From Lachnospiraceae bacterium (GTDB taxonomy: Bacteria > Bacillota > Clostridia > Lachnospirales > Lachnospiraceae): a stretch of 62,229 bases of DNA. Both the position numbers and the translations under genes were made by a program. How positions within the stretch are numbered: the first letter of the stretch is position 1; the number at the start of each line of letters is the position of its first letter. The stretch lies in the NCBI GenBank assembly GCA_017626325.1, contig JAGAIZ010000058.1, forward strand, positions 1-62,229, given 5' to 3'. The notes beneath the pieces are model-generated. The model saw nothing but the letters and a program-made list of their open reading frames with translations. It was not told where the DNA came from and did no database searches. Positions 1 to 62,229 of the stretch are shown piece after piece.

Positions 1-143
1 GGACGCCCTTTGAAGGGCGGCGACGAGTCAAGGGCTTAGTGGCTTGAACGTAAAGTGAAAGCCAGCGTCTTTAGGCGCTGGCCGGTAACACGGGCTTATA
101 GCCCGGAGCAAACCACCCGTTTTACGGGTGGTCATGATTTCAA
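1..143 (+). ncRNA. Four-hairpin array, probable right end of an IS200/IS605-type (TnpB) element
   Basis: Four perfect or near-perfect hairpins follow one another: 4-19, 61-82, 91-105 and 112-132 (9-bp stem, TTT loop). They are followed by CATGATTTCAA. The right ends of IS200/IS605 elements carry such stem-loops, often transcribed as the TnpB omega-RNA, and in some members the cleavage site is TCAA, which is present at 140-143. No TnpB coding sequence can be recognised in the 45 bases visible before the array, so the assignment is an inference. It could instead be another structured RNA cut by the window edge. Confidence 0.45.
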
Positions 144-150
144 ATCTTCG

Positions 151-179
151 TTGACAAAGCAGGGAAATGTTCCGATAAT
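151..179 (+). promoter_or_regulatory. SigA-type promoter for the DUF6483/PAS operon
   Basis: A consensus -35 TTGACA at 151-156 is followed after 17 bases by GATAAT at 174-179. It lies 61 bases upstream of the DUF6483 start and directly after the hairpin array. Confidence 0.65.
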
Positions 180-239
180 TATAATATGTTCAGAATAGAA
201 AGAACAGGAAATATTCTTTGCGGAATGGAGTGAATGGCA

Positions 240-623
240 ATGTTTGAGCAGGATTATATTATGAGACTAATTAAGGAAATGGTGCGTGCCATATTAAAGC
301 TGTTGTTTCAGATAGATACCGAAAATCCGATAACAGAACTGCTTGAAAGCACCGAGCAGAAGGAAACTTTAGAAGAACTGCTTCGCATGATTGACGAGGG
401 GGAAATCAATGAAGCAGAAAACCGATTATCTGATTTGGTAGATGGGACAGATAAGGAGAGCCTGAAAACAGCATTATTGTTCTATTCTGCATTAAATGAA
501 AAGACAGATGATTTCCTGTTGGAGAATAATTTCAGCCGGGACGAAATCAGACTTGGAATCGAGAGTGTAACAGAAAAGTTTGGCGTAAGAAGTCTGGCAG
601 AGTCTTTTTTAGATAATTTTTGA
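240..623 (+). CDS. DUF6483 family protein
   Basis: This is a 127-residue acidic, mostly helical protein beginning MFEQDYIMRLIKEMVRAI, the usual opening of the DUF6483 family, which is common in Lachnospiraceae and has no assigned function. An upstream ATG at 234 also exists, but the GGAG at 227-230 is 9 bases from the ATG at 240 and only 3 from 234, so 240 is preferred. There is no signal peptide or membrane segment, so it is probably cytoplasmic. The stop almost touches the next gene, implying one operon with the PAS protein and probably with YaiI. Family assignment is from memory of the N-terminal motif. Confidence 0.8.
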   Translation: MFEQDYIMRLIKEMVRAILKLLFQIDTENPITELLESTEQKETLEELLRMIDEGEINEAENRLSDLVDGTDKESLKTALLFYSALNEKTDDFLLENNFSRDEIRLGIESVTEKFGVRSLAESFLDNF

Positions 624-637
624 TTGTGAGGTATGAC

Positions 638-1321
638 ATGGCAGGTAAAAAGACAAAGACACATAAAAGGATAGATGGTAAGCTGCTTCAAATGAATAAG
701 CGGTTTTCCAATCTGAAAATGAAACAGAAGGATAAGATTACAGGCTGGGTGTATGAGGAATACAAAAAGTATGTAACGGAACAGGAACGGATTCCAAATA
801 GCGAGGCTGACGAGCGTATCATAGATGCGGTGCTTGATAAGATAAATGAAGCAGAAATATGGATTCCGGCAGGAGAAATTGTAAGCTACTATCACAGGAA
901 GAAGCCACAGCTTCAGAAACGCTTGGAGAATGAAAAGGAAGTACGCTTCAAAAGTTATGGCAGTTTTTACAGAAGTATCATTGATCAGGATAGAAGTGCG
1001 GTTGTTATCTGCAATCTGAAACACGAAATCATATATATGAATCCTGCGGCTGTGGAAAGTTATGCCAAGAGTGGCGGTGATAAGCTGATAGGAAAAAGTA
1101 TATTGGACTGCCACAATGCAGAGTCGGCAGAAAGGATCAAGCAGGTTGTGGAATGGTTTGCGGCAGACAAAAGCCACAATATGGTTTACACCTTCCACAA
1201 TGAAAAGCAGAATAAAGATGTGTATATGGTTGCCCTTCGTGAAAAGGAGAAACTGATTGGGTATTATGAAAAGCACGAATACAGGGATAAGGAAACCATG
1301 GAGATGTATGATTTGTGGTAA
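638..1321 (+). CDS. PAS-domain protein with basic helical N-terminus
   Basis: A basic N-terminal half (residues 1-95, rich in Lys/Arg helices) is followed by a PAS fold from about residue 100, with YRSIIDQDRSAVVICNLKHEIIYMN in the first strands written here in part as DRSAVVICNLKHEIIYMN. The C-terminal part, LIGKSILDCHNAESAERI, resembles the PAS module at the end of DUF438 proteins, which carries a similar NCHPPKS stretch. No kinase or other output domain is attached, so it may sense a ligand or redox state and act through a partner. The ATG at 638 is chosen over a TTG at 620 because AGG at 629-631 sits 6 bases upstream. Confidence 0.75.
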   Translation: MAGKKTKTHKRIDGKLLQMNKRFSNLKMKQKDKITGWVYEEYKKYVTEQERIPNSEADERIIDAVLDKINEAEIWIPAGEIVSYYHRKKPQLQKRLENEKEVRFKSYGSFYRSIIDQDRSAVVICNLKHEIIYMNPAAVESYAKSGGDKLIGKSILDCHNAESAERIKQVVEWFAADKSHNMVYTFHNEKQNKDVYMVALREKEKLIGYYEKHEYRDKETMEMYDLW

Positions 1322-1336
1322 AATTGGAGTGAGATA

Positions 1337-1798
1337 ATGAAGATATTTGTGGATGCCGATGCCTGCCCGGTAGTTGGCATTGTGGAAAAAATCGCAAAGA
1401 AGCATGAAGTATCGGTAACACTACTGTGCGATACGAACCATGTGCTGTATTCTGATTACAGTGAGGTAATCGTGGTAGGTGCTGGAGCGGATGCAGTCGA
1501 TTATAAACTGATAAGCCTTTGTAAAAAGGGAGACATTGTGGTGTCTCAGGACTATGGTGTGGCGGCAATGGCACTTGGAAAAGGTGCATTTGCCATTCAT
1601 CAGTCCGGAAAATGGTATACGGACGAGAACATAGACCGTATGCTGATGGAGAGGCACATTGCAAAGAAAGAACGCAGAAGTAAATCCAAACATCATCTGC
1701 AAGGACCGGGCAGGCGTACCAGAGAAGATGATGAGAGATTTGAACAGTCCTTTGAGAAACTGGTGGAGAAAACTCTGACTACACAGGACGATTTTTAG
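1337..1798 (+). CDS. YaiI/YqxD family protein (UPF0178, DUF188)
   Basis: The 153-residue protein opens MKIFVDADACPVVGIVEKIA and has the conserved VGAGADAVDYKLISLCKKGD and VVSQDYGVAAMALGKGA segments of UPF0178. Acidic residues (FVDADACP, VVSQDYG) lie where PIN/NYN-like nucleases hold metal, so a nuclease-type role is possible but unproven for the family. The tail is basic (KKERRSKSKHH). Length is normal and the gene looks intact. It follows the PAS gene by 15 bases and probably shares its transcript. Confidence 0.9.
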   Translation: MKIFVDADACPVVGIVEKIAKKHEVSVTLLCDTNHVLYSDYSEVIVVGAGADAVDYKLISLCKKGDIVVSQDYGVAAMALGKGAFAIHQSGKWYTDENIDRMLMERHIAKKERRSKSKHHLQGPGRRTREDDERFEQSFEKLVEKTLTTQDDF

Positions 1799-1814
1799 AA
1801 TGGAGGCTTCATAA

Positions 1815-2174
1815 ATGGCGAATGAAGATAAAAAAGATTTTAATGCTATGCTTCACAATAACAAGGATATGCCTAAAATTCAGATAGTTACCGATGAAAA
1901 AAGTATTGAGAAATATGGTGGAAACAGGATGTATTTTGCTCCGCCGATTGACTATGACAGGGTAATGAAAGAGATTCCCTATGGAAAAGTAATTACAGTC
2001 GGAAAAATCAGGGAATACTTTGCCGGATTAAACGGTGCAGATTTTACAGAGCCGATGACGGCAGGTATTTTTGTTTCCGTTGCAGCATGGGCGAGCGAAC
2101 AGCGGAAGGGCATACGATTATTGAAAAAAGCTGGCGAGAAGCCAAAGGATATGAACAATAATGGTTGTATTTAG
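1815..2174 (+). pseudogene. MGMT-family (alkyltransferase-like) gene with internal deletion and frameshift
   Basis: Residues 45-97, containing EIPYGKVITVGKIREYFAG and TAGIFVSVAAWASEQR, match the MGMT/ATL-like DNA-binding domain. After codon 97 (about 2105) the frame continues with an unrelated tail. In the +2 frame, however, 2102-2161 reads AEGHTIIEKSWREAKGYEQ and stops, which resembles the normal C-terminal end of this family (EAEGHTIIEKG). The simplest reading is loss of roughly 30-40 codons (the segment usually holding the PYWR motif) with a frame change. The surviving ORF lacks the C-terminal third and is probably not functional. Confidence 0.65.
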
Positions 2175-2264
2175 ATATGTTTGGTTTGAAGGATGTTGTT
2201 TATATTTATAAATACCTGATAATTTAATTTTATATTCTGATTTTTGTTGATAAAATGATGTAAG

Positions 2265-2298
2265 ACGGACAGCCATCAAAAACAAGGTTGCCCGTTTT
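2265..2298. terminator. Hairpin between convergent genes
   Basis: ACGGACAGCC at 2265-2274 pairs imperfectly with GGTTGCCCGT at 2286-2295, followed by TTTTAT. It sits between the broken MGMT gene and the convergent LysR gene and may serve both. Confidence 0.45.
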
Positions 2299-2316
2299 AT
2301 AAATGAAAAAAATATA

Positions 2317-3198
2317 TTAAAACATTGTTTTCAACATTTCAGCAAAATCTTCAATGTAATATCCAGAATTATCTTTTCGCCAGAAGGCACAGTATGTCTT
2401 TCTGACAGGCTCACCATTTCTGACGAGAGGAATACGCTCTATAGTGGAATCAAACCATGCCTGATTTCCAATTACATCAATTGGCATATATCCCTGTCCG
2501 GTAATGATTTTAAGCCTTGCTTCCTGAATAGAATCAGTGAAAAGGTAGTCACCTTTTATTCCGATGATGTCTTCATAATAGGATTGTTCTTCCTGCTGTC
2601 CGGCAGAAGTGATTACCAGGATGCAGGGGATATTTTTCAGCTCTGAAATTTCTATCATTTTCAGCCGGCTCAGAGGATTATGGTTGGAAATTTCTATGTA
2701 CATATGGCTCTCTGAAAGTATTTCATTGTTGTATAGATCTGAGAATGCCCGTCTTTGATCATTTAGAACCAGATCAACCTTGTTAGTTTCTAATGCTCTA
2801 TATAACTCTTCATGGCTTCCAACCATGATACTTACTTCAACAGTCGGGTATTTGGAAGAAAACTCTGCTACAGCTTCTGAAAGTTCATTACCATGATAGC
2901 CTTTATAATAGCCAATACGAAGAATCGCATGATTGTTGTCTGCGATTCTTTTCGTTTCCCGTTTTATCTGTTCTATATCGCTGGTAAGAATGAGACTTTT
3001 TCTGTAAAAGTGTTCTCCCGCCGGTGTCAGTGAAAAGGTCCGGTTATGTCTGTCAAGAAGCTTTACCCCAAGTTCGTGTTCAAGCTTTTTTATCTGTTGG
3101 GAAATAGCTGATTGGGAAACATTACATTTTTCAGCAGCCTGATAAAAGTTTCCGGTTTCGATAATAGCCTGAAAATATTCAATCTGTCTAAACAGCAT
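2317..3198 (-). CDS. LysR-family transcriptional regulator
   Basis: The 293-residue protein has an N-terminal winged helix-turn-helix (residues 2-60: ETGNFYQAAEKCNVSQSAIS then QQIKKLEHELGVKLLDR) and a C-terminal LysR substrate-binding domain from about residue 90. Length is normal. It is divergent from the flavodoxin-SDR-AKR genes, the classic arrangement for a LysR regulator and its target, so it probably controls those redox genes in response to a small ligand. The 155-base divergent spacer holds a promoter for the target and a TTATACT-type inverted repeat. Confidence 0.92.
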   Translation of the reverse strand: MLFRQIEYFQAIIETGNFYQAAEKCNVSQSAISQQIKKLEHELGVKLLDRHNRTFSLTPAGEHFYRKSLILTSDIEQIKRETKRIADNNHAILRIGYYKGYHGNELSEAVAEFSSKYPTVEVSIMVGSHEELYRALETNKVDLVLNDQRRAFSDLYNNEILSESHMYIEISNHNPLSRLKMIEISELKNIPCILVITSAGQQEEQSYYEDIIGIKGDYLFTDSIQEARLKIITGQGYMPIDVIGNQAWFDSTIERIPLVRNGEPVRKTYCAFWRKDNSGYYIEDFAEMLKTMF

Positions 3199-3281
3199 AG
3201 TCTTGTATCTCCTTTGTTTATTTGTGGAACATTATTTCAAAATAAATCATATAACGATTAGTAAAAATAATCAATATGATA

Positions 3282-3321
3282 AGTATAAAGATTTGATTAA
3301 GTATCTGGAGTGACTTATACT
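3282..3321 (+). promoter_or_regulatory. Flavodoxin promoter with flanking inverted repeat (possible LysR operator)
   Basis: TTGATT at 3293-3298 and TATACT at 3316-3321 are separated by 17 bases. AGTATAA at 3282-3288 is the inverted copy of TTATACT at 3315-3321, so the repeat brackets the -35 and overlaps the -10. That position suits a LysR-type operator; this is inference. Confidence 0.5.
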
Positions 3322-3353
3322 AAAAATAACTTAAGACTAGGAAGGAAAAGATA

Positions 3354-3875
3354 ATGGCAAAGAATCTGATTATTTATTACTCCCGTGAGGGAGAAAATTA
3401 TGTGAATGGGCGAATTGAAAACCTAAAGAAAGGCAATACCAAAATATGTGCAGAGTATATTCAGAAAGCTGTTGGAGGAGATCTTTTTGAGATTCAGACA
3501 GTAAATGATTATTCCAAAGATTACCACATATGCACAGAAGAAGCTGCACAGGAAGTAAAAGATAATGCAAGACCGGAGCTGAAAAAGTACATGGACAACA
3601 TAGATTCATATAGCAATGTGTTTGTTTGTGGACCATGCTGGTGGGGTACTTTCCCGATGCCTGTTTTTTCTCAGATTGAAAGACTTGATTTTACCGGTAA
3701 AAAAGTAATGGTGCTTATGACACACGAAGGGAGCGGTCTTGGAAACAGTGAGCGAGACATAAGAAAAATGTGCAAAGGTGCAACCTTTGGAAACGGAATA
3801 GCAGTACATGGTGCAGACTCAAAAAAAGCTGTGAAAGCTGTTGCGGCATGGGCAAAGAAAAATGTAGAAGGATAA
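3354..3875 (+). CDS. Flavodoxin family protein
   Basis: The 173-residue protein starts MAKNLIIYYSREGENYVNGR; the IIYYSREGEN segment is the phosphate-binding loop region of flavodoxin-like folds. VCGPCWWGTFPMPVFSQIE and THEGSGLGNSERDIR match the FMN-contact loops (PIWWG..P and THEGSG) of the short Firmicute flavodoxins. It is probably an FMN electron carrier or reductase partner. AGGAAGG at 3340-3346 lies 7 bases before the ATG. The SDR gene follows within 16 bases, so they form an operon under the divergent LysR regulator. Confidence 0.88.
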   Translation: MAKNLIIYYSREGENYVNGRIENLKKGNTKICAEYIQKAVGGDLFEIQTVNDYSKDYHICTEEAAQEVKDNARPELKKYMDNIDSYSNVFVCGPCWWGTFPMPVFSQIERLDFTGKKVMVLMTHEGSGLGNSERDIRKMCKGATFGNGIAVHGADSKKAVKAVAAWAKKNVEG

Positions 3876-3891
3876 AAAGGAATTAAGAACT

Positions 3892-4725
3892 ATGAGCAAA
3901 GAAGTGATGATCGTAACCGGTGCAGGACAGATTTCAATGGCAATCGCAAGACGTGTCGGTTACGGAAAGAAAATCATAATGGGCGATAAAAATATGGAAA
4001 ATGCAAAAGCCGTTGCCAAAATTATGAATGATGCAGGATATGATGTGAAGCCGGTGGAAATGGATTTGGCTTTCAGAGAATCTATTTCAAATCTGATTGC
4101 AAAAGCAAAAGAATATGGAGAGATTAAGATGCTGGTAAATGGAGCTGGTGTATCCCTATCTCAGGCTTCGATTGAAGCAATTTTAAAGGTAGATCTTTAT
4201 GGAACGGCGGTACTTCTGGAAGAAGTAGGCAAGGTCATCGGAAAAGGCGGTGTAGGTGTAACAATCTCAAGTCAGTCTGGCTGGAGAATGCCACAGTTGA
4301 CAGCCGAGCAGGATGCACAGCTTGCAACAACACCGACAGAGGAACTTTTAAGCCTTGAGATTTTACAGCCGGAGAATATCAGGGATACACTCCATGCATA
4401 CCAGATGGCAAAACGCTGCAATGAAAAGCGTGTCATGGCACAGTCGGTAGAGTGGGGAAAGAGAGGAGCAAGAATTAACGACATTGCCCCCGGAATTATC
4501 GTAACACCGCTTGCGATGGATGAGTTTAACGGACCTCGTGGAGATTTTTACAAAAATATGTTTGCCAAATGCCCGGCAGGAAGACCGGGAACAGCAGACG
4601 AAGTCGCAAATGTAGCAGAACTTTTGATGAGTGACAGAGGGGCATTTATTACAGGATCTACGTTCCTTGTTGATGGTGGAGCAACAGCAAACTACTACTA
4701 TGGTCCATTAAAGCCGGAAGCATAA
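3892..4725 (+). CDS. SDR-family NAD(P)-dependent oxidoreductase
   Basis: This is a 277-residue short-chain dehydrogenase. VTGAGQISMAIARRV forms the dinucleotide-binding turn, LVNGAGVS the NAG motif, TISSQSG carries the catalytic Ser, and HAYQMAKRCN contains the YxxxK pair. INDIAPGIIVTPLA and GSTFLVDGGATANYY are the usual C-terminal motifs. The TGAGQIS turn departs from the classical TGxxxGIG, as in other members of this LysR-linked clade. It is co-transcribed with the flavodoxin and acts in the cytoplasm; the substrate is unknown. Confidence 0.9.
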   Translation: MSKEVMIVTGAGQISMAIARRVGYGKKIIMGDKNMENAKAVAKIMNDAGYDVKPVEMDLAFRESISNLIAKAKEYGEIKMLVNGAGVSLSQASIEAILKVDLYGTAVLLEEVGKVIGKGGVGVTISSQSGWRMPQLTAEQDAQLATTPTEELLSLEILQPENIRDTLHAYQMAKRCNEKRVMAQSVEWGKRGARINDIAPGIIVTPLAMDEFNGPRGDFYKNMFAKCPAGRPGTADEVANVAELLMSDRGAFITGSTFLVDGGATANYYYGPLKPEA

Positions 4726-4729
4726 GAAT

Positions 4730-4810
4730 ATGGAGTGGTATAAGAAAGTGAGAGTCATTATTGCTGTTATGTGTATGATACCAATCCTGATGTCTGGCTG
4801 TAGAACATAA
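4730..4810 (+). pseudogene. Orphan lipoprotein signal peptide (26 codons)
   Basis: Directly after the SDR stop, an ATG at 4730 opens a 26-codon frame: a Lys/Arg N-region, a hydrophobic core (VIIAVMCMIPILM) and a lipobox LMSGC, then RT and a TAA stop. This is a complete lipoprotein export signal with no mature protein. In related loci a lipoprotein flavodoxin often follows the SDR gene, so this is probably the stump of such a gene, the rest having been deleted before the aldo/keto reductase. No GGAGG-type ribosome site is obvious. A free signal peptide function is possible but not supported. Confidence 0.55.
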
Positions 4811-4899
4811 AAAGAATGGGCAAAACAGTGTTTAAAATAGACAGTCAATAAAAAGCTATGATATGTATATAATTAGTCTGAAAGCAGGTGGATTTTATT

Positions 4900-5871
4900 A
4901 TGAAAAAACGGAAAATAGGAGAATCAATGGTGTCTGCAATCGGTCTTGGCTGCATGGGGATTACCCATGCAAGCGGGGCTCCTATGGATATAGAGGGAGG
5001 TGTCAATGTAATACGGCAGGCATATGATATGGGATATACATTATTCGATACAGCAGAGTGTTATACAGGAATTTACAAAGATGGCAGTATTGCATACAAT
5101 GAAGAAATTGTAGGAAAAGCTATACAGCCGGTTCGTGACAAGATAATGGTTGCTACAAAATTCGGAGTAAAACATGGTAATGGAACGTTACTTTTGGATA
5201 GCAGACCGGAAACAATCCGAAGGTCTGTGGAAGGAAGCCTGAAACGGTTACATACGGATTATATTGATTTATATTATCAGCACAGGATAGATCCGAATGT
5301 TGAACCGGAAGAAGTGGCTGAAATAATGGCAGAATTGATAAAAGAAGGAAAAATTTGCTCCTGGGGAATTTCTGAAAGCAATGAAGAATATCTTCGACGT
5401 GCACATTCTGTTTGTCCTGTTGCAGCTATACAAAATCGTTATTCTATGATGGCACGCTGGCATGAAAAACTGTTTCCTGTTGCGGAAGAACTTGGTATTG
5501 CATATGTGGCATTTTCACCAATGGCAAATGGATTTCTGACAGGAAGGTATCATCGTGATTCTGTTTTTGAAAAAGGAACAGATTACAGAAGTGATATGCC
5601 TCAGTATACAGAAGAAGGATTTACTAAAGGACAGGAACTGTTAGAACTGTTACATAATCTGGCAGAGGAAAAAGAGGCAGCTCCGGCACAGATTTCCCTG
5701 TCATGGATGCTGTGCAAAAAGCCATTTATCATTCCAATTCCGGGAAGCAGGAAAATAGAACGTTTGAAAGAAAATTTTGGAGCAATGAATGTGTCGCTTA
5801 CCGAAAAAGAAATTGCAGATATAGACAAAAAGCTGGATGCAATGAATATTCCGGTTTTTGGTGGTCATTGA
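4900..5871 (+). CDS. Aldo/keto reductase
   Basis: The 323-residue protein has the AKR TIM barrel with its tetrad: Asp and Tyr in LFDTAECYTG, Lys in VATKFGV and His in LYYQHRIDPN. The NADPH-binding end IPIPGSRKIERLKENFGA is intact. A GTG at 4888 is an alternative, but AGGTGG at 4886-4891 is 8 bases before the ATG at 4900, which decides the start. It lies downstream of the flavodoxin and SDR genes in the same orientation and likely belongs to the same redox set, reducing aldehydes or ketones with NADPH in the cytoplasm. Confidence 0.92.
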   Translation: MKKRKIGESMVSAIGLGCMGITHASGAPMDIEGGVNVIRQAYDMGYTLFDTAECYTGIYKDGSIAYNEEIVGKAIQPVRDKIMVATKFGVKHGNGTLLLDSRPETIRRSVEGSLKRLHTDYIDLYYQHRIDPNVEPEEVAEIMAELIKEGKICSWGISESNEEYLRRAHSVCPVAAIQNRYSMMARWHEKLFPVAEELGIAYVAFSPMANGFLTGRYHRDSVFEKGTDYRSDMPQYTEEGFTKGQELLELLHNLAEEKEAAPAQISLSWMLCKKPFIIPIPGSRKIERLKENFGAMNVSLTEKEIADIDKKLDAMNIPVFGGH

Positions 5872-5877
5872 TTTTTT

Positions 5878-5920
5878 AAGACCAACAAGCTCAGCATAAT
5901 CAAGTGCGATTGTTGGTCTT
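5878..5920 (+). terminator. Hairpin after aldo/keto reductase
   Basis: AAGACCAACA at 5878-5887 is the exact inverse of TGTTGGTCTT at 5911-5920, with a 23-base loop, just past the stop codon. The T tract is short. Confidence 0.5.
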
Positions 5921-5943
5921 TAAATTATAATTCTAATAAAAAT

Positions 5944-6333
5944 ATGGGATTTGATTTTATGTTCAATGTGTTTCCGTTTATGTTTGGTATTATATTTATT
6001 ATAGTGATTGGTATGTTTATTGTGACAGCAGTAAGAGGGATTGGTGAGTGGAATAAGAATAATCAATCGCCCCGACTGACAGTAGCAGCTACTGTTGTGG
6101 CAAAGAGACAGAATGTTTCACATAGCCATCATGCAAATGCAGGAGATATGTCGGGGGCTCATGGGTATCATACAAGTACCCATACCACTTACTATGTTAC
6201 CTTTCAGGTGGAAAGCGGTGATAGGATGGAGCTTGCTGTAAGCGGCAGTGAGTATGGTATGCTTGCGGAGGGAGGTCAGGGACAGCTTTCTTTTCAGGGA
6301 ACAAGGTATCTGGAATTTCGCAGGGAAATTTAA
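5944..6333 (+). CDS. DUF2500-family membrane protein
   Basis: The 129-residue protein has one N-terminal membrane segment (residues 8-30, FPFMFGIIFIIVIGMFIV) and an external or cytoplasmic beta-rich domain with ATVVAKRQNVSHSHH, TTYYVTFQVESGDRMEL and SYGMLAEGGQG-like motifs typical of DUF2500. Function is unknown for the family. A His-rich linker (SHSHHANAGDMSGAHGYH) is notable. No clear ribosome site precedes the ATG at 5944; the in-frame ATG at 5959 is an alternative. It stands between two terminators and is probably expressed alone. Confidence 0.8.
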   Translation: MGFDFMFNVFPFMFGIIFIIVIGMFIVTAVRGIGEWNKNNQSPRLTVAATVVAKRQNVSHSHHANAGDMSGAHGYHTSTHTTYYVTFQVESGDRMELAVSGSEYGMLAEGGQGQLSFQGTRYLEFRREI

Positions 6334-6366
6334 TTGATTGCAAAAAAAGACTGAAGAACGGAAAAG

Positions 6367-6408
6367 GCAGGGAAAACGGTATGATGAATACTGATTTCCC
6401 TGCTTTTT
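6367..6408 (+). terminator. Terminator after DUF2500 gene
   Basis: GCAGGGAAA at 6367-6375 pairs perfectly with TTTCCCTGC at 6395-6403 and is followed by TTTTT. Confidence 0.75.
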
Positions 6409-6418
6409 CTTAAATTAT

Positions 6419-6559
6419 TTGTTCATCAGAAGTGAAAAAGGCGGTATTGTTACTCTAAAAATATCTACATTTACAAAAGGTGTACAATATTCCACCCAAA
6501 ATGGCTGGTTTAGTCACTCTGATAAAACCAACTCTTACGGTACAATACATACAGCTTAA
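6419..6559 (+). other. Orphan open frame, possible gene remnant
   Basis: An open frame from a TTG at 6419 to TAA at 6557 reads through a Gly/Ser/Thr/aromatic-rich stretch, KGVQYSTQNGWFSHSDK then TNSYGTIHTA. There is no ribosome site or ATG, so it looks like the 3' remnant of a secreted-protein or bacteriocin-like gene rather than a live gene. I do not recognise the family. Confidence 0.25.
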
Positions 6560-6592
6560 GCAAATACATAAGGTGCCGGAAAAGAGTGAAAG

Positions 6593-6916
6593 GTGTACTA
6601 CGACATTGTAAAGAGTGGAAAACGAATCAGCGGACTTAGGACAGCACGGGGTATGACAAGACAGCAGTTTGCAGAACTGATAGGAATATCAGTAGATGCA
6701 ATGCGTAAGATAGAACTTGGCATAAATGGGGCAAAGATAGATACCCTAATTAGTATTGCAGATATGTTTGAGGTATCGTTAGACTATCTGGTATGCGGAG
6801 GTGAAAGAAAAATGGATATTGATAATCTGCTGGCAGGACTGAAAGAGAATGAAATACAGTTTATCAAAAATATGATTTTGAGTACCATTGATAATATGAA
6901 ACTTCTGACAGAATAA
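6593..6916 (+). CDS. XRE-family helix-turn-helix regulator
   Basis: The 107-residue protein has a canonical XRE/Cro helix-turn-helix at residues 10-65 (GKRISGLRTARGMTRQQFAE then LIGISVDAMRKIELG), followed by VSLDYLVCGG and a C-terminal helical tail that may mediate dimerisation. It starts at GTG 6593; an in-frame TGA lies at 6587, so no earlier start is possible, and the ribosome site is weak. It is followed by its own strong terminator, immediately before the long non-coding leader of the recombinase module, so it may regulate that module. Confidence 0.85.
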   Translation: MYYDIVKSGKRISGLRTARGMTRQQFAELIGISVDAMRKIELGINGAKIDTLISIADMFEVSLDYLVCGGERKMDIDNLLAGLKENEIQFIKNMILSTIDNMKLLTE

Positions 6917-6960
6917 AAAATCGGATTGCATTTTATAAAAAAGTGCAGTCCGATTTTTTT
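6915..6960 (+). terminator. Strong terminator after XRE gene
   Basis: A long hairpin with arms AATCGGATTGCA and TGCAGTCCGATT (one mismatch) ends in TTTTTTT. Confidence 0.85.
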
Positions 6961-7075
6961 GTGGGGAATTTCAGATAAAGAGTGCTGCTCCCACTAAAAA
7001 GAGTGTGGGTTACTGTAGTGGCAGCCTCCAGTCAGTTATACTTTGTGCAGGTTCTTAAAAAAGAGCCACTGAACA

Positions 7076-7566
7076 TTGACAACTGAATAGGACACGCATA
7101 CATCTGATTTTATTTTCGCCTTTATCCGTCAGCTTAAAGCAGACGGATGGAGGTGGCAGAAACCCATTTCGTGCGATGAAGCTCCTCGATGCGGACAACC
7201 GGCATACAACTTATTGATTTGTTTAGCGGAAACGGTGGTCCGGTATCGTGCCTGTGAAGGTTCTGAGCAGAGGTTTGTGCCTACCGGACTGGCAGCCGGA
7301 GATAATGAGATAAAACAGCACCGGAATTTCAGCGAAACGCATTTTTCGGGAGTGGCTTCCTGTAGACTCTGTCCGGTTGGGCAGTGACGGAGATGCAGTG
7401 TGGGATTGCCGTCCCGGTGTATGTTACCCGGCTGGGGGATCTGATTGAGAAATCAGCTCAATAAATCTTTTATGATTTTTACGGATAAAGTGGCATTCGT
7501 GCCACCTTGTCCTTTGAGATAAAGAAATTGACACGCAAGGTATGCGGTATGGAGCAGTTTCTTTAT
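7076..7566 (+). ncRNA. Long structured non-coding leader of the recombinase module (candidate RNA)
   Basis: From 6961 to 7629 no plausible gene is seen. A -35 TTGACA at 7076 with a weak TACATC 17 bases on could start a transcript. Perfect helices lie at 7124-7130/7142-7148, 7238-7245/7282-7289 (8 bp closing a 36-base domain) and 7441-7446/7451-7456 (capped by a GAGA tetraloop). Others are 7490-7494/7501-7505, extendable outward, and 7518-7526/7558-7566. The stretch is GC-richer than the flanking island genes, as expected for structured RNA in an AT-rich genome. No known class was recognised; group II intron domain V is absent. Confidence 0.4.
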
Positions 7567-7629
7567 TTCAGAGGATAAACGCCGGCATATCTTTCTGTAA
7601 AAATCTATGAAAGAGCAGGTACAGAGAAT

Positions 7630-8067
7630 ATGTGCAATGTTGAAATTGTAATAAACGGAGAGATATTTCCGCTTCCGGGCGAATTTAAGCAGGGAATTTT
7701 GTTTATGAACACAAACAAGTCGGAGCGTAATATCCGAAAGATGATTGCCGAAAAGAGGCTTGAATGTATTCCCTATGGAATTGCAATCGGTCATGATACG
7801 GTCATCTGCAAAGGTCCTGACAGGGATATTGACCGTGATGCAGTTAATCTTCTGATTTCCTTTCTTCTTACCGGAGAATATGAAACAGTGGTGGTGGACA
7901 GGCTTACGGACATTACACCGGAATTATCTGATCAGGAGGAGTTTCTAAAGGACGCTGCCAAAATCGGAGTGAGTGTATTTGAACTTTCCACAATGAAAAT
8001 CAGAAATCATGTGTATCTGGAAGGCTGTCTGGACTGCTGTGATGACAGCGGTATATTAAGGATGTGA
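7630..8067 (+). CDS. Small resolvase-fold-like protein of the recombinase module
   Basis: The 145-residue protein has no clear family. Its C-terminal half, ETVVVDRLTDITPELSDQEE then FLKDAAKIGVSVFELS, follows the pattern of the serine-recombinase catalytic domain, where VVVKDLSRLSRD is followed by a GV(R/K)F strand. Here the catalytic Ser motif is absent, so any relation implies an inactive, possibly regulatory derivative. It has two Cys near the end (GCLDCCDD) and no membrane segment. It precedes mazF by 6 bases, so the two are co-transcribed. Function is unassigned. Confidence 0.7.
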   Translation: MCNVEIVINGEIFPLPGEFKQGILFMNTNKSERNIRKMIAEKRLECIPYGIAIGHDTVICKGPDRDIDRDAVNLLISFLLTGEYETVVVDRLTDITPELSDQEEFLKDAAKIGVSVFELSTMKIRNHVYLEGCLDCCDDSGILRM

Positions 8068-8073
8068 TTTCGT

Positions 8074-8439
8074 ATGAAGATCAGACGGGGTGACATATTA
8101 TATGTTGATATGGGTGGACAGTATCAGGGCAGTATGCAGGGAGGAATGCGACCTGTGGTGGTAGTCAGTAACAACATGGCAAACAGACACAGCACCGTCC
8201 TGACGGTTGTTCCCCTGTCCACCAAAATCAACAAAAAGAGAAATCTTCCCACCCATGTATTTGTTTCTGCATACAGAAGTGAAGGACTAAACCAGCACAG
8301 CATCGCACTCTGCGAACAGGTAACAGCACTTGATTATGGCAGAATCATCGAAAATATGGGAAAGGTCGATGAAAATACCCTTGCAAGAATCACCGAGGCA
8401 GTACAGGTGCAGGTCGGGGTATTTGATAAGTACAACTAA
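8074..8439 (+). CDS. PemK/MazF-family toxin (type II toxin-antitoxin)
   Basis: The 121-residue protein is a full-length MazF-fold endoribonuclease: RRGDILYVDMG, the GGMRPVVVVSNN strand-loop with the conserved Arg-Pro, VLTVVPLST and the CEQVTALDYGRI segment that ends in the active-site region. MazF enzymes cut mRNA at short motifs and are normally held by an upstream antitoxin. Here neither neighbour looks like a MazE/ribbon-helix-helix antitoxin. The upstream 145-residue protein and the downstream 40-codon ORF are the candidates. Such MazF genes recur in Clostridial recombinase-bearing elements. Confidence 0.9.
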   Translation: MKIRRGDILYVDMGGQYQGSMQGGMRPVVVVSNNMANRHSTVLTVVPLSTKINKKRNLPTHVFVSAYRSEGLNQHSIALCEQVTALDYGRIIENMGKVDENTLARITEAVQVQVGVFDKYN

Positions 8440-8562
8440 ATGCTGCCGGAGGGATATTATTTCAGAATCATTCCTTATGGAGCGGCACTGTTTTACAGAG
8501 GAAGATTTGTAAGACTGTTTGCTACGGAAGCAGAGTTGTATGAATATTTTGAGGAGGAATAG
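8440..8562 (+). CDS. 40-residue ORF coupled to mazF
   Basis: An ATG directly abuts the mazF stop (TAA 8437-8439) and opens 40 codons: MLPEGYYFRIIPYGAALFYR then GRFVRLFATEAELYEYFEEE. The immediate abutment suggests translational coupling, and the terminator follows directly after the stop, which supports it as the last gene of the unit. Aromatic N-terminal half and acidic tail; no known family. An antitoxin or MazF accessory role is a guess only. Confidence 0.55.
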   Translation: MLPEGYYFRIIPYGAALFYRGRFVRLFATEAELYEYFEEE

Positions 8563-8568
8563 AGATTA

Positions 8569-8595
8569 GAGCCGGGCGGAAGTCCGGCTTTTTAC
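8569..8595 (+). terminator. Terminator after mazF unit
   Basis: AGCCGG at 8570-8575 pairs with CCGGCT at 8584-8589, followed by TTTTT. Confidence 0.8.
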
Positions 8596-8721
8596 ATATC
8601 TGCCCAAAGGGGCAGGATATGCCATTTATATAGAAGAAATATTGAATGGAGCAATGGCAGATTTTATGTCATAGGACAGTCTGTTGACATAATAAAATAG
8701 GAAGGAGCAGAGAAAACGGAT

Positions 8722-9000
8722 TTGAGTAAAAGTATGACAATTGAAGAATTAAAGCGTTTGCAGTCCATTCATATTATGGATTTGAAAAGAGAAGAACTTG
8801 CCAATGCTGAGGATATTGTAATAGATACGGAAAAGTGTGTGGAAAGCCGTATTGAATCTTATATAGAACAGACCGGTAATCCGTTTGCACAGAATGTCGG
8901 GGAATATATATTACAGATAGGACACATGGAAGATGCAGCAGATACCATTGATGAACGTTTGATACTGCTTACAAAAAGAAAAACGCAGATAATGGTTTAA
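8722..9000 (+). CDS. DUF6870 family protein
   Basis: The 92-residue protein has the pattern of DUF6870: an N-terminal TIEELKRLQSIHIMDLKREE helix, a central VESRIESYIEQTGNPFAQ, then VGEYILQIGHMEDA and an acidic-basic tail. The family accompanies large serine recombinases in Clostridial elements and has no known function. It starts at TTG 8722, preceded by AAGGAGC at 8703-8709; an in-frame ATG at 8734 is the alternative. Probably transcribed ahead of the recombinases. Confidence 0.7.
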   Translation: MSKSMTIEELKRLQSIHIMDLKREELANAEDIVIDTEKCVESRIESYIEQTGNPFAQNVGEYILQIGHMEDAADTIDERLILLTKRKTQIMV

Positions 9001-9139
9001 AAGGTTAAAAAAGTTCTTTACAGAGGACAGGAATCATGGTAACTTATAAGCAGGATTATTTCAGTGGGAATCCTGATTATAGGTTTCAATGCCCCGTAGG
9101 ACGGGTTTTGCTAACAATATTTAATCAGGAGGAACGCAG

Positions 9140-10795
9140 ATGAAAGCAAAAGAGTTTTATAATGTAGCCATTTATCTCCGTTTAAGTCGTGATGATGAGG
9201 ATATTGATGGCAGCAAAACAGAAAGCAACAGTATCAGTTCACAGAGAGATATGATTCGTGGCTTTATTAGAAAGCAGGATGACATGGAAATCTACGATAT
9301 ATATGTAGATGACGGTTATTCGGGAGCGAATTTCGACAGACCGGAATTTAAGCGTATGATGAAAGACGTTGAAGCCGGAAATGTTGACTGTGTGATTGTA
9401 AAGGACTTATCCAGATTAGGACGAGATTATATTGAAGCCGGGCGGTTGATTCAGAAGACCTTCCCGGCTTTTTCTGTGCGGTTTATTGCACTTACAGACC
9501 ATTTTGATTCGCTGACAGCGGACTACAATGAAACATCATTAGTGGTTCCGGTAAAAAATTTTGTCAATGATTCTTATTCAAGGGATATTTCCGGTAAGGT
9601 AAGAAGTCATCAGAAGATAAAGCGGGAAAATGGAGACTTTATCGGTGCATTTGCAGTATACGGATACAAAAAATGCGAGGATAACAGAAACCAGCTTGTG
9701 CCGGATGATTATGCGGCAGACATTGTACGAAAAATCTTTGCATGGAAAATAGAAGGGTACAGTAATCTGGCGATTGCAAACAGACTGGACAATTTGGGGA
9801 TTTTAAGCCCTATGGAATACAAAAAGATGAAGGGAGATAAGTTTCAGACCGGATTTGTAACCGGTGTAAAAGCAAAATGGTCAGCGGTTGCAGTAAAAAG
9901 AATACTGAGCAATGAAAATTACATTGGAACCTTAGTGCAGGGAAAAGAAGAAAAGGTCAATTATAAAGTGAAAAAGTCGGTAAAAAAGCCGGAAGAAGAA
10001 TGGACGAAGGTGCCGGATGCACATGAAGCCATTATTTCAAAAGAAGATTTTGAGATTGTGCAGGATTTACTTATGATTGATACCCGTGCAGGCGGTGGGG
10101 AAGAAAAAGCTCACATTTATGCGGGACTGCTGTTCTGCGGAGACTGTATGGAGCCGATGATACGCAGGGTAAACCGTTATAAAGGAAAAGAAACGGTTTC
10201 ATTTATCTGTTCCACAAAGAATAAAAGCGGAGAGTGTTCAAGACACACCATTTCAGAGGCAGCATTGAATCAGCTTGTACTTACCGGACTTAGGACTCAG
10301 GTATCTCTCTTTTTGAATAAAAGCAGGGTTCTTCGTTCCATAGAACAGATGGAAGTTAATTTTGAGGAAGTGGTTGCTTTTGATAAGGAAATTGAAAGAT
10401 TGCACAGTGAACAGGACAAATATCTGGGACTTCGTGCAGGACTGTATGAGGATTTGAAAAAGCAGATTATTACGGAGGAAGATTTCAAAAATTTCCGTGA
10501 GATATATGAGAAACGCTATCAGGAGCTTCAACAGGCAATTTCAAATCAGGAAGAAACTATAAAGAGACTTTTTAAGTCGGGAGTGACAGCGGGAATCAAT
10601 CTGGAACGTATGAAAACGGTCATGCAGGTAACAGAACTTGACCGTATGACACTGGTTTCTCTTGTGAAGCGTATTCTTGTGTATGAAGATAAAAGAGTAT
10701 ATCTTGAACTTCGCAGCAAAGAACTGTTCTCAAAGGTTCTCATGCTTGCAGGATATGTGGAAACACTCGGACAGTCCAGAGGGGAGGCAGTGTAA
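9140..10795 (+). CDS. Large serine recombinase 1 (TnpX/TndX type)
   Basis: The 551-residue protein has an N-terminal resolvase domain with catalytic Ser16 in IYLRLSRDDED and the Arg-bearing VIVKDLSRLGRDYIEAGR. A recombinase DNA-binding domain (about 165-290) follows, then a zinc ribbon with LLFCGDCMEPMIRR and FICSTKNKSGEC, and a coiled-coil region (about 385-480). All recombination landmarks are intact. It is the first of three adjacent recombinases; AGGAGG at 9128-9133 serves the ATG. It probably acts on attachment DNA for excision or integration of the island. Confidence 0.93.
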   Translation: MKAKEFYNVAIYLRLSRDDEDIDGSKTESNSISSQRDMIRGFIRKQDDMEIYDIYVDDGYSGANFDRPEFKRMMKDVEAGNVDCVIVKDLSRLGRDYIEAGRLIQKTFPAFSVRFIALTDHFDSLTADYNETSLVVPVKNFVNDSYSRDISGKVRSHQKIKRENGDFIGAFAVYGYKKCEDNRNQLVPDDYAADIVRKIFAWKIEGYSNLAIANRLDNLGILSPMEYKKMKGDKFQTGFVTGVKAKWSAVAVKRILSNENYIGTLVQGKEEKVNYKVKKSVKKPEEEWTKVPDAHEAIISKEDFEIVQDLLMIDTRAGGGEEKAHIYAGLLFCGDCMEPMIRRVNRYKGKETVSFICSTKNKSGECSRHTISEAALNQLVLTGLRTQVSLFLNKSRVLRSIEQMEVNFEEVVAFDKEIERLHSEQDKYLGLRAGLYEDLKKQIITEEDFKNFREIYEKRYQELQQAISNQEETIKRLFKSGVTAGINLERMKTVMQVTELDRMTLVSLVKRILVYEDKRVYLELRSKELFSKVLMLAGYVETLGQSRGEAV

Positions 10796-12481
10796 ATGGC
10801 AAGAACCTCGAAAAAGAAGCCTAAAGAAGCGGCAATCGGATTAAACAGCAGACCGTCAAAAATATATTCTGTGGGAATTTATGCAAGACTGTCTGTAGAT
10901 TCCGGTGAGCGAAAAAATGAGTCCATTGAAACGCAGATGGAAATAGCAAAAGCGTTTGTAAAAAATCAGAATGACATGGTTATCTTTGACTGCTATTCGG
11001 ATATAGGAAAAACGGGAACAAACTTTGAAAGAGAAGGATTTGAACGCATGATGCGTGATGTCAGAATGCGAAAGATTGACTGTATCATAGTAAAAGATTT
11101 ATCCCGCTTTGGAAGAAACCATATTGAAACGGGAAATTATATTGAAAAAATTTTTCCATTTATGGGAGTAAGGTTCATAGCTGTTACGGATCATTTTGAC
11201 AGCATGAATATATCCGGACAAAATGAAACGCTGGGTGTTAATCTTAAAAATCTCGTAAATGAAATGTATGCAAGGGACATTGCCTTAAAAGTAAAGTCCT
11301 CAAGAAAAGCAAAATGGGAACAGGGCAGTTACACAGGCGGAGTAGCTCCTTACGGATACAGGGCAGAATGGGTTGATGATAAAAAATGTCTTTTTCCGGA
11401 AGATGGGACTTCTGATATTGTGAAGAAATTATTTGAACTGTTTCTGTCCGGTAAAAATATGAAGGAAATTACAGTATGGCTTTACGAACAAAGAATTTTA
11501 AAGCCTTCAGAATACCACAAAACAGGTCAGATTTATTGTGAGAAGGGAGAAAACTTAAAACAGTGGTCCAATGCTTCCGTCAAAATGCTTCTGACAAATC
11601 CGGTATATATCGGCTGCCTTGTGCAGGGAAGAACCTGCGGAAAAGATTATATGATGCGGAGCAGACATGATATTGATTCCGGGGACTGGTCGGTAAAGGA
11701 GCATACACATGAACCACTGGTCAGTGAGGAAACATTCTTTCAGGCGGCGGCGAAGTTTGAAAAATCTTCAAAATACTGTAATAAAGCCGGATATTCAAAA
11801 ATAGTTCCGCCTGACGAGGATATCTATGCAGATGTTCTTTTCTGTGGTGACTGTGGTACGAAAATGCGGCGTATATGTGCAATCAAACAGTTTTCGTCAG
11901 GAAGAAAAGTAAGGACTTACAGCTATAACTGTCCAAAAACAAGCAGGATTGACGATGAAAAGTGCGTGAAAAAAAGCATTACTTTACAGACACTAAATGA
12001 TATTGTGAAAGAAGCAATCCGTCAGGAATTTTCCTTATCTGCCATGCGACCAAAACAGCTTGTGGAGAGCAATAATATGGAAGCGGAACACAGAAAGGAA
12101 GAATGGAGACAGGAGCTGCTTGAATGGGAAAGGAGAATTGAGAACACAAAAAAACTGGGAAGCGAGCAATATTTAAAGTATCGTATGGGAGAACTGGGAG
12201 AGGATACTTTTAAGCAGTTAAAGGAAGAAAATGATAAGAAGATTTTTAGCTGTCAGAAAAAGTGTGCAGATATTGAGGAGAAACTTAGAACAGTAGATTA
12301 TGAAACGGTACAGAAAAATCATTTCCTGCGTACTCTCGTAAAAGGAAATGAGAAAACTGAACTGACAGAGGAGGTTATCCGTACTCTGATCAGCAGGATT
12401 GAGGTTTATCCGGATCACAGGGTGAAAGTGATTTTTAATTTCAAAAGAAGTGAAATACAGTTAAGGAAGGAGGACTTTTAG
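10796..12481 (+). CDS. Large serine recombinase 2
   Basis: The 561-residue protein begins immediately after the stop of recombinase 1 (TAAATG). Catalytic Ser33 lies in IYARLSVDSGERKN, with the active-site arginines around VKDLSRFGRNHIETGNYIE. The recombinase domain is followed by a zinc ribbon (VLFCGDCGTKMRR, YNCPKTSRIDDEKC) and a coiled coil (about 430-500). The N-terminus is about 17 residues longer than in its neighbours and basic. Sequence differs strongly from recombinases 1 and 3, so this is an old set of paralogues rather than a recent duplication. Confidence 0.93.
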   Translation: MARTSKKKPKEAAIGLNSRPSKIYSVGIYARLSVDSGERKNESIETQMEIAKAFVKNQNDMVIFDCYSDIGKTGTNFEREGFERMMRDVRMRKIDCIIVKDLSRFGRNHIETGNYIEKIFPFMGVRFIAVTDHFDSMNISGQNETLGVNLKNLVNEMYARDIALKVKSSRKAKWEQGSYTGGVAPYGYRAEWVDDKKCLFPEDGTSDIVKKLFELFLSGKNMKEITVWLYEQRILKPSEYHKTGQIYCEKGENLKQWSNASVKMLLTNPVYIGCLVQGRTCGKDYMMRSRHDIDSGDWSVKEHTHEPLVSEETFFQAAAKFEKSSKYCNKAGYSKIVPPDEDIYADVLFCGDCGTKMRRICAIKQFSSGRKVRTYSYNCPKTSRIDDEKCVKKSITLQTLNDIVKEAIRQEFSLSAMRPKQLVESNNMEAEHRKEEWRQELLEWERRIENTKKLGSEQYLKYRMGELGEDTFKQLKEENDKKIFSCQKKCADIEEKLRTVDYETVQKNHFLRTLVKGNEKTELTEEVIRTLISRIEVYPDHRVKVIFNFKRSEIQLRKEDF

Positions 12482-12482
12482 A

Positions 12483-14009
12483 ATGAAAGAGTATCGGATT
12501 GCAATTTATATCCGCTTATCAAAAGAAGATGATAAAATCAAGGAAGAAAGCAACAGTGTTACCATGCAGCGTATACTTCTGCATAAATATGTGGCAGACA
12601 ATTTTTCTGATTATGAATTATCTGAGTTTTGTGATGACGGATATACGGGTACGAATTTTGAGCGTCCCGGAATGCAGAAACTTTTGGAAAAAATAAGGGA
12701 TATGGAAATAGACTGTATCATAGTAAAGGATTTTTCGAGATTTGCAAGAGACTATATTGAACTCGGCTCTTATCTGGAACAGATATTCCCATTTATGGGA
12801 GTAAGGTTTATTTCTGTAAATGACCATTATGACAGCAAAAGTTATCAGGGAAGCATCGCAGACATTGATGTGAATTTTAAGAATCTTCTGTATGATTTGT
12901 ACAGTAAGGATTTGTCACAAAAAGTCCGTTCTTCGCTTGCCATTAGGAAAGAGCAGGGACAGTATATCAGCGGAAACAGTCCTTTTGGATATGAAAAAGA
13001 TCCAAAGGACAGGCACGCACTGCTGATTGCAGAGGACGAAGCCAAAATCGTCAGAAAAATCTTTTCTTTAACCGTGGAAGGCTATACCTCTACACAGATT
13101 GCAAGGCTTTTTAATGAAAATCGTGTAAAGACACCGATTGAATTTAAAATTGAGAAAGGAAAAACGACAAGAGAGCCAAAAGGCGGGAGGTTTTTATGGA
13201 ATACTTCCGCAATATGTCAGATACTAAAAAATGAAATCTACATTGGCAACATTGTCCAAAAGAAATATGAAAAGGATTATGTAGGTGGAAGAAACCACAT
13301 AAAACCCCGTGAGGAGTGGCTGGTGGGATATAACCACCATGAGCCAATCATTGAAAAAGAAGTGTTTTATAAGGTGCAGGAAGGTCGTGGAAAGAAAAGA
13401 AATCCACAGCACAGAAAGACACATCCGCTTATAGGAAAACTGGTATGTGGGTGTTGTAAAAAGAACCTTCGGTTAAGATATGGACTGAATCCTTATTTTA
13501 CCTGTCATAACCGTTATTCCAATGCAATGGAAAATTGTGTTGACAGAGTGAATATGATGTTTCTTGAACAGTATATTCTTTATAAATTGCAGGAAAAACT
13601 GGAAACAGACGGAGAAGCGGGAAAAATTCATGCAGATATGGTATCGCAGATGCAGAGTGAAGTCAGAGAACTGAAAGCAAAAAGAGAACAGCTAAAAGGA
13701 AAAATACAGAAGGCTCAAAAACAGAAATTTGAGGCATATGAAGATTATGTGTCCGGTAAGAGTGCAGGTTTTCATTCCGATGAAGTTATGGTAAAATCAA
13801 TGGAAGATGAACTGAAATCCATGAATGAGAAAATTCAGGAACTGGAAGACTCTTATACGAAGCTTATGTGTGAGCAGGGCGGCTTGTGGGCAGGAAGTAA
13901 TTTTGCAGAGTTGTCAAAGGAAATGTTAGATCATTATATTGAAAAAATAGTGGTATATAATGAACAGCACATGGAAATCGTCTGGAAAAATCAAGTCGAA
14001 CATTTGTGA
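12483..14009 (+). CDS. Large serine recombinase 3
   Basis: The 508-residue protein has catalytic Ser13 in IYIRLSKEDDK, VKDFSRFARDYIELGSYLEQ in the catalytic core, a recombinase domain, a zinc ribbon (LVCGCCKKNLRLRYG, YFTCHNRYSNAMENC) and a coiled coil (about 365-460). It starts one base after the stop of recombinase 2, so the three are translated from one message. Loss of the usual Gly in SRFxRD (SRFARD) is a mild deviation. It is the terminal gene of the island, followed by two perfect inverted repeats. Confidence 0.93.
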   Translation: MKEYRIAIYIRLSKEDDKIKEESNSVTMQRILLHKYVADNFSDYELSEFCDDGYTGTNFERPGMQKLLEKIRDMEIDCIIVKDFSRFARDYIELGSYLEQIFPFMGVRFISVNDHYDSKSYQGSIADIDVNFKNLLYDLYSKDLSQKVRSSLAIRKEQGQYISGNSPFGYEKDPKDRHALLIAEDEAKIVRKIFSLTVEGYTSTQIARLFNENRVKTPIEFKIEKGKTTREPKGGRFLWNTSAICQILKNEIYIGNIVQKKYEKDYVGGRNHIKPREEWLVGYNHHEPIIEKEVFYKVQEGRGKKRNPQHRKTHPLIGKLVCGCCKKNLRLRYGLNPYFTCHNRYSNAMENCVDRVNMMFLEQYILYKLQEKLETDGEAGKIHADMVSQMQSEVRELKAKREQLKGKIQKAQKQKFEAYEDYVSGKSAGFHSDEVMVKSMEDELKSMNEKIQELEDSYTKLMCEQGGLWAGSNFAELSKEMLDHYIEKIVVYNEQHMEIVWKNQVEHL

Positions 14010-14019
14010 GACTTGGTGC

Positions 14020-14053
14020 GTGATTTCGGTCAGCATATGCTGACCGAAATCAC
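14020..14053. repeat. Perfect 34-base palindrome after the recombinases
   Basis: Arms GTGATTTCGGTCAGCAT at 14020-14036 and its exact inverse at 14037-14053 meet with no loop. It begins 11 bases after the stop of recombinase 3. It may be a terminator, or a recombinase or accessory-protein site near the island end. Confidence 0.8.
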
Positions 14054-14071
14054 TGCACATCCTGGCGGAGC

Positions 14072-14102
14072 ATGTTATCTTGGTTGAAAACCAAGATAAC
14101 AT
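14072..14102. repeat. Perfect 14-bp inverted repeat, 3-base loop
   Basis: ATGTTATCTTGGTT at 14072-14085 is the exact inverse of 14089-14102, loop GAA. With the preceding palindrome it forms the closing structure of the island. No T tract follows, so plain termination is not the obvious role. Confidence 0.8.
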
Positions 14103-14250
14103 AGTTGTGGCATAGTCGGCTTTCAGGATTTTGCAGATATTTAACAAGAAAGACCGGTATTTCAAGCAACAGCTTAACAGCAGGTATCGTTTTTAAGCAA
14201 AAAAGCGGGAAAAACCTTGAAAAAAAGTTAAAAAATTTGTTTGCAACTAC

Positions 14251-15765
14251 TTGACAGGAGAGGGAATTGCTTACCGGAACCGGGATTTCAGAAATCAGGA
14301 TGGGTCGACCAGAATACGTTACCTGTGGGATCAGACCTTAGAGGCGGGGCAGGTGTGGGAGCAGATCAGCAGGAGCGGACTGCTGCCAGAAGAAAGAAAG
14401 GAAACGTATGCGCCGCCGTCAGGTTATCGGCTGGGTGTGGAATTCCGTGCGGCACAGATCAACGAAGCACTCAATGCCGACTCGGAAGCAGAAGGTAATC
14501 TGCTTGTGCCAAGTGTAGATACGTCGGGACACGGTACTGCTGTCGCCGGTATTGCGGCAGGGAACGGAGGAACAGCCGGAGCGGCCTATGCCGGGATCGC
14601 AAGAGAAAGCGAACTGCTGGTCGTCCGGCTCGGAACACCCAGAGCAGATTCTTTCCCGCGTACTACGGAACTTATGCGTGCATTGACCTATACAGTTAAT
14701 AAGGCGATAGAACTGCGAATGCCGGTGGCGGTAAATTTAAGCTTCGGCAATACGTATGGAGCGCATAACGGAACCTCCCTTCTGGAGCGGTTTCTGGATA
14801 ATATATCGGAAATAGGAAGAAATGTAATCTGTGTGGGGAGCGGCAATGAGGGAGCCTCCGGCGGACATGTGGGCGGCAGCGTAGCGGTCACCGGACGTGG
14901 AGAAGTGGCTTTGACTAATATAGTCGATAGAACTGACGGTTCTGCCGGAGAAAATGTGACACGTGTGGAACTTGTCATCGGAGCCTATGAGACAGGCGTA
15001 AATGTGCAGTTATGGAAAGAGTACACGGACCGCTATCTGGTGACAATGGTGTCGCCTTCAGGAGAATCTTTCACGGTGGATACTGACCAGCCCGGTAAAC
15101 AGACCTACAGGCTGGATCAGACACAGATTCTGCTCTATAATGGGGAGCCTGCGCCTTATCTGACCAGCCAGGAGATCTATTTTGACCTGCTGCCGGGAGG
15201 GGACAGCCGTTATGTGAATGCGGGCGTATGGACTTTTCTGCTGCAGCCTGTGAGAACGATTACCGGCAATTATACCTTTTATCTGCCGTCAGGTACGGTG
15301 CGCAATGCCAATACCCGTTTCGTCAGAAACACGCCGGATGTAACGCTGACCATTCCGTCTACGGCATCCAAGGTAGTCACGGTGGGCGCTTATGACATTG
15401 TCTATGACGCATATGCGGATTTCTCCGGCAGAGGGTATCTCTATCAGGAGCAGGTCAACAGCCGGACTTCCGATTCCTTTGTCAAGCCGGATCTGGTGGC
15501 GCCCGGTATCAATATTCTTGCGCCCGACAGGGAGGGCGGCTATACGCCGGTTACCGGAACATCCTTTGCCGCGCCTTTCGTGACGGGAGCGGCGGCGGTT
15601 CTGATGCAATGGGGCATCGTGGATGGGCATGACCCTTATCTGTATGGGGAGAAGGTGAAGGCGTACTTAAGGCGTGGTGCGAAGCCCATCCGGGGGGAGA
15701 CGGAGTATCCGAATGCGAGAGTGGGGTATGGGGCGCTGTGTGTAAGGGATAGCCTGCCGGAGTAA
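14251..15765 (+). pseudogene. S8 (subtilisin) family peptidase, N-terminally truncated at the island junction
   Basis: The 504-codon frame keeps the catalytic His94 (DTSGHGTAVAGIAAG), oxyanion Asn199 (VGSGNEGAS) and Ser438 (TGTSFAAPFVTGAA). The N-terminal part with the catalytic Asp (usually VDSGI or VDTGI before the YRNRDFRNQDGSTRI segment) is missing; the frame enters from island sequence at about 14250. The only start is a TTG at 14251 without a ribosome site. Downstream of residue 12 it matches the large clostridial CspA-like proteases. It is probably inactive. Codon use and GC are those of the backbone. Confidence 0.75.
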
Positions 15766-15826
15766 TTTTACCGTTGAAGTATAAATGAGTTGAACGAATC
15801 AACGAATCATACGTATAAGATTTTGA

Positions 15827-15855
15827 TTGATAGAAAATGAGAGATAAGGTATTAT
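15827..15855 (+). promoter_or_regulatory. Promoter of the zeta-toxin module
   Basis: TTGATA at 15827-15832, 17-base spacer, TATTAT at 15850-15855, 47 bases before the antitoxin start. Confidence 0.6.
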
Positions 15856-15902
15856 ATTAGTGTAAATAATTGGCTTCTTGATTCAGAAAGAAGGTGTAGA
15901 AT

Positions 15903-16124
15903 ATGAAAAGAGAAGAGTACATTACCGATGAAGCAGTTGTAAAAAGAGTAAACGCAGCAGTAAAAATTGAACTGGAAAAAAAGAAAGCTATGGACATTCC
16001 GGCTGTAGTATATGATCCCAAAACGCAGACCATCTATCATGAAAACAGTGATGGTACCAGAGTTGAAGCGGGTAAAAGAATGAGAAAGGGGCGTTATAGT
16101 GAACGTGTCGCAAAAGAAGCCTGA
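15903..16124 (+). CDS. Small antitoxin-like partner of zeta toxin
   Basis: This 73-residue charged protein (KREEYITDEAVVKRVNAAV, a helical stretch, then YDPKTQTIYHENSDGTRVE) overlaps the zeta-toxin gene by 26 bases. Small antitoxins overlapping the toxin start are usual for type II modules. It does not resemble PezA or epsilon, so the role rests on context. AGAAAGAAGG at 15886-15895 gives a good ribosome site at 7 bases. Confidence 0.6.
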   Translation: MKREEYITDEAVVKRVNAAVKIELEKKKAMDIPAVVYDPKTQTIYHENSDGTRVEAGKRMRKGRYSERVAKEA

Positions 16125-16692
16125 GGTTGTAGTCTTCGCGGGACCGAACGGTTCAGGAAAAAGCACCTTTACCGAATTATTAAAGCCTCCCATGGATTAT
16201 ATTAATGCCGATGAAATAAAAAAGAATTTGAAATGCACGGATCTGGAAGCGGCGCAGATGGCGGAAAAGCAGCGAGAAGATCATGTTGAACAAATGGAGG
16301 AATTTTGCTTTGAAACGGTTTTGTCAACGGACAGAAATTTGAAATTGCTTGAAAGAGCAAAAGAAAAGGGATATTTTATCCGTTGCTATTATGTGCTTAC
16401 GGTTGATCCGATGATTAATGTACTTCGTGTAAGATCCAGGGTAGAATCCGGAGGGCATGATGTGCCGGAGGAGAAAATCATTTCAAGATATGACAGGGCA
16501 TTAGCATTGGTTAGGGATTTGGTCAAAGTATGTGATGTGTGCCATATTTATGATAACTCTGGGAATAAGCCGTTTCGTATATTCAAGAAGCGGAAGGAAG
16601 AAGTTTATTATGATGAATGTGATGACTGGTATCGGGAAGATATTCAGGCGTTGACGGATGTTGAAAATATGGTAAATAGGAATTTGAATTAG
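16099..16692 (+). CDS. Zeta-toxin-family P-loop kinase
   Basis: The 197-residue protein opens with VVVFAGPNGSGKSTFTELL, a Walker A loop, followed by YINADEIKK where zeta/PezT toxins have their catalytic Asp, and FETVLSTDRNLKLLERAKEK, typical of the zeta_toxin family. Zeta toxins phosphorylate UDP-N-acetylglucosamine; the substrate here is not established. It starts at GTG 16099 inside the antitoxin frame, which suggests translational coupling. A strong terminator follows. The module sits in the decayed protease region and is probably a stability cassette acquired by transfer. Confidence 0.85.
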   Translation: MNVSQKKPEVVVFAGPNGSGKSTFTELLKPPMDYINADEIKKNLKCTDLEAAQMAEKQREDHVEQMEEFCFETVLSTDRNLKLLERAKEKGYFIRCYYVLTVDPMINVLRVRSRVESGGHDVPEEKIISRYDRALALVRDLVKVCDVCHIYDNSGNKPFRIFKKRKEEVYYDECDDWYREDIQALTDVENMVNRNLN

Positions 16693-16697
16693 CACAA

Positions 16698-16738
16698 AAA
16701 CTGTAAAGCGGCAAGAAATGGCTGCCTTACAGTTTTTT
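16698..16738 (+). terminator. Terminator after zeta toxin
   Basis: AAACTGTAA with an interrupted GGCA arm pairs with TGCC and TTACAGTTT, followed by TTTT at the end. Confidence 0.8.
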
Positions 16739-16845
16739 GATCTTGATTTAATAGAAATTTTATTGGCAGATAATAAAAACATGATTATACTTGCTAAAAA
16801 TAAAGCCTGTTGCCTTTGAAATTTTTGAAAAATTGAAAAAGAAGT

Positions 16846-17874
16846 ATGGCTTTCAAAAGAATAGAAAACGCAGATAAGGTGATGGAGATGGAGAAGAAAG
16901 ATTTCATTAATTATATCAATAAGCTATTGCAGGAGATGTCTGTGGAAGAAAAGAAAATTTCCTATATGCCGACAGAACAGCAAGTCGAGGAATTTTGCAG
17001 AAAAGTACAAAATGGCGATATCTTTGTAGAGTATGAGACACATTATTATGAATTTGATTCAGACGGCAGATATATGGACGATTGGAAGATCTGGCACAAT
17101 GATCCGCAGGCCGCTTTCCCCTTTTTGAACAGAACCTTTCGCGGTTGTCACGACCTGATCCGTTTGGGAGAATATGATCTGGCAGCGGCGATATTGAATA
17201 AAATCTGCTGCCTGGAGTTTCAGGTTGTAGAGGAGGAGAACTCGGAAGATACGGGAGGTTTTGCGGAAGGTTCCCGTTTTACTCTTGCAGAAGCTGGCAG
17301 AGAAGGTCTGCTTGATATGAGCTTTCGGGAAATCGGGCTGGATTGGATTACGGCGCTTCTGTTGGGGAAAGAGGACCATGAGAATGCAGAATTTGCAGAA
17401 AAGCTGGTTAGCATCATGGGGCTTGAGATGTTTGAAAAAATTCAGCCGAGCGATTTTCGCGAATTGATTTCGGAACAGATGTTGGGATTCATGGAAGAAA
17501 TATTGGAGAATGAGCTTGGCGAAATCGACGGAAAAGAGGGGAAGCTTTCGGATAAAGACTGGTGGGCAAAATATGAGCTCAGAAAGAAAAGAGCGAGAAT
17601 CCAACATCTTCTTTTGGATATTCGGAAAAAATGCAGAGGCTTGCAGACCAAAATTGAAGAATCCGGTAAGGTATCAATCCTGGAGGCTTCATGGAAACAG
17701 ATAGGCGAATTGTTTAGGGTATTGCGTTATGAGCGTTATATAGATGATCAACCTGAAATAGAAGAAGTATGGGAGATATGCGAGGCACTGGTCAGGCGGG
17801 GCGGATTGGAAGAAGAAAACTGGGAAATCAGAAAAAAAAGTCCTGAAAGATATGGTATCGCATGGGTATTATGA
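16846..17874 (+). pseudogene. Unknown helical protein, 5' part (frameshifted gene)
   Basis: This 342-codon frame encodes an acidic, helix-rich protein with no recognised domain (WKIWHNDPQAAFPFLNRTF, LGLEMFEKIQ-type repeats of tetratricopeptide character). Its last 12 codons (after KK at 17839) are out of phase: the reading frame is lost at a run of eight A at 17832-17839. With seven A the frame would run on as RKKVLKDMVSHGYYDCYG into the following ORF. So this and the next entry are one gene of about 486 codons. The start may be the ATG at 16888, which has GGAG upstream. Confidence 0.7.
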
Positions 17875-18307
17875 TTGTTACGGCTGCTATGATCCGGTTA
17901 AGGAGCTGGCGGAGAAGCTTTTTATTACGCCAGAGGAAATTCTTGAATATGCAGATATACTGAATGAGAGTGGCCATTATGCCAGAGAGGCTGCAGATTT
18001 ATACCGGCAATATGGCAGGACAGATAAATGTGTACGGTATTTGGAAACACATTTGGACAGGACTTCCAGGGAGTATATTGAACTGGCTCAATATTATTAT
18101 CATGATGGGAACGAAGCCGATGCAAGAAAAATTGCAGAACAGGGGCTGGAAAAGTGCAAAGATGATTTGACGGAGCTTTTTATTTTCATGTTACAGGATG
18201 CGAAAAGCTGCAAAGACGAGGAGCGTTACAAAAAGCTTTACGCGAGTGCGAAACGGAGAAAGAAAGCAGATATTGTCCGGATCAATGAAAAGGTTATGTT
18301 TTTGTAG
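17840..18307 (+). pseudogene. Unknown helical protein, 3' part (frameshifted gene)
   Basis: In the frame displaced by one base from the preceding ORF, the protein continues from VLKDMVSHGYYDCYG through KELAEKLFITPEEILEYADI and TPR-like helices (AADLYRQYGRTDKCVRYLE, YIELAQYYYHDGNEADARK). An internal ATG at 17852 could start a 151-residue fragment, but no ribosome site is seen. The repeats suggest a TPR or solenoid adaptor. The break could be mutation, homopolymer phase variation or a sequencing error. Confidence 0.65.
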
Positions 18308-18316
18308 CAGTTGGCA

Positions 18317-18406
18317 GAGGAATTGAATGCCTGTCTGCACAATCGCTGGTCAAGCCAGATGCCGCCGGCGGTATATATGTTTGAAGACAGGATTGAGATT
18401 ATATAG
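18317..18406 (+). pseudogene. Remnant of a second AlbA/Schlafen-like gene
   Basis: Thirty codons read EELNACLHNRWSSQMPPAVY then MFEDRIEII and a TAG stop. They match residues of the intact gene at 18577-19875 (WLNACLHNRWSRQTPPAVYM), with about 20 substitutions at DNA level. It is therefore a divergent fragment of a paralogue, not a recent copy. Confidence 0.75.
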
Positions 18407-18411
18407 GACAG

Positions 18412-18456
18412 ACGGGGTATGGGGCGCTGTGTGTGGCGGAGAGTATACCTATTTAA
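18412..18456 (+). pseudogene. Remnant 3' tail of an S8 peptidase gene (copy 2)
   Basis: Codons reading GYGALCVAESIPI and a TAA stop repeat the C-terminal end of the S8 gene at 15765 (GYGALCVRDSLPE). Twenty-one bases (18414-18434) are identical to 15723-15743. It marks the 3' end of a lost or displaced S8 paralogue. Confidence 0.7.
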
Positions 18457-18476
18457 AATTGAAGATTTTTTAGTTT

Positions 18477-18522
18477 AATAAACACTTTATTCATCACTCG
18501 TGTGTTGAATAAAGCGTTTATT
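18477..18522. terminator. Long hairpin upstream of the AlbA-like gene
   Basis: AATAAACACTTTATTC at 18477-18492 pairs with 18507-18522 with one mismatch in 16; a T/A-rich stretch follows. Probable bidirectional terminator. Confidence 0.55.
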
Positions 18523-18527
18523 ATTTA

Positions 18528-18556
18528 TTGATTAAAATAACCAAAAAAGATATACT
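18528..18556 (+). promoter_or_regulatory. Promoter of the AlbA-like gene
   Basis: TTGATT at 18528-18533, 17-base spacer, TATACT at 18551-18556, followed by AAGGAG at 18563-18568 and the ATG at 18577. Confidence 0.6.
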
Positions 18557-18576
18557 ATATAAAAAGGAGTGATGGT

Positions 18577-19875
18577 ATGAATTTTGGAATGGAAACGGAA
18601 CTAGTCGAGTTCAAAAAAACAACCGGAGAATTAAAAGAAGGTATTGTTTCTCTGGCTTCTATGCTGAATAAAAATGGGAAAGGCACATTGTATTTCGGGG
18701 TGAGAAATGATGGCGAAGTCATAGGTCAGCAAATTGGAGATCGTACATTGCGTGAGATATCCCAGGGAATTGCTAATGGAATTAAACCACAGGTTATTCC
18801 GACGATTATTATGGAATTGTGTGATGATAAAAATGTAATAAAAGTTGCTGTTGAAGGAGATGAAAGACCTTATTCGGCATATGGTAAGTATTATATGAGA
18901 TCGGCAGACGAAGACAGGGAAATATCACCGCAACAATTACGTAGTCTGATGCTTAGCGTATCGGATTCCATTGTAAATATTGAGGCGAACAATCAGGAGT
19001 TAACTTTTGAACAATTGAAAATGTTGTATGTCGGAAATGGACTTACGCTTCGGGAGAATACCTTTAAGCAGAATTTGAATCTTTTAACACGCGATGGAAC
19101 TTACAATTTAATGGCTGCTATTTTGGCAGACATCAACAGCTACTCCATTAAAGTTGCAGTGTTCCGTGGGACGGACAAGACGGATTTGGTTAAGCGGAAT
19201 GAATATGGTTATAAGTGCATGCTTGTAGCAGTGAAGCAGGTGTTGGACTATATGGAGGCATTAAATGATACTGTAGTGGATGTGGGCGGCAGTCTTAGAA
19301 AGGAGAGCAGGCTGTTTGATTTTTCATGTTTCAGGGAAGCATGGTTGAACGCATGTCTGCATAATCGTTGGTCAAGGCAGACACCGCCGGCTGTGTATAT
19401 GTTTGATGACCGCATAGAAATTGTATCAGTTGGGGGATTGCCGGATGGACTCACACTAGAAGAGTTTTATGAAGGAAAAAGCAAGCCGGTGAATCTGGAA
19501 CTTCAACAGATTATGGTTCAATTAGATTATATTGAGCAGACCGGGCATGGAGTTCCTTTAATTGTATCAAAATATGGGGAAAAAGCGTTCGACATTACAG
19601 AAAATTTTATTACAGTAACAATTCCATTGAATAAGAAGAAAAAAGTAGAAAATGACTTGTTGGAAAGGGAAGAACAGTTGATTGATGGGTGCGATGAAGA
19701 AATACTCAGATTGATGAAAAAAAATAGCAGTATTAAAGTTAGTGAAATCAGCAGGCAGATTGGATTGGGAACCACTACGATTACAAAGCGAATTCGTCAA
19801 TTAAGAGAAATGGGTATTATTGAGAGAATTGGTGCCAAGAAAAATGGACAATGGATTGTGAATATAAGGGATTAA
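18577..19875 (+). CDS. AlbA_2/Schlafen-like putative DNA-binding protein with C-terminal winged helix
   Basis: The 432-residue protein begins with an AlbA_2 domain (TELVEFKKTTGELKEGIVSL, MLNKNGKGTLYFGVRNDGEV). A C-terminal HATPase_c_4-type segment follows (CLHNRWSRQTPPAVYMFDDR, YIEQTGHGVPLI), then a winged helix-turn-helix at about 375-432 (IKVSEISRQIGLGTTTITKR). Such proteins are transcription regulators or parts of mobile/defence cassettes. It has its own promoter and sits between two S8 tail remnants, pointing to insertion as cargo. A fragment of a relative lies just upstream. Confidence 0.88.
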   Translation: MNFGMETELVEFKKTTGELKEGIVSLASMLNKNGKGTLYFGVRNDGEVIGQQIGDRTLREISQGIANGIKPQVIPTIIMELCDDKNVIKVAVEGDERPYSAYGKYYMRSADEDREISPQQLRSLMLSVSDSIVNIEANNQELTFEQLKMLYVGNGLTLRENTFKQNLNLLTRDGTYNLMAAILADINSYSIKVAVFRGTDKTDLVKRNEYGYKCMLVAVKQVLDYMEALNDTVVDVGGSLRKESRLFDFSCFREAWLNACLHNRWSRQTPPAVYMFDDRIEIVSVGGLPDGLTLEEFYEGKSKPVNLELQQIMVQLDYIEQTGHGVPLIVSKYGEKAFDITENFITVTIPLNKKKKVENDLLEREEQLIDGCDEEILRLMKKNSSIKVSEISRQIGLGTTTITKRIRQLREMGIIERIGAKKNGQWIVNIRD

Positions 19876-19916
19876 AATATGGTGCACTTTGCGTGGCGGA
19901 TTCACTGCCGCAATGA
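19875..19916 (+). pseudogene. Remnant 3' tail of an S8 peptidase gene (copy 3)
   Basis: Fourteen codons read KYGALCVADSLPQ and TGA, again the C-terminal end of the S8 protease at 15765, and start within the stop of the AlbA-like gene. The third copy of this tail in 4.2 kb. Confidence 0.65.
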
Positions 19917-20012
19917 CCGGTTCCCCAAATAGGAAGAAACTTACGATGTGAAGTAGTGGTATATTTTTTACGAGTATGGTAGAATTGCAAAAAAGAAAAG
20001 GCAGTGATAAGA

Positions 20013-20744
20013 ATGCTGATACTTAAGGCAGCAGTCTGTGATGATGTGCCAAAGGAACTGGAGCGGATTTCAAACGCATTAGATTCCTATGCGGAAGCGC
20101 ATCCCGAGCTCTCCTTTGAGACGGATCGATACCAGACGGCAGATATGCTTTTAAGCGCCGCAGAAAAGGAAAAAACATACGATATTGCCCTGCTGGACAT
20201 CTGTATGCCCGGCATTTCGGGAACAGATGCGGCGAGGGAGCTTTTTATAAGAAACCCAGATACAGGCGTTATTTTTTTGACGACCAGCAGCGAATATGCG
20301 GTGGAGGCATTTGCATTGAATGCCGTCCACTACCTGTTAAAGCCGTTTACACAGGAACAGTTTGACGCTGCCCTTGACCGTGCCGTACAAAGGAAAGCAA
20401 AAGAGGATTTTCTTTCCCTTGACTGCGTGGATGGGGTGTACCGTGTCCGCATAAGCGAGATTGCGTTTATAGAATCGCAGAGACATTATCTGCAGCTATA
20501 CCTGATTACCGGCAAGGCGCTTAAGCTGCGCAGGACTATTTCCTCTATGTGGGAAGAAATAGCGGAATATTCCGAATTTGTGAAAATCGGAGTTTCCTAC
20601 ATCGTGAATCTCTGCTCTGTGAGAAAGTTTTCCGGCGGCTCTGTGGAGATGGAGGGCGGAAATAAAATTCCGGTACCGAGACGGTGTGAAGAAGCGGTGC
20701 GGAAAGCCTATATGGATTTCTGCCGGAAGGAGGCGTTAAAATGA
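20013..20744 (+). CDS. LytTR-family response regulator
   Basis: The 243-residue protein has a REC domain (KAAVCDDVPKELERI; phosphoacceptor Asp in DIALLDICMPGISG; VHYLLKPFTQEQF) and a LytTR DNA-binding domain from about 140 (DGVYRVRISEIAFIESQRHY, FVKIGVSYIVNLCSVRK). This is the AgrA/VirR class, often controlling peptide signalling or surface genes. ATG 20013 is preferred over GTG 20004 since AAAGG at 19997-20001 is too near the latter. Its stop overlaps the kinase start by four bases. Confidence 0.92.
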   Translation: MLILKAAVCDDVPKELERISNALDSYAEAHPELSFETDRYQTADMLLSAAEKEKTYDIALLDICMPGISGTDAARELFIRNPDTGVIFLTTSSEYAVEAFALNAVHYLLKPFTQEQFDAALDRAVQRKAKEDFLSLDCVDGVYRVRISEIAFIESQRHYLQLYLITGKALKLRRTISSMWEEIAEYSEFVKIGVSYIVNLCSVRKFSGGSVEMEGGNKIPVPRRCEEAVRKAYMDFCRKEALK

Positions 20745-22012
20745 GCGGTCTGTATCAGATTCCCGGCTTAGTGCTTACGGCGCTGTGCCATGTCATTGTC
20801 ATCTGTCACATGGCAGAACACAGATACTCACAGAGGAAATTTATATGGTATGGCGCCTTTTATGCGGCCGGATTTGTCGGCATGAGCAGTCTGGCATATG
20901 CAAAAGGAGGGAACGCCGCCATATTTACCTACATAGTGATTGTGGTCTGGACCTTCTCTTTTTCGTGCATGGTCTCAAAGGACTGTTTTCCGAAAAAATG
21001 CTTTTTGTTTATCACTTATTTCTGCCTGTTTTCGGTGATTGACAATGTCATGCGCATTATCATAAAACTGCTTCTGCCGCAGATGGCGGAAATTCCGGAA
21101 TACTTCCTGCGTATCATACTTCGCAGTGCGGCGCTGCTGATCCTTCTGGCGCTGTATAAAAAGTATGCCGTATCAGTCATTCGCTCCCTGACAGGCTTAA
21201 ACGGCAGGAGATGGTGGAATCTGGCGCTGACAGCCTTTCTGTTTTATGCGGCGCAGGCTGTATTCAGCGTCCTGTATGCTTTGGAGGCTGTACCGTCAGG
21301 CTTTCTTCTCGTGACATTCATGGTGATCAGCTTCATCATGTGCGCAGTATACGGCGTTGTTTTCAGCAACATCAGCTATATGAAAAAGGAGACGGAGGCG
21401 GAACTGGTGCGGCAGAATGCAGAGTATCTTTCCGCCCGGCTGTCTGTTATGCAGAATGCGGAGGATGCGAACCGGAGGATGCGCCACGACGTCAGGCACC
21501 ATCTGGAAGCGATTGGGGAATATGCGAAAGAGGGTAACATATCGGCAATACTTTCCTATATTGAGGAATACGGCGTGGAAATTTCGGAGACGGCGGTGCG
21601 GCAGTATTCCGTGAACGGCGTGTTAAACAGTATCTTTTCCGCTTATGGGGGAAAGGCGGCGGAGCATCAGATTGATTATTCCGTCAAGTGCAATGCGCCG
21701 GAAAAGCTTTCTATCAGAGACATTGATCTGATCGCTCTATTGGGAAATCTGCTGGAGAATGCCCTGCATGGGTGTCAAAATTCGGGGAAAGAAGATACGT
21801 GCATTGACATTCATATCCGGCTGCAGGGCAGCACGCTCATTATTCTCTGTGAAAACACTTGTACGGATGATCTGAAACTCTCCGGGAATCTGCCGGAAGG
21901 GAAAAGTATCGGCATCTCCAGTATTCTTTCCGTCTGCAGGAAATATGACGGCAGTCTGGACTATTCCTTACAGGACGGGAAATGCTCTGCCTGTGCGTTC
22001 CTGAATCTGTAA
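20741..22012 (+). CDS. GHKL-domain sensor histidine kinase (AgrC/VirS type)
   Basis: The 423-residue protein has six or seven membrane segments in residues 1-215 and a cytoplasmic kinase. The His box is MRHDVRHHLEAIGEYAKEG and the N box LLGNLLENALHGCQ; this is the GHKL arrangement with poor G boxes. It pairs with the LytTR regulator upstream (ATGA overlap, AAGGAGG ribosome site). No autoinducer-peptide or processing gene is next to it, so the ligand is unknown. A terminator follows at 22051. Confidence 0.9.
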   Translation: MSGLYQIPGLVLTALCHVIVICHMAEHRYSQRKFIWYGAFYAAGFVGMSSLAYAKGGNAAIFTYIVIVVWTFSFSCMVSKDCFPKKCFLFITYFCLFSVIDNVMRIIIKLLLPQMAEIPEYFLRIILRSAALLILLALYKKYAVSVIRSLTGLNGRRWWNLALTAFLFYAAQAVFSVLYALEAVPSGFLLVTFMVISFIMCAVYGVVFSNISYMKKETEAELVRQNAEYLSARLSVMQNAEDANRRMRHDVRHHLEAIGEYAKEGNISAILSYIEEYGVEISETAVRQYSVNGVLNSIFSAYGGKAAEHQIDYSVKCNAPEKLSIRDIDLIALLGNLLENALHGCQNSGKEDTCIDIHIRLQGSTLIILCENTCTDDLKLSGNLPEGKSIGISSILSVCRKYDGSLDYSLQDGKCSACAFLNL

Positions 22013-22050
22013 TTCGCCAATCGTGCCCAAAAACTGACCAATTGTGCCAG

Positions 22051-22075
22051 AACCACTTTTTCAAGTGGTTTTTTT
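22051..22075 (+). terminator. Terminator after LytTR/GHKL pair
   Basis: ACCACTT, loop TTTC, AAGTGGT, then a run of T. Confidence 0.88.
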
Positions 22076-22133
22076 GTTATGCTTTATGCTGATATAAATC
22101 CAGTGAATGAAGGGACACGGAGGTAAAAAAGCT

Positions 22134-24131
22134 ATGAAAACAATTAAAGGCAGGCTCACGGCCAGCATGATTTGCATTGTTGTGGTGAGCATTATTCTGA
22201 CAACGATGGGAATTGTTGCGGTAGCGGGAAAACAGATCATTGAGGACAGGACGCAGATGCTCCGGCTGAATGCGGATAAGTATGCGGAGGAAATCAATAC
22301 ATGGATTGAAAACGAAAAGATGCTTGCAGAAGGAGCTGTGGGAAGCATTGCAGCAGGTGCAAATACCGATACGGATTTTATTCAGGCTGTTGTGGATGCC
22401 CATGCGGCGGGGCGCGAGGAACTTTTGAATTTATATTGTGGGACGAGTGACAGCAGATTTATCTGGTCCAACAGGGAGACAGAGATGCCGGAGGGCTATG
22501 ACCCGGTGCAGCGCGGGTGGTACCGGCAGGCGGCGGAGACAGGAAGCGTTATTGTGACGGATCCTTATTGCGATGCGCTGACAGGCCGGATGTGTACGAC
22601 GATTGCTGCGCCGGTATATATAGACGGTGAACTGGCGGGCGTGGTCGGTTTGGACGTTACGCTGGAAACGGTAACGGAGCTGACGGGCAGTATCAATTAT
22701 GAGGACGGCGTATATGGCTTCCTTGTGGACGGCAGCGGTCAGTTTGTGGCACATCAAAACAAGGAATATGAGCCAGGCGAGGATGTTACTGTGGCGGCAG
22801 CGGACGTCCTGCCGGAGCTGGGAACCATGATGGGTGAAGCGCAGAGCGATATCAGAAAGCTTACCGATTACGACGGCAGCGTATGCTATTTCGCACTTGC
22901 CGGGATAGAGGGCTGCGGCTGGATCCTGGGCGTTACGGCGCCTGCGGCGAATATCAGATCCGCCCTTGTATCCATGCTTGTCATTGCGGCAGCGGCTGTA
23001 CTGGCGGTTATCGGGTTTGTGGCGGTATTTATGACAGGGCTGATCGGAAGAATGCTTGCGCCGATACAGACGCTCAAACAGTTTGCTTCGGGTGATTTTT
23101 CCGAAAATACGGTAATAGAAAAAGAAATCCCAAAGGAATATAAGAACGAATCGGAGCAGATCAGCAAGGCGACCGCAGAGGTCAAGCGGCAGATTCGGGA
23201 AGTTATCTTACATACAAAGCAGGAGGCGGAGAGTATCGGCGCGATTGCGGGAGATGCTTCGGCTGAAACGGAGGTGTTAAATAAGGATATTTCAGATATC
23301 ACCGATGCGGTCGGTCTGGCAATGGAGCAGACCGTGAAGGCAAAGGAACTGTCGGAAAGCATTAAGCATAACGGGCAGGAGCTTGGGAATGCCATCGAGA
23401 CTGTGGCAAGGGAAGCCGGGGAAGCGGCAGGGCAGTCAAGCGACATTATGGAGCGGGCAGGCAAGAAGTATGAAAGCTCGAAACAGTCTGCGAATGAGGT
23501 CGCGTCCCTCTATGAAAGTACAAAGGAGGATTTGGAAAAGGCGATCAAGGACAGCGAGCAGGTGGCGCAGATCAATGCGCTGACAGAAGAAATTCTGGCG
23601 ATCAGCTCGCAGACCAATCTTTTGGCGCTGAATGCCTCTATCGAAGCTGCAAGGGCAGGCGAGGCGGGCAAAGGCTTTGCCGTGGTCGCGGAAGAAATCA
23701 GGGTTTTGGCGGATAACTCAAGGCTGGCGGTGGATAAGATTCGTCAGGTAACGGAGGGCGTGGTAAATAATGTTGCGTTTTTATCCGGGAACGCGCACAG
23801 GCTGCTGCAATTTATGACCGATAAGGTAATGGCGGATTATCGGGAAATGACGGAGCTTGCCGAGATGTATCAGCAGGATGCGGTATTTTACAGCCGTATC
23901 TCCGGCGATATGGGCGCGTCCTCTCAGGAGATGAGCGCAAGCATGACGGAAATCAATGCATCCATTGCCGCGATCGCACAGCTTATGGGAGAGATAGCGG
24001 ATGAAATGCAGAATATAAGCAGGTCTGCGGAAAATTCCAATGAAAATTCCGGAATTGTCAGAAATCAGATGGAGGAGTTGTTCCGGCTCAGCGAGCTTTT
24101 GAATCAGACGGTGGCTTCTTTCCGGGTATAG
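22134..24131 (+). CDS. Methyl-accepting chemotaxis protein with dCache-type sensor
   Basis: The 665-residue receptor has a first membrane segment (about 10-32), a Cache extracellular domain ([38 protein letters not shown]), a second membrane segment (about 285-308), HAMP and a signalling domain with the hairpin tip [20 protein letters not shown]. Cache domains bind amino acids, organic acids or related small molecules. GGAGGT at 22120-22125 lies 8 bases before the ATG at 22134; the ATG at 22107 lacks such a site. It is separate from the che operon at 40-46 kb but would feed the same kinase. Confidence 0.93.
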
Positions 24132-24228
24132 ATACAAAGTAACAGAGGGAGTTCTGCTTACAGTTTCCGTTTCACCCTGTCCGACAAAGGCTGTTGGTAG
24201 GGTTATTGACTGTATCAATATGGTCTGC

Positions 24229-24257
24229 TTGTTTTTGTTCGCATATCCGCATATAAT
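24229..24257 (+). promoter_or_regulatory. Promoter of the HTH/LysR pair
   Basis: TTGTTT at 24229-24234, 17-base spacer, consensus TATAAT at 24252-24257, 31 bases before the ATG. Confidence 0.65.
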
Positions 24258-24288
24258 AAAAGCGTGATATTTGATAAGGAGGCACGCT

Positions 24289-24474
24289 ATGTTTGAATAT
24301 GTGTCTGTCAGGGAAATGGCAAGCAAATGGGAAATATCAGAACGGCGTATCCAGAAGCTGTGCGAGGAAGGTCGCGTTGAAGGGGTACAGCGTTTCGGAC
24401 GTTCCTGGATGATACCCAAAACGGCGGAAAAGCCGAAAGATTTAAGAAGGAAAAGAGGTGATATTGGTGTATAA
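24289..24474 (+). CDS. Small excisionase/MerR-type helix-turn-helix protein
   Basis: The 61-residue protein carries a winged HTH (YVSVREMASKWEISERRIQK, LCEEGRVEGVQRFGRSWMIP), the excisionase-like fold used by many small Firmicute regulators. AAGGAGG at 24276-24282 is 6 bases upstream. Its end overlaps the LysR start by 17 bases. In related loci the pair precedes flavodoxin genes; here the LysR partner is broken, so the protein survives without its normal partner. Confidence 0.85.
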   Translation: MFEYVSVREMASKWEISERRIQKLCEEGRVEGVQRFGRSWMIPKTAEKPKDLRRKRGDIGV

Positions 24475-24709
24475 TCCTCAACTTGAAACCTTTATTCGTG
24501 TTGCGGACGCCGGCAGCTTTAACAAGGCGGCGGAACAATCCTATATCACGCCCACGGCAGTTATCAAACAGATCAATCTGCTGGAAGCAGACTTGGATGT
24601 AAAACTTTTTGAACGCACCCATCGTGGACTTACGCTGACAAAGGCAGGAATGTCTCTATACAATGATGCAAAATATATTATTTCTTATTGCAGAGATTCC
24701 GTGACGCGG
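24458..24709 (+). pseudogene. LysR regulator, N-terminal fragment fused to VirB4
   Basis: Codons 1-84 form a normal LysR winged helix (LETFIRVADAGSFNKAAEQS, INLLEADLDVKLFERTHRG, AGMSLYNDAKYIISYCRDS). After SVTR the frame passes without a stop into an unrelated ATPase sequence. The effector-binding domain is gone. The combined ORF to 25258 could in principle make a DNA-binding fusion, but the parts have no functional relation. GTG 24458, TTG 24464 or GTG 24467 may start it. Confidence 0.8.
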
Positions 24710-25258
24710 TACAGTATGACGGAGACTGTAGAAACTATCGGCAAGCGGAACTCCGTTACCATTGAAGAACATTATTTAAAACAGAGAGAGGCATTAAATA
24801 CTGCACTGCCTATTGGTGTCAGACAGGTGGAAACCATGAGAACCATGCTGACACAGAGCCTTGCGGTTTTAATGCCTTTTAATGTGCAGGAATTGAATGA
24901 TAAGGGCGGGTGCTATTATGGCATCAATCAGGTATCAAAGAATATCAATATCGGGAACCGTAAAAAGCTGATCAATGGAAACGGGTTTGTATTTGGCGTT
25001 CCCGGTTCCGGCAAGTCCTTTTTCTGCAAGATGGAAATGGGAAATGTTTTTTTGGGGAGTAAAGACGAGATTATCGTGATTGATCCGATGAATGAGTATT
25101 TTGACATTGCTCATACCTTTGATGGTGCGGTGGTAAACATGAGTACCTACACGGACAACTATGTAAATCCGCTGGATATGGACGTTTGGAGTCTGGACTT
25201 AAACGACAGCAAGGGCATGATAAGGGAAAAAGGGGAATTTATGCTCGGGACTGTGTGA
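24710..25258 (+). pseudogene. VirB4-like conjugation ATPase, 5' fragment
   Basis: From about 24710 the frame encodes the central part of a VirB4/TraE ATPase of Clostridial ICEs: KQREALNTALPIGVRQVETM, LAVLMPFNVQELNDKGG, a Walker A in FVFGVPGSGKSFFCKMEMG and the Walker B region EIIVIDPMNEYFD. The N-terminal several hundred residues are absent. The frame breaks at 25247-25249, where three G replace an expected two, giving LGTV and TGA. With one G fewer it would read LGLCEQCMGES into the next frame. Confidence 0.85.
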
Positions 25259-26054
25259 ACAGTGTATGGGAGAGAGCCTTAATTCCCGTCAGAAGTCCAT
25301 TATTGACCGCTGTGTGAGAAAGCTCTATATCGACATTGCAAGAAGCAGGGAGAAATATGTGCCTGTCATGTCGGACTTCTATGATATTTTAATGGAACAG
25401 CCGGAGGAAGAAGCAAAAGATATATCACTTTCCTTAGAGCTTTTTGTAAACGGTTCCCTGAATATTTTTAACCATCAGACAAATGTGGATGTGGATAACC
25501 GCTTTACGGTCTATGGAATCCGTGACTTAGGTACGGAGCTGTCCCCTATTACCATGCTTGTTATGATGGAGAGTATCCAGAACCGTATCATTGCAAACGG
25601 AAAGCGGGGTGTGGCAACATGGCTCTACATTGATGAGTTCCATGTGCTGCTTAATTCGGAGTATTCTGCAAAATATTTACAGCAGTTGTGGAAAAAGGTG
25701 AGAAAGCAGGGCGGCTTGTGTACAGGCATCACACAGAACGTGGTCGATCTGTTACAGAATTACACCGCTACCACCATGTTTGCAAACTCCGAGTTTGTTG
25801 CACTGTTAAAGCAGGCAAATACGGACAGTGCGAGAATGGCAGAGGTCATCGGAGTATCAGAGGCACAGCTACGGTTTGTAACCAACACATCAAGCGGCAT
25901 GGGACTTATGAAGTGTGGAAATGTGGTAATTCCGTTTGACAATACCGTTGCGAAAGGCTCTGACCTCTATAACCTGTTTAATACCAATATCCATGAGAAA
26001 ATTGCGGCAGAAAAAGCGGCAGAAAAAGGAAAAAATGCGGTTGACATCGGATGA
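25248..26054 (+). pseudogene. VirB4-like conjugation ATPase, 3' fragment
   Basis: In the frame restored by one base, GLCEQCMGESLNSRQKSIID continues to the end of the ATPase: WLYIDEFHVLLNSEYSAKYL (Asp-Glu motif), GGLCTGITQNVVDLLQN and a terminal AEKAAEKGKNAVDIG. The C-terminal end seems natural. Together with the preceding fragment this is the ATP-hydrolysing half of the DNA-transfer motor, without its N-terminus and therefore not functional. Confidence 0.85.
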
Positions 26055-26217
26055 TTTCCATGCTAGATTATAGGTAATGAAAAGCTTTAGTGCTTTTGCG
26101 GCGATAGAGAGGAGCTACCCGTCCCGGCTTTGCGGGCGATAGAAATACAAAGTTAGCCTCTGCCTATGGAATTATCATAGGACTGCTCCCAGAATTGCAA
26201 TTCAAAAAAGAAAAGTT

Positions 26218-26250
26218 AAGCCTGAGCCTAACAGCCCAGGCATTTTTCTT
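26218..26250 (+). terminator. Terminator before the PBECR4 gene
   Basis: GCCTG at 26220-26224 pairs with CAGGC at 26237-26241, followed by ATTTTTCTTTT. The rest of 26055-26217 holds only a small CCCG/CGGG hairpin near 26128 and no gene. Confidence 0.6.
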
Positions 26251-26301
26251 TTATGGAAACAGGATGCTTCCATTTTCTGTGTTGAGGATAAGGATGGTTT
26301 T

Positions 26302-27156
26302 ATGAAAGATACCCGCTTGTTGAAAATATTTAATGATACCAAAGAGGTACTGTGCAGGTATGATTATTATATTCATACTGCAAAACGAATACTGCATCTG
26401 ACAAATACGGAACTTAAAATACCTCATTTGATGGGGCTTCAATATGTTGGCAGACCGAATCAGTATGCAGGAGATTTTGGCGTATATGCAGTAAAAAAGG
26501 GCAGAATTACACAGGAATCATTAGAAAAGCTTGTCAGGAAGTATTATAGAACGAAAGAAAAACAGGATAGAATGTTAAAACTGATACATTTGAAGCTGGA
26601 TTATCTTTATCTTCTGCCGGAAATGTTCTGCTCTTATTCAAAGCTGTATCTTTTTGATATGAACCATAACCCGGATTCGGAATTTGACAGCGACTATCTT
26701 CTGATTCACAGAATGGAGGATAAGGTACTCCATTTGGGAATAGTCAAAGCGCAGGGGAAAGAAAAGGGGTTGTGCCATTGTAACTCTTTTATCACAACGT
26801 ATGTTGCGGAAAAGGACTATGATATTCTGTATCGTGATCTGGCGCATTCCTATGAGATTACTAAAATAGTCCGTGAGGATAAGATAACAAAACAGGCAGA
26901 GGTTATTTATCAGAGTGAGCAGGCGGTTCTTAGAGAAAAATCAGGCATTGAAAAAATGCTGTATGCAGTCGGGATAGAGCCGGAAGAAAAGCTGGTAAGA
27001 TATATTATGAAGCTGAATGTAAAATTCGGCGAATATCATACGCTGGATATGCTTTCGGACACAGAACAGCTTATGAAAAAATGTCATGACAAACGGGCGG
27101 AGGCTTTGGTTAAGGATTCTATCAGTTTGTGGAGGAATCACACAGATGGCATATAA
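26302..27156 (+). CDS. PBECR4-domain protein (Barnase/EndoU/ColicinE5-RelE-like nuclease fold)
   Basis: The 284-residue protein matches the PBECR4 family of Clostridial mobile elements: FNDTKEVLCRYDYYIHTAKR, LGIVKAQGKEKGLCHCNSFI, then a helical tail (about 190-284). The fold is related to small toxin RNases; a metal-free RNase role is predicted for the family but unproven. It looks complete although its neighbours are broken. It overlaps the next gene by 11 bases, which implies translational coupling. Confidence 0.8.
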   Translation: MKDTRLLKIFNDTKEVLCRYDYYIHTAKRILHLTNTELKIPHLMGLQYVGRPNQYAGDFGVYAVKKGRITQESLEKLVRKYYRTKEKQDRMLKLIHLKLDYLYLLPEMFCSYSKLYLFDMNHNPDSEFDSDYLLIHRMEDKVLHLGIVKAQGKEKGLCHCNSFITTYVAEKDYDILYRDLAHSYEITKIVREDKITKQAEVIYQSEQAVLREKSGIEKMLYAVGIEPEEKLVRYIMKLNVKFGEYHTLDMLSDTEQLMKKCHDKRAEALVKDSISLWRNHTDGI

Positions 27157-27379
27157 GCAGGAACTTTGGGATGAGGCGAAAAGAAAATGCCATTTAGGAG
27201 AGGAAGAAATCCGCATGGCAAAAGAGATGGGGTTAAATCCGAAAAGCCTGATTAAGAATATTCCCAATAAAAAGGAAATGTGGAAAGCTCCGGTAAAAGA
27301 CTGGATTCACGATATGTATGAAAAGAGACAGAGAAAATCGGAGCAGAAAGCAAAGCGGAAAAAAGAGAATAAACAGTAA
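27146..27379 (+). CDS. Small basic conserved ICE protein
   Basis: The 77-residue Lys/Arg-rich protein (KQELWDEAKRKCHLGEEEIR, EMGLNPKSLIKNIPNKKEMW, KAPVKDWIHDMYEKR) is a type regularly found with PBECR4 genes in Clostridial elements. No function is known. The ATG at 27146 lies in the end of the PBECR4 gene, with GGAGG at 27131-27135 at 10 bases. A terminator follows. Confidence 0.7.
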   Translation: MAYKQELWDEAKRKCHLGEEEIRMAKEMGLNPKSLIKNIPNKKEMWKAPVKDWIHDMYEKRQRKSEQKAKRKKENKQ

Positions 27380-27384
27380 ATCAC

Positions 27385-27419
27385 AGCATCTAAGCCATTG
27401 GTTTAGGTGCTATTTTTTT
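27385..27419 (+). terminator. Terminator after small ICE protein
   Basis: AGCATCTAAGCC pairs with GGTTTAGGTGCT (loop ATT), followed by ATTTTTTT. Confidence 0.85.
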
Positions 27420-27448
27420 ACTCTTTTTCAGGAAGAAGGTGAGGAAAT

Positions 27449-28087
27449 TTGAACATTAAAAAAGTGGATGACAAGCCTATGGTTATCCACACGAAGGAAA
27501 AGACAAAGCTCCATGTGAAAGCTGCGCCGGAGACAAAGCTCAAGGGCAGAAATGTCCTCACGGTAGACAGAAGCCCGAAGATCGTGGGAGCTGTGAATTT
27601 TGACAACAGACCACAGTTTACGGAAATGATAGAACTGGCAAAACAGGGGAAAATCGACTGCATTATGGTAAAGGATTTCTCCCGGTTTGGCAGGGATTAT
27701 GTGGAACTTGGTAATTATCTGGAGCAGTTATTCCCTTTCATGGGTGTGCGGTTTATCTCCGTAAATGATAATTATGACAGTGCAGAGCTTGCAGACGGAA
27801 CAACCGGAGGATTGGATGTTGCATTTAAGAACCTGATCTATGATTATTACAGCAGGGAGATGTCAAAAAAGCAGAAAATCGCTTGGAAGCGCATGGCGGA
27901 GAAAGGACAGTATAATGCTACCTGTGCCTTATATGGCTACCGCAAATCTAAGGAAGATAAACACAAGTTAGTAATCGAGCCAGAGGAAGCAGCGGTTGTC
28001 AGAGAGATTTTCGATATGAAGATAGCGGGAATCGGCACAACGCACATTGCAAAATCACTCAATCGAAAAACGGTAGGCTTCTTTTAA
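27449..28087 (+). pseudogene. Chimera: mobilome protein N-terminus fused to a truncated serine recombinase
   Basis: Residues 1-49 (MNIKKVDDKPMVIHTKEKTK, GRNVLTVDRSPKI) are the start of an ICE protein seen before mobilome membrane proteins. From residue 50 the frame is the middle of a large serine recombinase (NFDNRPQFTEMIELAKQGKI, VKDFSRFGRDYVELGNYLEQ) and ends at AKSLNRKTVGFF. The catalytic-Ser N-terminus, zinc ribbon and coiled coil are lost, so it cannot recombine DNA. The fusion marks a deletion with one end near 27595. It starts at TTG with AGGTGAGG upstream. Confidence 0.8.
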
Positions 28088-28152
28088 TAGGGAAAAAAGC
28101 GGCGTTTAAGGGTGGAGGTTTAAGTCAAAAAACGATGACCACAAGATGTTGA

Positions 28153-28413
28153 TTGTATCAATTTGGACACGCAATATGGTGGTATGACATGCCCCAGGCG
28201 CTGTACAGCTTTTTTGATGAATACGACTTCTCCGGTAAGACGATCATTCCGTTCAATGTCCACAACGGGAGCCGTTTTTCCGGTACGATTGATACAATGA
28301 AAGAGTTGGAGCCGGATGCCGCAGTGATTGAAGATGGATTTACTGTCAGCGAGCGGGATGTAGCGGAAGCATCAGAGAATGTTGCCGAATGGCTGGACGG
28401 ACTTGGCTATTAA
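28153..28413 (+). pseudogene. Flavodoxin, C-terminal fragment
   Basis: The 86-codon frame carries HAIWWYDMPQALYSFFDEYD, FSGKTIIPFNVHNG and DGFTVSERDVAEASENV, the second half of a Lachnospiraceae flavodoxin (usual PIWWYDMP and H-G-S-G loops). The FMN phosphate-binding N-terminal half is absent because the ICE scar begins at about 28165. HNGSRFSG replaces the expected HGGSGFSG. DUF4405 follows, so this was probably a redox operon driven by the upstream regulators. Confidence 0.75.
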
Positions 28414-28444
28414 GAAGGGAGTGAATGTAAAGGAGGCGATCAGA

Positions 28445-29134
28445 GTGAACCCCAAAATGATTGTGAAAATATGTGTGGATATCGGCATGACGATTGCTTT
28501 GCTGCTGCTTATGCCCTATGAGCTGGTTGGTCAGGCAGCCCATGAGTGGATCGGGATTGGAATTTTCATTCTTTTTATCGTTCATCATATCTTAAATAGG
28601 AAATGGAGTCGGAATGCGCTCAAAGGGAAATACACGCCGCTGCGAATCTGGCAGACCATATTGGTGATCTTGGTGCTGGCCTCCATGATTGGTTCTATGG
28701 TCAGCGGTGTCATTCTTTCCCGCCATGCCCTTTCTTTTCTGCCAATCAGCGGCGGACGTTCTTTTGGAAGAAGCCTGCACATGCTCGCCTCCTACTGGGG
28801 CTTTGTTCTGATGTCCTTACATCTGGGTCTGCATTGGAGCATGATGATGGGAATGGCGAAAAGAGCGGTAAAGAAACCATCTGCTGTTCGTACATGGATA
28901 CTGCGCGTTCTGGCATTGGCGATTGCCGGATATGGTGTGTTCGCCTTTGTCAAACGGGAAATTGGAAGCTATATGCTTCTGAAAATACAGTTTGTGTTCT
29001 TTGATTTTGAAGAGCCGCTGTTTTTCTTCTTCTTGGATTATTTGGCAATCATGGGTCTGTTTGTATTCATCGGCCATTATCTTGCGGAGATTTTGAGATA
29101 TTGCAGCCGAAAGAGGAAACAGGCATTAGAATGA
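28445..29134 (+). CDS. DUF4405-family membrane protein (cytochrome b-like)
   Basis: The 229-residue protein has five or six membrane helices (for example VDIGMTIALLLLMPY, IGIGIFILFIVHHIL, WGFVLMSLHLGLHWSMMMGM). Several membrane His (HHIL, LHMLASYWG, LHLGLHW) are placed as in heme-binding DUF4405 proteins, so an electron-transfer role with the neighbouring flavodoxin is likely. It starts at GTG 28445 because GGAGG at 28432-28436 is 8 bases away; an ATG at 28457 is possible. Confidence 0.85.
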   Translation: MNPKMIVKICVDIGMTIALLLLMPYELVGQAAHEWIGIGIFILFIVHHILNRKWSRNALKGKYTPLRIWQTILVILVLASMIGSMVSGVILSRHALSFLPISGGRSFGRSLHMLASYWGFVLMSLHLGLHWSMMMGMAKRAVKKPSAVRTWILRVLALAIAGYGVFAFVKREIGSYMLLKIQFVFFDFEEPLFFFFLDYLAIMGLFVFIGHYLAEILRYCSRKRKQALE

Positions 29135-29238
29135 AAAGCAGGCAGAGCAGAGGAATCCACTCCTTCATTCAGAATGTCAATTTGTCTGACCAAAGGGGGG
29201 TCTGGCGGCGGCTTTATCAGTACAAGACACCAGCCGCC

Positions 29239-30486
29239 CTATTCCTTCGCCTGCTGTTTCTTCCGGGACTTCTCCTGATACATGAAAGCGTCCGCTTCCC
29301 TGGCAAGGGTGTCCACATCGATTTTGCGGTCTTCGGAGTAAGCGGTTCCGATACTTGCGGAAATGCATTGGAAGTGCTCATATTGCGCAAAGGCTTTGTC
29401 GAGCTCTTGCTGGAGCCAAATCCTTTGCTGCTCTATTTCCTGTCTGGTCTGGGCGCCGATTCGAATCAGCATGAACTCATCGCCGCCGATTCTCGCGATC
29501 AGATCGTCCGGCATACACTTCTGCAGGACTTCCGTAGCGACGAGCAAAGCCCGGTCTCCTTCATGATGTCCGAACGCGTCATTGACGCTTTTGAAATTAT
29601 CAAGATCGAGATAATATATGGTCATAGGAAGGTCTTTGTTTTTATCCACATATTCATAGACATAGCGCCGGTTGTAAAGCTTTGTGAGGAAGTCTGTATT
29701 TGCGTTGGTGATGATCATCTGCTCGTAAAGACGTTCCTGCGTGACGTCGGTGGCTACGCCTACTGTTCCCATGACGCTTCCGTCAAGATCAAACAAAGGA
29801 GACTTATATGTTTTGAGCATTCTCATATCATCCCGGATCTTAACATTTTCGTCAAAGACACAGGTTTTTCTTTTCTCCATGACTTCGTATTCCGATTCCA
29901 TGCAGATGTATTCGCCTTTGGCGTATTCGTCCGGCTCTATATCCCAGATATAATAATGGCCTCTGCCTTCGATCTGCTCCGACGTCTTATTGACCGCTTT
30001 GCAGAAACTGTCGTTTACTTTTATATGAGCGCCGTTTTTGTCCTTATACCAGATCAGGTGCGGAACGCTGTTGATGGTAGTGTCAAGATAACTTCTGGTG
30101 AGCCATAAGTCTTTTTTCAGCTTATAGGTCTGCTGCCATCTCAGGAAACGGAATTTCAACTCATCTTCTGTCATGGGTAACGTCCAGATATCTGCGATTT
30201 GGGTCAAATCGCAGCTCATAAGCGCAATGGTCTGTTCCGGTTCGGCAAGCAGAATTACTTCGGCGTCTTCCTTTTTGCGCATGAGAATTTGAGCCAGAAT
30301 CGACTTGGCGTCTTTGTTCTGCAGGCAGGCATAGATGACGTCTGCCCGGGCAATGCATAGGTCTTCCGGCTGGTCATTTTCCGCAAATGAATGGGTAAAA
30401 TGTTCCAGAGGGAGGGCGCTTTTTATGATCTTAGTCAGATTTTCCTGCTGTCCAATAAGGTAAAATTGAATGTCGCAATGATACAT
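29239..30486 (-). CDS. PAS-GGDEF diguanylate cyclase
   Basis: The 415-residue protein has a divergent N-terminal REC-like segment (1-115, without the Asp pattern), a PAS domain at about 130-250 (YLDTTINSVPHLIWYKDKNG, MGTVGVATDVTQERLYEQM) and a GGDEF domain with NTDFLTKLYNRRY, YYLDLDNFKSVND and an intact RIGGDEFML site. It should make cyclic di-GMP from GTP. The inhibitory RxxD site before GGDEF reads MPDD, so product feedback is probably absent. No membrane helix. It lies convergent with DUF4405 and alone on the minus strand. Confidence 0.92.
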   Translation of the reverse strand: MYHCDIQFYLIGQQENLTKIIKSALPLEHFTHSFAENDQPEDLCIARADVIYACLQNKDAKSILAQILMRKKEDAEVILLAEPEQTIALMSCDLTQIADIWTLPMTEDELKFRFLRWQQTYKLKKDLWLTRSYLDTTINSVPHLIWYKDKNGAHIKVNDSFCKAVNKTSEQIEGRGHYYIWDIEPDEYAKGEYICMESEYEVMEKRKTCVFDENVKIRDDMRMLKTYKSPLFDLDGSVMGTVGVATDVTQERLYEQMIITNANTDFLTKLYNRRYVYEYVDKNKDLPMTIYYLDLDNFKSVNDAFGHHEGDRALLVATEVLQKCMPDDLIARIGGDEFMLIRIGAQTRQEIEQQRIWLQQELDKAFAQYEHFQCISASIGTAYSEDRKIDVDTLAREADAFMYQEKSRKKQQAKE

Positions 30487-30667
30487 TATGGTGTCCTTTC
30501 GGGTAAATATCTGTTGTAAGTTGTTACATAGTAAATATTGGATCCATTATAGCAGATTTTTTGGATATAGGCAAATTAAGTATTCCTGCAGAGCGTCTTT
30601 GGGCGTCCCGGCAATCATAGTTGAGTCCCGCCCGTTCATAAGCCTGCAGACATGGAAAGTAAGAAAG

Positions 30668-30703
30668 ATGAGAAACGTAAGAAACATGAGAAACGTAAGA
30701 AAA
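30668..30703. repeat. Tandem 18-base repeat, two copies
   Basis: ATGAGAAACGTAAGAAAC at 30668-30685 is repeated with one change at 30686-30703, directly before the terminator of the alcohol dehydrogenase. Confidence 0.8.
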
Positions 30704-30752
30704 CCGGGAAAACGCCCGTGATGCGTCGCACCACGGGCTGATTTCCCGGTTT
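30703..30752 (-). terminator. Terminator of alcohol dehydrogenase
   Basis: CCGGGAAA with GCCCGTG pairs with CACGGGC and TTTCCCGG around a short loop; on the minus strand A-rich flanks become T-rich. Strong two-part hairpin. Confidence 0.75.
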
Positions 30753-30770
30753 GCTGACCGTTTGGAAAAG

Positions 30771-31988
30771 TTAGAAATCTACGTCTGTATCATAATAGCA
30801 GCACTTTAACAGCTTCTCCATCTCCTCCTGGCTGGGCTGACGGGGATTGGAGCCTGTGCAGGCGTCTAAGAGAGCGTTTTTGGCGATCTCGGGCAGTCTC
30901 TCCAGGAAGACGTCCTCCGGTACAAAGCCCTGCTCTGCAGGGTAGCTGTCGGGACCGTAATGCTTGATACAGTGGGGTATGTTCAGATCGTCGTTCATCT
31001 TTCTTAAGTAGGCGATCAGCAGGTCCACCTTCTCCTCTAAGGTATTGCCGCCCAGATTCATGAAATCGGCGATTTCGCCGTAGCGCGCTTTGGCTGTCTC
31101 ATCCTTGGCGTTGAAGGCGATGACCTTAGGCAGATACATGGCGTTGGCAGCGCCGTGGATGATGTGTGCGCCTAAGTCCGCGAAAGCGGCTCCGGTCTTA
31201 TGTGCCATGGAGTGCACGATACCCAGCAGGGCGTTGGAGAATGCCATACCTGCCAGACACTGGGCGTTGTGCATGGAATCGCGTTTCGCCATATCGCCGT
31301 TGTAGGAAGCCACCAGATCGCGCTGAATCATCTTGACAGCGTGCAGCGCCAGCGGGTCTGTGTAATCGCAGTTGGCAGTAGAAACGTAGGCTTCGATGGC
31401 GTGAGTCATGGCGTCCATACCGGTATGCGCTACCAGCTTCTGGGGCATGGTCTCCGCCAGCTCCGGGTCAACGATGGCCACATCGGGCGTGATCTCGAAG
31501 TCGGCGATGGGGTATTTGATGCCCTTGTTATAATCGGTGATAATCGAGAAGGCAGTTACCTCGGTAGCGGTTCCGGAGGTGGAAGAAATCGCACAGAACT
31601 GCGCTTTCTTACGAAGCTTCGGAATACCGAATACCTTGCACATATCCTCGAAGGTGATGTCGGGATATTCGTATTTGATCCACATAGCCTTGGCAGCGTC
31701 GATGGGAGAGCCGCCGCCCATGGCAACAATCCAGTCCGGCTCAAAAGCAAGCATTGCCTCTGCGCCCTTCATAACCGTCTCGACGGAAGGGTCAGGTTCG
31801 ATGCCCTCGAAGAGCATAACTTCCATGCCTGCCTCTTCCAGATAAGCCTTGGCGCGATCCAGGAAACCGAATCGTTTCATAGAGCCGCCGCCCACGCAAA
31901 TCATCGCTTTTTTGCCCTCGAAGGTCTTCAGCGCCTCCAAAGCGCCCTTGCCGTGATACAGATTACGGGGTAATGTAAATCTTGCCAT
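30771..31988 (-). CDS. Iron-containing alcohol dehydrogenase
   Basis: The 405-residue protein is a group III dehydrogenase. MARFTLPRNLYHGKGALEAL opens it, MICVGGGSMKRFGFLDRA and AMGGGSPIDAAKAMWIKYEY bind NAD(P), and the metal ligands lie in AHTGMDAMTHAIEAY, GIVHSMAHKTGAAFADL and GAHIIHGAANAMYL. Length is normal. A longer reading to 32102 exists, but the GGAGGAC at 31991-31997 (minus strand) fixes the start at 31988. It acts in fermentation, reducing aldehyde with NAD(P)H. Weak promoter elements lie about 75 bases upstream. Confidence 0.94.
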   Translation of the reverse strand: MARFTLPRNLYHGKGALEALKTFEGKKAMICVGGGSMKRFGFLDRAKAYLEEAGMEVMLFEGIEPDPSVETVMKGAEAMLAFEPDWIVAMGGGSPIDAAKAMWIKYEYPDITFEDMCKVFGIPKLRKKAQFCAISSTSGTATEVTAFSIITDYNKGIKYPIADFEITPDVAIVDPELAETMPQKLVAHTGMDAMTHAIEAYVSTANCDYTDPLALHAVKMIQRDLVASYNGDMAKRDSMHNAQCLAGMAFSNALLGIVHSMAHKTGAAFADLGAHIIHGAANAMYLPKVIAFNAKDETAKARYGEIADFMNLGGNTLEEKVDLLIAYLRKMNDDLNIPHCIKHYGPDSYPAEQGFVPEDVFLERLPEIAKNALLDACTGSNPRQPSQEEMEKLLKCCYYDTDVDF

Positions 31989-32060
31989 ATGTCCTCCATT
32001 CTGTTGCGTCTGCAACGATAGTGTGAAAAGATTGTTAATTAAATAACAAATTGTGCTATT

Positions 32061-32089
32061 ATCATACCACAGGATGAAGAAAAAGAAAA
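32061..32089 (-). promoter_or_regulatory. Possible promoter of alcohol dehydrogenase
   Basis: On the minus strand TTTTCT (32084-32089), 17 bases, TATGAT (32061-32066). Confidence 0.4.
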
Positions 32090-32143
32090 GTAAAATTCCC
32101 ATAAAGTGGATTGCCCGTCGAAGAGGATTTCCCGGGAAGGGGG

Positions 32144-32172
32144 TTGTTATTTGCGGGAAAATACCGTAAACT
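32144..32172 (+). promoter_or_regulatory. Promoter of the SBP-kinase-Hpt operon (motif shared with 47000)
   Basis: TTGTTA at 32144-32149, 17-base spacer, TAAACT at 32167-32172. The spacer end and -10 (AAATACCGTAAACT, 32159-32172) are identical to 47015-47028 upstream of the second Hpt gene. Confidence 0.6.
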
Positions 32173-32244
32173 GAAACCAGATTGGCGAAATGTTGAGGAT
32201 CGCTTCGCTATGTTCTACTGCGGTTGCGGGAAAGAGGAATGTAT

Positions 32245-33078
32245 ATGAAGAAATGGAAAGCGGCAGCGGCCGCCTGCGGCACGGCAGTCATGCTGGCAGC
32301 AGGGATTATGGGCTGCGGGCAGCAGGATATATTGAATACGGAGACGGAGAGCGATTTGCCGGTACTGGTGGTCGGGGTGGATCATTATGAGCCTTACAGT
32401 TACCAGGATGAGGAAGGCAATTTCGTTGGCATCGATGTGGAGCTTGCTAAAGAGGCGTGCAGACGGATGGGTTATACGCCGGTTTTTAAACAGGTGGTAT
32501 GGGAACAGAAGGATCAGTGGCTGGCAGACGGCGAGATAGACTGTATCTGGAGCTGCTATACCATGACGGGCAGGGAAGAGCTGTATGCCTGGGCGGGGCC
32601 TTATCTGTACAGCGTGCAGACAGTTGTAGTGCGCGCAGACAGCGGTATTGAGACGCTTAAGGATTTAGAAGGAAGAAGGGTTGCGGTGCAGACCACCACC
32701 AAACCGGAGAGCCTGTTTTTGCGCAGAGAAGACGCCCATATCCCTGAGGTAGGCGGGTTGTACAGCGTTTCTACTATAGAGGATTTGTATGCCAGTCTGC
32801 GGTGCGGCTATGTGGACGCCATTTCCGGGCATGAGAGCGCGATGAATATGTTTATTGCCACAGACCCGGAGCAGTATACGATGCTGAGCGAAGAACTCTA
32901 CGTCTCGGGGCTTGGGATTGCCTTTAAGAAGGAGACGGGGCAGGAGCAGGCGGAGGCACTGATGCGGACTGTTCAGGAGATGAAGGAGGACGGTACAGTC
33001 CGCGAAATAGTGGAGAAATACGGGTTAAATGTGAGTAAGGCGTTTGGGGAGGCGGTGAAAGCAGATGACACATGGTAA
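32245..33078 (+). CDS. Solute-binding lipoprotein (SBP_bac_3), orphan
   Basis: The 277-residue protein has a lipoprotein signal (KKWKAAAAACGTAVMLAAG, lipobox IMGC) and a family 3 periplasmic-binding domain (VVGVDHYEPYSYQDEEGNFV, GIDVELAKEACRRMGY, VWEQKDQWLADGEIDCIW, LEGRRVAVQTTTKPESL). It would sit anchored outside the membrane and bind a small polar ligand such as an amino acid. No ABC permease or ATPase gene is adjacent; instead it overlaps a hybrid kinase gene by 14 bases. The likely role is ligand sensing for that kinase. ATG 32245 follows GAGG at 8 bases. Confidence 0.92.
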   Translation: MKKWKAAAAACGTAVMLAAGIMGCGQQDILNTETESDLPVLVVGVDHYEPYSYQDEEGNFVGIDVELAKEACRRMGYTPVFKQVVWEQKDQWLADGEIDCIWSCYTMTGREELYAWAGPYLYSVQTVVVRADSGIETLKDLEGRRVAVQTTTKPESLFLRREDAHIPEVGGLYSVSTIEDLYASLRCGYVDAISGHESAMNMFIATDPEQYTMLSEELYVSGLGIAFKKETGQEQAEALMRTVQEMKEDGTVREIVEKYGLNVSKAFGEAVKADDTW

Positions 33079-35230
33079 GTCGCTCAGAACGGAATTGCAT
33101 GGCAGAAGGTGGATGTGGCTTCCGGCCGGCGCGTTGATCATGGCAGTGCTTTTCTGGCTGACGACCTGGTATGAGCTGGTACGGATTTCCGATGTGACGG
33201 ACGAGGCATTTTTCTTCGTGGAGAAGCGTCTGGAGCAGTACGACAATAATCTGGAGAATGACAGAGTCAGGAGCCTGTATAATCTGGCGGACAAGACAGC
33301 AGAGCTTAGCAGGCATCTGGACAGGACCGGGGAGGAGACGGAGGCGCTGATTGCCCGGTATGTATACGATCAGAGGCTGGACGGCGTTGTGGTCACGGAC
33401 GAAACGCTTGCCTGTATCTGGCAGACCGCAGAAGACGGCTATGAGATGTGGCGGGATACCATCTGCAGCGGTGCGGTCAGTGAAATCATAGAATACCCCG
33501 CGAAGATATATATGTCCAGATTTACGGTGGATGGTGAAGAATATGATTTCGCGGCAGCGGCCCGGCCGGCGGGAGAGGGACTGGTTATAGCTTATAAGAA
33601 GAGGGAGACCGGCAGCGTGGTAACCATCGATTCTCTTTTTACCGGATATATGCTGGAAAACGACGGCATCGTCGTGATTACCGACGAAGAGAACGTTATC
33701 AGCAGCAATGTGGGGGAATGGCAGAACTGGCCGCTGGAGAACGACAGACTCCTGCACCTGAAGAAATATACGCTGGGCGGCAAGAACCTGAAATGCTGGA
33801 ATACGGAGATCGGAAGATGGTACGGCAAGCTGAAAGCGGGAAATGGTTATACGCTGTATGTCATGTTTCCGGAAAGTTCTGTTTTTACCTATAGAAAAGT
33901 GATTATGGCGTGCAGCATTGTGGCATATATTTTTGCCTGGTTTCTGGCAGACAGATTCCGGATTCGGCTGGTGCGGGCCAATATGAAGCAGCTTGAGGAG
34001 CAGTACAGCAGGGAACTGGATTATCAGAAGCAGTTAAAGGAACAGGCGGAGCAGGCCCAGAGAGCCAATATGGCCAAGACGGATTTCCTCCGCAGGATGA
34101 GCCACGATATCAGGACGCCTATTAACGGCATTATGGGTATGGTTCCCATATGCAGGCGTTATGTGGGGGATCCCGGAAAGCAGGAAGAGTGCTTCGAGAA
34201 GATTACTACGGCCTCCGGCTATCTGTTGGACCTGGTCAACGACGTACTGGATATGAACAAGCTGGAATCGGGCCAGATTAAGCTGGAACAGAATCCCATC
34301 ACACTTTCGAAGCTGATGCAGGAGGTACACGAAATAATCAGGATGCAGGCGCTTGAGGCGGGCGTTGCTTTTACGGTGGTGGAAGAAGAGATTATACATG
34401 ACGAGCTGATCGGCAGCAGCGTGCACCTAAAGAGGGTGCTGCAGAATATCGAGTCCAATGCGGTAAAATATAACAGAGAGAAGGGCACGGTAACCGTAAG
34501 CTGCCGCGAGACAAAATCGGACGGCGTTACGGCGGAGTTTGAATTCATCTGCGCGGACACCGGAATCGGTATGAGCGAGGAATTTCAGAAGCATGCCTTT
34601 GAACCCTTTGAACAGGAGAACGGAGCGTCCAGGACATCCTATGCCGGTACGGGGCTTGGACTCGCCATTGCGAAGAATATCGTGGAGCAGATGGGCGGCT
34701 CCATCCGGTTTGTCAGCAGGAAGGACGAGGGAACCACCTTCTATATTACGCTTCCTTTTGAAATCAATCAGGAGGCGCAGCAGGAAGCGGAGCAGAAGAA
34801 GGAGAAGGTCTCCGTGGAGGGGCTGCGCATACTTCTGGTGGAGGATAACGACCTCAATATGGAGATCGCCCGGTTTGTATTAGAGGAGGAAGGCGTCATC
34901 ATAACGGAGGCCAGAAACGGGCAGGAGGCGTTGGATCTGTATGCGGCGTCTGAACCGTACGAGTATGACGCAGTTTTGATGGATATTATGATGCCTGTAA
35001 TGGACGGTCTGGAGGCGGCCAGACGTATCCGCAGGCTGCCGCGGGAGGACGCGGTGGAGGTGCCGATTATCGCCATGAGCGCCAATGCTTTTGCGGACGA
35101 TATGGATCAGAGTCTGGAAGCGGGTATGGACGCCCATATATCGAAACCGTTAAATGTAGAAGAATTGATCGCCACCATTGGAAGGTACTGCAAAGGCAGG
35201 AAAGAACAGGCGGGGGAAGCAAACGCCTGA
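33065..35230 (+). CDS. Hybrid histidine kinase with REC domain
   Basis: The 721-residue protein has one membrane segment near residue 20, an extracellular Cache-like domain (about 45-270), a second near 280-295 and a coiled coil. HisKA (MSHDIRTPINGIMGM), HATPase (QNIESNAVKYN, ADTGIGMSEEF, GTGLGLAIAKN) and a REC domain (LLVEDNDLNMEIA, AVLMDIMMPVMDGLE) follow. A phosphorelay His-Asp-His is expected, continuing to the Hpt gene 30 bases downstream. Its start lies inside the SBP gene, so both are made in fixed ratio and probably work as ligand receptor and kinase. Confidence 0.92.
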   Translation: MTHGKSLRTELHGRRWMWLPAGALIMAVLFWLTTWYELVRISDVTDEAFFFVEKRLEQYDNNLENDRVRSLYNLADKTAELSRHLDRTGEETEALIARYVYDQRLDGVVVTDETLACIWQTAEDGYEMWRDTICSGAVSEIIEYPAKIYMSRFTVDGEEYDFAAAARPAGEGLVIAYKKRETGSVVTIDSLFTGYMLENDGIVVITDEENVISSNVGEWQNWPLENDRLLHLKKYTLGGKNLKCWNTEIGRWYGKLKAGNGYTLYVMFPESSVFTYRKVIMACSIVAYIFAWFLADRFRIRLVRANMKQLEEQYSRELDYQKQLKEQAEQAQRANMAKTDFLRRMSHDIRTPINGIMGMVPICRRYVGDPGKQEECFEKITTASGYLLDLVNDVLDMNKLESGQIKLEQNPITLSKLMQEVHEIIRMQALEAGVAFTVVEEEIIHDELIGSSVHLKRVLQNIESNAVKYNREKGTVTVSCRETKSDGVTAEFEFICADTGIGMSEEFQKHAFEPFEQENGASRTSYAGTGLGLAIAKNIVEQMGGSIRFVSRKDEGTTFYITLPFEINQEAQQEAEQKKEKVSVEGLRILLVEDNDLNMEIARFVLEEEGVIITEARNGQEALDLYAASEPYEYDAVLMDIMMPVMDGLEAARRIRRLPREDAVEVPIIAMSANAFADDMDQSLEAGMDAHISKPLNVEELIATIGRYCKGRKEQAGEANA

Positions 35231-35260
35231 CAAGGTATTGTATAGGGAGGAACGAGAGAA

Positions 35261-35632
35261 ATGGATGAATTATTGAAAGAGCAGTTGGAAGAGAACGGAG
35301 CGAATATTGAGGCGGCCATCAATCGCTTTATGGGGAATGAAGAAGTGCTGTTAAAGTTCCTTCTGGGTTTGAAGGAGGATGAAAATTTTCCGCAGTTACG
35401 GGCAAGCCTGGAGGAAGAGAATTTCGCCGAGGCCTTTAAGAGAGCGCATTCCATCAAGGGCGTGTATGCCAATCTGGGACTCGACCCGATTGCCGGGGCT
35501 GCTTCTGCTATGACGGAGCTTCTGCGCGGCCGGGAAGCAGAGGAAATTGACAGGGAAGAACTGTGGGAGATGAACGAAGCATTGGAAGAGGCTTATGAGC
35601 TTTTCCTGGATCTGATCGACGAGTATGCGTAA
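35261..35632 (+). CDS. Hpt-domain phosphotransfer protein
   Basis: The 123-residue helical protein carries the Hpt site in FAEAFKRAHSIKGVYANLGL, with the His followed by the usual S-I-K-G. It should accept phosphate from the REC domain of the upstream hybrid kinase and pass it to a response regulator; the nearest candidates are the REC proteins at 36449, 39130 and 42289. GGGAGGAACG at 35248-35257 serves the start. A second, similar Hpt lies at 47111. Confidence 0.9.
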   Translation: MDELLKEQLEENGANIEAAINRFMGNEEVLLKFLLGLKEDENFPQLRASLEEENFAEAFKRAHSIKGVYANLGLDPIAGAASAMTELLRGREAEEIDREELWEMNEALEEAYELFLDLIDEYA

Positions 35633-35745
35633 GGGAACGGGGCGTGAGCAGGTATAAGGACGGGATTGTGTGCCGGAAGGCGTATGACGCTGTGCGCTGA
35701 GGCTCGGCGTCATGCACCTGCGGCGTTTCCTGTGTTTGACGGTAT

Positions 35746-36147
35746 TTATTTTTGCACGAACCGTAAGTCTTCCTTCAAAATGTGATGAACCAGCCAGCTT
35801 GCCAGAAATTCCAGCAGGTTTTCGATGACGTCGTCCTGTCCCGCAGGGTCTGCTTCCAGCGCGTCGAAGTCGATGTCGGAGAGTTTGATTTCGAACTGCC
35901 TGTGCTGGGCGTAATGCTCCTCGTAGTCCGCATACTGAATGCGCCTCATGTATTCCTCTTCGTGGGCGAAGTGGACTCTGGTATAGTTGATCAGTTCCGA
36001 TACCAGATGGACAATCTGATCCGCCTTATCCATAGTAACATAATTGTGAAGCAGCTCGTGAGTTTCGTTGGCCAGTTCAAACAGCCGCTCATGTTCCGCA
36101 TCAATGTCAGCAATTCCGGTATAGTATTCCGGCTTCATTTCGTACAT
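35746..36147 (-). CDS. Bacteriohemerythrin
   Basis: The 133-residue protein has the di-iron ligands in order: His in DIDAEHERLFELAN, His in ETHELLHNYV, HFAHEEEYMRR (His and Glu), HYAQHRQFE and a final LVHHILKED. It binds oxygen reversibly and in anaerobes acts as O2 sensor or scavenger. It stands alone on the minus strand between Hpt and the REC-HD-GYP gene; context with c-di-GMP and chemotaxis genes suggests oxygen signalling. GGAGGATA at the plus 3' side of 36148 is its ribosome site. Confidence 0.93.
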   Translation of the reverse strand: MYEMKPEYYTGIADIDAEHERLFELANETHELLHNYVTMDKADQIVHLVSELINYTRVHFAHEEEYMRRIQYADYEEHYAQHRQFEIKLSDIDFDALEADPAGQDDVIENLLEFLASWLVHHILKEDLRFVQK

Positions 36148-36340
36148 GGCATATCCTCCTTGTTTGGTGCATGTTATTGGCTGGTTTCCCGCGCTAAGAC
36201 TGCGCTAAGATTCCGCGCCGGTCCTTCGATATTAATTTCTGTTATTTTAATGCTTTCCGGAGAAGAAATCAAGAGCGGGCGGCAGCGTCCACACTTCGAA
36301 AAAATGCGAAAATTCTCCTGAAAACCTGTGCGATTTCAGT

Positions 36341-36369
36341 TTGACATTTCTATACGGGAATGTTACTAT
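36341..36369 (+). promoter_or_regulatory. Promoter of the REC-HD-GYP gene
   Basis: Consensus TTGACA at 36341-36346, 17-base spacer, TACTAT at 36364-36369, 80 bases before the ATG. The remainder of 36148-36448 holds no further gene. Confidence 0.75.
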
Positions 36370-36448
36370 TGACATAAATACGATATAACGACATAGTGAC
36401 TGAGAAATCAATATTATAAAGTAAGGTTCATGGAGGGGGAGCGTGTAA

Positions 36449-37534
36449 ATGGACCAGCAGACGATATTAATTGTGGATGACGAAGCTGTCAACAGGTCCA
36501 TTCTGGAAATCCTGTTTCGCAGCGATTACAATATTGTGCAGGCCTGCGACGGCAGGGAAGCGATTGAGAAGATAGAGCAGACAGAGAATCTGGCGCTGAT
36601 TCTGCTGGATGTGGTGATGCCGAATCTGGACGGCTTCGGCGTGCTGGAGTATATGAAAGAGAGAGACCTGATTCAGAAGATTCCGGTCATCCTCATCACC
36701 GGCGAGACCATCAGGGACAGTGAGGACAGAGCCTATTTCTACGGGATTGCAGACGTAATCCACAAACCCTTTTATCCCGATATCGTGAAACGAAGAGCGG
36801 GCAATATCATAGAATTATATCAGAACAAGCTTAACATGGAGGCAAGGCTTAAGGAGCAGGAAGAGGAACTGCGCGCGCAGCAGCAGAAGATGGAAGAGAA
36901 CGATGAGTTCATGATTGACGCCTTAAGCTCCGTTGTAGAGTTCAGAAGTTCAGAGACCGGCGAACATATCCGCCGTATCAAATATTTTACCAGAATCCTT
37001 TTGAAGTATCTGGATAAATATTTCCCCGAATACGGGCTGACGAAGACACAGATGAATCAGATCGCCAAGGCTTCGGCCCTGCATGATATCGGTAAGATCG
37101 GCATTTCCGATGCGATTCTGTTAAAACCCGACCGGCTTACGCCGGCAGAGTATGAAGCGATGAAGAAGCATACTACCATCGGGTGCGAGATTTTAGAGCG
37201 TTTTAAAGAGAAACAGACAGATGAGTTTTATCAATATTGTTATGAAATCTGCCGCTGGCATCATGAGCGGTGGGACGGCAAAGGCTATCCCGACGGGCTT
37301 GTGGGAGACGAGATTCCTGTCAGCGCACAGATCGTGGCGATAGCGGACGTATACGACGCGTTGATAAGCGAGAGAGTCTATAAGGACGCCTACGGCAGCT
37401 CTTTGGCATATCAGATGATAGTGGACGGAGAGTGTGGGCAGTTTGCACCGGATGTACTGGAATGTTTTGAACTTGCAAAGGAAGACTTCTTTAATATTGT
37501 GGATGTAATCAAGATGTTTGACTATATGGATTAA
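36449..37534 (+). CDS. REC-HD-GYP cyclic di-GMP phosphodiesterase
   Basis: The 361-residue protein has a REC domain (ILIVDDEAVNRSILEILFRS, LILLDVVMPNLDGFG, DVIHKPFYPDIV), a coiled-coil linker and a full HD-GYP domain: ALHDIGKIGISDAIL, MKKHTTIGCEILERF, CRWHHERWDGKGYPDG, VAIADVYDALISERVYK. The metal-binding HD and the GYP motif are intact, so c-di-GMP hydrolysis under phosphorylation control is expected. It has its own promoter and terminator. It opposes the diguanylate cyclase at 29239. Confidence 0.93.
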   Translation: MDQQTILIVDDEAVNRSILEILFRSDYNIVQACDGREAIEKIEQTENLALILLDVVMPNLDGFGVLEYMKERDLIQKIPVILITGETIRDSEDRAYFYGIADVIHKPFYPDIVKRRAGNIIELYQNKLNMEARLKEQEEELRAQQQKMEENDEFMIDALSSVVEFRSSETGEHIRRIKYFTRILLKYLDKYFPEYGLTKTQMNQIAKASALHDIGKIGISDAILLKPDRLTPAEYEAMKKHTTIGCEILERFKEKQTDEFYQYCYEICRWHHERWDGKGYPDGLVGDEIPVSAQIVAIADVYDALISERVYKDAYGSSLAYQMIVDGECGQFAPDVLECFELAKEDFFNIVDVIKMFDYMD

Positions 37535-37551
37535 AGTTTAAAGCATGATGG

Positions 37552-37588
37552 AAGACAGTGGAACACTTTCTTAGTTTCACTGTCTTTG
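37552..37588 (+). terminator. Terminator after REC-HD-GYP
   Basis: AAGACAGTG pairs with CACTGTCTT around a loop, followed by TTGTT. Confidence 0.7.
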
Positions 37589-37678
37589 TTATATCATCAA
37601 TCATTAGGATATTCTGGAATCGTAGAGCAGCCAGGGCGCCGCTTACGGGCGGTATTTTGTCTGCGCTGAGGAGGAAGT

Positions 37679-39130
37679 ATGTATCGGGTAGATATGGAGA
37701 GGCTCCTGTTTGATCATGCGCTGGAGATGGTGTTTGCATTTGACGATAAGGGGCTGATTACTTACAATAACGCGGCCGCCCGGGAGAAGCTGGAATATGA
37801 CGAAGATCTGCACGGAATTCCGGTGGGCGATGTATTTCCGGCGCTGATTGTCGAGAATGAGGACGGGACGAAGAGCATACATTATGAGGGCAGCGGCATA
37901 TGCCGCATGACGGCCTACCGGAAGAACCAGACTTGTTTTCCCACGGATATGCGGATTGTCAGGGAAGAGAAGTCGGGTTATTTCCTCTGCATGGCCAACG
38001 ACGTTTTAGAGAAGGAATTCTTAAGCAGGGAACTGGACCGGGTGAAGCAGGAAGCGGACGCGGCTATGCGTGTGAAATCGGAATTTGTGGCTAATGTGAC
38101 GCATGAACTGAGAACGCCTGTGAACGGTATCTTAGGGCATATCAGGGAGATGCTGCCCCAGGAGACTGAGAAGGGCAGGCTGCGGGAACTGCATCTGATC
38201 GAAAGATGCTGTGACGAGATGAACAAAATCATCAATAATATTCTGGATTTCTCCAAGCTGGAAGCGGGCAAATTTGTGCTGGAGCCAAGAAGGTTTCAGT
38301 TTCGCGGTATGGTGGATTATATTATGGCGAATCATAAGGGAAGAATCACGGAGAAGGGGCTGGATTTCTTCGTGACTGTCTCTCCCAATGTGCCGGAGTA
38401 CGTGGTGGGCGACGAACTGCGTATCGTCCAGATCCTCAACAACCTGCTCTCCAATGCCCAGAAATTCACCAGCGTGGGGAAGATCACCCTGGAGATCATC
38501 AGAACGGCCAGCGTGAAGGACTCGCAGGAACTTATTTTCTTCGTCAGCGATACGGGAATCGGTATCGATCCGGCGGACCAGGATAAGCTGTTTCAGAGCT
38601 TCTCCCAGGTGGACGCTTCCACTTCGCGCAAATATGGCGGCACAGGACTGGGCTTAAGCATCTGCCGCCAGCTTGTGGAGCTGATGGGCGGCAATATCAG
38701 CGTGGAGAGCGCCAGGGGCAGGGGAACGACCTTCACCGTCTCTATCTGGGTCGGCAGAGATCCGGAGGAAGACGAGGCGGAGAGCGCGGAAGAGAATGCG
38801 AATATACCGCTGCCGGTCAGCCCGTTTCAGAAGATGACCGGAGAAGAGGAAGAACAGGAACAGGCGGGAATGCATTACGGTACGGCGGAGAACAGAGAAG
38901 TTCTGCAGAAGAATCTGACCAAGCTGATTCTCTCTGTGGAGATGGAGAACTGGGAGAAAGCGGAGATGTTTATGGATACGGTCAGACAGCTCACCGCCGA
39001 CGCGCCCCAGGAAGTGGCCAGAGCGGTGCTCAGGCTGAAGATGGCTGTTCAGAAAGAGAACTATGAGAAAATTTCAACGGGGATAGATACCCTGAAGGGT
39101 ATGATAGAGGCTGAAAGGGGCACAGAATAA
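37679..39130 (+). CDS. PAS histidine kinase
   Basis: The 483-residue soluble kinase has a PAS domain (1-110, MVFAFDDKGLITYNNAAARE), HisKA (FVANVTHELRTPVNGILGHI) and HATPase (ILNNLLSNAQKFT, SDTGIGIDPADQDKLF, KYGGTGLGLSICRQL). The C-terminal 110 residues are helical and Glu-rich, ending like the tail of multi-domain kinases, without a His box or REC. No membrane segment, so it reads an internal signal. It overlaps the next REC gene by one base (TAATG), so phosphotransfer to that REC is likely. Confidence 0.92.
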   Translation: MYRVDMERLLFDHALEMVFAFDDKGLITYNNAAAREKLEYDEDLHGIPVGDVFPALIVENEDGTKSIHYEGSGICRMTAYRKNQTCFPTDMRIVREEKSGYFLCMANDVLEKEFLSRELDRVKQEADAAMRVKSEFVANVTHELRTPVNGILGHIREMLPQETEKGRLRELHLIERCCDEMNKIINNILDFSKLEAGKFVLEPRRFQFRGMVDYIMANHKGRITEKGLDFFVTVSPNVPEYVVGDELRIVQILNNLLSNAQKFTSVGKITLEIIRTASVKDSQELIFFVSDTGIGIDPADQDKLFQSFSQVDASTSRKYGGTGLGLSICRQLVELMGGNISVESARGRGTTFTVSIWVGRDPEEDEAESAEENANIPLPVSPFQKMTGEEEEQEQAGMHYGTAENREVLQKNLTKLILSVEMENWEKAEMFMDTVRQLTADAPQEVARAVLRLKMAVQKENYEKISTGIDTLKGMIEAERGTE

Positions 39131-40203
39131 TGATGGAGTTTGATAAAGCAGTAGAGAATGCGGTTGTGCTGATAGTCGATGATGTGGTGATGAACAGGGA
39201 GATTCTCCGGGGAATTGTTTCCGCTATGGGCTGCGAGGTTGTGCTTGCGGAGAGCGGCCCCGACGCGCTGGAATTAGTGAAGCAGAAGCGTCCTGATCTG
39301 GTGCTTACCGACATCTCTATGCCGGAGATGGACGGCTATACCCTGTGCAGGGAACTGAAAGCCAATGCAGTGACGAGAGATATCCCGATTATCTTTATCT
39401 CCGCCTTTGACGACAATGAGGATGTGGTCAAGGGCTTTGAGATGGGCGGCAGCGATTATATTGTTAAGCCTTTTACCCCGGAATTGGTGCAGGCCCGGGT
39501 CAATGTGCACTTAAGTCTTCACGCGGCGGCCAGAGAAGTTATGGAGTCCAACAGAAGACTGCAGACGGCGGTCAACGAGCAGGTCAGGCAGATCGAGCAG
39601 GAGAGACGCAATGTCTTATATGCGCTGGCCGGCGTGGCGGCCAAGAATTCCTCCCATGGGAAGGATTACATAGAGAGGATGCGGTACAATTGTCATGTCC
39701 TAGCGCAGAGTATGCAGCTTAGCCCGCTGTTCGAGGACGCGATCTCCGACAGCTTCGTGGATACGGTGGAATTTGCGGCGCCTCTGTGCGACATCGGCAA
39801 TATCGGCGTACCCAAAGATATCTTACAGAAGAAGACGGCTCTGGATGAGAAAGAGTGGGTGCAGATGAGCAGTCACACGACAATCGGTACGAAATTGCTG
39901 GAGGACTTGAATGTCACCAACGATTATAACGATTTTATGCAGATTTCCATGGACATTACCCATTATCATCACGAGAACTGGGACGGAAGCGGATACCCCG
40001 AGGGCATCAGCGGCAACGCCATACCGCTGGCGGCGCAGATTGTGGCGATGTCCAGTATGTTCTGCGCGCTTACGGAGGACAGGAGCTACCGTAAGAGCTA
40101 CGGCAGCGAGGAGGCGTTGGAGATTATGAGCCAGGAGCAGGAGAGGAAGTTTAATCCCGATGTATTTAATATCTTCTATAAGGTAGCCAGACAGCTTCAT
40201 TGA
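39130..40203 (+). CDS. REC protein with degenerate HD-GYP domain
   Basis: The 357-residue protein has an intact REC domain (VLIVDDVVMNREILRGIV, LVLTDISMPEMDGYTL, DYIVKPFTPEL) and an HD-GYP-like domain. The second has lost the metal-binding His: where HDIGKIG stands in active enzymes it has APLCDIGNIGVPKDIL. The later HTTIGTKLLED, HYHHENWDGSGYPEG and VAMSSMFCAL are kept. It is therefore probably a catalytically weak or dead c-di-GMP binder or adaptor. It is co-transcribed with the kinase upstream and cheR downstream. Confidence 0.88.
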   Translation: MMEFDKAVENAVVLIVDDVVMNREILRGIVSAMGCEVVLAESGPDALELVKQKRPDLVLTDISMPEMDGYTLCRELKANAVTRDIPIIFISAFDDNEDVVKGFEMGGSDYIVKPFTPELVQARVNVHLSLHAAAREVMESNRRLQTAVNEQVRQIEQERRNVLYALAGVAAKNSSHGKDYIERMRYNCHVLAQSMQLSPLFEDAISDSFVDTVEFAAPLCDIGNIGVPKDILQKKTALDEKEWVQMSSHTTIGTKLLEDLNVTNDYNDFMQISMDITHYHHENWDGSGYPEGISGNAIPLAAQIVAMSSMFCALTEDRSYRKSYGSEEALEIMSQEQERKFNPDVFNIFYKVARQLH

Positions 40204-40242
40204 GCAAAAGGGGAAATTACATAACAACGGAGGATGACAGCA

Positions 40243-41061
40243 ATGATGACGGAAGAGGAATTTATAAGGATTGCCGGATACATGAAGCAGCGTTACGGAA
40301 TCGATCTTGGTCAGAAAAAAGTCATCATGAACGGCAGACTGGAGAATCATATCAGAACGGGAGGCTGGAACAGCTTTCACGACTTTATGGACGATCTGGA
40401 AAGGGATCCGTCCGGCAACATGGAACGGGAGCTGGTCAATCTTCTGACCACAAACCATACCTATTTCATGAGGGAATTCGAACATTTCGAGTTCTTTAAG
40501 AGACAGGTGCTGCCCTGGGCGAAGAATAAGGCTGGCCAGACCAGGGATCTTCGTATCTGGTGCGGCGCGGCTTCCACGGGAGAAGAACCTTATATGATCG
40601 CTATGGTGCTGAAGGATTTCTTCGGGCTGGAGCATAACATGTGGGACACGAAGGTTCTGGCGACAGACGTCTCAACGAGAGTGCTGCAGCAGGCCATCGA
40701 GGGGATCTACAATGAGGAGCAGCTTAAGGATCTGCCGGAGGCATGGAAACGGCGCTTTTTCAGGCGGATGAACGACGGGCGAATCGCGGTGACCCAGGAA
40801 TTGAAGGACGAGGTATTGTTCCGGCAGTTCAATCTGATGCAGCCTTTTCCTTTTAAGAGAAAAATGCATACTATATTTTTGAGAAATGTTATGATATATT
40901 TTGATGGGAAGACAAAACAGGAATTATTGCAGAAGGTATATGATTGCCTGGAACCGGGCGGCTATCTGTTTGTCGGTATGACCGAGACGGTTGACCGAAG
41001 CCGGATACCCTTTGAGATTGTACAGCCCTCGGTTTTCAGGAAGAAGGAAGGAAATGATTGA
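40243..41061 (+). CDS. cheR: CheR chemoreceptor methyltransferase
   Basis: The 272-residue protein has the CheR N-terminal helical domain (FIRIAGYMKQRYGIDLGQKK, TTNHTYFMREFEHFEFF) and the SAM-binding domain (LRIWCGAASTGEEPYMIAMV, IFLRNVMIYFDG, LEPGGYLFVGMTET). It methylates glutamates of receptors using S-adenosylmethionine in the cytoplasm. An ATG at 40234 abuts GGAGG directly; the ATG at 40243 is correctly spaced and preferred. cheB follows after three bases. Confidence 0.94.
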   Translation: MMTEEEFIRIAGYMKQRYGIDLGQKKVIMNGRLENHIRTGGWNSFHDFMDDLERDPSGNMERELVNLLTTNHTYFMREFEHFEFFKRQVLPWAKNKAGQTRDLRIWCGAASTGEEPYMIAMVLKDFFGLEHNMWDTKVLATDVSTRVLQQAIEGIYNEEQLKDLPEAWKRRFFRRMNDGRIAVTQELKDEVLFRQFNLMQPFPFKRKMHTIFLRNVMIYFDGKTKQELLQKVYDCLEPGGYLFVGMTETVDRSRIPFEIVQPSVFRKKEGND

Positions 41062-41064
41062 TGA

Positions 41065-42096
41065 ATGCGGCCTATTAGAGTATTGGTTGTAGAAGACTCT
41101 CTGGTGTTTCGGGAGCTGTTGGTGCAGAATCTGAACAGGGACCCGGTGATTGAGGTCGTGGCTACGGCGAGAGACCCTTATGAAGCGCGGGATGCGATTT
41201 TGGAGTACAGACCGGATGTGATGACCCTGGATGTGGAACTGCCTAAAATGAGCGGGATAGAATTTCTGCGCAAGCTGATGCCGCAGTATCCGCTTCCGGT
41301 GGTAGTCATCAGCGCGTTAAGCGACAAGGTCTTCGAGGCGTTAAACGCGGGGGCGGTCGATTTCGTGGCGAAGCCCACGGTGACGGGACGCGCACAGCTT
41401 GAGGATTTCATACAGAATGAGCTTCTGGTGAAGATTAAAATAGCTTCGACTGCCAGAATCAGCCGGATCAAACAGAAAGTACCTGTGCGCCAGCAGACGG
41501 GGTTCTCCGGCAAGGGAGGAGACCTGGTGGTTGCCATCGGCGCTTCCACAGGAGGAACGGAAGCGATTTTCTCCGTGGTGAAGGAGTTCGGGGTGGATAT
41601 CCCCGGCGTAGTCATCGTGCAGCATATGCCGCCGGGGTTTACGGATATGTATGCGAAGAGACTGGATAATCAGTGCCGGGTGCAGGTGAAGGAAGCCCAG
41701 ACAGGGGATCAGGTGCTTCCGGGCCATGTACTGATCGCGCCGGGCGGCGATAAGCATATGCGGCTGGTGAAGGTCAACGGTATCTATCAGGTGGAGATCA
41801 AGGCAGGTCCCAAGGTCAACGGGCACTGTCCCTCGGTGGATGTGCTGTTTGACTCGGTGGCGAAAGCCGCCGGCCCCAAGGCCCTTGGCATTATTCTGAC
41901 CGGTATGGGCGGCGACGGCGCTAAGGGGCTTCTGGCTATGCGTCAGGCGGGCGCCAGAACCATCGGGCAGGATGAGTCTACCTGCGTGGTATACGGGATG
42001 CCCAAGGTGGCCTATGAGCTGGGAGCGGTGGAATATCAGGAGAAGCTGCAGGATATCGCGTCCAGGACCTATGCGGTATTGAACAGGATGCAGTAG
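41065..42096 (+). CDS. cheB: CheB receptor methylesterase/deamidase
   Basis: The 343-residue protein has a REC domain (RVLVVEDSLVFRELLVQ, VMTLDVELPKMSGIEF) and a methylesterase domain with the Ser-His-Asp triad in VAIGASTGGTEAI, VIVQHMPPGFTDMY and ILTGMGGDGAKGLL. It removes methyl groups from receptors and is activated by CheA. It follows cheR by three bases; AAGGAAG upstream serves the ATG. A small AAATGCC hairpin lies 50 bases after the stop. Confidence 0.95.
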   Translation: MRPIRVLVVEDSLVFRELLVQNLNRDPVIEVVATARDPYEARDAILEYRPDVMTLDVELPKMSGIEFLRKLMPQYPLPVVVISALSDKVFEALNAGAVDFVAKPTVTGRAQLEDFIQNELLVKIKIASTARISRIKQKVPVRQQTGFSGKGGDLVVAIGASTGGTEAIFSVVKEFGVDIPGVVIVQHMPPGFTDMYAKRLDNQCRVQVKEAQTGDQVLPGHVLIAPGGDKHMRLVKVNGIYQVEIKAGPKVNGHCPSVDVLFDSVAKAAGPKALGIILTGMGGDGAKGLLAMRQAGARTIGQDESTCVVYGMPKVAYELGAVEYQEKLQDIASRTYAVLNRMQ

Positions 42097-42288
42097 ACGG
42101 CGCATGGCGCTGTCATGCGGTTATATTCTGCCGCTGTATGCACAAAATGCCAAAGCAGGCATTTGAGCGAGAAGTACTGGCGAAGTATCCGGCAGTTATG
42201 TTAGAATGGAAATATGCGGTAAAAGGCCGGGAAGGATAGGTTGAAAGTAAGAGGAAGTCAGCGTGAACGCTTCGGAATGGAGGAGAAC

Positions 42289-42681
42289 ATGAAAATTTTA
42301 CTTGCAGAGGATGATTTTGCAACAAGAAAGTTTATGGTCAGCTTTTTGTCCAAATACGGAGAATGTGATGTGACCGTGGACGGCATGGAGGCGGTGGACG
42401 CTTTCATGATGGCTATGGAGGACGGAGAGCCCTATGACCTGGTGTGTCTGGATATTATGATGCCGGTTATGGACGGATATCAGGCGCTGGTGGGAATCAG
42501 GAATCTGGAGAAGGAACGGAACGTACCGCAGGACAAGGCGGCTAAAGTCATTATGACCACAGCGCTCAACGATGAGCAGAATGTGAAGATGGCATTTGAT
42601 TTGGGATGTACGATTTATTCCGGCAAACCTATTGATAAAGCAAGATTTGAGCAGGCTATGAAGAAGCTGGGACTGATCTAG
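42289..42681 (+). CDS. CheY-like single-domain response regulator
   Basis: The 130-residue REC protein has every phosphorylation landmark: KILLAEDDFATRKF, CLDIMMPVMDGYQA (phosphoacceptor Asp), VIMTTALNDEQN and SGKPIDKARF (Lys). With cheA 80 bases downstream it is the probable soluble target of CheA. It differs from flagellar CheY in the long loop DAFMMAMEDGEPYD. The ATG at 42289 is preceded by GGAGGAG at 42279-42285; longer readings from 42241 are not supported. Confidence 0.9.
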   Translation: MKILLAEDDFATRKFMVSFLSKYGECDVTVDGMEAVDAFMMAMEDGEPYDLVCLDIMMPVMDGYQALVGIRNLEKERNVPQDKAAKVIMTTALNDEQNVKMAFDLGCTIYSGKPIDKARFEQAMKKLGLI

Positions 42682-42761
42682 TGCGCCGCATCGTTTCGTG
42701 AAAGCGAATGAGACGCTACATTGGTCCGGCTGAATAAGGAAATCTCAGGAAAGGAGTACAT

Positions 42762-44900
42762 ATGGCTGAGGAATATAACACAGAAGGAATGCTGGACGTA
42801 TATCTGTATGAGAATGAGCAGCTTTTGGAACAGCTTCAGGAAATGGTTCTGGAACAGAAGGATGCGGACAGCTTCGATCAGGACAGCATCAATGAAATCT
42901 TCCGTACCATGCATACCATTAAAGGTTCATCGGGCATTATGATGTTCGACAACATTACGGCGATTTCTCATAAGCTGGAAGACGTCTTCTATTATCTGAG
43001 AGAATCCCATCCACAGAATGTGCCCCACATCAAGCTGGTGGAGCATGTGCTGGAAGTGGCGGATTTCATCACAGATGAGATGGAGAAGATCAAAAGCGGC
43101 AATACGCCTGACGGCAATCCTGACGACATCATCAAAGAACTGGACGCGTTCCTGGAGACGATCAAGAGCGGTGCGGGAGAGGAAGTAGAGCCGCCGCCGG
43201 AGAACGTGCACGAGGAGCCCAAGCAGTTCTACATAGCGCCGGTTGCCACGGATGCCAGCAGGTTCTACAAGGTGTACATCACCTTCTCGCCGGATACGGT
43301 TATGGCGAATATCCATGCCTATAAGACGGTCTACGCGATGAAGGAAATCGCGGAGGATCTGCTCTATTCCCCGGAGGATATCATATCCGATGAGGGAAGC
43401 GCCGACGTGATTCTCAAGGAGGGCTTCAAGATTCTGCTCCAGGCGCAGTGTACGGAGGGAGACATCCGCAAGATCATTGGCGTTGGCTATGATATTGAGA
43501 AGGTCGATATTTATGAATGCAAGGCCGAGGAATTCCTGCAGGGCTTTGATTTCGGCGGGCCGGAACAGCAGATCGACCTGGACTCCAGCGTGGAGGTCAT
43601 CGAGGCCAGAGCGGGGCAGAAGGAGAATCAGGAGAAGCCGGCAGCCAAGCCCATGGCGCCGGGCGATTTCGTCATCAAGTCCAAGGAACCCGGCAAGATG
43701 AAGAAGTTAGCCAAGGATAAGCCCAAGAGCGAGAAGGCATCCTTTATCAGCGTCAACGTCAATAAGATGGATCTGCTGATGGACTTAATCGGCGAGCTTG
43801 TTATCTCTGAGTCTGTGGTGCTGCAGAATCCTGACTTGAAGGTGCCGGGGTTAAATCTTGCCAACTTCAACAAGGCGGCCGCGCAGATGTCCAAGATATC
43901 TACTGACCTGCAGAACGTTATCATGTCCATGCGTATGGTGCCCCTGACCAACCTGTTCCAGAAGATGAACCGTATTGTCTTCGATGTATCCAGAAAACTG
44001 GGCAAGGATATTGAGTTCGAGATGATCGGCGAGCATACAGAGGTGGATAAGAATATCATTGAGAATATTTCGGATCCTCTTATGCATCTGGTGCGCAACG
44101 CGGTGGATCACGGCATCGAGACGGCCGAGGAGCGTATACAGAGCGGCAAAGCGGATAAAGGCAAGGTGACATTGTCTGCCAGAACGGAAGCCGGTAAGGT
44201 ATGGATCAGTGTGACGGACAACGGCAAGGGCTTAGACAGAGAGAAGATTCTGGCCAAAGCAAAGAAACAGGGACTTCTGGATGAAGGCAAGGCGGAGAGC
44301 GCCTATACCGACAAGGAAATCTATCAGTTTATTACTCTGCCGGGCTTCTCCACCAACGAACAGGTGACGGAGTATTCGGGACGAGGCGTCGGCATGGACG
44401 TGGTGGTACAGAATATCCAGTCTATCGGCGGTACGCTGGAAATCGAGAGCGTGCCCGGCTTTGGCAGTACGATGTCCTTAAAGATTCCGCTGACGTTGGC
44501 GATTATCGACGGTATCGTGATGGAATCCGGCACTTCCTCTTTCGTTGTGGAGACGGGTGTGGTGAAGGAGTTCGTCAGTGTCAGGGAAGACATGATGATT
44601 CACGAGCCTAACGGAGAGGAATTCATTATGATCCGGGGAGAATGCTATCCGGTCATTCGTCTGGGAGAATGGTACGGCCTGAAGGAGTACCGCAGATCCG
44701 TGGAGGACGGCATGATGCTGATTTTCGAGGTGGAAGGCAAGACGATCTGCCTCTTCGTGGACAGGTTAATCGGCAAGCAGGAGATTGTAGTGAAGCCGAT
44801 TCCGTCTTATGTCAAAAAAGTAAAAGGACTCTCCGGCTGTACACAGCTTGGAGACGGCAGCATTGCGCTGATATTAGACCCGGTGGGCTTAATAGAGTAG
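42762..44900 (+). CDS. cheA: CheA chemotaxis histidine kinase
   Basis: The 712-residue protein has P1 with phospho-His51 (FRTMHTIKGSSGIMM), a P2-like middle (about 165-270), a dimerisation domain (SVNVNKMDLLMDLIGELVIS), HATPase (DPLMHLVRNAVDHGIET, VTDNGKGLDREKI, GRGVGMDVVVQNI) and a CheW-like P5 (IRGECYPVIRLGEW, FVDRLIGKQEIVVK). All catalytic features are present. It sits between the CheY-like gene and cheW in one operon and phosphorylates the REC proteins in response to receptor state. Confidence 0.95.
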   Translation: MAEEYNTEGMLDVYLYENEQLLEQLQEMVLEQKDADSFDQDSINEIFRTMHTIKGSSGIMMFDNITAISHKLEDVFYYLRESHPQNVPHIKLVEHVLEVADFITDEMEKIKSGNTPDGNPDDIIKELDAFLETIKSGAGEEVEPPPENVHEEPKQFYIAPVATDASRFYKVYITFSPDTVMANIHAYKTVYAMKEIAEDLLYSPEDIISDEGSADVILKEGFKILLQAQCTEGDIRKIIGVGYDIEKVDIYECKAEEFLQGFDFGGPEQQIDLDSSVEVIEARAGQKENQEKPAAKPMAPGDFVIKSKEPGKMKKLAKDKPKSEKASFISVNVNKMDLLMDLIGELVISESVVLQNPDLKVPGLNLANFNKAAAQMSKISTDLQNVIMSMRMVPLTNLFQKMNRIVFDVSRKLGKDIEFEMIGEHTEVDKNIIENISDPLMHLVRNAVDHGIETAEERIQSGKADKGKVTLSARTEAGKVWISVTDNGKGLDREKILAKAKKQGLLDEGKAESAYTDKEIYQFITLPGFSTNEQVTEYSGRGVGMDVVVQNIQSIGGTLEIESVPGFGSTMSLKIPLTLAIIDGIVMESGTSSFVVETGVVKEFVSVREDMMIHEPNGEEFIMIRGECYPVIRLGEWYGLKEYRRSVEDGMMLIFEVEGKTICLFVDRLIGKQEIVVKPIPSYVKKVKGLSGCTQLGDGSIALILDPVGLIE

Positions 44901-44922
44901 ACCAGGAAAGGAAGGTAGCCAT

Positions 44923-45474
44923 ATGGACGGCATCAGTGAATTGAACAGGCGCCCGGAGACAGTCGCAGGCGCGGCGGATGAGCATGATACCCAGAAAGGC
45001 AAATACATGACATTCAAATCCGGAAACGAGTATTTCGGGCTGAAAATCCAGTATGTGAATGAAATCATCGGTTTTCAGACGATTACGGCCATTCCGGAGA
45101 CGGAGGATTACATCAAGGGACTGATTAATTTAAGAGGCAAAATCATTCCTGTTATTGACGTAAGGCTCCGGTTTAAACAGCCTCCCTTTGAATATAACGA
45201 CAGAACCTGCATCATCGTCATCAATGTAAAATCTACGGTGGTGGGACTGATCGTGGAGAAGATAGCCGAGGTAGTGGAGATCAAAGAGGAAAATATCCTG
45301 CCGCCTCCCACGATCGGACGTTCTGATAAGACCCAGAACAAGTACGTATACGGCATCGGCAAGGTGGGAGACTCCGTGAAGCTTCTGCTGGATCCCGATA
45401 AGCTTCTGAATGATGAAGATATGTCACTGATAGAACAGGTTAAAGACATCGACGTGCAAGAGAGAGAGGTATAG
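44923..45474 (+). CDS. cheW: CheW coupling protein
   Basis: The 183-residue protein has a CheW domain from about residue 25 ([59 protein letters not shown]) with a 24-residue hydrophilic N-terminal extension. It bridges receptors and CheA at the membrane. Placed between cheA and a receptor gene, with 4 bases to the latter. GGAAGGTAG upstream supports the start. Confidence 0.94.
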
Positions 45475-45478
45475 GACA

Positions 45479-46816
45479 ATGAAGGACATGAAAATTCGCA
45501 CCAAATTACTGATCGGCTATGCCATTCCGATCATACTGACAATCATCAATACGATTGTGGCCATCACGATTACGAGAAATATTCTGCATGCGGAGGATCC
45601 GGAGACTTACTTCAGGAACGGCGTAGCCGTGTTCCTGTGCGTAGTGCTTGTGGCGATTATCATGACGCTGATCTCGTCCGCATACAATCTCAAGGTGATC
45701 CAGACGTCTCTGGACCAGCTCGTCGGCGCTTCCAGGGAGATTGCGGAAGGACGTGTGGATATCGAACTGGTAAAATACAACAACGATGAATTCGGCGAAC
45801 TTATTGACGAGTACCAGAAGGTGATTAACAATGTCAAATATCAGGCTAAGGTCGCGGAGGAAGTATCCAAGGGAAATCTCACGCTTGATGTAAAGCCGGT
45901 CTCTAACGACGATCTGCTGGGCAATTCCCTGAAGAAGCTGGTTGAAGATAACAGACGCGTGCTGGGTAATATCAGCGACGCAGGCTACCAGGTTACGATC
46001 GGCGCGTCCCAGGTGGCGAGCGCAAGCCAGTCTCTGGCACAGGGGTCTACGCAGCAGGCAAGCGCCATCCAGCAGATTACCGCTTCCATCGATGAGATTG
46101 CGGATAAGACGAAGCAGAATGCGGAGGAAGCGAATTCGGCGGCGTCTCTTGTGGAGAAAGCGATCGAGGATGTGAAGCACGGCAACGAGCAGATGCGCGG
46201 CATGATGTCCGCGATGCAGGATATTAACAAATCCTCCGAAAGTATTTCCAAAATCATTAAGGTGATTGACGATATTGCGTTCCAGACTAACATACTTGCG
46301 CTGAACGCGGCTGTAGAAGCGGCAAGAGCCGGAGAAGCGGGTAAAGGCTTCGCGGTAGTGGCGGAAGAAGTCAGAAGCCTGGCTGCCAAGAGCGCGGCGG
46401 CGGCTTCCGAGACGGCAGAGCTGATCGAGGATTCCATCAGCAAGGTAGGGCTGGGATCCGAAATCGCGGATGAGACAGCCAAGGCGCTGGGCGTTATCAC
46501 AGATGTGGTGCAGCAGAGCGAAGTGCTGATTAACGACATTGCGCAGACCTCCAACTATCAGGCGACGGCGGTAGCGCAGATCGAGCAGGCGATCACACAG
46601 GTTTCTCAGGTAGTGCAGACCAACTCGGCGACCAGTGAGGAATGTGCGGCGGCAAGCGAGGAACTGTCCAACCAGGCGGCAAGGATGCGGGATATGCTGT
46701 CTGTCTATAATCTTGGCAGACCGCAGGGCGGCATGGCTGCCAACAATTCCTATGCGCCGTCCGCTAACGCCAATGAGAAGATTATCTCCCTTGGCGACGG
46801 ATTCGGGAAGTATTAA
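45479..46816 (+). CDS. Chemoreceptor with minimal external domain
   Basis: The 445-residue receptor has two membrane segments (about 11-32 and 48-68) with only some 15 residues outside ([12 protein letters not shown]). HAMP ([20 protein letters not shown]) and a signalling hairpin ([18 protein letters not shown]) follow. It has no room for a ligand-binding domain, so it may sense the membrane, a partner protein or an internal signal. It is the operon's own receptor, four bases after cheW, and may work through an external sensor such as the SBP lipoprotein. A strong terminator follows. Confidence 0.92.
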
Positions 46817-46904
46817 GAGTTGGAAATAAGTGAGAGCATAATATAGAACAGCCATATAAAGAGATGATGCGGCGTACGCGCTGTAGAGTATATATGGTAA
46901 TCAG

Positions 46905-46939
46905 ACAGCGGACTTCCACGGGGAGTCCGCTGTTGTTTT
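46905..46939 (+). terminator. Terminator of the che operon
   Basis: ACAGCGGACT pairs exactly with AGTCCGCTGT (46924-46933), followed by TGTTTT. Confidence 0.88.
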
Positions 46940-46999
46940 GGGGATACGGGGATGGGGGATACGGTAACAGACGCTGTCACAGGGATGCGGCAAAAGGGC

Positions 47000-47028
47000 T
47001 TGCTATTTTCCGTGAAATACCGTAAACT
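47000..47028 (+). promoter_or_regulatory. Promoter of the second Hpt gene (motif shared with 32144)
   Basis: TTGCTA at 47000-47005, 17-base spacer, TAAACT at 47023-47028; AAATACCGTAAACT is identical to 32159-32172 and the flanks are similar. Confidence 0.6.
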
Positions 47029-47110
47029 AAAAACAGTTTATGAGGCGGTGGTGAGAATCGCGCAGAGAGATCTCATAGAGATAAAGAATAAAATCAGATG
47101 GGGGATTACG

Positions 47111-47458
47111 ATGAAAGAACAATTGATGGCGCTGAAAGTACAATATGACGAAGTACTGGGACGTTTTCTGGGGAAAGAGGATTTCTATCTGAGAATGCTT
47201 AAGAAATTCCTGGACGACAAGAATTTCGAAGGGCTGGAAATGGCGGTGCAGGCGAAGGAATGGCCGGAGGCTTTTAAATATGCCCATACTGTGAAGGGTC
47301 TGTGCGGTAATCTTGGTCTGGATGGTATTCTGGAATATGTGGCGCCCCTGACAGAAGAACTGCGTAATGAGCCGTATAGCGAGGGCAGGATCGCGGAGTA
47401 TATGTCCGGTGCGGCGGAGCAGTACAGGAAAGCGGTAGAGGTGATTTCTGCCCTGTAG
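47111..47458 (+). CDS. Hpt-domain phosphotransfer protein 2
   Basis: The 115-residue helical protein has the Hpt site FKYAHTVKGLCGNLGLDGIL. It resembles the Hpt at 35261 (AHSIKGVYANLGLDPIAG) and is probably a paralogue. The ATG at 47111 has a GGGGG tract at 9 bases; longer readings lack sites. It stands after the che terminator with its own promoter, whose sequence repeats that of the SBP-kinase operon, so it may belong to the same phosphorelay. Confidence 0.88.
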   Translation: MKEQLMALKVQYDEVLGRFLGKEDFYLRMLKKFLDDKNFEGLEMAVQAKEWPEAFKYAHTVKGLCGNLGLDGILEYVAPLTEELRNEPYSEGRIAEYMSGAAEQYRKAVEVISAL

Positions 47459-47631
47459 GCGACGCGTTTTGCAATGGATGCAGGGGATTTGGCGAGTGGC
47501 GGCGGTTTTGCACACTCGCATTTGTTTTCCGGACAGTAAACCGGGGAAGCAGGGAACTGCTGCCGGCGCTGCGGAGGAAACAGGACGATCTGTGACCTGC
47601 CGCAAAGACGCGGCAGGTGTGGAGTATAAGA

Positions 47632-48387
47632 ATGAGGCAAAGGGTGTTGATGTTACTTTGTATTTTGGCGGCGGTGCTCTGCTTCGGGTACTGCCTGATG
47701 ACAGGCCTGGCCAGGTCGGGCAGTCGTTTCTATCTGGTGTGGGCGGCAGCGGGCCTGTGCTTCGGGTTCCTGGCATGTGCGATACGATTTGACTGGTGGT
47801 CCGGGCTGCCTGCACTGCTGCGGCACGGTATCGTGCTTCTGGCGGCTGTGGGCACGCTGCTTTTCGTCGTGGTGGAGGGCTGTATCTTAAGCTGTTATCA
47901 CGCGCAGGGGGAAGAGGATCTGGATTATATCATCGTGCTGGGCGCACAGATGAAGGAGAGCGGTCCCAGCGTGGTGCTGCAGTTCCGGCTGGATAAGGCC
48001 TATGATTATCTGACAGAGAATGAGAATACTATCTGTATCGTATCCGGCGGGCAGGGAGCCAACGAGCCTTGCAGCGAGGCGGAAGGCATGTATCGGTATC
48101 TGGTGGGAAGGGGGATTCCCGCTTCCCGTATCGTAATGGAGGATCAGTCCACGGATACCTCTGAAAATATAGCCTACAGTGCGAAGCTGATTGGAAATGA
48201 TCAGGCGAAGGTGGGGATTGTGACGAACAATTTCCATGTTTTCCGCGGCGTGCAGCTTGCGCGCCATGCCGGGTTTGAGAATGTCTGCGGCATTGCCGCG
48301 CAGTCGGATATCTATTTCCTGTGCAATAATATGGTGCGGGAGTTTTTCGGCGTCGTGAAAGACACGGTGTGCGGGAACCTGTGGTGA
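47632..48387 (+). CDS. YdcF-family (DUF218/ElyC) protein
   Basis: The 251-residue protein has three N-terminal membrane helices (about 2-85) and a DUF218 domain with DYIIVLGAQMKESGPSVVL, ICIVSGGQGANEPCSEAEGM, IVMEDQSTDTSENIAYSAKL and VGIVTNNFHVFRGVQLARH. The family includes SanA, ElyC and YdcF, linked to envelope barrier functions; the substrate is unknown. GGAG at 47621-47624 serves the ATG at 47632. Confidence 0.9.
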   Translation: MRQRVLMLLCILAAVLCFGYCLMTGLARSGSRFYLVWAAAGLCFGFLACAIRFDWWSGLPALLRHGIVLLAAVGTLLFVVVEGCILSCYHAQGEEDLDYIIVLGAQMKESGPSVVLQFRLDKAYDYLTENENTICIVSGGQGANEPCSEAEGMYRYLVGRGIPASRIVMEDQSTDTSENIAYSAKLIGNDQAKVGIVTNNFHVFRGVQLARHAGFENVCGIAAQSDIYFLCNNMVREFFGVVKDTVCGNLW

Positions 48388-48445
48388 ACGGCGGATTAGC
48401 GGATGTCTGAGACGCCTTTCGGGAAGCTGCGTTATGGGTTTCCGC

Positions 48446-48474
48446 TTGGATTCGGGTCAGCGGTGTGGTATGAT
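48446..48474 (+). promoter_or_regulatory. Promoter of the TPR lipoprotein
   Basis: TTGGAT at 48446-48451, 17-base spacer, TATGAT at 48469-48474; the leader of about 200 bases carries the 33-base repeat. Confidence 0.6.
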
Positions 48475-48592
48475 GGAATGGGCTGGGATGCTGTTCTTGA
48501 GAAGCGCCTTGCGGCTGTGAGCAGCAGAGGCCATCCAGAGTAAGGGCCGCGGAAAAGCGGATATCATCAAGAATAAGGATGGCAGAAAAGCC

Positions 48593-48645
48593 AAGGATGT
48601 TAAGAGTAAGGACTGCAAAGAAGCGAAGGATGTTAAGAGTAAGGA
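48593..48645. repeat. Two copies of a 20-base repeat, period 33
   Basis: AAGGATGTTAAGAGTAAGGA occurs at 48593-48612 and 48626-48645. The open frame across it reads lysine-rich (KDVKSKDCKEAKDVKSKDC) but has no start codon. Intergenic leader of the TPR lipoprotein. Confidence 0.8.
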
Positions 48646-48687
48646 TTGCGGAGAAACAAAAGAAATAGAGAAAAGAACTGGTATAAC

Positions 48688-49755
48688 ATGAAGAGAGAAA
48701 AAAGGCTATGGAAAATAAAAGCAGGCTGCGCGGCGGTTCTGCTGTCAGCGGGACTGCTCCTTAGCGCCTGCGGAGCGGGCGAGACGGCAAGCGACACGTC
48801 CCGGGGCATGGCGGCGGTGGAGGCGCTGGATTACGAGACGGCGCTTGCGCATTTTCAGGCAGCGGAGGAAAACGGCGAAGATCTAAGGCTGCTCTATCGC
48901 GGTATGGGTCTTGCCTATATGGGCATGACGGATTACGAGAATGCGATCCTCTATCTGGAGGCGGCGCTGCGGTTAAGCGACGGCAATGTGGAGGATATGG
49001 ATTTCGATATGAATTATTATCTTGCCACAGCGTATTATAAGAATGGACAGCTTGCGGAGGCGTCGGGTGTCTATGATGCGATCCTGGCGCTGCGCCCGAG
49101 GGAAAAGGACGCATTCTATCTGCGCGGCTGTGTGAAATTATCCCAGAATGATTTCGAAGGGGCGCAGGCGGATTTTGATGCCGCCATTTCGCTGGACAGG
49201 CAGAACTATGATCAATTGATACGAATCTATATGGCGCTTGAGGAGTACGGCTATAAGGAAGCGGGTCAGGGTTATCTGCAAACAGCCATGTCGGAGAACG
49301 AGAAGTCCATCTCTGATTATGACATGGGGCGGATCTGCTTCTATTTGGAGGATTATGAGAATGCCCGCAATTATCTGACGAAATTGAAGACAGAGACGGA
49401 TTACGGCGCGGCACTGTATCTTGGCAGAACCTATGAGGCGCTGGGGGATTATAATTATGCGTCCAGTATCTATGCGGGCTATACGGAGAACGACCAGAGC
49501 AAAGCGGAGATCTATAACCAGCTTGGACTGTGCCGGATGCAGATGGGAGAGTACGAACTTGCTCTTGCCGCTTTCCAGGCGGCGATGAATATCGAAGACA
49601 ACGGCATGATGCAGACTTTGAAATTCAATGAAATCGTTACCTATGAATATATGGGAGAATATAAGACGGCGGCGGCGCTGATGAACAGCTATCTTAAGGC
49701 ATACCCCGACGATACGAAGGCGAAGCGGGAGTACGAGTTTCTGCAGACCAGATAA
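48688..49755 (+). CDS. TPR-repeat lipoprotein
   Basis: The 355-residue protein has a lipoprotein signal (AGCAAVLLSAGLLLSACGAG, lipobox LSAC) and about eight tetratricopeptide repeats (DYENAILYLEAALRLSDGN, QLAEASGVYDAILALRPRE, DFEGAQADFDAAISLDRQN, EYELALAAFQAAMNIEDNG). It is an outer-face membrane-anchored scaffold for protein-protein contact. The partner is unknown. The ribosome site is weak, so longer N-termini from 48646 cannot be excluded, but the signal peptide supports 48688. Confidence 0.88.
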   Translation: MKREKRLWKIKAGCAAVLLSAGLLLSACGAGETASDTSRGMAAVEALDYETALAHFQAAEENGEDLRLLYRGMGLAYMGMTDYENAILYLEAALRLSDGNVEDMDFDMNYYLATAYYKNGQLAEASGVYDAILALRPREKDAFYLRGCVKLSQNDFEGAQADFDAAISLDRQNYDQLIRIYMALEEYGYKEAGQGYLQTAMSENEKSISDYDMGRICFYLEDYENARNYLTKLKTETDYGAALYLGRTYEALGDYNYASSIYAGYTENDQSKAEIYNQLGLCRMQMGEYELALAAFQAAMNIEDNGMMQTLKFNEIVTYEYMGEYKTAAALMNSYLKAYPDDTKAKREYEFLQTR

Positions 49756-49836
49756 GAATTGACAATCAAAAGAGCCGATGGTAGTATTTTAACAAAAGTA
49801 CGACATTCGGTCAGAAGAGAAAGGTATGGTAAAGCT

Positions 49837-50241
49837 ATGAAGGATACTTTCTTGCGTGTAAAAGGAATTATTAAGAAGGACGACAAATATCTGCTGATCA
49901 AGAGATGGGTGGATGACCGTATTCCGGATCCTTTCGTATGGGAATTTATCGACGCTGAGGTCAATCACGGCGAGGCGCCGGACGATACGGTACTGCGCGC
50001 TATTAACGAGCTGCTTTCTGTGGGCGGTAAGATTGAGAAGATTGAATATACCTGGTCCAGTATGCTGGGAGACACACATTGTGTCGGTATTGCGTACATA
50101 TGCTCCATCGCGGAGGAAGACGAAGCCAATATTGTGCTGCCCGAGGAATTCGGCGAGTGGATCTGGGTGACGAGAGATGAGATTCCGCTGTATATTGAGA
50201 ACCAGTACGTGCTCAAGGATATAGAGGGCAAGGCGCTGTAA
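49837..50241 (+). CDS. Nudix-fold protein with degenerate Nudix box
   Basis: The 134-residue protein has the Nudix fold (VKGIIKKDDKYLLIKRWV, SSMLGDTHCVGIAYICS, EEFGEWIWVTRDEIPLYIE). The Nudix box reads HGEAPDDTVLRAINELLSVG where REUxEExG is needed: Glu after Arg is Ala and the second Glu of the EE pair is Leu. Metal-dependent hydrolysis is therefore doubtful, and it may bind a nucleotide. It precedes pyrF by 46 bases and may be co-transcribed. The start at 49837 is uncertain because the ribosome site is poor. Confidence 0.75.
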   Translation: MKDTFLRVKGIIKKDDKYLLIKRWVDDRIPDPFVWEFIDAEVNHGEAPDDTVLRAINELLSVGGKIEKIEYTWSSMLGDTHCVGIAYICSIAEEDEANIVLPEEFGEWIWVTRDEIPLYIENQYVLKDIEGKAL

Positions 50242-50287
50242 GGGGCAGAAGTGACAAAGGCATTGTGCCGGAAGGAAGGATAATCCT

Positions 50288-51229
50288 ATGATTAACAAAT
50301 TAGTGGAAAATATCAGGAGAACAGGCGCGCCTATCGTGGTCGGCTTAGATCCGATGCTTAAGTATGTGCCGAAGCATATCCGGAAGAAGGCTTACGACGA
50401 GTATGGCGAGACTCTGAAAGGGGCGGCAGAAGCTGTCTGGCAGTATAATAAGGAAATTGTGGACGCGGTGTACGATCTGATTCCTGCAGTAAAGCCTCAG
50501 ATAGCCATGTACGAACAGTTCGGCATCGAGGGGCTGATTGCTTTTCAGAAGACGGTTGCATACTGCAAGGAGAAGGGGCTGGTAGTCATCGGCGATATCA
50601 AACGCGGCGACATCGGTTCTACTTCGGAAGCTTATGCGGTGGGACATCTGGGTAAGGTGCAGGTGGGCAGCAGCATGTATTACGGCTTCGATGAGGACTT
50701 CGTTACTGTGAATCCTTATCTTGGTTCTGACGGTGTGAATCCGTTTATCAAGGTCTGCAGGGAAGAGAAGAAGGGCTTATTTATTCTGGTGAAGACCTCC
50801 AATCCCAGCAGCGGCGAGTTTCAGGACCGCCTGGTGAAGTGTGAAGACGGTACGGAGAGACCCCTGTATGAAGTTGTGGGCGAGAAGGTGGCTCAGTGGG
50901 GCGCCGACTGTATGGGCGATTCCTACAGCTATATCGGCGCGGTGGTAGGCGCTACCTATCCGGAAATGGGCAAGGTGCTCCGCAAGGTAATGCCGAAATC
51001 CTTTATCCTTGTACCGGGCTACGGTGCACAGGGCGGTAAGGGCGCGGATCTGGTGCATTTCTTTAATGAAGACGGTCTGGGCGCGATTGTGAATTCCTCC
51101 CGGGGAATTATCGCAGCCTATCAGCAGGAGAAATACGCGAAATACGGGGAAGAGAACTTCGCGGAGGCTTCCCGGGCGGCAGTGCTTGAGATGAAAGAAG
51201 ACATCGCGGGCGCGCTGGAGAACCGGTAG
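50288..51229 (+). CDS. pyrF: Orotidine 5'-phosphate decarboxylase
   Basis: The 313-residue protein is a type 2 (long) OMP decarboxylase: VVGLDPMLKYVPKHIRKK, AVKPQIAMYEQFGIEGL, the catalytic VVIGDIKRGDIGSTSEAYA (Asp-Lys-x-x-Asp) and FILVPGYGAQGGKGADLVHF. It makes UMP in the last step of de novo pyrimidine synthesis. pyrE lies 4.4 kb downstream, separated by a receptor and a toxin-antitoxin pair. GGAAGGAAGGA precedes the ATG. A strong terminator follows. Confidence 0.95.
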   Translation: MINKLVENIRRTGAPIVVGLDPMLKYVPKHIRKKAYDEYGETLKGAAEAVWQYNKEIVDAVYDLIPAVKPQIAMYEQFGIEGLIAFQKTVAYCKEKGLVVIGDIKRGDIGSTSEAYAVGHLGKVQVGSSMYYGFDEDFVTVNPYLGSDGVNPFIKVCREEKKGLFILVKTSNPSSGEFQDRLVKCEDGTERPLYEVVGEKVAQWGADCMGDSYSYIGAVVGATYPEMGKVLRKVMPKSFILVPGYGAQGGKGADLVHFFNEDGLGAIVNSSRGIIAAYQQEKYAKYGEENFAEASRAAVLEMKEDIAGALENR

Positions 51230-51259
51230 GTCAGCGAAGGCGATATTGCTGCGGAAGAT

Positions 51260-51319
51260 AAATCCGGCATGTACAGAAGAAAGGAAGGAAATCCTGCATT
51301 TTGTACCTGCCGGATTTTT
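51260..51319 (+). terminator. Terminator of pyrF
   Basis: AAATCCGGCA and GTAC pair with GTAC and TGCCGGATTTTT with small bulges; typical of pyrF terminators. Confidence 0.88.
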
Positions 51320-51365
51320 GCGTTCCTGCAAATCGTACAGCGCATGTGGCAGGGGAAACATGCGT

Positions 51366-51417
51366 AGTATACATGCGGAGTATACATGCGGAGTATACAT
51401 GCAGAGTATACAGGCAT
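51366..51417. repeat. Tandem 13-base repeat, four copies
   Basis: AGTATACATGCGG at 51366-51378 is repeated at 51379-51391, then at 51392-51404 with one change and 51405-51417 with more. Every copy holds the palindrome GTATAC. The remainder of 51320-51600 has no gene and only a small CAGCATAT-type hairpin near 51440. Confidence 0.85.
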
Positions 51418-51612
51418 ACTCTGCCTGCAGGATTAATATGCTGCATCAGCATATAGTCTGCGGCTGGATGAAATGCGTATTTGGAATACATTCAAACAGC
51501 AATTTGACGGTACTTATTTTGCCAAAATAAAATAATACAGACAGTCTGCATAATTTTTAATAGAAATAAATGAATAATATGGCAAAAATGATGAGTTTTC
51601 CATCCAAAACGC

Positions 51613-51653
51613 TTGCAGAAAATGGTGCAAGGTTTATAATAGTACTATAGTAC
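51613..51653 (+). promoter_or_regulatory. Receptor promoter with palindrome at the start site
   Basis: TTGCAG at 51613-51618, 16-base spacer, consensus TATAAT at 51635-51640, then the perfect palindrome GTACTATAGTAC at 51642-51653 over the expected start site. A repressor operator is plausible. Confidence 0.6.
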
Positions 51654-51707
51654 CAATGACGGAACGCGGTGTCTGGGCATTGGAGAAGATGGAAGGAGTA
51701 ATGGGGG

Positions 51708-53768
51708 ATGGGAGAAGCAAAAAAACAAACAAGAATGCAGACGGCACAGGAAGGTTCGGCGTTTAAGGGTTCTATCAAAAAGAAGATGCTGACGCGCACC
51801 ATCACGCCTACGGTGGCGGGACTGCTGATTGCGGCTGTGCTGATAGCGATAATCGCGGGAGTGCAGATCAAGAGTCTGGAAGACCAGAATATCAAGAACT
51901 GTTCGCTGAATGCGGCGTATCAGATCAGTGAATATTTTACGAAATATATGGAGGTCAGCAGACAGCTCGGCGCGAATCAGGAGCTGGCTGATCTGTTCGA
52001 ACAGGTGCAGGCGGGCAGCCCTATCGATCAGGCGGAGCAGTATGCTTCCGTGATTGCGACAATGACGAATATGCACAATACGGATGCGGATAATATTCTC
52101 GTCTGTTGGGCGGCGGATGTGGATTCCAGCCAGTGCATCGAGGACAGCGGTTATGTGAGTACGATCGGAGAGTGGGACATTACCACAAGAAGCTGGTATG
52201 CTCAGGTGCTGGAAGCGGGAACGACGATCGTGACTGAGCCTTATGAGAACAGCTCTACGGGTGAGATGGTGGCAAGTATTGTGACTCCCGTATATGACGG
52301 CTCCGGCAATATGGCAGGCGTAGCGGCGCTGGATCTGTCCCTTGGCGCGGTGGTGGATATGATGGAAGAGCAGAAGCTTGGAGATACAGGTTTCCTGCTT
52401 CTTATGACGAAGGAAGGCATGGTCATGTTTGCTGATGATGCCGGCATTCTGCAGACTTCCATACAGGAGATTGACATTGCAGACAATGTAAAACAGGGCT
52501 TTGCCGAGGATGAATACGGAAGTTATGTCTATCGGTATGCGGGCAATAAGAATTACGGGTATATGGAGCAGGCAGGCGACAGCAGATGGGTCGTTTTGAG
52601 CGGTATGCCGAATCTGGAATACAATATGGATTTATATAAAGTGATCGGGGCAACGATTCTTTTGTTTGGTATTATGATCGCGGTTATGTGCGTCGTGATC
52701 TCACGGATTGCTATGGGAATTGTGCGGCCTGTTCACCAGCTTCATCATGTGGCAGAGCGGATTGCAGGAGGAGATCTGGATGTGGAACTGGAGGTCGAAT
52801 CCGATGATGAGATCGGCGCGGTGGCGGCGGCTATCGATAAGACGGTAATACGCTTGAAGGATTATATCAAATACATTGATGAGATCGCGGAAGTGCTGGG
52901 CGAAATTGCACAGGGAAATCTGCTTTTCACCTTAAAGCAGGACTATGCGGGAGAATTCGGTAAGATCAAGGATGCGCTGGAAAATATCTCCCGTACGCTG
53001 ACGCAGACGATACGCGGCATTCATTCCACGGCGGAGCAGGTATCCAGCGGCGCGGGACAGATCGCGCAGGCGGCACAGTCGCTGGCGGACGGCGCGACCA
53101 GTCAGGCGTCTGCGGTAGAGGAGCTGTTTGCTACTGTTACGGATATCTCCGAACGGGTGCGTGAAAATGCGGATTATGCGGCTGGCGCGGCAGACGGCGC
53201 GGATGAGGTAAGGAAGAATATAGAGAGCAGCAACGAGGACATGCGGCTGCTTGTCAAAGCCATGGAAGAAATCAACGAATGCTCTAACGCGATCAGCGCC
53301 ATCATTGCGAACATCGAGGAGATTGCGGATCAGACGAATCTTCTTTCCTTAAATGCTTCCATTGAGGCGGCGCGTGCCGGGGAGATGGGAAGGGGCTTCG
53401 CTGTGGTAGCCAACGAAGTCGGCAACCTGGCCAAAGAGAGCGTATCGGCGGTCCAGAAGTCCACGGATCTGATTCAGAACTCTATCGACGCGGTGGAGCG
53501 TGGTATGAATCTTGTCAATGAGACTGCCGGAAAGCTGGCGGAATCTGTAGCGGGCGTCGTCGGACTTGCGGATAAGATGAACGAACTCTCCGAAGCGGCG
53601 CACGGGCAGACGGTGAGCCTCAATGAAGTAGAGCAGGGCATTCATCAGATATCTGCTGTTGTAAGCGATAATTCAGCGATGGCGGAAGAAAGCGCCGCTT
53701 CCAGCGAGGAGCTTTCCGCGGAGGCGACTGCCCTGAACGATATGATGCAGATTTTTGTTGTGGAGTAG
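51708..53768 (+). CDS. Methyl-accepting chemotaxis protein with dCache sensor
   Basis: The 686-residue receptor has a membrane segment (about 28-50), a dCache extracellular domain ([40 protein letters not shown]), a second segment (about 315-340), HAMP and a signalling hairpin ([38 protein letters not shown]). GGAAGGAG at 51691-51698 serves the ATG. It stands alone between pyrF and the AbiE pair and feeds the che operon at 40 kb. GC is that of the backbone. Confidence 0.94.
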
Positions 53769-53806
53769 AGTGCTTCTATACCCACAGAAACATCGGAAAT
53801 TTTCTT

Positions 53807-53853
53807 ATAGTAAACTGCCCGATTGCCGATTTTTCAAGCGGGCAGTTTACTAT
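53807..53853. terminator. Perfect 15-bp hairpin after the receptor
   Basis: ATAGTAAACTGCCCG at 53807-53821 and its inverse at 53839-53853 enclose a 17-base loop. No U tract follows, but it lies 39 bases after the receptor stop, with T-rich sequence inside the loop. Confidence 0.6.
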
Positions 53854-53882
53854 TGACTTCCTATATGGAAATCACATACAAT
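53853..53882 (+). promoter_or_regulatory. Promoter of the AbiE-type operon
   Basis: TTGACT at 53853-53858 and TACAAT at 53877-53882, 18-base spacer. The -35 touches the preceding hairpin. Confidence 0.55.
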
Positions 53883-53938
53883 ATAGTAAAGTACCACTAA
53901 AATGAACAAATCTGTGGCAGTTAAGCAGAGGTGGAGAA

Positions 53939-54547
53939 ATGCTTCGTGAAAATGATAAAAAAGATGTGGGAAAGCTGTTCAATCGGCATCGCTATATAAT
54001 GACTACTGCCGAGCTTCTTGAAGCTAAGCTATACTATGCGGATATTAAACAACTTTTGGATGAAGGATTGATTGAAAGAGTACGCAGAGGTTACTATCAT
54101 TGGATTGAAGACCAGGGGGAAAGTGAAGTTGTAATTATCAATCATCTTTTCCCGGATGCGGTTTTCTGTATGGAAACGGCTCTTTTCTATTATAAGTACA
54201 GCGATAGAAATCCTGCTGAATGGAACTTTGCAATAGATAGGAATGTTTCCAAATTGAGAACCAACATTGATTATCCGTTTATAAGAGCATACCGTATGGA
54301 GTCGGAGCTGGTTACACTTGGCGAAACAACAGGTGAAATTGATTATATCAAAGTGCGTATTTATGATCGTGACAGAACAATTTGTGATGTTCTGAAAAAT
54401 ATGAGTAAAATGGATAAAGAAATTTTCAATAAAGCAATACAAGGGTATGTTAAGGATCCGAACAAGAATATACCAAACCTTATGACGTATGCCCAAAAAC
54501 TGCGTGTGCAGAAAAAGGTTAAAGAATTGATTGGAGTGTGGTTGTAG
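53939..54547 (+). CDS. AbiEi-like antitoxin of a type IV system
   Basis: The 202-residue protein has an N-terminal winged helix (HRYIMTTAELLEAKLYYADI, LLDEGLIERVRRGYYHWIED) and the AbiEi C-terminal part (VFCMETALFYYKYSDRNPAE, VRIYDRDRTICDVLKNMSKM). AbiEi proteins repress their own operon and counter the AbiEii nucleotidyltransferase without forming a stable complex. Stop and next start overlap by one base (TAGTG). AT-richer than its neighbours, so probably transferred; it interrupts the pyrF-pyrE region. Confidence 0.88.
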   Translation: MLRENDKKDVGKLFNRHRYIMTTAELLEAKLYYADIKQLLDEGLIERVRRGYYHWIEDQGESEVVIINHLFPDAVFCMETALFYYKYSDRNPAEWNFAIDRNVSKLRTNIDYPFIRAYRMESELVTLGETTGEIDYIKVRIYDRDRTICDVLKNMSKMDKEIFNKAIQGYVKDPNKNIPNLMTYAQKLRVQKKVKELIGVWL

Positions 54548-55452
54548 TGGCTGATGTTGAGGCGTCTGTTTTGGCAAAATTGAAAAACAAAGCAAGGGCT
54601 TCTGGCATTAGCTATCAACAATGCTTACAGCTTTTTATGCAGGAGGAATTCCTACGGAAGCTTTCAAAATCTGGATGTGAAGATAAGCTGATACTCAAAG
54701 GTGGATTGTTCATTTATACGCTGACGAACTTTGAAAGCCGAGCAACTATTGATATAGATTTTCTGCTTCGTAGTGTGTCCAATTCAATTGAAAGCGTAAA
54801 ATCCCTCATAGCGCAAATCCTTGAAACGTCTACAGGAAATGATTATATCAAAATGACTGCAAAAGGGTTTGAGGAGATTTCTCCGCAGAGAAAATATCAC
54901 GGTATCAGTACCCAGATTATCGGACAGATAAAGAATGTGCGAGTACCGTTCAATGTTGATATAGGCGTAGGCGATATTATTGTTCCCTGTGCTGAAGAAC
55001 GAACAATTAGTACGCAACTCCCGGACTTTGAAGCACCGGTCATAATGACCTATTCACTTGAAAGCACGATTGCCGAAAAATTTGATGCTATTCTGCAGCG
55101 TTATGAACTGACGGGTAGAATGAAAGATTTTTATGACATCTATTATCTTTCAAGGGCATTCGATTTTGAGGGTGCAAAATTGCAGGCGGCTATATTTGCA
55201 ACCTTACAGCGGCGTGGTACTCCCTATGACAGCGATAGCTTTAAGCGTGTTGAGGCACTTGCCGATGATGAGGATATGCAGAAGCGTTGGAAATTCTTTT
55301 TGAAAACCATAAAAGATAACACGCTTGCGTTCTCATTTGTTATTGCAGAAATTCAGACTTTTCTTGAGCCTGTATTTGATGCGATTGTGAATGAGAAAGA
55401 ATGGCAAAATATCTGGAAAAGCAATGCAAAAAAATGGTCAAATCTGAAGTGA
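54547..55452 (+). CDS. AbiEii-like nucleotidyltransferase toxin
   Basis: The 301-residue protein has the AbiEii nucleotidyltransferase signature: DKLILKGGLFIYTLTNFESR, with ATIDIDFLLRSV carrying the two catalytic Asp, later VPFNVDIGVGDIIV and the helical AEKFDAILQRYELTGRMKDF. It is the toxin of abortive-infection system AbiE, which blocks phage growth by modifying tRNA or nucleotides. GTG 54547 is chosen (GGAG at 54533-54536, 10 bases) over GTG 54538. A terminator-like hairpin follows. Confidence 0.9.
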   Translation: MADVEASVLAKLKNKARASGISYQQCLQLFMQEEFLRKLSKSGCEDKLILKGGLFIYTLTNFESRATIDIDFLLRSVSNSIESVKSLIAQILETSTGNDYIKMTAKGFEEISPQRKYHGISTQIIGQIKNVRVPFNVDIGVGDIIVPCAEERTISTQLPDFEAPVIMTYSLESTIAEKFDAILQRYELTGRMKDFYDIYYLSRAFDFEGAKLQAAIFATLQRRGTPYDSDSFKRVEALADDEDMQKRWKFFLKTIKDNTLAFSFVIAEIQTFLEPVFDAIVNEKEWQNIWKSNAKKWSNLK

Positions 55453-55464
55453 TGTGAGCATTAT

Positions 55465-55508
55465 AAATGATGTGGCGGCCGCTTTCAGAGAGAAGTGAAA
55501 CATCATTT
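55465..55508 (+). terminator. Terminator-like hairpin after AbiEii
   Basis: AAATGATGT at 55465-55473 pairs with ACATCATTT at 55500-55508, followed by TGG. Confidence 0.55.
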
Positions 55509-55557
55509 TGGTGTGTCCCCATTAGCCCGGATAGTTATCCCGATTTTCGCATATGGA

Positions 55558-55586
55558 TTGAATGCAGATATAAATTGTGATAAAAT
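55558..55586 (+). promoter_or_regulatory. Promoter of pyrE
   Basis: TTGAAT at 55558-55563, 17-base spacer, TAAAAT at 55581-55586. A GGGAAA/TTTCCC hairpin and a T run (55627-55632) lie in the leader of about 90 bases, suggesting attenuation. Confidence 0.55.
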
Positions 55587-55680
55587 TAGGGAAAATATTT
55601 GATGGTTCTTTCCCTTAAAGGAGCGTTTTTTATAAAATAGAAAAGGCAAAAAGCCTGTAAAATAAGGAGAAAACAGACGT

Positions 55681-56358
55681 ATGGAACAGTACAAGCAGCA
55701 ATTTATCGAGTTCATGGTAGACAGCCAGGTTTTGAAGTTCGGCGATTTTACTTTAAAGAGCGGCAGGAAATCCCCCTTCTTTATGAATGCGGGCGCTTAT
55801 GTGACCGGAGCGCAGCTTCGCAAGCTGGGCGAGTACTATGCAAGAGCGATTCATGATCATTACGGACTGGATTTCGATGTATTGTTCGGACCTGCCTATA
55901 AGGGAATCCCGCTTGCGGTAGCGACGACGATGGCGCTCAGCGAGCTCTATGGCAAGGAGATCAGATACTGTTCTAATCGCAAAGAGGTGAAGGATCACGG
56001 CGACACCGGCATCCTGCTGGGCAGTAAGCTCAAGGACGGCGACAGGGTTGTGATTATTGAAGATGTGACTACTTCCGGTAAGTCTATCGAAGAGACATTC
56101 CCAATCATTAAAGCGCAGGCGGATGTGGAGATCAAAGGACTGATTGTTTCCTTAAACCGTATGGAGAGAGGACTGACCAGCACGAAGAGCGCGCTGGAGG
56201 AAATCAAGGAGAAGTACGGCTTTGACGCGAATGCGATCGTCAGCATGGAGGATGTGGTGTCGTGTCTGTATCAGAAGCCGTATCAGGGTAAGGTATATAT
56301 TGATGATGCTCTTAAGGCGGCGATCGATGCATATTATGAGCAGTATGGAGCACAATAG
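55681..56358 (+). CDS. pyrE: Orotate phosphoribosyltransferase
   Basis: The 225-residue protein has the PRPP loop VVIIEDVTTSGKSIEETF, DFTLKSGRKSPFFMNAGAY at the N-terminus and FDVLFGPAYKGIPLAVATTM. It converts orotate and PRPP to OMP, the substrate of the pyrF product. Length is normal for the long Clostridial form. GGAGAAAACAGACGT upstream gives the ribosome site. A small membrane protein gene follows after 42 bases. Confidence 0.95.
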   Translation: MEQYKQQFIEFMVDSQVLKFGDFTLKSGRKSPFFMNAGAYVTGAQLRKLGEYYARAIHDHYGLDFDVLFGPAYKGIPLAVATTMALSELYGKEIRYCSNRKEVKDHGDTGILLGSKLKDGDRVVIIEDVTTSGKSIEETFPIIKAQADVEIKGLIVSLNRMERGLTSTKSALEEIKEKYGFDANAIVSMEDVVSCLYQKPYQGKVYIDDALKAAIDAYYEQYGAQ

Positions 56359-56400
56359 GATAAGAAAGAATGGGCGGATTTGGAAAGGAAGGACAGCGGA

Positions 56401-56553
56401 ATGGAAGAAAAAACATATAAGACCATGGGCGGCGCCGGAGCAATGAATATTGCGGTCGGTGTTGTGACGTTAGTTACAGGTGTGGCAAGCGGTATATTAT
56501 TAATCATCGCCGGGGCAAAGCTTTTGGCGGGCAGAAACAAGATTTTATTTTAA
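56401..56553 (+). CDS. 50-residue membrane protein
   Basis: A 50-codon gene encodes a short polar head (MEEKTYKTMGGAGAMN) and one hydrophobic helix (IAVGVVTLVTGVASGILLII), ending AGAKLLAGRNKILF. GGAAGGA at 56387-56393 is 7 bases before the ATG. It follows pyrE closely and precedes two other small genes. No known function; a similar small protein is common upstream of DUF6142 genes in related genomes, by context only. Confidence 0.7.
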   Translation: MEEKTYKTMGGAGAMNIAVGVVTLVTGVASGILLIIAGAKLLAGRNKILF

Positions 56554-56570
56554 TAGACGAAGGAGAGCGA

Positions 56571-56666
56571 ATGGGTGTTTTCGGCAGGGACGAAGATACC
56601 CATTTACAGGTTTATACGTGCGGCATAGAGGTCAGATTGATAAATTGCTCTGACATGGAGGATTAG
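56571..56666 (+). CDS. 31-residue ORF
   Basis: A 31-codon frame (MGVFGRDEDTHLQVYTCGIE, VRLINCSDMED) with AAGGAG at 56560-56565 and spacing of 5 bases to the ATG ends one base before the next start. The tight packing and strong ribosome site favour translation. No family is recognised; it contains two Cys. Confidence 0.45.
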   Translation: MGVFGRDEDTHLQVYTCGIEVRLINCSDMED

Positions 56667-56667
56667 G

Positions 56668-56988
56668 TTGAAAAAGAACAGTTATATTTTTACTAATAAG
56701 GAACACAGCCGGAAGGGTATCATGTCTACGATTCTGGGGATTATTTCGCTTGCGACGCTGGCATATGCTATTATTATGAGCTACAGGCAGGCGGGAGATA
56801 TTCCGAGACAGTATGGGGCGGCGGCGATGCTGGTGATGATTTTTGCTTTCGCCGGGATCGTGTTAGGCGTGATTTCGAAGACGGAACGGGACAAATATTA
56901 CCTGTTTTCGTATCTGGGAGTCGGATTGAACGTACTGGTGCTGGCAGTAATCAGCATGATCCTGTATGCGGGAGCATACGGGCTGTAA
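56668..56988 (+). CDS. DUF6142 family membrane protein
   Basis: The 106-residue protein has three membrane helices (about 20-40, 50-70, 80-105: IMSTILGIISLATLAYAIIM, AAAMLVMIFAFAGIVLGVIS, LGVGLNVLVLAVISMILYAG) and a basic N-terminus (KKNSYIFTNKEHSRKG). The family is Lachnospiraceae-rich and uncharacterised. It starts at TTG 56668, with GGAGG at 56657-56661 at 6 bases. Confidence 0.8.
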   Translation: MKKNSYIFTNKEHSRKGIMSTILGIISLATLAYAIIMSYRQAGDIPRQYGAAAMLVMIFAFAGIVLGVISKTERDKYYLFSYLGVGLNVLVLAVISMILYAGAYGL

Positions 56989-57030
56989 GCAGGAAACGAG
57001 CGTGGAAGAAGCGCGGAAATGAGGAAAGCG

Positions 57031-59148
57031 ATGGAAGATTTATATATCAATGAGAACGATAAGAGGGAACTGGAGACAGAGCGTTATAAGCTGGCGATGG
57101 AACGGATGCGGGAGATACCGGACGAGTCAATCTGTGAGGAACCGTTTCGGACTTATTTTCGGCGGATGGCTTCTTTCGCGGTAATGATGGATCAGACGTG
57201 GGCGCTTGTGGAGAGCGGCGGATTACGGGAGCTGACGCTTCAACAGCATCAAGAGCATAACAGGGCGTTATATGAAGATATTCTGCCGGAGCATTATGAG
57301 GCAAGCTATGCCAACCCGGAGTATGCGGTCAATTGTCTGGGTGAGTCAATGGGACAAATGCTGTCATTTCTGTATGCGGAGCTTCGGGGCATGATTCCGG
57401 CGGCGTATGAGCAGGACCGGTTCGCGATGGTGATTCGTATGGAACTGCTGCTGGAGGTATATCAGGCGTTTGTATGTGCGGCGCAGGAGACGGAGGATGG
57501 CGAAGCCGGACGGCTGACAGCTTTGCCGCAGCAGGAGATGATTCAACAGATCCTGTATTGGTATGTAAGCGATTATTATGAGCCGGAATCGATGGAAAGA
57601 ATCGCGGGGCTGGTATGTGCCGACCGGGATTTTGCATATCGTATTATTATGGAAAGCGATCTGTCCGATCTGCGTTATCTTTATTATTTCGGAGAATATA
57701 TCACGGACAATGAACTGGAGACGGCGCGCCACTTAAATGAGATGCCTGAGGAGAAGATCAGGCTGATGGCGGACACGTATGCGGAAGGGTATCGCATCGG
57801 CTTTGAAGTGGGCAATAAGGATATTTCTATCAAAAAAACGGTTAATATCCGTTATCATCTCGGCTTCGAACGTATGATACGCCAGGCGGTTCTTAACTTT
57901 GACCGAATGGGTCTGCGTACAACCTTCTACCGTGCGGGCAGCAACATATTCCAGGGCAGAAGCGTGAATAAGAACGGCTTTTTCGGCGCTAATCCGAATA
58001 AGCAGTTTGATTATGACCATAAGGAGGATCAGGCGCTGGTGCTTGATAAGCCCCTGGCGGAACGCAAGCTGGAATGTATGAAGAACGCCTATGAGAAGTG
58101 GAAGCGGGAAGCGGGCGAGCATGGCGGACCTGCGGTGGTGGAGATCTTCGGCGAGAAGCCTTTCGTGCCGGCGTCGAAGGATACGGCGTGCAAATTGTCT
58201 CAGAAGCAGCAGAAATTGTCTGTGGAATATGCGGGGAAGGCGGGCGCGCTGCAGAATCAGTATATCAAAGGGGAAGAGAGAAGCTTTACCATCATTGCTT
58301 TTCCGGTGCCGGATATCGGCGCAAGGTATGCTGAGATCTTCGATGATATCGTACGTATCAATACATTGGATTACAAGCTGTATCAGGGCATTCAGCAGAT
58401 CATAATCGACGCGCTGGATCAAGGATCGACTGTTCGGGTCAAGGGATGCGGCGCCAACAGGACGGATATAACTGTCCGGCTTCACGACCTGCAGGATCCG
58501 GCAGGTCAGACGAATTTCGAAAACTGTGTGGCGGATGTGAATATTCCGGTGGGAGAAGTGTTCACCTCTCCGGTCTTACAGGGTACAAACGGCATACTTC
58601 ATGTGACGAGAGTGTTTCTGAACGAACTGGAATATAAGGATATCTGGCTGCGGTTTCAGGATGGCATGGTCGTCGATTACGGATGCGCCAATTTCCCGAC
58701 GGAAGAAGAGAACCGCAAGTATATTAAGGATAATGTATTATATCATCATGAAACGCTGCCGATGGGAGAGTTTGCAATCGGCACGAATACCACCGCTTAT
58801 GTGGCGGCACGCAGGTACGGTATTGAAGATAAACTGCCGATTCTGATTGCGGAGAAAACGGGACCGCATTTCGCGGTGGGCGATACGTGTTATTCTCACG
58901 CGGAGAATGTAAAGGTGTATAATCCGGATGGAAAAGAGATCATTGCCAGGGATAACGAGGTGTCAGTTTTGCGCGACACGGATGTCAGTAAGGCCTATTT
59001 CCAGTGTCATACGGATATTACCATTCCGTATGATGAATTGGGAGAACTGTCGGTTGGGACTGCGGACGGGAATGTGATTCCGATTATCCGGGACGGTCAA
59101 TTCGTCCTCGAGGGCTGCGGGGAACTGAACAAGGCGTTCGAAAGATAA
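57031..59148 (+). CDS. M29-family aminopeptidase with extended N-terminus
   Basis: The 705-residue protein has an M29 metallopeptidase in its C-terminal 380 residues: GCGANRTDITVRLHDL, ADVNIPVGEVFTSPV, TNGILHVTRVFL, GEFAIGTNTTAYVAARRYGI and EKTGPHFAVGDTCYSHAEN. Catalytic Glu/His/Asp residues at these motifs are present. Usual M29 enzymes are near 410 residues; here about 300 additional N-terminal residues (helical, Glu-rich, YLYYFGEYITDNEL) are joined. It releases N-terminal residues in the cytoplasm. ATG 57031 is chosen over 57019 because GAGGAAAG fits its spacing. Confidence 0.85.
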   Translation: MEDLYINENDKRELETERYKLAMERMREIPDESICEEPFRTYFRRMASFAVMMDQTWALVESGGLRELTLQQHQEHNRALYEDILPEHYEASYANPEYAVNCLGESMGQMLSFLYAELRGMIPAAYEQDRFAMVIRMELLLEVYQAFVCAAQETEDGEAGRLTALPQQEMIQQILYWYVSDYYEPESMERIAGLVCADRDFAYRIIMESDLSDLRYLYYFGEYITDNELETARHLNEMPEEKIRLMADTYAEGYRIGFEVGNKDISIKKTVNIRYHLGFERMIRQAVLNFDRMGLRTTFYRAGSNIFQGRSVNKNGFFGANPNKQFDYDHKEDQALVLDKPLAERKLECMKNAYEKWKREAGEHGGPAVVEIFGEKPFVPASKDTACKLSQKQQKLSVEYAGKAGALQNQYIKGEERSFTIIAFPVPDIGARYAEIFDDIVRINTLDYKLYQGIQQIIIDALDQGSTVRVKGCGANRTDITVRLHDLQDPAGQTNFENCVADVNIPVGEVFTSPVLQGTNGILHVTRVFLNELEYKDIWLRFQDGMVVDYGCANFPTEEENRKYIKDNVLYHHETLPMGEFAIGTNTTAYVAARRYGIEDKLPILIAEKTGPHFAVGDTCYSHAENVKVYNPDGKEIIARDNEVSVLRDTDVSKAYFQCHTDITIPYDELGELSVGTADGNVIPIIRDGQFVLEGCGELNKAFER

Positions 59149-59209
59149 ACCGGGTAGCGGCGGCAGGCATAAACAGCATAAGCGGCATAAGCGGCCCTGC
59201 AAAAGAAGG

Positions 59210-59238
59210 TTGCGCAATGATGGAAAATTTAGTACACT
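59210..59238 (+). promoter_or_regulatory. Promoter of the pur operon
   Basis: TTGCGC at 59210-59215, 17-base spacer, TACACT at 59233-59238, 102 bases before purE. Confidence 0.55.
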
Positions 59239-59339
59239 GTAAGAAGGAATTTTTTGTCCTGCCACAAGATATTGTAGAGGATACCGGAAATACAGAAGGC
59301 GCAGATACGAAGCGCAGACATAAAAGAGGAGGATGACAT

Positions 59340-59849
59340 ATGGCACAGGTAGGAATCGTGATGGGCAGTGATTCGGATATGCCCGTTATGGCAAAGGCTG
59401 CGGATATTTTAGAGGAGCTTGGAATTTCTTATGAAATGACAATCATATCGGCCCACAGAGAGCCGGATGTATTTTTTGAATATGCGAAGAGTGCGGAGAG
59501 CAAGGGCTTTAAGGTGATTATTGCGGGCGCGGGCAAGGCGGCGCATCTGCCGGGTATGTGCGCGGCGATCTTCCCGATGCCGGTTATCGGAATCCCCATG
59601 AAGACTTCTGATCTGGGCGGTGTGGATTCCCTGTACTCTATCGTGCAGATGCCTTCCGGCATCCCGGTGGCGACGGTGGCAATCAACGGCGGACAGAACG
59701 CGGGGATTCTTGCGGCGAAGATTCTGGCGACTTCGGACGAGGCTTTGCTGCAGAGACTCAAGGCGTATTCACAGAGCCTGAAGGAGAGTGTCCAGAAGAA
59801 GGACGCGAAGCTGCAGGAAGTGGGCTATAAGAATTATATTAATGAATAA
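59340..59849 (+). CDS. purE: 5-(carboxyamino)imidazole ribonucleotide mutase
   Basis: The 169-residue protein has the class I PurE motifs GIVMGSDSDMPVMAKAADIL, ISAHREPDVFFEYAK, IAGAGKAAHLPGMCAA and GVDSLYSIVQMPSGIPVATV. It converts N5-CAIR to CAIR in purine synthesis. AGGAGG at 59328-59333 is 6 bases upstream. purM follows; no purC lies between, so the genes are in the order purE-purM-purN-purD. Confidence 0.95.
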   Translation: MAQVGIVMGSDSDMPVMAKAADILEELGISYEMTIISAHREPDVFFEYAKSAESKGFKVIIAGAGKAAHLPGMCAAIFPMPVIGIPMKTSDLGGVDSLYSIVQMPSGIPVATVAINGGQNAGILAAKILATSDEALLQRLKAYSQSLKESVQKKDAKLQEVGYKNYINE

Positions 59850-59888
59850 TCAAACAATAGAACGAAAATCACACTTGGAGGAAAAACA

Positions 59889-60920
59889 ATGGCAATGGAT
59901 TACAAGACAGCGGGCGTGGATATCGAAGCCGGTTATCAGTCGGTGGAATTGATGAAAAAATATGTAAAGGAAACTATGAGACCGGAAGTGCTGGGCGGTC
60001 TGGGCGGTTTCTCCGGCGCTTTTTCCATGGAGAAGCTTAAGGAGATGGAGAAGCCGGTATTGTTGTCCGGTACAGACGGCGTGGGTACGAAGATCAAGCT
60101 TGCTTTTCTTATGGACCGGCATGACACGGTAGGAATCGACTGCGTAGCAATGTGTATCAACGATGTGGTCTGTGCGGGCGGGGAGCCATTGTTCTTCCTG
60201 GATTATATTGCCTGCGGCAAGAATTATCCCGAGAAGATTGCGGCCATTGTCAAAGGTGTGGCAGAGGGCTGTAAGCAGGCCGGCGCTGCCCTGATCGGCG
60301 GCGAGACGGCGGAGCATCCGGGACTGATGCCGGAGGAGGAGTATGACCTGGCAGGATTCGCGGTAGGCGTTGTGGATGAGAAGGATCTGATTACGGGGGA
60401 GACGATCAAGGCCGGCGATACGCTTATCGGCATCGCTTCTTCCGGTGTACATAGCAACGGCTTTTCTCTTGTACGCAAGGTGTTCGAGATGACGAAGGAG
60501 AGTCTGGATACTTATTATGATGAGCTTGGCGCAACGCTTGGAGAGACCTTGCTTACGCCGACGAAGATTTATGTGAAGGCGCTTCAGTCTGTGAAGGAAG
60601 CGGGCGTGACCATTAAGGGATGCAGCCACATTACGGGCGGCGGTTTCTATGAGAATATACCGAGAATGCTTCCTGACGGCGTATCTGCGGAGATTATAAA
60701 GGACAGCTATCCGGTGCTGCCGATTTTCAGGTTATTGCAGAAGACCGGCAATCTGGAAGAGAAGATGATGTACAATACCTATAATATGGGTCTTGGCATG
60801 GTGCTTGCCGTAGATGCGGCGGACGCGGAGAGAACTGTCGCGGCGATTCAGGCGGCAGGAGAAGAGGCTTATATAGTGGGCAAGGCCGTAAGCGGCGGGA
60901 AGGAAGTTCTTTTGAAATAA
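59889..60920 (+). CDS. purM: Phosphoribosylformylglycinamidine cyclo-ligase
   Basis: The 343-residue AIR synthetase has [90 protein letters not shown] and [17 protein letters not shown]. It closes FGAM to AIR with ATP. CTTGGAGG upstream serves the ATG. A 100-base spacer with short GATCAGAG-type repeats precedes purN. Confidence 0.95.
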
Positions 60921-61020
60921 GATACCGGAGGAACCGTTCAGAGAAAGTCGATCAGAAAATCAGAAAAACCGATCAGAGAAAAACAATCAGAGTCAATCGG
61001 TCAGAGAAAAGGAGCAGCAG

Positions 61021-61647
61021 ATGCTTAAGGTATTGGTATGCGTATCCGGCGGAGGTACGAATTTACAGGCAATTATAGACGGCGTGCGCCAGGGAAGTAT
61101 CCTGGATACAGAGCTTGTACGGGTGATCAGCAACAATAAGAACGCTTATGCGCTGGAGCGGGCGAAGCAGGCGGGGATTCCTGCGGTCTGCGTATCGCCC
61201 AAGGATTATGAGGACAGGGAAGCGTTCAACGAAGCTTTCCTGCAGGCAGTGGAGGAGGCTTCGCCTGATCTGATCGTGCTGGCGGGATTCTTGGTGGTGC
61301 TTCCGGCGCAGCTTATTAAGAGGTATGAGAACCGAATCATCAATATCCATCCCTCCCTGATTCCGTCCTTTTGCGGTACGGGCTATTATGGACTTAAGGT
61401 CCATGAGGGAGTGCTGGCCCGGGGTGTTAAGGTGACGGGCGCGACAGTGCATTTCGTGGACGAGGGAACAGATACCGGTCCGATTATCATGCAGAAAGCG
61501 GTGGAAGTCCGGGAGGACGATACGCCGGAGGTATTGCAGCGCAGAGTCATGGAAGAGGCCGAATGGATTCTTCTGCCCTGGTGTATCAATCTGATCGCCG
61601 GCGGCAAGGTGACGGTGAGCGACGGGAAGGTACATATTTCCGAGTAG
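61021..61647 (+). CDS. purN: Phosphoribosylglycinamide formyltransferase
   Basis: The 208-residue protein has VLVCVSGGGTNLQAIIDGVR, NNKNAYALERAKQAGIPAV, INIHPSLIPSFCGTGYYGLK (catalytic Asn-His) and TGATVHFVDEGTDTGPIIMQ (catalytic Asp). It formylates GAR with 10-formyltetrahydrofolate. AAAGGAGCAGC precedes the ATG. The FCGTGYYGLK loop is typical of Clostridial PurN. Confidence 0.95.
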   Translation: MLKVLVCVSGGGTNLQAIIDGVRQGSILDTELVRVISNNKNAYALERAKQAGIPAVCVSPKDYEDREAFNEAFLQAVEEASPDLIVLAGFLVVLPAQLIKRYENRIINIHPSLIPSFCGTGYYGLKVHEGVLARGVKVTGATVHFVDEGTDTGPIIMQKAVEVREDDTPEVLQRRVMEEAEWILLPWCINLIAGGKVTVSDGKVHISE

Positions 61648-61708
61648 GGCCGGACAGGAGACAGCCGGCATGAAGAAACAGAGAGCTGTGAACGTGAACG
61701 GAGCGAAC

Positions 61709-61759
61709 AATAAAAACGAATAAACAATAAAAACGAATAAACAGTAACAACGAATAAAC
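61709..61759. repeat. Tandem 17-base repeat, three copies, before purD
   Basis: AATAAAAACGAATAAAC at 61709-61725 is repeated exactly at 61726-61742 and with changes at 61743-61759. A-rich, no frame of interest. The 60940-61010 spacer before purN has a comparable set of ATCAGAGAAA-like repeats. Confidence 0.85.
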
Positions 61760-61819
61760 AGAGAAAACGAACAGGAATTGGCAGCGGGAAGAAACAAGCA
61801 GGAAAGGCAGGATAACCGG

Positions 61820-62229
61820 ATGAAAGTATTAATAGTAGGCAGCGGCGGCAGGGAACATGCCATAGCGGTAAGTGTTGCGAAGAGCCCGAAGGTGGATAAG
61901 ATTTACTGTGCGCCGGGCAACGCCGGCATCGGACAGATCGCGGAGTGTGTGCCGATCGGCGCGATGGAATTTGATAAATTGGTGGCGTTTGCCAGGGATA
62001 ACGCCATTGACCTGACGATCGTAGGCATGGACGATCCGTTGGTGGGCGGTCTGGTGGACGAGATGGAGGCGGCAGGACTTCGCGTATTCGGCCCCCGCAA
62101 GAATGCGGCTATTCTGGAGGGCAGCAAAGCTTTTTCCAAGGATTTAATGAAGAAATATCATATTCCCACGGCGGCCTATGAGAATTTCGATGATCCGCAG
62201 AAGGCGCTTGCTTATCTGGAGACAATCCA
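61820..62229 (+). CDS. purD: Phosphoribosylamine-glycine ligase, N-terminal part (window edge)
   Basis: 136 complete codons are visible before the window ends. They show the N-domain MKVLIVGSGGREHAIAVSVA, IYCAPGNAGIGQIAE and VGMDDPLVGGLVDEMEA, then FGPRKNAAILEGSKAFSKDL, which leads to the ATP-grasp domain. It joins glycine to phosphoribosylamine. The ATG at 61820 follows GGAAAGG and GCAGGA. The rest lies beyond the window; no break is seen. Confidence 0.93.
   Translation, partial: MKVLIVGSGGREHAIAVSVAKSPKVDKIYCAPGNAGIGQIAECVPIGAMEFDKLVAFARDNAIDLTIVGMDDPLVGGLVDEMEAAGLRVFGPRKNAAILEGSKAFSKDLMKKYHIPTAAYENFDDPQKALAYLETI

Follow-up and report, generated by a model that had tools for sequence, protein, structure and literature searches.

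A structured RNA family without Rfam match in the leader position of recombinase operons of Lachnospiraceae

Does a stretch of DNA that precedes a module of recombinase genes specify an RNA, and which function could such an RNA have? The question is raised by positions 6961–7629 of a 62,229-nucleotide contig of a Lachnospiraceae bacterium (the whole stretch analysed is called here the window). In an earlier note the interval was viewed as a large structured RNA of no known class, leading the recombinase module. Homologues, covariation and the absence of Rfam matches support this view. A conserved, plus-strand structured RNA family without Rfam match resides in the leader position of recombinase operons; genomes of Lachnospiraceae carry its members, those of Roseburia faecis, R. 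inulinivorans and R. hominis among them.

The interval and its surroundings

All features described below are on the plus strand, unless otherwise stated. The interval is flanked at one side by a gene encoding a XRE-family HTH regulator (6593–6916; Pfam HTH_3). The upstream terminator mentioned in the earlier note corresponds to a terminator-like inverted repeat (6915–6959), made by two 20-nt arms 90% complementary and a T run, located between the HTH gene and the RNA. At the opposite side, the first gene (7630–8067) encodes a small protein, called here dRes, found in profile searches to be similar to serine recombinase catalytic domains. A MazF/PemK-family gene (8074–8439; PF02452, E 1.1e-26), a gene assigned to DUF6870 by domain search (8722–9000), and three large serine recombinase genes (9140–10795, 10796–12481 and 12483–14009, PF00239 and PF07508 in each) follow.

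No ORF of at least 60 aa is found on the plus strand within 6961–7629, described earlier as gene-free; a 113-aa ORF on the minus strand (7453–7794) overlaps it. In the same interval a tRNA search identified no tRNA, and Tandem Repeats Finder returned no rows. The GC content, said to exceed that of the surrounding island, does so (46.2%, versus 39.7% in 6340–14240), but is about equal to that of the whole window (46.7%), and reaches 52% in 7096–7439. The many helices reported earlier are present too, but predicted helices alone are weak evidence, as other segments of the contig score as low. Relative to shuffled sequences, the folding energy of the whole region has a z of -4.2 or -3.6 (two runs), and values from -3.5 to -4.6 were obtained for 3 of 10 other segments of the same contig. 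The z is ordinary (-0.9) in the conserved core defined below (7084–7439), and -7.1 in 7440–7629. Folding energy was dropped as proof of an RNA, because the core value is ordinary and the other segments are equally low. Not being decisive, it was replaced in this role by covariation.

The RNA lies within approximately 7049–7605. It probably does not start at 6961, as previously indicated: a weak -10-like hexamer (TATACT, 7037–7042), recognized by eye, suggests a 5' end near 7049. A loose scan, run without control, flagged -10-like hexamers in 23 of the 39 regions examined upstream of the RNA, that of the window not being among them. The RNA, or the operon transcript, is probably made from its own promoter. 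A XRE regulator gene lies directly upstream in 40 of 94 entries (some places were fetched twice), and is thus a common, not a universal, neighbour. At the 5' end a possible hairpin (GGTTCT/AGAGCC, 7050–7067) resembles hairpins seen in a subset of homologues; a script favoured in the window another pairing (TAGTGGC/GCCACTG).

Covariation and the structure of the core

A structure of 77 pairs was derived by RNAalifold from 15 aligned sequences (alignment A2), and 31 of these pairs are changed on both sides among the 15. Degenerate (L007, L012), near-duplicate (L022), and partial or edge-cut sequences (L023, L025, L026) were excluded from A2, as were very short BLASTN matches (L005, L006, L027–L029) and second pieces of the same places. 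Through the window row, 76 of the 77 pairs were transferred to a second alignment (A6). Sequences more than 92% identical to others, L134 (5' end unsettled), L122 (no 5' anchor), and L070, L111, L062, L107b, L124 and L117 (3' end not found) were left out of A6. The test set consists of 19 sequences outside the derivation set, none of which exceeds 92% identity with a member of that set or with another of the 19. In these, 1319 of 1406 cells pair (93.8%), and 51 of the 76 pairs feature double changes relative to the window. Homologous islands, covariance models (two, called R1 and R2) and compensatory changes, the checks proposed in the earlier note, are therefore all at hand.

When all 23 rows are considered, 94.2% of the cells are paired, against 81.9% in column shuffles and 41–49% in slid registers. 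Pairs changed on both sides are 52, against 28.2 in the shuffles, and the covariation score is 0.407, against 0.188. None of 500 shuffles reached the observed paired fraction, number of both-side changes or covariation score.

The conserved core (7084–7439) features 76 pairs arranged in 15 helices, as well as invariant stretches. As shown by covariation, its approximately 340 nt fold into a closed multi-helix domain. The closing helix (helix 1, 7096–7103/7417–7424) is probably the 8-bp helix that had been noticed as closing a domain, and co-varies in different members (CAUAC/GUAUG, CAUAUC/GAUAUG, GAUUC/GAAUC). In the second long-range helix (helix 2, 7104–7117/7307–7318) 8 of 11 pairs are changed on both sides. 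The domain covered by the R1 and R2 covariance models (7151–7308), which also co-varies, includes a helix at 7155–7174/7267–7281, a helix at 7181–7186/7258–7263, which carries a hairpin of variable length, and a hairpin at 7284–7299. A covarying hairpin with an internal loop (helices 10–12) is found at 7319–7354. The region of helices 13–14 comprises a covarying helix capped by GGGCA (7360–7369/7390–7398) and, 3' of it, a hairpin at 7402–7415. Two more short helices emerged from mutual information: one (7371–7373/7386–7388) extends the GGGCA-capped helix, the other is found at 7187–7189/7246–7248. A pseudoknot between 7250–7253 and the GGGC at 7379–7382 was considered, and found no clear support in covariation. 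The invariant stretches of the core suggest a specific ligand or partner.

The changes tell which molecule folds. The cells include 169 G-U and only 18 A-C combinations, hence the plus-strand RNA folds; neither a DNA cruciform nor an antisense RNA would be expected to yield such a bias. An antisense RNA, one of the options listed earlier, is disfavoured by this excess and by the sense orientation of the RNA to the operon. The location within a recombinase module could hint at a site of recombination or transfer acting as DNA, in which inverted repeats would merely look like RNA helices; such an excess of G-U pairs is unexpected for a double-stranded or opposite-strand function, the putative right end of the element lies approximately 6.6 kb away from the RNA, within a S8 peptidase gene, and we regard a DNA site as very improbable. 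Some homologues are open for about 100 aa across the core, as might be seen in a decayed coding sequence with chance helices. Other homologues have only short open stretches, and in pairs of homologues at least 78% identical, 105 of 124 indels (the pairs overlap) are not multiples of 3, and thus argue against a coding role. Given also the strong covariation, a decayed gene is effectively refuted by the 19-sequence test, and its probability is negligible.

Known RNA families were searched for in parallel. At gathering scores Rfam 15 gave no match in the window, and in 12 homologous loci matched only the HTH-XRE RNA (RF02923), outside the RNA described here. Permissive scans of 6900–7700 of the window and of 9300–10200 of one divergent locus (L156) gave only sub-gathering matches. 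Models of the T-box and of group I and II introns do not match the window or the homologous loci, and the same holds, in the window and the 12 loci, for GOLLD, ROOL, HEARO and OLE, all of which are Rfam families. GOLLD, ROOL and HEARO are similar in size, in having a complex conserved fold and in the link with mobile elements; in contrast to them, the new RNA has no Rfam match and is a leader tied to a recombinase operon. A multi-helix core with invariant stretches could also belong to a ribozyme, self-cleaving or self-splicing, by which the operon transcript would be processed; we find this quite improbable, as Rfam, introns and ribozymes included, gave no match, and the RNA keeps a fixed position before a gene, rather than inside genes.

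In 4 of the 12 scanned loci (L102, 2884–2969; L157, 2882–2961; L122, 2722–2803; L051, 922–1003) a HTH-XRE RNA precedes the new RNA by 1.1–3.9 kb, and none is found in the window by the Rfam scan. They measure about 80 nt, occupy a separate position and do not match the new RNA. The family is apparently uncatalogued. A survey of the literature showed nothing on such RNA; an anonymous earlier entry may be present in the supplementary candidate tables of a large published set of RNA candidates (PMC8040213).

Relatives, associated genes and the mobile element

Used as BLASTN query, the RNA of the window matches 6 of 98 near genomes, its own included; two of the six matches, 27 bases each, were treated as chance. 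A search started from a homologue reached 20 of the 396 genomes in the family sample, several of them through weak matches. R1, the covariance model that describes the central domain with 114 positions and 24 pairs, matches 17 genomes, that of the window being one of them, in a family sample of 397, and missed one genome (G476) in which the RNA is present. A 23-base pattern occurs at 75 places in named genome records, and at 4 places in viral contigs. R1 matches 78 of these 79 loci (79 matches, as one locus has two). The remaining one, L071, is matched by neither covariance model, and looks like a fragment.

By record title, hosts are mainly Lachnospiraceae (the placement of Roseburia in this family was confirmed), and include Roseburia faecis, R. 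inulinivorans, R. hominis, Eubacterium plexicaudatum, [Clostridium] fimetarium and Petralouisia muris, along with many MAGs; a few records bear other titles. The three Roseburia species are common in the human gut. Only the own genome was matched in the phylum sample with R1 (1 of 398), and in the order (1 of 206) and class (1 of 196) samples with R2; these scans are fast and can lose weak matches, and the samples overlap. BLASTN with the RNA of the window gave no matches in phage and plasmid collections. In viral contigs, a first 30-base pattern gave no match, and a second pattern the 4 loci, all matched by R1. A third pattern gave 5 stretches, two already known and three new (L188–L190), the latter located in a long ORF and not matched by R1.

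Genes encoding dRes, MazF, DUF6870 or recombinase proteins were considered as members of the module. Downstream sequence of at least 1500 nt is available in 66 loci, and in 61 of these a module protein is encoded on the same strand, within 3 kb downstream of the RNA. The 66 are not independent: grouping at 92% identity reduces the 64 that have a full core to 25 groups. In the 3 kb upstream, no module protein is encoded in any of the 79 loci, 54 of which hold at least 1500 nt on that side; a single locus (L131) has a module protein on the opposite strand.

The first module gene varies. dRes comes first in 44 of the 66 loci, DUF6870 in 13, MazF in 3 and a recombinase in 2; no module gene is seen in the remaining 4. 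In 37 of 45 dRes-first loci (a redundant set), the best-supported start is located 40–65 nt after the helix H2 described below. In DUF6870-first loci, the gap behind H2 measures 79–242 nt in 10 of the 12 measured; in L110, one of the 13 loci, the gene is 5.2 kb off, behind other ORFs.

MazF is found in the operon of most dRes-first loci, and RNA, dRes and MazF are jointly absent in a sister element (L052), as might be expected if the RNA were an antitoxin or decoy of the MazF-family protein, in a type III-like toxin-antitoxin system. The likeness to ToxI, the RNA of such a system, is that in many loci the RNA precedes a MazF-family gene. Type III RNA antitoxins are tandem repeats of an RNA unit; the RNA of the window, unlike these, has no tandem repeats, and its linkage to MazF is not constant. 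In 15 of the 66 loci the module, as far as recognised, opens with DUF6870 or a recombinase; the short gap leaves no room for a MazF gene in 10 of the 12 DUF6870-first loci measured; and dRes usually lies between RNA and MazF. The exchangeable first gene argues against a MazF-specific antitoxin, which we consider quite improbable.

The dRes protein of the window belongs to no Pfam, NCBIfam or PADLOC family. A profile of dRes sequences (A7) matches the TP901-1 integrase (E 8.9e-6) and, more weakly, the gamma-delta resolvase (E 0.004–0.014), and a relative in L156 scores above the Pfam Resolvase cut-off. Y-x-R-x-S is the catalytic motif of serine recombinases. In dRes the motif is replaced (FMNTN in the window, for example), and we infer from this that dRes is a dead serine recombinase catalytic domain.

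The putative right end of the element falls inside the S8 peptidase gene (14241–15765 of the window). The gene lacks profile positions 1–49, which presumably hold the catalytic Asp. Two sister elements stop at the same S8 point (L041, from 10589 on; L052, oriented, from 11674 on), hence the S8 gene is the apparent target site. No left end could be located. The sister element in L052 (oriented 6097–6519), whose first recombinase is 88% identical, has kept only the first bases of the RNA.

Some copies are located in other contexts. Of the four loci without a module gene, L070 and L106 look like relics. The other two, L061 and L112, come from two species and have the order HTH, HTH, RNA core, conserved ORF (84 or 83 aa); the core lacks a strong H2-like helix. 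Behind this ORF lies an ORF which, from its sequence, we take to be Spo0A-like, at about 0.3 kb in L112, and at about 4 kb, after transporter-like ORFs, in L061. The RNA may possibly have been domesticated in these two loci. Two divergent copies reside in one genome: the one in L155 leads a HTH_17 protein and a tyrosine integrase, the one in L156 (oriented 3549–9600) is followed by a dRes-like protein and then by T2SSE/T2SSF-family genes.

The 3' platform and the possible role of the RNA

The core is followed by a small hairpin and then by two helices, H1 and H2. The GAGA-capped hairpin already reported in the window is confirmed at 7441–7456. H1 (7483–7495/7500–7512) has a UUCG loop, and none of 60 shuffles was as good in the window. 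H2 (7507–7530/7555–7578) is found as an inverted repeat. Both need residues 7507–7512 in the window, so that the full helices are mutually exclusive. The platform was surveyed in 36 members (29 mutually dissimilar and 7 added). H2, assessed without shuffle control, is strong in 34 of the 36 (exceptions are L134 and L155). H1 helices sharing a strand with H2 rank in the best 5% of shuffles in 23 members, and those obtained from a simple search are not significant in the other 13. Mutually exclusive platform helices are thus supported, at the level of predicted pairing, in most members examined.

A scan of the region 3' of the switch revealed no convincing intrinsic terminator and no masking of ribosome sites. 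The single match of the terminator scan near the switch corresponds to the upper part of H1, with tail CTTGTCCTTT. A short leader peptide 3' of H2 was considered and discarded: starts are present in some members, and the frame, as judged by eye, differs among close relatives.

Two modes of action may be envisaged, in trans and in cis. The core might be released, for example by RNase III at H2, and act in trans or as a ribonucleoprotein, in which the recombinases, the dead-resolvase protein or host factors would be its partners. Large ornate RNAs are similar in size and in their many invariant bases, H2 is a long helix with few defects, and L061 and L112 tell that the core can lack a strong H2. 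In 61 of 66 loci, however, the module lies downstream of the RNA and on the same strand, and in 37 of 45 only a short gap separates the RNA from the first gene; no constant protein partner is seen, dRes and MazF being absent from part of the loci. We judge action in trans unlikely.

The leader position favours action in cis. The reading that we prefer, with modest confidence, is that the RNA is a new family of cis-acting leaders, in which a riboswitch-like sensor core and a bistable platform would control recombinase expression. Transcription would begin ahead of the recombinase operon, probably at a promoter belonging to the RNA itself, and the core would most likely sense a small molecule, a protein or a physiological state. 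The platform would then form H1 or H2, never both in full, and the choice would most likely set the expression of the first gene and of the recombinases behind it. As no convincing intrinsic terminator follows H2, the regulated step could be translation, RNA processing or stability. The element would excise only under some condition. The role as regulator of excision advanced earlier for the RNA is plausible.

Like riboswitches and bistable leaders, the RNA is located 5' of an operon, as indicated by its position in 61 of 66 loci and by the spacing to the first gene, and features a closed, conserved, sensor-like core. The helices predicted between core and first gene would exclude each other as in such leaders; of the 36 members, 34 have a strong H2 and 23 a significant H1. 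It differs from them because the core measures about 340 nt, no ligand is known, no Rfam riboswitch matches, and recombinases of unrelated families are found downstream. The mechanism class, a leader switch, may be already known. A wider proposal, on which we are more hesitant and which falls somewhat short of an even chance, is that the RNA represents a class of sensor-switches gating the excision of Lachnospiraceae elements, those with serine and those with tyrosine recombinases alike, and co-opted by other operons. Counted among the latter are the T2SSE/T2SSF secretion-type genes and the small gene near the Spo0A-like gene.

To our knowledge, little has been learned on how such elements decide to excise. 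The RNA, large, strongly covarying and without Rfam relative, sits at the head of recombinase operons; a RNA sensor there would make the decision directly testable.

Next to the platform, the strand ending H2 (GGATAA or GAGATAA; 7573–7586 in the window, and homologues) is followed by a short palindrome. By eye, the palindrome is GCCGGC in one group of members and GUGCAC-like in another.
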